From positions 1 to 23,010 of the IMG/VR virus record IMGVR_UViG_3300031539_000331: DNA of 23,010 bases. One strand, 5' to 3'. This DNA is from a virus. Below are positions 1 through 23,010 of this stretch, piece after piece; positions within the stretch are counted from its first letter, which is position 1, and every line of letters begins with the position of its first letter. The translations under genes were made by a program, and so were the position numbers. A model generated the notes under the pieces. It was given only the letters and a program-made list of their open reading frames with translations, was not told where the DNA came from and made no database searches.

Positions 1-497
1 GTCGTCGTGGGAGGTGAGGCTGCCCCGGTTGTTCCGGCTGTGATGCACACATAGATTCGCCTGTTGGCCCAGGCTACGATATCACCTACCACGTAATCAG
101 TAAGCGGCCAGTGGCACCAGTTGTTCGTGGCATCAGAGGCTTCAACATAATTCCATACACATGTTCCATCGGTTATTCCCGTGCCCGTTCCGGTCGGTCC
201 CGTGGCCCCGGTTATCCCGGCGGTTGTGCAGATATATGTTTTGTCGCTGTCATTCGTGGCCCTGTATCCTGCTTCAAATCGCGTGAGGGTAACCCATGGA
301 CACGCCATTTCATTTTCATTGAGAACAACCTTGCGCATCGTGCAGCAAGGCCAGTGAATCGCACGCAGGATTTCGTCTCGGCTTCTTGTATAGGCTTCTA
401 TCGCCCTGGCCGCGGCTCGTGCCGTGTCGGCCATGCTTGATGCAGCCGGCGCACCGATTCGACGCAACGCCCTGTTAACGATATCGAGGTCGTCCAT
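1..497 (-). CDS. Tail tubular/head-tail adaptor protein, N-terminal part (cut by window edge)
   Basis: The frame is open from an ATG at 497 to the window edge (about 165 codons). An SD-like CAGGGAG lies 6 bases upstream. The start, MDDLDIVNRALRRIGAPA, followed by an Arg/Ala-rich helix and a DEILRAIHW stretch, looks like the N-terminus of phage tail tubular protein A/adaptor proteins, which bind below the portal. Codons from about 85 on hold two Thr/Gly-rich segments, each with Y-(I/V)-C-(T/I)-T-A-G-(I/T)-T-G-A, typical of beta-rich modules inserted in podovirus tail proteins. It is the last gene of the visible head-tail series and is separated from the capsid genes by a hairpin. Family assignment is by motif and position; the C-terminus is not seen. 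Confidence 0.7.
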   Translation of the reverse strand, partial: MDDLDIVNRALRRIGAPAASSMADTARAAARAIEAYTRSRDEILRAIHWPCCTMRKVVLNENEMACPWVTLTRFEAGYRATNDSDKTYICTTAGITGATGPTGTGTGITDGTCVWNYVEASDATNNWCHWPLTDYVVGDIVAWANRRIYVCITAGTTGAASPPTT

Positions 498-509
498 GGT
501 TTCTCCCTG

Positions 510-537
510 AAAAGAGGGCGGAAGCTAATCCGCCCTC
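510..537 (-). terminator. Terminator-like hairpin between capsid genes and tail gene
   Basis: A perfect 8-bp inverted repeat (GAGGGCGG / CCGCCCTC, 8-nt loop) is followed on the minus strand by TTTT. It sits after the 89-aa gene and just before the tail gene's SD. It looks like a weak intrinsic terminator that would let part of the transcription through and lower tail relative to capsid expression. It could also be a processing hairpin. Confidence 0.6.
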
Positions 538-559
538 ACTGGTTTTGTTTCCCTGGTAG

Positions 560-829
560 TTACTTCGCGGCCACTACTCTTGGTGTTCTGGCTTTGCGGA
601 CACGCTTGTTGTATTCGGCATTCTCGGTTCTTGGCATGGGGCTTTCATCCTGATACTTCTCTTTGACTTCCTTCACCGAGACCTCTCTTAGAGGCTTGAA
701 GTACCGCCAGACATCGCGTTTCTTTGCCCACACCATGTCAATGGTGTATTTCGTGCCAGCCTGGTAGTAATCGTAATCCGCAGCCGTGCTCGTAATGCAT
801 AAGCATTCCACCAGGATTTCCTGTTCCAT
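560..829 (-). CDS. Hypothetical phage protein, 89 aa, downstream of cement protein
   Basis: The ATG at 829 follows AAGGAGAGGTT, a strong SD. The protein has a short Cys-containing beta-like N-terminus (EILVECLCI), a central aromatic segment with YYQAGTKY, and a Lys/Arg-rich C-terminal tail after residue 55. I do not recognise a family. It lies between the Bbp16-like gene and the tail gene, where many podoviruses encode small head-completion or head-decoration proteins. A structural role is inference from position only. Confidence 0.75.
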   Translation of the reverse strand: MEQEILVECLCITSTAADYDYYQAGTKYTIDMVWAKKRDVWRYFKPLREVSVKEVKEKYQDESPMPRTENAEYNKRVRKARTPRVVAAK

Positions 830-838
830 AACCTCTCC

Positions 839-1270
839 TTATGGTGTCGCCGGAATATAATACGGCGCATCGGGAGTCAGGAAAGCATCCCAGGTCCCGG
901 CCGAGAATACATCCGTCCCGATGATGTACAGCATACCGAGGTATTGCAGTAACATCGTAGGCGGAACCTTGATCACATACGGGATACTATTTGCAGCCCA
1001 GCCACAATGTGTGGCGTTCGTCGTTGCTCCAGAACTCCATAGAACTGTAGGCGTTCCAAGCCCAACCGCCGCCGAGGTCACCAGTCGAATATCAAAGGTA
1101 GACGTCCCTCCAACGGATACGATCTTCGTCCCGATCCGAAACACTAAAAACATGTTGTCGATGACGTTTGTTGGATAGTGAATCAGATTGAGCACGTGGT
1201 CCGAAATATGAGTGGCTACAGTGGTTTCGTCCTGAAGCAAGGAGAATTGTAGTTGTTTATCGATTATCAT
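839..1270 (-). CDS. Bbp16-like capsid cement/decoration protein
   Basis: The protein begins MIIDKQLQFS, the characteristic opening of the Bordetella phage BPP-1 Bbp16 family, and continues with an ISDHVLNL segment and alternating beta-like strands (FLVFRIGTKI, FDIRLVTS) over 143 aa. Bbp16 sits on the outside of the capsid and stabilises it. An ATG six bases upstream (1276) would add MK, but it abuts the AGGAGG SD directly. The ATG at 1270 has a 6-base spacing and matches the family start. The gene lies directly after the major capsid gene, as in BPP-1. Confidence 0.82.
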   Translation of the reverse strand: MIIDKQLQFSLLQDETTVATHISDHVLNLIHYPTNVIDNMFLVFRIGTKIVSVGGTSTFDIRLVTSAAVGLGTPTVLWSSGATTNATHCGWAANSIPYVIKVPPTMLLQYLGMLYIIGTDVFSAGTWDAFLTPDAPYYIPATP

Positions 1271-1280
1271 TTTCATCCTC

Positions 1281-2291
1281 CTAGATGGTGAGCACTTCGG
1301 CTTCGGTATTCAGGATCGCATCGCACCGACGAATCGGGATACGCATAAAGGTCGTCAACGGACTTCCTCCGACCTCGCTGTAACTCAGGGCAAGATTGCT
1401 CTTGACCTGGGCCTGCTGCTGCAAATATTCAGCAATAAGCCTATTGCAGTAGAACGCCGCCTTGCCCATACCGAAAGACGGAATTCTGTAGTACATTTTG
1501 ATCATCGTCGGAATAAGATCCACCACCGTTGCAGAGAGTGCCGACGTGTCAATGTTGGCGCCTCTTACGGCATACCGCCAATCTCTGACCGTAAGTCCCA
1601 ATTTCCACTGATAGTGAGTCCGGTAACCTTCGTAATGCCCAGGAGGGGTCTGATCATCGTCAAGAGTTACCTGCCCTTTGTCTTCGTGTTTGAAACCCGC
1701 GGTTGATCCTTTCGGATAGATCCCGTGTACGGTGTTCTCTCCCCATACGATAAGCCAGATTGATGTTTGGACTGCACCGCTGGCCGCTCCATAGGAATCG
1801 ATACAGTTGTACGCCGTGATAGTCGGTAGTTCCGCTCCGTATTGAGGATACCTCGGCATGAGTCCGGTAAACTGTTCCGGATTGGTTGCTTGCGTAGCGT
1901 AAAAGATCCCCGTTGCCATTTGCTGATTCATGCCCTCAAGGTGCGCCTGATCTTCGGAAAGTCTCCAGGCTGACGTATTGCCATTGAGGTCTGCAAGATC
2001 CTTGTCTACTTCGGCGTATGCTTCGAGCATTCCGCAAGTGTCCGTGATCTGCGTGGTTTGGCTTTTTGTGGGTTGGACACCATAATTGAGTTTACGCCAG
2101 GTGGCGGTCGGCAGACCCGTCCTCACGGTGGTTTTATGACCAGTCGGCAAATTGCCTTCAATGGTCACCATGTCCGTAAGAACTTCGTTGGTTTTTGCCA
2201 ACAGCTCAATAATGGCACCAATTTTGTTATCCGATCCCATCCTGGAAGCCAGGTCCAAGTAGGTAACGGCATTCGTTCCAAGGGTAGCCAT
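1281..2291 (-). CDS. Major capsid protein
   Basis: This 336-aa protein follows the scaffold gene and precedes the cement gene, the standard place for the major head protein. The ATG at 2291 is preceded by GGAGGTAGCAT. The N-terminal region reads TYLDLASR...KIGAIIELLAKTNEVLTDM. A conserved-looking segment follows with LPTATWRKLNYGVQPTKS and AEVDKDLADLNG, and a C-terminal block has RDWRYAVRGANID. These match BPP-1-type podovirus capsid proteins, expected to have the HK97 fold. The sequence is complete and has no odd features. Confidence 0.88.
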   Translation of the reverse strand: MATLGTNAVTYLDLASRMGSDNKIGAIIELLAKTNEVLTDMVTIEGNLPTGHKTTVRTGLPTATWRKLNYGVQPTKSQTTQITDTCGMLEAYAEVDKDLADLNGNTSAWRLSEDQAHLEGMNQQMATGIFYATQATNPEQFTGLMPRYPQYGAELPTITAYNCIDSYGAASGAVQTSIWLIVWGENTVHGIYPKGSTAGFKHEDKGQVTLDDDQTPPGHYEGYRTHYQWKLGLTVRDWRYAVRGANIDTSALSATVVDLIPTMIKMYYRIPSFGMGKAAFYCNRLIAEYLQQQAQVKSNLALSYSEVGGSPLTTFMRIPIRRCDAILNTEAEVLTI

Positions 2292-2308
2292 ATGCTACCT
2301 CCAGTTGA

Positions 2309-3106
2309 CTACTGCTTCGCTGGATATACTACATCGGCCAATTCTTGATTGCTTCTCTGACCGATAGGTGAGGATTCCGTACGTTCATTCTTCCCATCCA
2401 CGAATGGATGTTCCGTGATGAGCTTTCCCATCTTGATGAACATTCGGATTACTCCCGGATGATTCCCCAGTCCGGAAAGATCGAAAAGCTTTGCTGTTTC
2501 GGCATCGGCAAACTGAGCGAATCCTCGCTCCATGAATCCCTTTGCCTGCGACCAGTCGGCTCCGTATTCCTTCGCCATTGCTGTCTCGACTTCGGCCATG
2601 GTAGTTTTCACCACCTTCATATCATCCGCCAATTGCTTGTAATACCATTGGTGGACGTTCTTGACCTGATCGAGCGTGAGATTAAGCTCATGCGCTTTGG
2701 CAAGGAACGCCTTCTCGGTCGCCTCGTCTTTCGTGATCCCTCCGGGTAGTTCTACCGGATCCAGTTTGTAGTCTTCAGGTTTGTCAGGCACGCCGATTGA
2801 TTTCCGATAGCGTACCTTTTCCTCGTCCGTGGCCTTTTCGCCAGGTAGGACAATAGCTTTACCCAGCTTCCCTTCAAGCTCCTTGTAGCTTTTCCCCAGA
2901 TCCCCGATGGTCTGGAATTTGGTCAAGCTCTGGTCTTCCTTCAGGTCTTGCGGTAGCTGTGCCATCCATGCAGGCTGTAACTTGGTCGCACCTTCCGCCA
3001 ACGGCGTGGTGCTTTCAGTCTTCTGCGTGGTGAGGGTTGTTCCCCCCCCCTGTCCACCAGCCTGCGGGTTGTCCGTTCCCGGGCTCGCAGCTTGTTCGTC
3101 TGCCAT
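2309..3106 (-). CDS. Scaffolding (head assembly) protein
   Basis: A 265-aa soluble, charged protein directly upstream of the capsid gene. The Pro/Gly/Thr-rich N-terminus (about residues 1-45) is followed by a long, mostly helical, Lys/Glu-rich part with DKPEDYKLDPVELPGG, a signature often seen in phage scaffold proteins (IGVPDKPEDYKL). AAGGAAG precedes the ATG at 3106. It should direct procapsid assembly and leave or be degraded. Codons 20-22 contain a run of nine Gs (see findings). Assignment rests on composition, motif and position. Confidence 0.8.
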   Translation of the reverse strand: MADEQAASPGTDNPQAGGQGGGTTLTTQKTESTTPLAEGATKLQPAWMAQLPQDLKEDQSLTKFQTIGDLGKSYKELEGKLGKAIVLPGEKATDEEKVRYRKSIGVPDKPEDYKLDPVELPGGITKDEATEKAFLAKAHELNLTLDQVKNVHQWYYKQLADDMKVVKTTMAEVETAMAKEYGADWSQAKGFMERGFAQFADAETAKLFDLSGLGNHPGVIRMFIKMGKLITEHPFVDGKNERTESSPIGQRSNQELADVVYPAKQ

Positions 3107-3107
3107 T

Positions 3108-3386
3108 TTACACTTCCTTACTCGTTACTTTCCTCCAGACTTCTATAGCCTGGGCCGATATCCGAGGTGAAACTCTATGCATGAGAAAAAACTTGGCATA
3201 ATTGTTTAACGCTTGCATGCCTTCTCCGGTCACCTCTTCCAAAAACTTCCAGTCATCCAGCAGAACCCCGAGGACTATTTGTCCGTCGGGGCTGCTGAAT
3301 ACGTTGTCGAACGCCGCATCAATTGCCTTCAGTCGGGCTTCTACTTCCTTCCGTCGTGCTTCCGGTCCGTCAAGTTCCTCGGGCAT
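3108..3386 (-). CDS. Small Bbp19-like phage head-module protein
   Basis: A 92-aa helical protein. The segment AFDNVFSSPDGQIVLGVLLDDW resembles the phage Bbp19-type pattern (F-x-S/T-P-x-G-x-x-V-L). The ATG shares its first base with the upstream TAA (TAATG), so translation is coupled to the preceding gene. The molecular role is unknown. In BPP-1-like phages such genes lie between portal and scaffold, as here. Confidence 0.7.
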   Translation of the reverse strand: MPEELDGPEARRKEVEARLKAIDAAFDNVFSSPDGQIVLGVLLDDWKFLEEVTGEGMQALNNYAKFFLMHRVSPRISAQAIEVWRKVTSKEV

Positions 3387-4027
3387 TAGGTTCTAGGAAT
3401 CTCCTCCCAAGTGAAGCCGAAGAAACCGATAACAACGGTCAGCGTGTAGATGAACACGAAACCGCCGGGCGGGATGATTACCGAGCCATGCATGTCGATA
3501 ACCTGGGGAGTGGTTCCAAATAATGCGCCGTTGGTAAACGCACTGAGACAGGGCATGATCACCCTCAAGAGTCCAGCACCCGCGCCGGCCACCAGGGTAG
3601 CCGCACCATCAGCCAATCCGGTTGCGGCGTTAGCATTCCCAAGATTCAGCGGATATGTCACCAGCGGTGTGGTATGGGTTGCAATACCGGCAGCCGAATA
3701 TCCACCGCCAAGTCCTATGAGGCCGGCCCCGGCGGGCGCAACGGAAAGAGCGATGCCGACCTGGCGAAGAGCCAGATTCATGTTGTTCCCTGCCGGATTC
3801 GAAAGACATAGCCCGGTATAGGTCGTAGCCAGCGCGATTGTCGTGGTCGTCGCTGCCTGGCTGGCCGCACCATACAACAGGTTCCGAAAGGACTGCTCGT
3901 AGAGATTCCCGTGGAGCTGAGATATGATCTCATCGTTCTGTTGCCCCACCCTCTTAATGCCGATTTGTGTGCCATCAGGCATCCTCAGATTGCGATCGCT
4001 CTGAGCCATTCTCGTAACACTACTCAT
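3386..4027 (-). CDS. Hydrophobic Ala/Gly-rich phage structural-module protein
   Basis: The protein is 213 aa. After a polar first 45 residues (MSSVTRMAQSDRNLRMPDG) it turns Ala/Gly/Thr-rich with long apolar stretches (SVAPAGAGLIGLGGGYSAAG; ATLVAGAGAGLLRVIMP) and a C-terminal segment FIYTLTVVIGFFGFTWEEI. GGAGGAATCTT precedes the ATG. Proteins of this composition occur beside podovirus portal and capsid genes and may be minor virion or membrane-interacting proteins. I cannot assign a function. The only upstream non-coding stretch (4028-4075) holds nothing but the SD and a small CGCC/GGCG hairpin. Confidence 0.8.
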   Translation of the reverse strand: MSSVTRMAQSDRNLRMPDGTQIGIKRVGQQNDEIISQLHGNLYEQSFRNLLYGAASQAATTTTIALATTYTGLCLSNPAGNNMNLALRQVGIALSVAPAGAGLIGLGGGYSAAGIATHTTPLVTYPLNLGNANAATGLADGAATLVAGAGAGLLRVIMPCLSAFTNGALFGTTPQVIDMHGSVIIPPGGFVFIYTLTVVIGFFGFTWEEIPRT

Positions 4028-4075
4028 AAGATTCCTCCGTGCCCGCCAGTGGCGAGACTTGATTTATTTAAGCGG

Positions 4076-4213
4076 TCAACGACCGCGTTTCTTCCTTCCG
4101 GTCTTCAAGGACTGTCCCGTCTTACTCTGCGCTATCCGCGCAGCCTTTCCTTTGCTCGCCCCTCCTCTTCGGAGAGCTGTATAAACCTTGTGCACGCGAC
4201 TACCTTTGGGCAC
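4076..4213 (-). CDS. Small basic phage protein (PKGSRVHKVY family)
   Basis: This 45-aa protein starts at the GTG at 4213, preceded by GGGAGGGCAAC. A longer in-frame extension is just portal sequence in another frame. The sequence reads PKGSRVHKVYTALRR, then GKAARIAQSKTGQSL, ending in a Lys/Arg tail. Very similar short proteins are encoded next to portal or terminase genes in many phages; their function is unknown. It overlaps the portal 3' end by 14 bases, indicating coupling. Confidence 0.8.
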   Translation of the reverse strand: MPKGSRVHKVYTALRRGGASKGKAARIAQSKTGQSLKTGRKKRGR

Positions 4214-5867
4214 GTTGCCCTCCCTTCGCCAGTCCGGCCAACATCGAGTCCGGCTGCATCGGCTGGTTAAGCTTGTCCACGTTCCCGGCAAGTAGTTTCT
4301 GCTGCTCCAGCTCCATCGCCTGTTTCTGTTGAGCCTGAATAGCCGCCTGCCTTGTCTTGCGGATCGCCATTACCTGCGAGAGCTCGCGGATAACCTTCTG
4401 TGGAATCCCCGAGGAATCCATGCCGATCCGGGCGAGCTCATCCAGGTCTGCGTTGTCCAGGAAAGCTGATTGTCCGTTCGGATCGAGCTCTGCCATCTGT
4501 TTCAGGAACTCCACGCCGGCCTGTACTCCTCTTGTCTGGTGATATCGTTTCTGGGCCATGGCGAGCGGGCCTTGAAACTCTACGTGCACCCGGCCTCCGG
4601 ACATCAGGCTGGGCGGTGGCGGCGGCAGGATTCCTTTGCGGTCACAAATCTTGTAGGCCCTGTCGATCAACGGGATAAGGCATTCGCTATTCAGCCTCCC
4701 GATGGTCGCTCCCAGTACAGCGGCCTTTTCACCCTGACGCTCGATAATCTCCGTTGCCGTATAGTTGCCCTTCTCGAGCTGTTCCATGAGTAAGAAAATA
4801 CGCGTCCTGAAGTTCTCGCGGATTTGATCCCTAATCGATTCTTCCTGGTCTTTGCCTATGGGATAATTCTGGAATAGATTTATGGCTTCGATACGATCCC
4901 GGCTGCCCGTGGGATAGTAGTTGTATCCACGTGGGACTATCCGCTCCGTGCCCTTCATCGAGTCGGGTACATTCAGCGGCGGCTCAACGGCGAGCTGGGC
5001 GGCCTTGAGCATGGTCAAGCCGACCTGATTGATTCTGAAAATATCGTTTATTGCATCGGCGGCTGGAGATCGTCCGTACGCCTCATCGCTGTTTTTCCGC
5101 CAGCGCCACGCCAGGTATGGGAATTCGTCGTATCCGCCTATATCGATAATCTGACTGTGATCTTTGTCCACATAAACGGAAGCGAATTCCTTATTGATAC
5201 CATCGATCTTTCCCGGCACTCTGTCGGATCTTGGGAATACCGCGTGAATGATATGCGCCTTGGCATAAGCTGCCGATTTTGCTGCATCCTGTCGTTGCTG
5301 TGGGAGCTTGTTCCCCCACATCTGATAAGCCGCACGGTTTGTCATCACGTAATCGCGGTACAGTGTATCCACCATGCCGGTTTTGGATTCGGCGAGATAA
5401 CATTCCTTGATATGCCGGGTGGAAAACAGCATTCGGTCGGATACGATTTCATCCTCGGTAAACATCACGGCTGTACCGATCGAGCCGGCATCCATGAAAA
5501 ACTCTGAAATCGATTCGTAGAAGTTAGAACGGGAAAACTCGGCGTATAGTATTTCTTCGTTTTCTTCCAGCCAGTCCGCTACGTCTTCCAGGTTTTGCTG
5601 GCTCTTGTCCTCCATCACCAGCCGGAACCATCGATCTATCTGATTCACAAGGGCGCCGAGAAGTCCGTCCACCATCAATTGCAGACACGCAATCGCCGTA
5701 CCGTCATATGTTTTGACGCTGGGTTTCTGGCCTTCGGTGGCATCGATATCCCAAAAACTCCGCCTGGGAAGCACAAGGTCGTTTATGTCCTTCCATAGCG
5801 GCTCCCAAGGTTTCCGCATTTGTTTGAGAGTAGATAAACGATGTGTGATCTCGGCAACTTCGATCAA
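4200..5867 (-). CDS. Head-tail connector (portal) protein
   Basis: A 555-aa protein of T7-gp8-like connector type. Evidence: an RLSTLKQMRKPWEPLWKDI start, LPRRSFW, a DAGSIGTAVMFTEDE segment, GRSPAADAINDIFRIN, and a long Gln/Glu/Met-rich helical C-terminus (AAIQAQQKQAMELEQQ). The portal ring sits at one capsid vertex and carries DNA during packaging. The start is a TTG at 5867 overlapping the previous stop (TTGA), with AAAGGTGA as SD; no ATG gives a complete N-terminus. It is the first large gene of the head module. Confidence 0.9.
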   Translation of the reverse strand: MIEVAEITHRLSTLKQMRKPWEPLWKDINDLVLPRRSFWDIDATEGQKPSVKTYDGTAIACLQLMVDGLLGALVNQIDRWFRLVMEDKSQQNLEDVADWLEENEEILYAEFSRSNFYESISEFFMDAGSIGTAVMFTEDEIVSDRMLFSTRHIKECYLAESKTGMVDTLYRDYVMTNRAAYQMWGNKLPQQRQDAAKSAAYAKAHIIHAVFPRSDRVPGKIDGINKEFASVYVDKDHSQIIDIGGYDEFPYLAWRWRKNSDEAYGRSPAADAINDIFRINQVGLTMLKAAQLAVEPPLNVPDSMKGTERIVPRGYNYYPTGSRDRIEAINLFQNYPIGKDQEESIRDQIRENFRTRIFLLMEQLEKGNYTATEIIERQGEKAAVLGATIGRLNSECLIPLIDRAYKICDRKGILPPPPPSLMSGGRVHVEFQGPLAMAQKRYHQTRGVQAGVEFLKQMAELDPNGQSAFLDNADLDELARIGMDSSGIPQKVIRELSQVMAIRKTRQAAIQAQQKQAMELEQQKLLAGNVDKLNQPMQPDSMLAGLAKGGQRAQR

Positions 5868-6145
5868 AATTTCACCTTTGCCTTTCCGCTGCGTCTTGCC
5901 GGCGCTGTAAGCATCGTCTCTTCCGGTACTGTGGCCTGTTGCGTGAGCAGGCTCCGGGCTGTGCCTTTGTTCGACAGAATGGACAGGGCTAGCGCTGCGG
6001 CCTTTTCGTCCTGGGCTACCATGGCTACAGCCTCATCCTTGGTGGTAACGCGAAGGGCAGACTTCAGCTTCTTCCAGGTTTGGTCGGGAGCAGCGAGAAT
6101 CAGGTCTGTTATGGATTGGCTTGAATCGGGAACCATATCGGACAT
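5864..6145 (-). CDS. Hypothetical 93-aa protein preceding the portal
   Basis: The start is ATG at 6145 with GGAGGGTCT upstream. The upstream in-frame ATG at 6187 has no SD and lies in the leader. The protein has a helical middle (DQTWKKLKSALRVTTKDEAVAMVAQDEKAAALALSIL, given here only as position 20-56) and a basic C-terminus (APARRSGKAKVKF). No family recognised. It is translationally coupled to the portal (TTGA overlap), so a role in portal or head assembly is possible but unproven. Confidence 0.75.
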   Translation of the reverse strand: MSDMVPDSSQSITDLILAAPDQTWKKLKSALRVTTKDEAVAMVAQDEKAAALALSILSNKGTARSLLTQQATVPEETMLTAPARRSGKAKVKF

Positions 6146-6301
6146 AGACCCTCCGGGAAATAAAAAAGCACACAAGACCGCAGCCATATCGTGGCTGTCG
6201 ATCCTCTGCGCTCCGCCGGGTCTTCCGGTAGGTTCGCCTTGGATATTACTCGCACATAATCTAACTTAAATTTACATCAAATCTATATCACTTGTCAAGG
6301 G
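6146..6301 (-). other. Leader region without genes before the head operon
   Basis: 156 bases without a credible gene. It contains the promoter candidate at 6269-6298 and, downstream, CCGG/CCGG and CAGCCA/TGGCTG stem-loops (the latter around 6186-6202). A TTTTTT tract follows some 13 bases after the second stem, too far for a standard intrinsic terminator. The SD of the 93-aa gene ends the region. Confidence 0.5.
6269..6298 (-). promoter_or_regulatory. Sigma70-like promoter for the head operon
   Basis: On the minus strand TTGACA (6298-6293) is followed after 18 bases by TAAATT (6274-6269), in an AT-rich stretch just after the stop of the 86-aa gene. This is a perfect -35 with a moderate -10. 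It lies where the AT-rich accessory block ends and the structural genes begin, so it could give those genes independent transcription. No start site is shown. Confidence 0.5.
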
Positions 6302-6562
6302 TTATTCTTTCGGGTCTTCTCGTAAATTTACAATATGACTCTGTTGCATTTCAGGTGGCGTATTAAAAAATCCCATAATCGGGTTCCACCATGGAATCAA
6401 TTCATGAAACTTGTAAAATCCTTTCTTTTCGCATTTTCTGTTTTCCAATCTGACTGTACAAGGGAACCCGCTTATTTTGCCTTCTGCGATCCTATCCCTT
6501 ATACAATCAATTTGATCCTTGCCATATTCTTTTTCTGCTTCCGAAATAGTCATGGAAATCAT
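6302..6562 (-). CDS. Hypothetical 86-aa protein of the accessory block
   Basis: The ATG at 6562 has GAGAGGTATAAAA upstream. The sequence (ISEAEKEYGKDQIDCIRDRI, then GFPCTVRLENRKCEKKGFYK and an aromatic PWWNPIMGFF) matches no family I know. Two spaced Cys are present but no clear metal site. The DNA is AT-rich compared with the portal and capsid genes. It is the last gene of the block inserted between terminase and portal. Confidence 0.7.
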   Translation of the reverse strand: MISMTISEAEKEYGKDQIDCIRDRIAEGKISGFPCTVRLENRKCEKKGFYKFHELIPWWNPIMGFFNTPPEMQQSHIVNLREDPKE

Positions 6563-6564
6563 TT

Positions 6565-6762
6565 TTATACCTCTCTTGTTTCATTCTGTATAATATTGTC
6601 CTCCGGTAACTGAGACTTGAACGTCTCCCTGTCCACATGCTGCGCCCGGATAATCCGCCCATCGCGCATGGTGAAGAGCAATCCTACCTCACCATACTTG
6701 CACGTGAGCAGGCGTACCTTGAGCCAGTCTACATGTCCGTCCGGCTTGATCGGGTTTTCCAT
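6565..6762 (-). CDS. Hypothetical 65-aa protein
   Basis: The ATG at 6762 shares its A with the upstream TAA (TAATG). The protein has a DWLKVRLLTCKYGEVGLLFTMRDG core of alternating beta-like strands and an acidic tail. I recognise no family. It belongs to the tightly coupled run of small genes between the MerR-like gene and the head operon. Confidence 0.7.
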   Translation of the reverse strand: MENPIKPDGHVDWLKVRLLTCKYGEVGLLFTMRDGRIIRAQHVDRETFKSQLPEDNIIQNETREV

Positions 6763-7088
6763 TATTGCCCCAGCCCCTTAATATCATTTTGTATACATGG
6801 GAAGCTTTTTCGTAATTGCAATAAATAATTTAAATACTTGTTTTTTATAATATAATGCGGCAGATTTAATACATCTGCCCATAAGTAAAAATCAGTACTA
6901 TTGAAAAAAGATTCTGCGGATTCTCTGTCCTTTTTTTGTTCACACTTTAATGGAAATGCTTTGCCTTGTTCTCTTCGTATTCTATGCACCTCTTCCTCAC
7001 CTTCCATGCATTGCTTATTGCATTCTAATAAATCTTCAAAGGCTTGATTTATTACTGCGGCAGCTAGTTGTTTGTATCCATCTTCCAT
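6762..7088 (-). CDS. Phage protein of the AxxxQAxEDxxE small family, 108 aa
   Basis: The N-terminal YKQLAAAVINQAFEDLLECN and the later SAESFFNSTDFYLWADVLN resemble a widespread small phage family (AIVxQAVxDY ... ExFFxSxxF). Its members occur in accessory and early phage operons with no known function. The start overlaps the preceding stop (TGATG). The C-terminal half is rich in Leu, Lys and Asn and AT-rich in DNA. Confidence 0.72.
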   Translation of the reverse strand: MEDGYKQLAAAVINQAFEDLLECNKQCMEGEEEVHRIRREQGKAFPLKCEQKKDRESAESFFNSTDFYLWADVLNLPHYIIKNKYLNYLLQLRKSFPCIQNDIKGLGQ

Positions 7089-7321
7089 CAGTTCCCCCTG
7101 TCCAACAAGTTGATCGTGCTGCTCACCGGCTTAACGAGTTGTTCCTCGTACCTATGGCACCGATCCTTCGTGAGGAACACGGGCGGCCAAAGTGCGGCAG
7201 TGCCGATCTGTCCTTGTGGACCCGGAATCGCCGCACAGGTGGGCGGGTTGCACCGGCAGAGCCCTTGATCTGCGGTTTGTGGGTCACACCATTTACAGGT
7301 CAAACATCTTGGTTCGGACAT
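7088..7321 (-). CDS. Small cysteine-rich phage protein
   Basis: 77 aa, with AAGGAGGCCCT before the ATG. The Cys pattern is CLTCKWC near residues 6-12, CRCNPPTC near 22-29, and a later WPPVFLTKDRCHRY. This matches a small phage family with C-x2-C ... G-x-C-R-x-x-P-P-T ... W-P-x ... C, thought to bind metal (zinc or an iron-sulfur cluster). The binding is inference from the Cys spacing. It overlaps the MerR-like gene by 22 bases. Confidence 0.75.
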   Translation of the reverse strand: MSEPRCLTCKWCDPQTADQGLCRCNPPTCAAIPGPQGQIGTAALWPPVFLTKDRCHRYEEQLVKPVSSTINLLDRGN

Positions 7322-7806
7322 AGGGCCTCCTTGAGTTTATGATTGATTGTTTCGTTCATGGATTTACATATATTATCTATATTAATCGTAATGGACACAA
7401 TTGCGTTTAATAACACTTTGTCGTCGCTAATACATCCATCATCATCTCTAGTAAAGCCATACCATTCCTTTCTATCACTATCCCATGTAATACATAATTC
7501 ATGGCATCTTTCTTCTATGGCTTCTTCTATTAAAAATAATAGAGTTTTAGTAAATATATTCAATGTTCTCGAATGAGTTAAATTCAATATTTCTTTTATT
7601 ACAGCCGCCATATATAATTCAATAAACCTATATGGTCTTGCGTTGCCCCTACCTTTTTTCTCCCTTGTGTCTGGTCCTAATATTCCGGCCTTTATCCATT
7701 CCCGAGTTCTTTTATTTGTTACTCCAAGACATTCATGAAATTCTTTAGGAGTAAATATCACCTCTTTTGTATAATATTCATCATATCCGTCTTCTATTAT
7801 TTTCAT
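7300..7806 (-). CDS. MerR-like helix-turn-helix protein
   Basis: The start at ATG 7806 follows TAGGAGAAGT, which overlaps the terminase stop. Residues about 18-60 (FTPKEFHECLGVTNKRTREW, then IKAGILGP and YRFIELY) read as a MerR/excisionase-type winged helix: T-x-K-E ... x-V-T-x-R-T-x-x-x-W-x-x-x-G-I. The rest (about 100 aa) is helical with Cys, Glu and Ile but no known effector domain. It probably binds DNA and may regulate the accessory block or late genes. The gene is clearly more AT-rich than its neighbours, suggesting acquisition. A DNA-binding role is likely; its target is unknown. Confidence 0.75.
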   Translation of the reverse strand: MKIIEDGYDEYYTKEVIFTPKEFHECLGVTNKRTREWIKAGILGPDTREKKGRGNARPYRFIELYMAAVIKEILNLTHSRTLNIFTKTLLFLIEEAIEERCHELCITWDSDRKEWYGFTRDDDGCISDDKVLLNAIVSITINIDNICKSMNETINHKLKEALCPNQDV

Positions 7807-7813
7807 ACTTCTC

Positions 7814-9325
7814 CTATAACCCATGCCTAAGCGGGTCGTAAATCTCGTCTCTGCCTTCTAGGTTCAGCGGGTCGTGTTCCTTGCCCTGCGGAAACACGGC
7901 ACTGAAATCCGGGTCCATGATTCTCGATAGATCATCCAGCATGTCATCGTGTACGCAGTAGGGAAATGCCAGATATTCATCGTCGATAAATTGCCTTGTG
8001 AGATCCACGGTCACTCCGTCATATTGAACATATGGAGTGTTCTCTGGAATATAAACACGTCCCTGGTTAAACGGTGGAACGAGCCTTCTGATCCGGTCAT
8101 CTTTACCGAGCGGTCCGCCAAGCGGCGTAATTCCGAATCTATAATTGTCTCTGTTCATCCTATCTTGAAAATGCTCAATATCGGCCTGCATCCCATACTG
8201 CTCGTACCCAACATCTCGAGGTCTGTACCTTTGGTGCAGGCTGAAAAGGACGTTCGCCTTTTGCACCAGGCTTAGCCTGTCCCTTATCCAGTGCAGTATA
8301 TAGTAATTTCTATCAGATCCAAGTCCCATTACAATAAACACAGTATAGTCGTTGTTCTTCTTTTTCCCGCTTGCCGGATCCACCAAGATGTAAATATTCA
8401 ACCCGGTGAATCGGTCGGCTTTCCAGTAGCGCAACCATGCTCTGTCGAATCCTTGTAGATTCTCATGGACGGGATCCATAAAGAGCTGAGCACTTGCGAT
8501 ATATGGCCCCATGTCAGCTATCTTTTTGGCAAGTTCTTCTCGCGTGCCCATCCATGGCTCACCATCGAATTTATTATTCTTTGTCGCCGTCCATATTCTG
8601 GGAACAAGTATTTTATTTTTAACTATGTATGCATGAGCATCATTAAAATGCCATGTTGATCCTACGCCCCGCCTTCTTCCACCCCGGACACCAAGATTAA
8701 GGCTATACAAAAACGCGTCTGTGGTTTTAGTGAGCATTCCCTCTGTACGCACAGTATCCAGAGTAACAATATCCTCATAATGTACGTCTGTTGAGTGCTT
8801 ACTTGTTGGCTGTCCATCTGTCAAACCATAGGCCTCAATGGTTGATTCTTTGGGATTGCCCTTACGTTTAATAATTATTCCGTCGTCTTCTGACCATTTC
8901 GGCGCTTCCTTTTTGGGATTCTGCCAGAATATATCCGGCCATAATTCTTTGAGCTCTTCATTATTCTGAAGCTCTTGCTTTATCTGACGCAAGAAACTCT
9001 TTGCGATCGGACGTACATAGCTTAGAATGAGATACGTTCGCTCGGGATCATGGATCAAATTCCATATTATCCCGGCGAATGTAATTATCGTGCTCTTGTA
9101 TCCCTCTCTCCACCATAAATCCAAATATCCGTCGGGTGCCGCCTGGTATTCTCTGCAACGTGCATATACCCATTCATGATCGGCATCTTCACGATGCAGG
9201 ACATAACGCAGGAAAAAGAACAGATCCATCTCGGCTAGTTTTCTTACCGCATCCTGCCTACATCCGTCCCTTGTAGCCTGCGCCAAGATACGCCTATACT
9301 GTGCATGGGTCTGTTGGAGTGTCAT
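7814..9325 (-). CDS. terL: Terminase large subunit
   Basis: A 503-aa packaging motor/nuclease. Visible motifs: Walker A variant REGYKST at 73-79, Walker B VHYED at 181-185, and RNase-H-like nuclease Asp residues in ILVDPASG (D316), NNDYTV (about D326) and the C-terminal HDDMLDDLS (about 465-473). It cuts concatemeric DNA and pumps it through the portal. It overlaps the upstream small-subunit gene (ATGA), as expected for a terminase pair. It is complete, of usual length, with no missing catalytic residue. Confidence 0.93.
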   Translation of the reverse strand: MTLQQTHAQYRRILAQATRDGCRQDAVRKLAEMDLFFFLRYVLHREDADHEWVYARCREYQAAPDGYLDLWWREGYKSTIITFAGIIWNLIHDPERTYLILSYVRPIAKSFLRQIKQELQNNEELKELWPDIFWQNPKKEAPKWSEDDGIIIKRKGNPKESTIEAYGLTDGQPTSKHSTDVHYEDIVTLDTVRTEGMLTKTTDAFLYSLNLGVRGGRRRGVGSTWHFNDAHAYIVKNKILVPRIWTATKNNKFDGEPWMGTREELAKKIADMGPYIASAQLFMDPVHENLQGFDRAWLRYWKADRFTGLNIYILVDPASGKKKNNDYTVFIVMGLGSDRNYYILHWIRDRLSLVQKANVLFSLHQRYRPRDVGYEQYGMQADIEHFQDRMNRDNYRFGITPLGGPLGKDDRIRRLVPPFNQGRVYIPENTPYVQYDGVTVDLTRQFIDDEYLAFPYCVHDDMLDDLSRIMDPDFSAVFPQGKEHDPLNLEGRDEIYDPLRHGL

Positions 9326-9729
9326 TTAAACACCTCGTCGATAAGTCCGAGCACCGCCGGCGTGGCATCTTTGTCTTTTTCTTTGCGCTTTTGTCTTTGT
9401 GCTTCCATCCCTAGTTTGAATCCCAATTCTACCATTCCGCGCCATTCCTTAAACCATGCCGGTTTGGTAAGCACTGTTGCAACTTTGTATTGATCTTCTG
9501 CCTCCTTAAGCAGCTCATCGAATATTTCTATGGCTGACTTCCCTATGGCAATATCCGTTTTGTCCCGCGCCTTTTTTATTGACTTCTTGACGTGCTTCTT
9601 GTGTCTTTGCACCGTACCCGTACTAATACCGTATCGGGCCGCTATAGAACGGTTCGAGGCTCCTTTCGCAATTTCTTTGTCTATCGTTTTGCGTTTTGGG
9701 TGTGAACAAATGGTGCAAGTTCTTCCCAT
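9322..9729 (-). CDS. Putative terminase small subunit (Zn/HTH type)
   Basis: 135 aa. Residues 4-11 (CTICSHPK) give a C-x2-C-x-H start, followed by a helix-turn-helix (residues about 22-45, SIAARYGISTGTVQRH). A basic segment and a long helical C-terminus rich in Lys/Glu follow. Proteins with this C-x2-C-x-H-P-x-R plus HTH layout often precede terL. Position (ATGA overlap with terL) is the main reason for the small-subunit call; a general HTH regulator is the alternative. No good SD lies within 10 bases; GGAG is about 14 bases upstream, so coupling from the previous gene is likely. Confidence 0.75.
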   Translation of the reverse strand: MGRTCTICSHPKRKTIDKEIAKGASNRSIAARYGISTGTVQRHKKHVKKSIKKARDKTDIAIGKSAIEIFDELLKEAEDQYKVATVLTKPAWFKEWRGMVELGFKLGMEAQRQKRKEKDKDATPAVLGLIDEVFK

Positions 9730-9731
9730 GA

Positions 9732-9887
9732 TTACGGTACCATCTCCGGTGTGGTGTGGCTGTTGCCGATGATCTCACTTTCTTCGGCATCTGCAAGACC
9801 TTCGCTCTGTTCTGCTTTTGTTAGATTCATAACGATATACATTTTTTTCCTTATCTTGTGCCACGCTCTGAATTCAATCTCCCGCAT
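9732..9887 (-). CDS. Short YopX-like protein (N-terminal stub, 51 aa)
   Basis: The ATG at 9887 has an ideal AAGGAGG site 6 bases upstream, inside the end of the nuclease gene. The protein starts MREIEFRAWHKIRKKMY, the classic start of phage YopX proteins (MREIKFRAWDxxxKKMY), but ends after 51 residues instead of about 130. The tail is acidic (LADAEESEIIGN). It lacks the YTGLxDxxGxxIYEGD part. It is either a decayed second YopX copy or a short gene that kept a functional start. It reaches almost to the small terminase start. Confidence 0.7.
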   Translation of the reverse strand: MREIEFRAWHKIRKKMYIVMNLTKAEQSEGLADAEESEIIGNSHTTPEMVP

Positions 9888-10497
9888 TCAAAACCTCCTT
9901 TATCTTGACTAGATCCTCCGCCTTGCACACCACCCAGAATCCTGACTTCCCATGCTCTGTAAGCGTAACAATAGGTATCTTGCCCTCAAGCTTAGCCTTT
10001 TCGGCAGTGAGACTCCATAGGCTTACCACGGAATGCTTCTGCCGGCGCTTATTCTCGATGTAAAGACTTGGGTGAATGACATCTCCTCCGGTATGCCGGC
10101 TATTGGCTCCTGATAACGGATTCCGTTGGCCTCCGAAGAAGGCAGCCACCTTTCGTTCGTCTTTCTTCCAGGTTTTATCAGACACTTGATTTCTCCTCTG
10201 TGTTTCTTTTGACTTAAAAAACTCGTTTATTTCCATGACAAGCTTTTCTATTTTGCGTGCATATGTTTCACGAATAAGATTCTGATTGAATGTCACGGGA
10301 GGGTTGAAAATAATCTCCATGGCAGCCTGAATTTGGATTTGTTTGTATAATATTTGCTTCATGGCTTTATCGCGGGCAACCGGATATTCTTGGTTTGATA
10401 ATCCTATCGCCTGTTTATCGTTTGGCCTACCATTAGCAAGAAGTATTCTTATTATTGGATTTATAATTCTAAAGGCTATTGGCCCATTTTGGTTCAC
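9874..10497 (-). CDS. Putative PD-(D/E)XK-type endonuclease
   Basis: 207 aa from a GTG at 10497 with GGAGG 7 bases upstream; an earlier ATG has no SD and lies in the previous gene. The C-terminal half has TWKKDERKVAAFFGGQRNPLSG, GGDVIHPSLYIENKRR, EKAKLEGKIPIVTLTEHG and FWVVCKAEDL. The Asp in GGD and the E-x-K in IENK give the D...ExK pattern of Holliday-junction-resolvase-like phage nucleases. The N-terminal half is helical and basic (about 1-100). It would act on DNA in replication, recombination or packaging. It is coupled to the YopX stub. Substrate not known. Confidence 0.65.
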   Translation of the reverse strand: MNQNGPIAFRIINPIIRILLANGRPNDKQAIGLSNQEYPVARDKAMKQILYKQIQIQAAMEIIFNPPVTFNQNLIRETYARKIEKLVMEINEFFKSKETQRRNQVSDKTWKKDERKVAAFFGGQRNPLSGANSRHTGGDVIHPSLYIENKRRQKHSVVSLWSLTAEKAKLEGKIPIVTLTEHGKSGFWVVCKAEDLVKIKEVLNAGD

Positions 10498-10501
10498 ACT
10501 A

Positions 10502-10768
10502 TCACTCCTCCTCCCTAGCCCGTCGAATAATCGCCCCCGCGGCCTTCCTCGAGACATCGTACTTTTCCACGATCATCTGCACCGCCTCACTATGCGGCAG
10601 GCCCAGGCAGTTGTCCTGGATCCAGCGTATCTTCTCAGGCGGCCACATCGTGCGGTACGTGCTCTTGTTGCCGGTGCTCCACCTTTTGTCATAAGTATCG
10701 CGCCGCAGGAATGCAGCATCACCGTAGAGGCTCACGATGTGCTTGTCTTTGGGCTGCTCTACTCGCAT
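10502..10768 (-). CDS. Small HTH-containing DNA-binding protein, 88 aa
   Basis: The ATG at 10768 overlaps the C5 methyltransferase stop by 10 bases; GAGGTCGAGCG serves as SD. The first half is polar with several aromatic residues. Residues about 45-85 (PPEKIRWIQDNCLGLPHSEA, VQMIVEKYDVSRKAAGAI) form two helices resembling the HTH part found at one end of phage HNH nucleases, but no H-N-H motif is present. It could be a free DNA-binding domain or a remnant of a homing-type nuclease. Confidence 0.7.
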   Translation of the reverse strand: MRVEQPKDKHIVSLYGDAAFLRRDTYDKRWSTGNKSTYRTMWPPEKIRWIQDNCLGLPHSEAVQMIVEKYDVSRKAAGAIIRRAREEE

Positions 10769-11769
10769 CGCTCGACCTCGGCTATCGCCTTGAAGATGGG
10801 GTACGCTTGTTGTGGCGATACACTGTTCCCGAGCGCCCTGATTCTATGTCCGTCCATCCGTCCTCGAACCCCATGTACCATTCGCAAAAGTCTGGAGCGA
10901 TCGTCCCACCAGCGGCAGTAGGCAAATCCACTCCCTGATTCCTCCTCCGTTCTCGTTCCTTGGCCGCTCCCTCCGGTGTTCGACTCCCTTTCATGCCATC
11001 CGCCGCTCGAAGAGTCGGTAGCATCTTGGCTACTTGATCTAACCCCAGATGAGCTTTCTTCCCGCTTGGTCGAATGAAATGCCCCTTGTATGGAATCAGT
11101 CTTTCCGGAGGATTCCCCCCACCTCCTACTGTCAAGGTAGGGAGCAATTTTGCTATCATCCCGATTGATGGACGTATCGCAGCTCCCTCTGATTTCGCTT
11201 TCTTGTAACTTGGTCGCCGAGGATCTCTTCCCGCATATTTCGCCTGTTCCATATCCGCAGGGGTTGCCATGCTCGCCGTCAAGGTGGGCAACATAGAACA
11301 CGCGGTATCGTCTGTGATCGGCACCGAGTGCTGCAAGTGGATACACAAGCGGTGGGAGAAACGTGTAACCTTGAGCTTCCATACGAGCAAGCCATTCCTC
11401 GATCGCCACGCCGTCCTCAAGACTAAGGATTCCAGTAGGATTCTCTGCCATGATCCATTTGGGTAGAAACAATTCAACGACGCGAGCAAACTCCGGCCAG
11501 AGCCAGCGGTCATCGCTTCGGCCTCCTCGCTTCCCGGCTGTACTTGCTGGCTGGCATGGTGACCCACCGGAAATAACGGTAACTGATTGTTCAACTTCGT
11601 CCCCCTTGACATCGTGTATATCCTCGATCCGCCGCACGTCCGGCCAGTGTTTCGCAAGCACCTTCAGGCAATACGGATCTTTCTCTACCTGGAGCACCGT
11701 CTCGAAGCCAGCCCACTCGGCAGACAAATCAAGACCTCCCACTCCGCTGAACAAGGATATATGCGTCAC
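10759..11769 (-). CDS. C5-cytosine DNA methyltransferase
   Basis: 336 aa from a GTG at 11769 (GTGA overlap; AGGAGG upstream). Motifs in order: I LFSGVGGLD (6-14); IV with catalytic Cys in GGSPCQP (68-74); VI MAENPTG (107-113); VIII DHRRYRVFYVA (about 150-160); X ALGNSVSPQQAYPIF (near the C-terminus). The enzyme methylates cytosine in phage DNA, usually against host restriction. The target-recognition part (about 165-300) is low in complexity, rich in Ser, Gly, Glu and Arg, and coincides with a second long reading frame in the same DNA. No cognate restriction gene is seen. Recognition site unknown. Confidence 0.9.
   Translation of the reverse strand: MTHISLFSGVGGLDLSAEWAGFETVLQVEKDPYCLKVLAKHWPDVRRIEDIHDVKGDEVEQSVTVISGGSPCQPASTAGKRGGRSDDRWLWPEFARVVELFLPKWIMAENPTGILSLEDGVAIEEWLARMEAQGYTFLPPLVYPLAALGADHRRYRVFYVAHLDGEHGNPCGYGTGEICGKRSSATKLQESEIRGSCDTSINRDDSKIAPYLDSRRWGESSGKTDSIQGAFHSTKREESSSGVRSSSQDATDSSSGGWHERESNTGGSGQGTRTEEESGSGFAYCRWWDDRSRLLRMVHGVRGRMDGHRIRALGNSVSPQQAYPIFKAIAEVERCE
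10782..11513 (-). CDS. Nested frame inside the C5 methyltransferase gene (LPTLT-repeat protein)
   Basis: A 243-codon frame lies entirely inside the methyltransferase gene. Its ATG at 11513 has GAGGAGG 8 bases upstream. The protein begins TAGSGRSLLASLNCFYPNGSW, has LLVWKLKVT, three (M/L)LPTL(T/R) segments, and ends with APDFCEWYMGFEDGWTDIE. These features match stand-alone phage proteins found beside C5 methyltransferases (GRxxLxSL ... CYLTWKxK ... LPTPTASD ... WLMGFPxGWTDL). Both frames therefore look conserved. Expression is not proven, and function is unknown. Confidence 0.55.
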   Translation of the reverse strand: MTAGSGRSLLASLNCFYPNGSWQRILLESLVLRTAWRSRNGLLVWKLKVTRFSHRLCIHLQHSVPITDDTACSMLPTLTASMATPADMEQAKYAGRDPRRPSYKKAKSEGAAIRPSIGMIAKLLPTLTVGGGGNPPERLIPYKGHFIRPSGKKAHLGLDQVAKMLPTLRAADGMKGSRTPEGAAKERERRRNQGVDLPTAAGGTIAPDFCEWYMGFEDGWTDIESGRSGTVYRHNKRTPSSRR

Positions 11770-12149
11770 CCCGCCGCCCTCCTGCTCTTCGCCTGCGACG
11801 CCGGCACACCGAGCCGTCCCATCTCGACCGCCATGTCGAGACCTCGTGCATAGTTCGCCTGCATCCGGACCCACCCGGCGCGGAGATGGATGTTCTCCGT
11901 GTTCAGCCGATCGTTTTCTTCTTTGAGCGCGTGGCATTTGACTTTATAGTACGCGAGCAATTCCGCCTGCCGACCGTACCGCTCGCGCATCATGCCGCGG
12001 AGCTCGTGCTTGACGATGTAATGCCGCCAGTACGGACGTGCCGCTGCCCATGCCGTGAGCACCAGAAGCGCGTCGACGATGTCCCGGGCGTGGAGCTGGA
12101 CGGCGACCCAGAGTTCCTTGAGTATGCCGACGGCGAGGGAGTAGATCAT
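11766..12149 (-). CDS. Hypothetical protein with apolar segment and coiled coil
   Basis: 127 aa from ATG 12149 with AGGAGGAGG upstream (inside a 12-codon reading frame). Residues about 24-38 (IVDALLVLTAWAAAR) are apolar and may lie in or against a membrane. Residues about 60-95 (ELLAYYKVKCHALKEENDRL) have heptad spacing typical of a coiled coil. No family recognised. Resembles small phage accessory or spanin-like membrane proteins only in outline, so no function is given. GTGA-coupled to the methyltransferase. Confidence 0.7.
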   Translation of the reverse strand: MIYSLAVGILKELWVAVQLHARDIVDALLVLTAWAAARPYWRHYIVKHELRGMMRERYGRQAELLAYYKVKCHALKEENDRLNTENIHLRAGWVRMQANYARGLDMAVEMGRLGVPASQAKSRRAAG

Positions 12150-12184
12150 GGCCGAATCCTCCTCCTGATCTGCGGCGCGTTCAT
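12146..12184 (-). CDS. 12-codon linker ORF with AGG-AGG-AGG codons
   Basis: ATG at 12184 overlaps the upstream stop (ATGA) and the TGA at 12148-12146 overlaps the next start (ATGA). It encodes MNAPQIRRRIRP. Three consecutive AGG codons double as the SD of the next gene. The layout suggests a translated coupling element or leader peptide rather than a functional protein. It may also be chance. Confidence 0.35.
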   Translation of the reverse strand: MNAPQIRRRIRP

Positions 12185-12366
12185 GATCCCTCCTTTATCG
12201 CGACTTTAATTGTTTGCAATCTTTCAATTTCTACAATCAATTCCATCATTATGATTCTCGCATAGGCGTGCGCATTGCTATTTCTGGTAAAATGAATCCA
12301 GTCCCGTATTTCCGCCAGTCTTTCTGGGCTCATATTCTTTCTTACAACGATCTGCGGTGTGTTCAT
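12181..12366 (-). CDS. Hypothetical 61-aa helical protein
   Basis: ATG 12366 overlaps the DUF551 stop (ATGA) with GGGGGA upstream. The sequence includes VVRKNMSPERLAEIRDWI and a C-terminal helix MMELIVEIERLQTIK, consistent with a short helical hairpin. No family recognised. Such 60-aa proteins are frequent in early phage operons. Confidence 0.7.
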   Translation of the reverse strand: MNTPQIVVRKNMSPERLAEIRDWIHFTRNSNAHAYARIIMMELIVEIERLQTIKVAIKEGS

Positions 12367-12602
12367 TTGTCCCCCTTCCACGGCTTCGGCGCTTTCCTCC
12401 AGGCAATCACTTCAAACGGGATCGTGTGCCCCCTATCGTCGGATATCTCCCAGTGCGACTTCATAATATGAGCGTCGCTTTCGAAATACCATGCCCTATA
12501 GACATGCCTGTGCCCAACTTCGTCCAGGATCGTTATTTCAAGTCCGGCCAGGTCAAATTCGATCCCATGGGGCAACCTCTCTGTAATCGGTATCCACCTC
12601 AT
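12363..12602 (-). CDS. DUF551 family protein
   Basis: 79 aa, starting MRWIPITERLPHG and ending AWRKAPKPWKG. The WIPVxERLP start and the W-x-P-x-P-x-P-(Y/W)-K end are the hallmark of DUF551, a small phage/prophage family of unknown function often found beside YopX genes, as here. The ATG at 12602 overlaps the upstream TAA (TAATG) behind AGGGGGAAG. Length is typical. Confidence 0.85.
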   Translation of the reverse strand: MRWIPITERLPHGIEFDLAGLEITILDEVGHRHVYRAWYFESDAHIMKSHWEISDDRGHTIPFEVIAWRKAPKPWKGDK

Positions 12603-13042
12603 TACTTCCCCCTCCTCTCGCGCTTCGCTCGGCTGTTGCCGATTATCCTGCATCTGGTCAACTGCGCGTGCCCAAGATTAAGATCGGGGTCTCCATCATC
12701 TGACACGGCTCTGAAAGCTGCGTCCATATCATCCCGGACGATGTTGAATTCGCCCCACAGGGCGTGCTTGATTCTGTCACCCTCGTATATCTCCTTGCCA
12801 TCCTTGTCCGTGAGCCCGGTGTATTGCTCGATAATATAATCATTCATATTCAGATATTCATAATTCCCGCATTCGTCCATGATATACAGAGTCTGTCCAT
12901 CGAGACTGATGGCGACATTTTCTAAATCCATCACCATAAGATTAGTGTCTTTGCCGATTTTTCTACGCGTATATTCGCTTGGGAAATCCGTAAACATTTC
13001 CTTGTTTACTTTATCCCATACTCTGAACTTCAACTCACGCAT
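12602..13042 (-). CDS. YopX family phage protein
   Basis: 146 aa starting MRELKFRVWDKVNKEMF, with IIEQYTGLTDKDGKEIYEGD in the middle: both YopX (TIGR01671-type) signatures. It is a common phage and prophage protein with a beta-rich C-terminal domain; its role is unknown. The ATG at 13042 is chosen over GTG 13045 because it matches the family start. The SD is ACGGGGAAG. It precedes DUF551, a frequent pair. A truncated relative lies at 9732-9887. Confidence 0.88.
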   Translation of the reverse strand: MRELKFRVWDKVNKEMFTDFPSEYTRRKIGKDTNLMVMDLENVAISLDGQTLYIMDECGNYEYLNMNDYIIEQYTGLTDKDGKEIYEGDRIKHALWGEFNIVRDDMDAAFRAVSDDGDPDLNLGHAQLTRCRIIGNSRAKRERRGK

Positions 13043-13224
13043 CACTTCCCCGTCCTTTCCCGCTTGGCTTTCCGCTTTTCAAATGTTGCCTGCCTCTTCG
13101 CTTCTTCCCGAGTCTTGTTCTTCTCGCGACGACCCGAGAGTCTATACTTCCCGCCCTTCTTCTTGTCGCGCCCTATCTTGCGAGAGCCGCGCTTGCCTTT
13201 ACCTACACCTTGTTTTGCTGGCAT
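13042..13224 (-). CDS. Very basic small phage protein
   Basis: 60 aa, about one third Lys/Arg, starting MPAKQGVGKGKRGSRKIGR and containing KYRLSGRREKNKTR. Similar basic proteins (RKIGRNKK ... Y-x-x-x-G-R-R-E-K-N-K) are common in phages. The charge suggests nucleic-acid binding or virion packing, but no function is known. Starts at TAATG with GGAG upstream. Confidence 0.75.
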   Translation of the reverse strand: MPAKQGVGKGKRGSRKIGRDKKKGGKYRLSGRREKNKTREEAKRQATFEKRKAKRERTGK

Positions 13225-13430
13225 TACTTTTTCTCCATCCAGAACTCGCATTTTCCGTGTTCCTCGGTTGGATTGATTATTTCATATCCGCTTTCGTATA
13301 AAGCAACGCACACATATCCGTGTTTTTTGTATGGCGGCGTCCCGTCTTCTAGTTCAATTCGCTGCTTACAGTTACAGCAACATTCGCCTTCGGGCCATTT
13401 ATTTATCTGACACTCTGCGTTTCCACCCAT
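13224..13430 (-). CDS. Small Cys-rich protein, 68 aa
   Basis: Start taken at ATG 13430 (GTG 13433 is also possible), with AGGGGG upstream. It contains CQINKWPEGECCCNCKQR near the N-terminus and single Cys near YVCVAL and KCEFW. The E-C-C-x-N-C cluster may bind metal, as in other small phage Cys proteins. Function unknown. It shares the tight overlap pattern of its neighbours. Confidence 0.7.
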   Translation of the reverse strand: MGGNAECQINKWPEGECCCNCKQRIELEDGTPPYKKHGYVCVALYESGYEIINPTEEHGKCEFWMEKK

Positions 13431-13882
13431 CACTTTTCCCCCTTGTCCTCAATAAGCCTCATGCCGTTCTCGACCAAGTGCTGATAGAGCGTTCGTTTTT
13501 TGTCGATCATCATATACGGCAAGAATACCTCGGCCATCTCAACCATCTCCAGGTCAACGAGCGCGAGTTGTGATTCTATCCACCTGAGGATCTGCCGCCA
13601 CGCAACCCGCTTGGCCTGATCTTTGTCTCCAGGCTTGATATATTTTGTTTCGCCCCGGTTCGCCATCTCGAGCAGTGGTTCCCACCTGATAGGTAATTTT
13701 ATCGGCACATCTTTTCCTTTGACGGCGATCGTAAAGATGCAACCCACCACTTCGCCGCCCGAATAATCTTTCATGTACCGCGATAGATTATACTTTCGCA
13801 ACTTGACTTCAATCTCGGCGCTGGTATCTTCGGGCTCCTTTTTTGTCGTCTCCATGTACAGTGTTTTTATTACGGGATTCAC
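13430..13882 (-). CDS. Conserved phage protein of unknown function, 150 aa
   Basis: Begins at GTG 13882 in a GTGA overlap with GGGGGAG upstream. The core reads IFTIAVKGKDVPIKLPIRWE, then AKRVAWRQILRWIESQLALV and EMAEVFLPYMM...TLYQHL. This matches a recurring phage family (I-x-F-x-L-P-x-R-W-E-P ... A-W-R-x-L-x-x-W-x-E-A-Q ... M-A-E-V-F-L-P-Y). It usually lies in early replication/recombination operons. Its biochemical role is not known. Confidence 0.8.
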   Translation of the reverse strand: MNPVIKTLYMETTKKEPEDTSAEIEVKLRKYNLSRYMKDYSGGEVVGCIFTIAVKGKDVPIKLPIRWEPLLEMANRGETKYIKPGDKDQAKRVAWRQILRWIESQLALVDLEMVEMAEVFLPYMMIDKKRTLYQHLVENGMRLIEDKGEK

Positions 13883-14313
13883 TTCTCCCCCTTGAGCCGG
13901 GCAGCGTTCAAGTCAAGAGCCCTGCATAAAGAACTTATCCAGTCAGAACTATGGAATGTGCTTAAAAAACGTACACAACAACCCTTGGCCTCTGCGCACA
14001 TCTCATCGATCGCGCGGGCGCGGATCTCGACATTGTTAATCAAAATCCAATTTGGCTCTGGCGGACCACCATCTGTTCTTGGTTTGAAATATATTGAATT
14101 GGGCTTCTCCTCGATCTCCTCATACTCAGTGCGGGGATATTCATTATCCCTTACAACCTTATGCCCGTTTGGGCAACGATATGTTCTGTGTTGGATGAAG
14201 TGGCTGTTTGTAAGTTGTTCCGTTTCGTGTCCATCGAAAGACATACTCTCTCCACAAATATTACATTTCAATTGTACCTTAAATGTCCTCACCTCTCGTC
14301 TTACTTCACTCAT
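13879..14313 (-). CDS. Zinc-ribbon-like phage protein, 144 aa
   Basis: ATG 14313 overlaps the previous stop (ATGA). Residues 17-20 (CNIC) and about 47-51 (CPNGH) form a C-x2-C ... C-x3-H pair typical of a short zinc ribbon. The remainder has an acidic YEEIEEKP stretch and a Cys-containing helical tail (EMCAEAKGCCVRF). Probably a metal-stabilised binding protein; no partner can be named. Confidence 0.72.
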   Translation of the reverse strand: MSEVRREVRTFKVQLKCNICGESMSFDGHETEQLTNSHFIQHRTYRCPNGHKVVRDNEYPRTEYEEIEEKPNSIYFKPRTDGGPPEPNWILINNVEIRARAIDEMCAEAKGCCVRFLSTFHSSDWISSLCRALDLNAARLKGEK

Positions 14314-14669
14314 AATCCCTCCTGCTGGCCGGCTGTTTTACAGTCAGCCAAATTACCGAGCAGCTCTCTGCACTGTTCGGCGACCTTTTTCTTTTCCTCG
14401 TCCGTCGGTATCCCATCGTCCTGATATTCTGGTGCTGGAAGCAGCTCGTCCCATCTGCGCTCTTTCACAACACGCCAGGCGTCATCCAGCTCTTTGATCC
14501 CAGGTGGTACCCTATAGACTGGGCTTACAGCCTTGAGTATTTCAGCCCAAAGAAGTGGCAGGGCTTTTGCTGGGATTTCCCTCAACCACAAGCTCACGTA
14601 TTTTTTCTGTATAGGGCTGTAAGGCCCGAAGTACCCCTGTGCTTCGTGGATAAACTGTTCAGTGGTCAA
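14310..14669 (-). CDS. Hypothetical protein coupled to the replication gene
   Basis: 119 aa from a TTG at 14669 overlapping the upstream TGA (TTGA), with GGAGGTG as SD. It is helical, with SPIQKKYVSLWLREIPAKAL, VPPGIKELDDAWRVVKER and a Glu/Lys-rich tail. The position directly after a replication-initiator-like gene is where phages often encode a helicase loader or partner. That is only a positional idea; no ATPase motif is present and the protein is too small for a DnaC-type loader. Confidence 0.7.
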   Translation of the reverse strand: MTTEQFIHEAQGYFGPYSPIQKKYVSLWLREIPAKALPLLWAEILKAVSPVYRVPPGIKELDDAWRVVKERRWDELLPAPEYQDDGIPTDEEKKKVAEQCRELLGNLADCKTAGQQEGL

Positions 14670-15487
14670 AATTGCACCTCCGAAATATCATCATACTTTA
14701 TGGCTGCCTGCTCTTCCTTGAATCGCTCCTGTGCAGCCGAAAGCACCCTGTCCCATATTGCCGAGGCGTTCAGGGCAGACGGAAGGAATGGCTGCCCTTT
14801 GAAAAACTTGTCTATCGATCGCAGATACTCAAACATCCGGATCATGCCTTCAAGAAACACATCCGGCGAATCGGGATCTCTTGCGCGGGCTTTCTCGATG
14901 AGCCATTTAATACTCTGCCCTTCTTTTTTGTAGTTGGTGAATCGATGTTGCGGCTGCTCTTTCTCAAAACGGACCTTGATAGACGTGTATAGTGCTGCAT
15001 CATCTGCAGAAAAAGAGATGGGTTTAAGTGATAGCGATTCCGGAGAATCGCCGCGCCGCGCTATCTTCTCTTCACTTAATTTAACTTCACTTAACTTATG
15101 CGGGAGTGTTTCCGGATTTACTCCGGATAAACTCCGGCCTTCCTCCGGAGAGGGAATAGGAGAATCCTTCTCGCGTTCGGGACGTAGGCCGGGCTGATTT
15201 TCGCGGAATTTATTGAATTGTAGCCACTTATCTCCGTCTGCCTCGTACCATATTACAAGACCACCCGATACCCATTCTTCAATAAAACTTTGGAATAATT
15301 TTACTGTTATTCCTTCCCTACGTGGGAAAATTGTTGATTTCAAGGCCCTCGGGTCCCCCGAAATTCTACCGGAGGCATCTAAATGGGCTATTGCCCAGGT
15401 GAATGCGAGCCTAGAAGTATCGGAGGATAGGTCATTCACCGCTTTATTCAGGCTTATTTTCTTGTTGATCATTCTGCCACGAGCCAC
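14666..15487 (-). CDS. Phage replication (O-like) protein with origin-like repeats in its gene
   Basis: 273 aa from GTG 15487 behind GGGAGGGGAAT. The N-terminal region (about 1-100) has LNKAVNDLSSDTSRLAFTW, DPRALKSTIFPR and WLQFNKFRENQPG, as in phage replication proteins with a winged-helix N-terminus. A Ser/Pro/Glu-rich linker (about 107-160) follows, then a helical C-terminus (FTNYKKEGQSIKWLIEKAR). The linker DNA carries 11-bp and 15-bp spaced repeats. In lambda-type phages the origin lies in the same place in gene O, so this protein probably binds those repeats and recruits a helicase. Confidence 0.72.
   Translation of the reverse strand: MARGRMINKKISLNKAVNDLSSDTSRLAFTWAIAHLDASGRISGDPRALKSTIFPRREGITVKLFQSFIEEWVSGGLVIWYEADGDKWLQFNKFRENQPGLRPEREKDSPIPSPEEGRSLSGVNPETLPHKLSEVKLSEEKIARRGDSPESLSLKPISFSADDAALYTSIKVRFEKEQPQHRFTNYKKEGQSIKWLIEKARARDPDSPDVFLEGMIRMFEYLRSIDKFFKGQPFLPSALNASAIWDRVLSAAQERFKEEQAAIKYDDISEVQF
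15035..15148 (-). repeat. Iteron-like repeats, candidate replication origin
   Basis: Four CCGG cores lie at exactly 11-base spacing (15112, 15123, 15134, 15145; minus-strand unit about CCGGAGTWWAT). Next come two TTAAGTGAAG copies 15 bases apart (15070-15079 and 15085-15094) and an inverted repeat CGATTC-TCCG-GAATCG (15035-15050). All lie in the low-complexity linker of the replication gene. One-turn spacing and AT-rich neighbours suit an initiator-binding origin. Confidence 0.5.
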
Positions 15488-15499
15488 ATTCCCCTCCCT

Positions 15500-15589
15500 C
15501 TAATATACTCCGTGCTCTTCGGTGTTCAGGCACATAGTATCCCGCAGATAGTCACCGATGTAGATAGGCATCCAGATATCAGCTTTCAT
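15500..15589 (-). pseudogene. DUF1376-type replication protein stub (29 codons)
   Basis: ATG 15589 overlaps the preceding stop (ATGA). The peptide reads [20 protein letters not shown] then LNTEEHGVY and stops at TAG (15502-15500). This is the start of DUF1376 phage replication-associated proteins (W-x-P-x-Y-I-G-D-Y-L-x-D-T ... L-x-T-E-E-H-G-A-Y-L-L-L). The rest of the domain is missing and the replication gene begins 13 bases further on. It looks like a gene replacement that left the old start. Confidence 0.6.
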
Positions 15590-16281
15590 ATCTTAAACTT
15601 CCAGGGTACTCCAAGTGTAATTTTTTTAGGGATTTCCTTACTTTTATTCCATAATTTATTTAAAGGAGTGTCGATTGTATCGTATACTCGCAATTCCAAA
15701 ATATCGTACAAATTTAAAATAAACCCTCCAACTTTTCTCTCAATTCCGTCCATCCCCTTTTCTATTACTTCAAAAGTAGGATATTGATTTTGCTCGTTTA
15801 ATTTTTTCACCGTAGAAAAAAACAATTCATCTGTATTTGTGAAAATCGCCATGTGAGTATGAGTTCTTTCAACTTCACATCCGCAGCATTTATATTTATG
15901 CGTGCATCCATCACCATCTTGTTCTTTACAGCTTTTCCATAAAAATATTAAATAGGCGATTCCTTGACCTTCATAAAGAATGAACCACCCTTCTCCACCC
16001 GGACGATTGCCATCATAGGTTTCTATCGCAAAATCACAGCCTGCATTTTTTATCCAACTTGGGCGTCTTTTCTTGTATTCAATTCCGCTCTCTGATTTAT
16101 CAAGTCGAACGAGTCGAATATCCCATCCTTTTGCTTCGAGTTCAGGATTCTTTTCATAACTGACGGCATATAAATGTGCCCCAGGTTCTAGAATGGCGAT
16201 CTGTTCTCGAATCATTGCTCTCTCTCCCGCATCCAGTCGTCCATCTTTGATATTTTCACGCTTGCTGTATTTGGTTGCCAA
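15586..16281 (-). CDS. Unknown 231-aa protein coupled to the MT-A70 methyltransferase
   Basis: Start set at TTG 16281, which has AAAGGTGGG upstream; GTG 16299 is in frame but lacks an SD. Either way the 5' end overlaps the methyltransferase gene by 26-44 bases. The sequence has [55 protein letters not shown] and a Cys/His cluster ([20 protein letters not shown], about 125-145) that could bind zinc. No nuclease motif is clear. The DNA is AT-rich. It could be a methyltransferase partner or an antidefence protein; I cannot decide. Confidence 0.72.
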
Positions 16282-17269
16282 GGACTTCCCACCTTTCACT
16301 ATGTTGGTTGCGGCTGAACAGTTCTAAATATTTTGATTCTTCGGGAAGCATATACCATCCCTCAATTAGATCGAAAAAGAATTCCGGCTTTTTACTATGT
16401 GCTCCCTTCTCTTCTTGATAGACGGACTCGATTTTCTTATCAGGCGAAGGAGGAGAAAGTTTCCCTTTCGTCCCGATCAATAGCAATTCGTGCCGGCCTT
16501 TCAACCATTTACCCATTGTCGAAGAAGTCGCCTTTATCTTGTCCCAACAGATGTTTGTTTTGTATTCGAAGCCCCATCCGCTCATCACCTGAAGAGCTTC
16601 AACAAGCTTTGGGTTGGTAGCCCATAGGAACAGCACCGCATTTTTGTCAAAATAGTCTTTAAGTAATATTCCTTCGATCTCATAATTAACGATCTCTTCG
16701 GCAGTCAGGGTCGGATATCCTTTGATTGCTACATCTCCGAATTGCGCGAAATCATATTTCCATGGGGGATCGGCATAGATGACAGGATATTTTCCGGGAG
16801 ACGGAATTATCAGGATGGTTTCGGAAGGAATGCGACTGAGGACTGTATTCAAGCCAGGAAGCCGGATCTTTTCTTTCAATCCTTCCAGCGCCTCCCAGGT
16901 AAAGCCGTCGTGCAGACGGCGCCAGCGATGAACCTGTACCTTATCTGTGCCGAGATCGGCGTAGGTAGTGTCAGCTATGGCACTGGTTGCAACTTGTAAC
17001 CGGTGGTATTGTTCGCCACCCTTCGCCTTCGGCATCCCCTCCATCAATCCCGCAGCCTTCCAGTAGGCCAGGATCTCGCCCCAGTAAATTTCGTGCCGAT
17101 GTTCTTCGGATACATTCTTGATCGCCGGATGCTGTTTCATCATTTTGAGATAGCTGGCGAATTCCACCATCTCTTTCGGATCGGTGATCTTCTCAAGCAT
17201 TCCGGAAATCTTCTTCTCCAGCACGGCAGGGCTCATCGTCAATTCATACGGAATTAATTCTTGTCCCAT
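16256..17269 (-). CDS. MT-A70 family adenine-N6 DNA methyltransferase
   Basis: 337 aa from ATG 17269 (GGGGG 5 bases upstream); an in-frame TTG at 17281 lies at the end of the terminator. Residues 163-173 (VIYADPPWKYD) carry the catalytic DPPW. They are followed by VLFLWATNP, GFEYKTNICWDK, RHELLLIGTKG, KKPEFFFDLIE and [19 protein letters not shown], all standard MT-A70 blocks. The N-terminal 150 aa are helical and probably recognise DNA. It should make m6A in phage DNA. It is the first gene after a strong promoter and attenuator-like leader. Confidence 0.9.
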   Translation of the reverse strand: MGQELIPYELTMSPAVLEKKISGMLEKITDPKEMVEFASYLKMMKQHPAIKNVSEEHRHEIYWGEILAYWKAAGLMEGMPKAKGGEQYHRLQVATSAIADTTYADLGTDKVQVHRWRRLHDGFTWEALEGLKEKIRLPGLNTVLSRIPSETILIIPSPGKYPVIYADPPWKYDFAQFGDVAIKGYPTLTAEEIVNYEIEGILLKDYFDKNAVLFLWATNPKLVEALQVMSGWGFEYKTNICWDKIKATSSTMGKWLKGRHELLLIGTKGKLSPPSPDKKIESVYQEEKGAHSKKPEFFFDLIEGWYMLPEESKYLELFSRNQHSERWEVLGNQIQQA

Positions 17270-17281
17270 ATTCCCCCACAA

Positions 17282-17377
17282 TAAAAAGAGCTCTCCGGAT
17301 CACATGGCGTGTGATATCAAAGGCAGGCTTTGACGACCCGGAGGCTCTATAATTTTCACAATTCTATCACACGCCAT
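17282..17377 (-). promoter_or_regulatory. Attenuator-like leader of the methyltransferase gene
   Basis: On the RNA: segment a, ATGGCGTGTGATA (17377-17365); b, AGAGCCTCCGG (17348-17338); an inner hairpin TCAAAG/CTTTGA (17333-17317); c, TATCACACGCCAT (17316-17304); d, CCGGAGAGCTCT (17298-17287) followed by TTTTAT. b pairs with d (11 bp, one bulge) to make a terminator with a U-tract. a pairs with c (13 bp, perfect). The two pairings cross, so they compete or form a pseudoknot. The likely RNA 5' end falls at segment a. Confidence 0.65.
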
Positions 17378-17383
17378 ACTCAT

Positions 17384-17412
17384 ATACTACTCGTGATATC
17401 CCACAGTGTCAA
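17384..17412 (-). promoter_or_regulatory. Strong sigma70-like promoter for the methyltransferase operon
   Basis: TTGACA (17412-17407), a 17-base spacer and TAGTAT (17389-17384). This is the best consensus promoter in the window. The spacer contains GATATCAC, which is repeated in the leader, so a repressor could cover it. Confidence 0.75.
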
Positions 17413-17425
17413 CTCCCTCTAAATT

Positions 17426-17447
17426 GCCGAGCTCCCGGAAGCCCGGC
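17426..17447 (-). terminator. GC-rich hairpin just upstream of the promoter
   Basis: GCCGGGCT / AGCTCGGC (8 bp with one G-U pair, 6-base loop) followed by AATTTAG. It could end transcription from the upstream small-gene operon, but the T-tract is poor. Between it and the gene ending at 17535 there is another stem, GGCGC/GCGCC near 17481-17500, and no gene. Confidence 0.4.
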
Positions 17448-17504
17448 GACACAATATGTAAGCACTTCTCGCTTTTATCTCGGCGCCTCTCGGGAGCGCC
17501 TACC

Positions 17505-17540
17505 CCGGTAGAGCAGCAACGCTGATGCTGGGGATTATTC
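17505..17540 (-). repeat. Gene-end element, copy A
   Basis: Starts with the last codon and stop (GAATAA) of the 61-aa gene, then a hairpin CAGC-GTT-GCTG followed by CTCTAC. Two related copies follow the next two upstream genes. The stem sequence differs between copies but always pairs. Confidence 0.65.
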
Positions 17541-17720
17541 GCACTCGAAGATGATGTCGCTAACGGCGACGCCAACCAGAACCACTTCTTTGGGATCTGC
17601 GTTAAACTGGGCATCGAAAATTTTAGCTGCCGCTGCGACGCTCTCCGCGATGACAAAACAGAGTTCTTTCAAGTCATTGTTTACCGCCCCTTCACATCGA
17701 TAAAGACACTTTGGGTTCAT
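17535..17720 (-). CDS. Hypothetical 61-aa protein
   Basis: ATG 17720 with GGAGGAAAAAC upstream. The sequence has a Cys-containing start (MNPKCLYRCEG) and an Ala-rich helix (CFVIAESVAAAAKIFDAQF) followed by a beta-like VVLVGVAVSDIIFE. No family recognised. The stop codon lies inside gene-end element A. Confidence 0.72.
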   Translation of the reverse strand: MNPKCLYRCEGAVNNDLKELCFVIAESVAAAAKIFDAQFNADPKEVVLVGVAVSDIIFECE

Positions 17721-17749
17721 GTTTTTCCTCCATCTATATTTTTTATCAC

Positions 17750-17785
17750 TGGGCAGAGCGCCGACGGCGATGCTCAGGATTATTC
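17750..17785 (-). repeat. Gene-end element, copy B
   Basis: GAATAA (end of the 93-aa gene) followed by a hairpin CGCC-GTC-GGCG and CTCTGC. Same layout as copies A and C with a different, still complementary stem. Confidence 0.65.
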
Positions 17786-18061
17786 AATCTCACTTACATG
17801 CACGAGGTGTCCTAAACCATCTGGGGTTTTCCCATACAACACTTCATCATCTGTTGGGACGGATTTCGAAAAACCCGTTCGCACTGCATAAACCAGACAG
17901 GCGGGATTTCCCTGAGCATCCATCCAACTCCCGCCAGTGACTCTATCCCACCAATCTTCTACTTTGAAATCAACCCCAGCAAAGGTGGTATATTGTGGAT
18001 GCACCACACCGGGTTTAATTTTTACTGTCTGATTTGCTAATTCCGATTGTTCCTTATGCAT
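17780..18061 (-). CDS. Hypothetical phage protein, 93 aa
   Basis: Start at ATG 18061 with AAGGAG and a 6-base spacer; the longer frame to 18142 lies in the preceding gene. The protein holds TTFAGVDFKVEDWWDRVTGG, then SWMDAQGNPACLVYAVR and DEVLYGKTPDGLGHLVHVSE. The Trp-rich middle and the D-E-V-x-Y-G-K end look like a small beta-barrel protein common in phages, but no function is known. Confidence 0.78.
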   Translation of the reverse strand: MHKEQSELANQTVKIKPGVVHPQYTTFAGVDFKVEDWWDRVTGGSWMDAQGNPACLVYAVRTGFSKSVPTDDEVLYGKTPDGLGHLVHVSEIE

Positions 18062-18078
18062 TCGTTTCTCCTTCTGCT

Positions 18079-18113
18079 TCCGCAGAGCATCGACGATGGT
18101 GCGGGGGTTATTC
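18079..18113 (-). repeat. Gene-end element, copy C
   Basis: GAATAA (end of the 86-aa gene), hairpin CATC-GTC-GATG, then CTCTGC. One base shorter than A and B before the stem. Part of it also lies just upstream of the next gene's SD. Confidence 0.6.
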
Positions 18114-18368
18114 CCCTTTAGCCATCTTTCTGCCAACCTCAAGTGCTTCTTCTATTGTTGGCGTTTCTGTGCCAAAAATTGGGTGAGCCGCACCATACAG
18201 TACTAAGACACGTTGCCGAGTTGCATCATTGTAATAGCCAGCATAATAACCAAGATTTTGCCGTTCAATACTTTCCGCTTCTTCTCGCGTTTTACCGAAT
18301 CTCATGCAGTGCTCAACACAAGTTTCGAAATAGGCCGTCGCCGCCTCTTGTGTAATGTTATCTTTCAT
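18108..18368 (-). CDS. Hypothetical 86-aa protein
   Basis: ATG 18368 behind GGAGGTGAGGAGAG. Helical N-terminus (TQEAATAYFETCVEHCMRFG) with Tyr-rich middle (LGYYAGYYNDATRQRVLVLY) and acidic C-terminus. The G-Y-Y-A-G-Y-Y-x-x-x-x-R segment occurs in small phage proteins of unknown role. Gene-end element C starts at its last codon. Confidence 0.78.
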   Translation of the reverse strand: MKDNITQEAATAYFETCVEHCMRFGKTREEAESIERQNLGYYAGYYNDATRQRVLVLYGAAHPIFGTETPTIEEALEVGRKMAKGE

Positions 18369-18383
18369 CTCTCCTCACCTCCA

Positions 18384-18707
18384 TCATCGTGATACGCTTA
18401 CTGTCGCGTCAGGGAATTCCTTGCAGGCGTCAAGGTATTTCTCAAGCCAGGGGACAAAATCCTCGTAAAGTCCCCATCCGTTTTCGGCATCAAATTTTTT
18501 GAACCGTTTGGGATCGCTCTTCATAAGTGCCAATCCTTTTGTCAATGGCTCGATAAGCTGATGGGCTTTCGTTATTCCTGCCATCTCCGGATGCCAGAGG
18601 CAGTCGTAAATATTTGCCTCCACGGCCATTTGGGTCAGATTGTGTGTTATGTTTGCCTCAAATACCTCAGTTTTTTGCACCCTCGACAGGTAAATATCAA
18701 GTGACAT
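18384..18707 (-). CDS. Conserved phage protein (SLDIYL family), 107 aa
   Basis: Start at ATG 18707 with GGAGGTGGATA; the longer frame reads back through the tRNA-like gene. The protein starts MSLDIYLSRVQKTEVFEANI and has THNLTQMAVEANIYDCLWHP, EPLTKGLALMKSDP, ENGWGLYEDFVPWLEKYLDA and VSVSR. This matches a frequent phage family (SLDIYL ... ANITHNL-x-x-M-A-x-E-A-x-I-Y ... LWxP ... NGWGxYxxF). Function unknown; length typical. Confidence 0.85.
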   Translation of the reverse strand: MSLDIYLSRVQKTEVFEANITHNLTQMAVEANIYDCLWHPEMAGITKAHQLIEPLTKGLALMKSDPKRFKKFDAENGWGLYEDFVPWLEKYLDACKEFPDATVSVSR

Positions 18708-18759
18708 TATCCACCTCCATCTAAGTTTAGAGCCGGGGAGCCCTGCACCATCCCTGCAC

Positions 18760-18835
18760 CGCGGCCCACGGGCCTCGAACCCGCATACACGATTGACCGG
18801 AATCAATCGCACCATATCCGTTCTGGCACGGCCGC
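18760..18835 (-). tRNA. tRNA-like gene, possibly Arg (CCG), with irregular anticodon loop
   Basis: The 76-base minus-strand sequence folds as: acceptor GCGGCCG/GGGCCGC (6 pairs plus one mismatch), D arm GCCA/TGGT with CGG in the loop, anticodon arm CGATTGA-TTCCGG-TCAATCG, 5-base variable region, and T arm GCGGG-TTCGAGG-CCCGT with canonical TTCGA. The anticodon loop is 6 bases if all pairs form (8 with a 5-bp stem), not 7. The most natural reading gives CCG. No CCA is encoded. It fills an otherwise empty gap. Confidence 0.6.
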
Positions 18836-18861
18836 ATAAAACTGCGGTTACGCTCAACCGC

Positions 18862-19137
18862 TTAAGTCTCACTCCCTTCCCCGTCAGTATCGGGGAGCTG
18901 CTCCGGTTTCTTCGAACACATGATGAAATCGCCCATCTCCGGGCCGGAACAATCTTCCAGATATTCGCAGGTTGCACAATCCTCATCGTCGCATATTATT
19001 TTATAGGCGGGAAGACAATCGTCAAAACAACTATTGCAAATAGCCATATCTTCGATCCTGCACCCGCACCCCTCGCAACAGAGTCCATCGTATCCGTGCT
19101 CCTTCAGCCAACTCGTCAATATCTCTCTGACGTTCAT
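18862..19137 (-). CDS. Cys-rich phage protein, 91 aa
   Basis: Start at ATG 19137 in an ATGA overlap, with GGAGGGGAC upstream. It begins NVREILTSWLKEHGYDGLCC and has clusters CCEGCGC, ICNSCFDDC and CDDEDCATCEYLEDC. The motif order (L-x-x-x-L-x-x-x-G-Y-D-G-L-x-x-x-x-C-G-C ... C-x-x-C ... C) matches a widespread small phage family that probably binds zinc. Function unknown. Followed by the tRNA-like gene. Confidence 0.82.
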   Translation of the reverse strand: MNVREILTSWLKEHGYDGLCCEGCGCRIEDMAICNSCFDDCLPAYKIICDDEDCATCEYLEDCSGPEMGDFIMCSKKPEQLPDTDGEGSET

Positions 19138-19409
19138 GGAGTCCCCTCCTCTGCCTTCTGCTCGGCCCAGCGCCGCCAACATGTTTTGCTTTTTTCAAAA
19201 TTGATCGAACACCATTCGCATTCTTCATAGGGTGGCGTGTTATATATTCCCGAAGGACATTCAAAGAGAGCAAGTCTGTCTATTGTGATCTCAATCACCC
19301 TGTCCTTGTGGGCGAGCTGTGCCTTGAGATTTTTTATCTTCTTCTCATATCCATTACAAACGAGCTCCATCTCCGCTTCTTCCTGGTCGTAATAATCATC
19401 CTTGCTCAT
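19134..19409 (-). CDS. Hypothetical coiled-coil protein with Cys/His tail, 91 aa
   Basis: Start at ATG 19409 with GGGAGG 6 bases upstream; it overlaps the previous gene by 14 bases. Residues about 10-45 (EAEMELVCNGYEKKIKNLKA) are a coiled coil. The rest has CPSGIYNTPPYEECEWCSIN and KTCWRRWAEQ, a C ... C-x2-C ... C set that could bind metal. No family recognised. Confidence 0.75.
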   Translation of the reverse strand: MSKDDYYDQEEAEMELVCNGYEKKIKNLKAQLAHKDRVIEITIDRLALFECPSGIYNTPPYEECEWCSINFEKSKTCWRRWAEQKAEEGTP

Positions 19410-19599
19410 GCGGGGCCTCCCTGCGATCCATCCGGTCAAAAAACATCACGTAAACAATCCCGCCGGATTCTTTCTTAAGAACCCACGACTCTCCTGTCGC
19501 GCCTGGGGTAGATAGAACCTCGGCACCGAATATATACTTTGTATTCATAAAACGTACGTCCACAAAATCACCTTCATGTATGCCGTCTTCATGCTTCAT
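19396..19599 (-). CDS. Hypothetical 67-aa beta-rich protein
   Basis: Start at ATG 19599 with GAGGAGGAAGAG upstream and ATGA overlap with the previous stop. Contains HEGDFVDVRFMNTKYIFGAE, ATGESWVLKK and GGIVYVMFFDRM. The strand-rich, glycine-turn layout suggests a small SH3-like barrel. That is a guess from pattern only. Confidence 0.75.
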   Translation of the reverse strand: MKHEDGIHEGDFVDVRFMNTKYIFGAEVLSTPGATGESWVLKKESGGIVYVMFFDRMDRREAPHEQG

Positions 19600-19721
19600 T
19601 TCTCTTCCTCCTCCTGTCTCGCTCGCGCTTGCCAGGCCCGTTCCCATTCGAAGGTCGCTATTTTTTCTCCATCTTGCCAGAGAGAAAATGGCGTTGAGTC
19701 TCTCTCTTCCCACGGTTTCAT
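19596..19721 (-). CDS. Small 41-aa protein
   Basis: ATG 19721 overlaps the stop of the preceding gene and its own TGA overlaps the next start (ATGA both sides). It encodes MKPWEERDSTPFSLWQDGEK and then a Trp-containing, Glu/Arg-rich helix ending EEEEK. The double overlap and the lack of any other gene here support it as real. Its C-terminal Glu codons (GAG GAG GAA) also provide the SD for the next gene. Confidence 0.65.
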   Translation of the reverse strand: MKPWEERDSTPFSLWQDGEKIATFEWERAWQARARQEEEEK

Positions 19722-20068
19722 CCCTTCGCCTCCAGCCTGGCAATAAGATCCGAAAGCGTTTTCTCAAACATTTTATCACAACCGTACTCGCTGCTGTCAT
19801 CAGATTCCTTTAGACAGCCTTGCTCCCATTTCACCAGACGCCTTCTAACAGAGCCGAGTACGACGTCTAGCGTCCGGTACATGCTGCCTATCCCCTCCGC
19901 CACGACCTCGGGATGATCGGGATTGATGGCGATTATGGCGTTCAGGGCGTCCCGAAGCACCTCTGCCATACCCATGGTCGGGATATGTGTCGCAATATAG
20001 TAATCACTCCCATGGCATCGAAGCGCATAGCCGGTCCTTGCCGTTCTCTGTACTACTACCGGCTTCAT
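19718..20068 (-). CDS. Hypothetical 116-aa protein
   Basis: ATG 20068 overlaps the previous TGA (ATGA), with GTGGAGGACCTG upstream. It has an N-terminal strand region (VVVQRTARTGYALRCHGSDY), a helix MAEVLRDALNAIIAINPDHP, and a second helical half rich in Arg/Glu (TLDVVLGSVRRRLVKWEQG). No family recognised. Confidence 0.75.
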   Translation of the reverse strand: MKPVVVQRTARTGYALRCHGSDYYIATHIPTMGMAEVLRDALNAIIAINPDHPEVVAEGIGSMYRTLDVVLGSVRRRLVKWEQGCLKESDDSSEYGCDKMFEKTLSDLIARLEAKG

Positions 20069-20289
20069 CTCAGGTCCTCCACGATCCGGTACTTGATACC
20101 GCCGGGCATGCACTTGAGCTGGACAATATGCATGTCGCTGGTGTTCTTGCCAACCTCCTCGAAGGCGGCGCAATCCTGATGACAACATGGCCCCGCATCT
20201 ATTTCCGGATGTTTCGTCTGCCATGGGCATGCCGCGTAATAATCGTTTTCTTTGTGCAGATATCCCTTTTCATCAATCTTCCCTTCCAC
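20065..20289 (-). CDS. Cys/His-rich phage protein, 74 aa
   Basis: Start set at GTG 20289, which has GATAGGAGGTAGAGAC upstream; ATG 20307 overlaps that SD. Contains YYAACPWQTKH, AGPCCHQDCAAFE and LKCMPGGIKYRIVEDL. The C-C-H-Q-D-C-A-A-F cluster resembles small phage proteins with a metal-binding C-x-x-x-x-C-A-x-F pattern. Function unknown. Coupled to both neighbours. Confidence 0.75.
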   Translation of the reverse strand: MEGKIDEKGYLHKENDYYAACPWQTKHPEIDAGPCCHQDCAAFEEVGKNTSDMHIVQLKCMPGGIKYRIVEDLR

Positions 20290-20293
20290 GTCT

Positions 20294-20377
20294 CTACCTC
20301 CTATCATCGTCTATGATCAGAAATACGATATATGCCACGAACAGCACGCACACGATCGACAGCGCAATAAACTCCAT
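20294..20377 (-). CDS. 27-aa single-pass membrane peptide
   Basis: ATG 20377 with GAGGAAGG 7-8 bases upstream. The peptide is ME, then about 20 apolar residues (FIALSIVCVLFVAYIVFLII), then DDDRR: a complete transmembrane helix with a charged C-terminal end. Its last codons (AGG AGG TAG) supply the SD of the next gene. It probably sits in the host inner membrane. No function can be assigned. Confidence 0.6.
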   Translation of the reverse strand: MEFIALSIVCVLFVAYIVFLIIDDDRR

Positions 20378-20378
20378 C

Positions 20379-20498
20379 TCACACCTTCCTCAGCCCGTTG
20401 ACTATGCCATCCACCAGGGCGCAGGCATCATCTGCTTCGGCTTTATGCGCATCCCATTCTTGGCCGAGTCCGTCCCCGGAATCGTACCGAAGTGCATG
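20379..20498 (-). pseudogene. C-terminal gene remnant overlapping the truncated gene in another frame
   Basis: An open frame of 39 codons with no start codon at its head (a TGA precedes it) ends at a TGA one base before the membrane peptide gene. It reads HALRYDSGDGLGQEWDAHKA then EADDACALVDGIVNGLRKV, far more protein-like than the tail of the overlapping frame. It looks like the end of a gene whose front has been lost, joined out of frame to the gene starting at 20617. Confidence 0.5.
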
Positions 20499-20617
20499 TC
20501 AGGCTTCATGCAGCTTTTCATAAGCATCTGGATCTTCGCGGCTTGCGCCACAACCACTTCAATCGGCAGCTCATCTCCTTGTTCTATGACAGCAATGTTT
20601 TTGTTTTCTTCTTTCAT
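20402..20617 (-). CDS. Truncated phage protein (HFGTIPGT family, N-terminal part)
   Basis: 71 codons from ATG 20617 (SD GAGGAGGAAGG). The part up to residue 50 (EVVVAQAAKIQMLMKSCMKP, DMHFGTIPGTD) matches the start of a phage family with Q-x-x-x-I-Q-x-L-M-x-x-x-M-x-x-x-x-H-Y-G-x-I-P-G-T, normally continuing K-P-x-L-x-K-x-G-A-E and much longer. Here it turns into an unrelated tail (MRIKPKQMMPAPWWMA). A deletion/recombination junction near 20440-20470 is likely. It follows the structured leader. Confidence 0.6.
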   Translation of the reverse strand: MKEENKNIAVIEQGDELPIEVVVAQAAKIQMLMKSCMKPDMHFGTIPGTDSAKNGMRIKPKQMMPAPWWMA

Positions 20618-20820
20618 GTATCCTTCCTCCTCAAGAAGTTTTAAGAAAGCGCCCCGGGGCGGCTGGATGTCAGGCGGGAAAGGAGGTCAAACCCGCCAAC
20701 TTAAAAGGGGGATGCTGCTGCCCCGAGGCTTAAACTGAGGAGGGTGCATCCCCCGTGCAACCTCCCTGGTTGTGCACTACTATGTTCCGGTTTTCGCCGA
20801 AGCAGGATAACCGGAAACCT
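20618..20820 (-). promoter_or_regulatory. Structured leader with four hairpins and anti-SD segments
   Basis: About 200 bases with no credible gene between array 1 and the truncated gene. Hairpins on the minus strand, 5' to 3': TTCCGGTT/AACCGGAA (20816-20785); GTGC-AACC/GGTT-GCAC (20777-20755); GGGGGATGC/GCATCCCCC (20754-20707); GGCGGG/CCCGCC (20697-20673); palindrome CGCCCCGGGGCG (20661-20650). The third loop holds CCTCCTC (20743-20737), an exact complement of the downstream SD GAGGAGG (20632-20626). The fourth loop holds ACCTCCTTT. This suggests control of translation by SD masking. Confidence 0.55.
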
Positions 20821-20875
20821 CCGTGCCTCGCCATGCCTTGCCAGGCCAAGCCTGGCCATGCCTGGCCTCGCCATG
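20821..20875 (-). repeat. CNNGG pentanucleotide array 1 (11 units)
   Basis: Eleven contiguous 5-base units of form CNNGG on the minus strand, starting 3 bases after the stop of the ParB-like gene. The C and GG are constant, and NN varies (AT, GA, CA, TT, CT, AA, AC). No frame is preserved because 5 is not a multiple of 3. GG-N3-GG spacing could also support two-layer G-quadruplexes. Confidence 0.9.
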
Positions 20876-20878
20876 TTT

Positions 20879-21562
20879 CTATCCTAAATCCATCTCATTC
20901 AATGCGTCGCGAAGCCGTACCAATTCTTCGACAACCTGCGGATTGTCCATATTGATGCTGTCGGTTTCGATCAGCTTATTTAGCTGACGCAGCAATAGAA
21001 CCTGTGACTGTCCGGGTAGCATGTCCATTGCCTCGGCCTGCTTCGGTGTAACTACTTTCAGATGATATACACAGCGCTTCAAAGGGATCTTTCCCTCCGG
21101 CCCTTTTGCATATCGCACCTTGCCGACTTTTGTTTGCAGAATCTCCTTGATGCGCTCGACGGTAATACCGAGACTTGACGCTATCGCATTTTCTGAGATT
21201 TTGAGCTGAAGCCCTTTGAGGATTGCCCCGGTTTTTTCCGCTCCCTTGATGCCACTGCCGTGTCGAGCATTCAACCGAAGCGCGTCAAGATACATTTCTT
21301 TTTCACTTGAATATTTGCGAGCAACAACCTCAATTTCTGCATCGGGACCAAAGACTCGCAAATACATTCTTTCCCTATGTATCCCATCAACGATACGCTT
21401 TGATTTTTCATCGATAAGTATGTTGGGGAATACTTCTCCGGCGTCTAATGCAAATACCATATCCTGCACATGAACACCGTCTACTTGTGATCTTGGATAC
21501 AGACCGAAATCCTCAATCAACTCACCAACCTTGATTTTCATAATCGTGTCAGTTGCTACCAT
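20879..21562 (-). CDS. ParB-like nuclease/DNA-binding domain protein
   Basis: 227 aa from ATG 21562 with AAGGAG upstream. Residues about 9-75 form a ParB/sulfiredoxin-like N-terminal domain, with LYPRSQVDGVHVQDMVFAL and the RIVDGIHRERMYL motif (DGIHR at 59-63, the G-x-H-R-x-x-A-type signature). Residues about 110-145 (ISENAIASSLGITVERIKEI) form a helix-turn-helix. A helical Leu/Glu-rich C-terminus follows. Phage ParB-like proteins act in partition, regulation or DNA modification; no parA is seen. It lies between arrays 1 and 2, so those could be its binding sites (inference). Confidence 0.8.
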   Translation of the reverse strand: MVATDTIMKIKVGELIEDFGLYPRSQVDGVHVQDMVFALDAGEVFPNILIDEKSKRIVDGIHRERMYLRVFGPDAEIEVVARKYSSEKEMYLDALRLNARHGSGIKGAEKTGAILKGLQLKISENAIASSLGITVERIKEILQTKVGKVRYAKGPEGKIPLKRCVYHLKVVTPKQAEAMDMLPGQSQVLLLRQLNKLIETDSINMDNPQVVEELVRLRDALNEMDLG

Positions 21563-21585
21563 CTAATTTTCTCCTTATGTAAAAT

Positions 21586-21635
21586 CCTCGCCTTGCCTCG
21601 CCATGCCACGCCACGCCTTGCCCCGCCTGGCCTGG
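21586..21635 (-). repeat. CNNGG pentanucleotide array 2 (10 units)
   Basis: Ten contiguous CNNGG units between the RAMP-like gene (stop at 21650) and the SD of the ParB-like gene. Variable positions include CA, GG, AA, GT, AT, GA. Unlike arrays 1 and 3 it is followed directly by the SD, with no extra hairpins. Confidence 0.9.
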
Positions 21636-21649
21636 CGGCCCCATTAAAC

Positions 21650-22204
21650 CTATTCCACAAGTTCCACCTTGAACTTTCCGAACGGACCGCGCTTCTCGAT
21701 CCGGTAATTGCCGACGCCGATGATCTGACCGGCGATATTCAAATGTTCTTCCACCTGTTCCGGCGTCACGATATCTGTATCGATGGACAGGGTGAGATAA
21801 CAGCCCCACTTGTCGAAACGCGGGCGCGAGCGCATGACCCCTTGCCGCTGGACAATCGCCCGGCGTGTATCGATTTTGTATTCTTTGAGCGGTTCGTCCG
21901 TTTCGGGATCAATCAAGATGCATAACTCATCCATATTGAAGACGGCGGCCTGGAAGACTGATATTGCACTTGCCTTCCCAACCTTTTTGTTTTTCAATCC
22001 GTTCAGAAGTGCAGAACGGAACGCTATGCTTGGTATACAGTAGTTGCCATCATCATCGAAATAGAGTCCGGCCGCCGCCTCTTCTTCAGGCGACGGTATG
22101 CGCTTCGTTTTTGGTCCTCTGTTTACCACCTGCATTTGCGCAGGATTGTGCGTCAGTAGGGAAAATATTCCCGTGACCTTGTTCTTGATTAAAATAAGGT
22201 TCAT
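21650..22204 (-). CDS. Phage protein with RAMP/Cas7-like sequence features
   Basis: 184 aa. The start is ATG 22204, preceded by GGAGGG; an in-frame ATG at 22219 lies before that SD. Residues 58-70 (IPSIAFRSALLNGL) recall the IPGSSLRGAL helix of RAMP proteins. Residues 124-133 (MRSRPRFDKW) and the glycine-rich 162-178 (IGVGNYRIEKRGPFGKF) recall the RAMP G-loop. The same blocks (R-x-R-P-x-F-x-x-W ... A-G-x-x-I-G-x-G-x-x-R) occur in a broad phage family of unknown function. No cas genes or CRISPR array are near. RNA binding is inference. Confidence 0.7.
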   Translation of the reverse strand: MNLILIKNKVTGIFSLLTHNPAQMQVVNRGPKTKRIPSPEEEAAAGLYFDDDGNYCIPSIAFRSALLNGLKNKKVGKASAISVFQAAVFNMDELCILIDPETDEPLKEYKIDTRRAIVQRQGVMRSRPRFDKWGCYLTLSIDTDIVTPEQVEEHLNIAGQIIGVGNYRIEKRGPFGKFKVELVE

Positions 22205-22298
22205 AATGAAACCCTCCATCTTTGCCGTTGTGTGCTACTCTTCCGGTGCCACAACGGCTTTTATTTGGTTCTCTCGAACCTTCCTGCAACGCAGGAAT
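22205..22298 (-). promoter_or_regulatory. Three tandem hairpins in the leader of the RAMP-like gene
   Basis: After array 3 come, on the minus strand: TTCCTGC-GTT-GCAGGAA (22297-22281), GGTTC-GAGA-GAACC with a GNRA tetraloop (22280-22267), and GCCGTTGTG/CACAACGGC with a 17-base loop (22258-22224). The SD GGAGGG follows. No gene is seen. The compact folded series suggests a regulatory RNA leader or a binding site for the encoded protein. Confidence 0.55.
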
Positions 22299-22367
22299 CC
22301 ACGCCACGCCTGCCTTGCCGTGCCTCGCCATGCCATGCCTCGCCGGGCCACGCCCAGCCTCGCCAGG
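22299..22367 (-). repeat. CNNGG pentanucleotide array 3 (14 units)
   Basis: Fourteen units, thirteen of 5 bases and one shortened to CAGG, starting about 20 bases after the stop of the upstream gene. Most units fit CNNGG; the variable pair is often GA, AT or GT. One unit (CTGGG) is exact in frame. The missing base in one unit shows tolerance to length change. Confidence 0.88.
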
Positions 22368-22389
22368 CCTCTTATATAATCCATAATCC

Positions 22390-22722
22390 TCACCTACAAA
22401 TCGCCCCTCCGCAGTCCGCCAGCCGTAAAACAGCCCCGGAGAACGGCGCGGAATCCTTTCCTGGCATTTGACCGAAAACAGGCAGGTCTTCCACACATGC
22501 ATTACTCCCCGGGGCTTGAATAAAACCATCCTCTTGTTTTGGGGTTGCGGCCCCACTCAATCCATTGGCGGCCCCCTTTCGCTGGCCGAGCCGGCGGGTC
22601 TCTGAATGCCACTCAGCCAGCGCATAAGCTCGGCACCCTGCACAGATGCCCTCGACTATCTTCACCAGTTCATTACCTGGATTCTGAGCCATGATATTAT
22701 TATACCACTGACAAGCTCTCAT
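22390..22722 (-). CDS. Hypothetical 110-aa protein
   Basis: ATG 22722 overlaps the upstream stop (ATGA). Includes RACQWYNNIMAQNPGNELVK, then VEGICAGCRAYALAEWHSE and a Cys-containing C-terminus (LADCGGAICR). A C-x2-C is present. No family recognised. Another frame over the same DNA (from 22556) also lacks stops because of the GC-rich array and is less convincing. Array 3 follows the stop. Confidence 0.6.
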   Translation of the reverse strand: MRACQWYNNIMAQNPGNELVKIVEGICAGCRAYALAEWHSETRRLGQRKGAANGLSGAATPKQEDGFIQAPGSNACVEDLPVFGQMPGKDSAPFSGAVLRLADCGGAICR

Positions 22723-23009
22723 GCGCCCTCCAGCTCGGCCATGGTGTACAGCTCGTCGATTCCGACAAGCGGCCTCGACCCATCCCGCTCCCATGACACC
22801 GCTTGATCACAACATTTGCCGTACCATGATCCACATAGCAAGAGTAGAGCAAAAGACGGGCAACTACCGAAAGGCAAGCGAGTGGGAGCGTCATAATACA
22901 GGTCGTCCAACCTAAGCTTGTCGCCGCACTCTGGGCATACTCCAGCCGTGGCGTCTGTGGGTATGGTCAACAATATTCTCCGTTGCTCTTGACGGGTATA
23001 GATTCTCAT
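22719..23009 (-). CDS. Hypothetical Cys-containing 96-aa protein
   Basis: Starts at ATG 23009, one base inside the window, so its SD is not visible and a longer N-terminus cannot be excluded. Residues about 20-28 (VCPECGDKL) give a C-x2-C, and later LLLLCGSWYGKCCDQA adds more Cys. An apolar stretch (SCPSFALLLLCGSW) may be buried or membrane-facing. No family recognised. Confidence 0.65.
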   Translation of the reverse strand: MRIYTRQEQRRILLTIPTDATAGVCPECGDKLRLDDLYYDAPTRLPFGSCPSFALLLLCGSWYGKCCDQAVSWERDGSRPLVGIDELYTMAELEGA

Positions 23010-23010
23010 T

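Follow-up and report, generated by a model that had tools for sequence, protein, structure and literature searches.

The three arrays of degenerate CNNGG units in the viral DNA analysed here (the window, 23,010 nt of IMG/VR record IMGVR_UViG_3300031539_000331) are best read as guide-RNA genes of a VIPR locus that serve the Vipr protein encoded between them, a reading to which we give a probability of about 0.92. VIPR is an RNA-guided DNA-recognition system found mainly in phages and described in a 2026 preprint, in which the Vipr proteins are phage-encoded ancestral RAMPs that use small RNAs (PMC13142463). These vrRNAs flank vipr and consist of 9-16 YNNGG units with a constant GGY and a hypervariable NN; pairing with double-stranded DNA is through the NN dinucleotides, one target base being skipped per unit, and binding represses transcription (PMC13142463). 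Four observations place the window in this system, namely the arrays themselves, the homology and modelled fold of the Vipr protein, the linkage of such arrays to Vipr, and a recurrent ParB-like neighbour. The features of the locus are as follows.

22299..22369, minus strand: array 1, a putative vrRNA guide tract of 14 units that fits the published YNNGG vrRNA consensus
22221..22298, minus strand: predicted 3' tail of vrRNA 1, three adjacent hairpins in the RNA fold
21650..22219, minus strand: vipr gene, 189 aa, between arrays 1 and 2, for a predicted RAMP-fold guide-RNA-binding protein (phrog_4652, PDB 36pp, model fold)
21586..21635, minus strand: array 2, a vrRNA-like tract of 10 units (pattern match)
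21563..21585, minus strand: short leader of 23 nt that joins array 2 to the ParB-like gene and contains a ribosome-binding-like AAGGAG
20879..21562, minus strand: ParB-like protein gene, 227 aa, candidate vap (accessory) gene (phrog_1033 ParB-like, 6.6e-5; homologues beside Vipr)
20821..20875, minus strand: array 3, a putative vrRNA guide tract of 11 units (pattern match; candidate target motif)
20745..20820, minus strand: candidate 3' tail of vrRNA 3, with a further stem besides the hairpin TTCCGGTT...AACCGGAA (weakly predicted fold)

Three CNNGG arrays on the gene strand

All three arrays (CNNGG, or GGCNN) lie on the minus strand, as do the coding sequences of the genes around them, and the 11, 10 and 14 units counted in an earlier note made from the sequence alone were confirmed by pattern match, shuffles and profile scan. 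The pattern (CNNGG)4 has 23 matches in the window against 0 in 100 dinucleotide shuffles, and a tolerant profile scan scores the arrays of 11, 10 and 14 units at 42, 39 and 50, respectively, while shuffled sequence does not exceed about 12; the arrays are real, with a chance expectation of zero for all three. The same scan found no further independent array in the 23 kb window, its sole extra hit (score 13.9, plus strand, 20840-20873) being array 3 itself, which is partly palindromic.

Read 5' to 3', the NN dinucleotides are CT GA TG GT CC GA AT AT GA AC AA (A) GT GT in array 1, CA CA GG AA GT GT AT GA AA GA in array 2, and AT GA CA AT CA TT CT AA AT GA AC in array 3. The strict 5-base period claimed for the arrays fails in array 1, where 11 perfect units are followed by one 4-nt unit (CAGG) and then by CGTGG CGTGG. 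Such CAGG units interrupt the 5-base phase within or between arrays at loci L047 and L054 as well as at 22309-22312 of the window, and may be separators of overlapping or successive guides. It is also evident that each array starts shortly after a stop codon, as had been proposed, with gaps on the gene strand of about 20 nt (array 1), 14 nt (array 2) and 3 nt (array 3). No Rfam family was matched near the window arrays, and thus no known hammerhead ribozyme lies near them; neither promoter nor terminator signals rise above chance at the array locus.

The Vipr protein

The protein encoded between arrays 1 and 2 matches phrog_4652 (E = 9.7e-21), which is also the family of the Vipr of Escherichia phage SUSP1, whose gene adjoins SUSP1's own arrays. 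A phmmer search with the window protein alone found PDB 36pp, "SUSP1 Vipr protein" (E = 1.2e-5; BLASTP 1e-10), and the same entry was found by a profile of five relatives, SUSP1's included. An AlphaFold2 model from a 52-sequence alignment has a pLDDT of 90, and Foldseek and VIA-align both rank Csm3/Cas7-type RAMP subunits as its best matches, with Z up to 12.6 and nearly the full length aligned at about 10% sequence identity. Judged by its PHROG membership, the PDB 36pp hit and the confident model, the product of 21650-22219 is a Vipr protein with a predicted Csm3/Cas7 RAMP fold. Translation probably starts further in, at the ATG at 22204, which has a ribosome-binding-like GGAGGG upstream and is equivalent in position to the start of the homologue in L096, an IMG/VR contig from an uncultivated virus.

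Phage homologues of Vipr were found by tblastn in LESphi2, DSL-LC04 and Gordonia phage Trine; arrays adjoin the gene in all of them, and one scan for arrays recovers these as well as SUSP1's own. In Trine the array (L012:3310-3374) overlaps the annotated start of gp40, which suggests that this start codon is annotated too early. Single-protein pattern scans of IMG/VR returned no relatives of either Vipr or the ParB-like protein. In the Vipr tree, the window and L096 form a deep pair (support 100/99) outside the SUSP1-like (vap1) clade; the window Vipr is 71% identical to that of L096 and just 24-25% identical to that of SUSP1.

Arrays and Vipr across viruses

A blind scan of IMG/VR, made with the pattern (CNNGG)9 only, yielded at least 120 viral stretches, in which the gene was then sought with a Vipr profile. 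Among the array-pattern stretches listed, 87 of 120 carry a Vipr gene, on the strand of the array in 85 of the 87 and at a median distance of 63 nt, against 1 of 37 stretches in a complete IMG/VR scan with the mirrored pattern; the lone Vipr-positive control stretch carries a genuine array of 53 units. The mirrored scan is taken as the control for which the earlier note had called, and the blind re-finding of Vipr in most hits is independent support for the pairing of repeat and protein. Vipr accompanies 87 of the 115 variable-NN arrays (76% in the fetched stretch) and 0 of the 5 uniform repeats among the matches listed, and several of the Vipr-less variable arrays are near the end of the available DNA. 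Some caution is due because the first 80 array loci had themselves served to refine the Vipr profile, but the seed alignment alone gives the same count at those loci, 64 of 85 (five of the 85 being the window and four phages). At L192:9565-9829, an unbroken array of 53 units lies beside a Vipr gene, the published range being 9-16.

Because the arrays are tied to one protein family, on its strand, and vary at NN, they fit guide RNAs. The earlier note, which left the role open, had listed first recombination sites through which phages swap gene cassettes. The arrays do occupy successive gene borders, and the reversed order of vipr and the ParB-like gene in L096, together with its scattered arrays, indicates that the repeats could recombine. 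However, the strand agreement with Vipr and its presence with three quarters of the variable arrays, both among the matches listed, argue against cassette swapping, and the NN differences between units lower the identity available for recombination, yet suit a guide. We thus regard cassette swapping as very unlikely. The gene-boundary position that had been proposed stands as an address, the arrays lying in the intergenic stretches within and beside the VIPR gene group, but not as a role; in L096 they are also near the terminase genes.

The ParB-like gene

Homologues of the ParB-like gene adjoin Vipr in L096, L054, L130, L113 and L047 (six loci counting the window), and relatives also occur in two array loci without visible Vipr, which brings the total to eight array loci including the window. 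The loci that bear it are spread over several branches of the Vipr tree. Because it recurs beside Vipr in five other loci, the ParB-like gene is probably an accessory (vap) gene of the locus. DNA-binding vap genes are mentioned for VIPR types II, VI and VII (PMC13142463), and for this reason it may, by analogy, be one of these published genes. The window has no match to vap1, and the combination that marks type II, vap1 with a SUSP1-clade Vipr, is absent from it. Modelled alone, the ParB-like protein gave a pLDDT of 42 and an unusable model.

The position of this gene between two arrays, and its recurrence in array loci, would also fit arrays that are DNA binding sites of the ParB-like protein, either a parS-like centromere or operators. 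Only 6 of the 88 Vipr loci listed (window counted) have the gene, though, the repeats vary at NN, and vap1 takes its place at other loci with an equivalent class of repeat; such binding sites are very unlikely.

Array RNAs and their tails

The predicted tail of vrRNA 1 folds at -35.8 kcal/mol (z = -6.5), with no shuffle equally stable, and array 1 folded together with its tail gives z = -5.0. The evidence for a tail of vrRNA 3 is weak because z is -0.9 for the tail alone, a stability that is not significant. The leader behind array 2 leaves no space for a hairpin tail; since this array runs almost directly into the ribosome-binding site of the ParB-like gene, it could represent a leader that is processed, a guide that overlaps, or a tract without function. 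The tails of arrays 1 and 3 are not clearly conserved (best local match, p ~0.02), and no tail is clearly common to the window and L096.

Binding arrays and RNA structures had been offered as further roles, and in outline a protein-bound RNA element agrees with the VIPR reading, although the suggested G-quadruplex gains no support. Plain microsatellites, or RNA elements of the G-quadruplex or hairpin kind that do not serve as guides, would account for the G-richness and the predicted structure of array 1 with its tail, but have next to no chance of being correct given that C and GG are fixed while NN is hypervariable, and that the uniform microsatellites of this pattern all lack Vipr (5 of 5 among the matches listed).

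Guide sequences and candidate targets

Under the 1-nt-skip rule, array 3 reads ATnGAnCAnATnCAnTTnCTnAAnATnGAnAC. A search of about 85,000 genomes gave 8 exact 10-unit matches to array 3, and none was found for array 1 in the contigs of these genomes; a uniform chance estimate from the collection size is about 0.5 matches per array. Six of the eight are in frame, with the skip base at the wobble position, within FkbM methyltransferase genes (PF05050) at the motif I-D/E-H-I-H-F/L-L-K-I-D, and two of the array 3 matches cover all 11 units. The FkbM matches are cellular genes from unrelated phyla, with glycan-type neighbours in both contexts examined; since the matched hosts are unrelated, the likeness is one between the guide and a conserved protein motif. 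FkbM is a lead, a candidate target of array 3, and the match with so large a family may be coincidental.

Exact 9-unit searches of IMG/VR with all three arrays gave chance-like hits only, and no FkbM hit. In 297 genomes of the phylum of L146 (Smithella assembly), array 3 with 2 mismatches gave nothing beyond the known hit. Array 1 with 3 mismatches gave 9 hits in the same genomes, against 0 in a reversed control, of which six are in the predicted codon frame, but in different proteins judging by the local peptide; for array 2 there were 13 hits against 5 in the control. A population test of skip lengths 0-3, in which 338 guides were run against 1.2 Mb of retrieved sequence, showed no real signal; an apparent excess at skip 1 was rejected, most of it being due to loci that had been retrieved with guides of the window itself. 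Among 226 arrays, the first base of NN is a purine in 69% and TA reaches 0.62 of expectation. This usage fits codon positions 1-2; other causes are possible.

Comparison with known systems and proposed mechanism

The window carries tracts of 14, 10 and 11 variable YNNGG units near vipr, a RAMP-homologous Vipr protein, and, as a virus record, genes for terminase, portal-type connector and major head protein. Its structural module (1281-9325, minus strand) comprises major head protein, protease, head-tail connector (portal-type) and large terminase. There are also DNA methyltransferase genes of the MT-A70 and C5-cytosine types (16256-17281 and 10759-11937, both minus strand).

Similarly, the type II VIPR of SUSP1 (PMC13142463, PDB 36pp) is phage-borne, has a Vipr of the same family, gene-strand YNNGG arrays on both sides of vipr, and a minimal locus plus accessory gene. 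The accessory gene is ParB-like in the window and vap1 (phrog_5926) in SUSP1; an array lies between vipr and accessory gene in the window, unlike in SUSP1; the Y position of the repeat is pure C in the window and mostly T in SUSP1; and the vrRNA tails are not common to the two. L096 shares with the window Vipr, the ParB-like neighbour and many CNNGG arrays, but its order is ParB-like gene then vipr, the opposite of the window. At least five array regions lie among its vipr, ParB-like and terminase-region genes (1346-1405, 2004-2167, 2788-2867, 3573-3605 and 4885-4944). Vipr shares its fold with Csm3/Cas7, the class 1 CRISPR RAMP proteins, which bind guide RNA and oligomerise on it; in contrast to class 1 CRISPR, the window arrays are not CRISPR repeats, and no other cas family was found among the genes searched.

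By analogy with the published system, the arrays would be transcribed from the gene strand into small vrRNAs, and Vipr copies would coat the GGC positions of the repeat, as Cas7/Csm3 do on crRNA, to form a ribonucleoprotein. The NN dinucleotide of each unit would then pair with DNA, with one base of the target passed over per unit, and this binding would keep a target gene of the host or of a rival mobile element from being transcribed. The ParB-like protein would probably assist as a DNA-binding accessory.

Implications

VIPR has been known just since 2026, as a preprint, and this locus, found from a DNA pattern alone, belongs to a very new class, within which its accessory gene and the arrangement of its guides set it apart. 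One outcome is a simple way to look for new VIPR loci by their arrays; others are a divergent lineage whose probable accessory is ParB-like, and guides that can be read and whose targets are predictable and testable. It is a tentative and rather unlikely suggestion that the window, together with L096, stands for a VIPR lineage of its own, in which the accessory is ParB-like, the guides alternate with genes in the operon, there is no standard tail, and the guides are directed to conserved protein motifs (here of FkbM methyltransferases). If this is true, a single guide might serve to recognise much of a gene family, since it ignores the wobble base.
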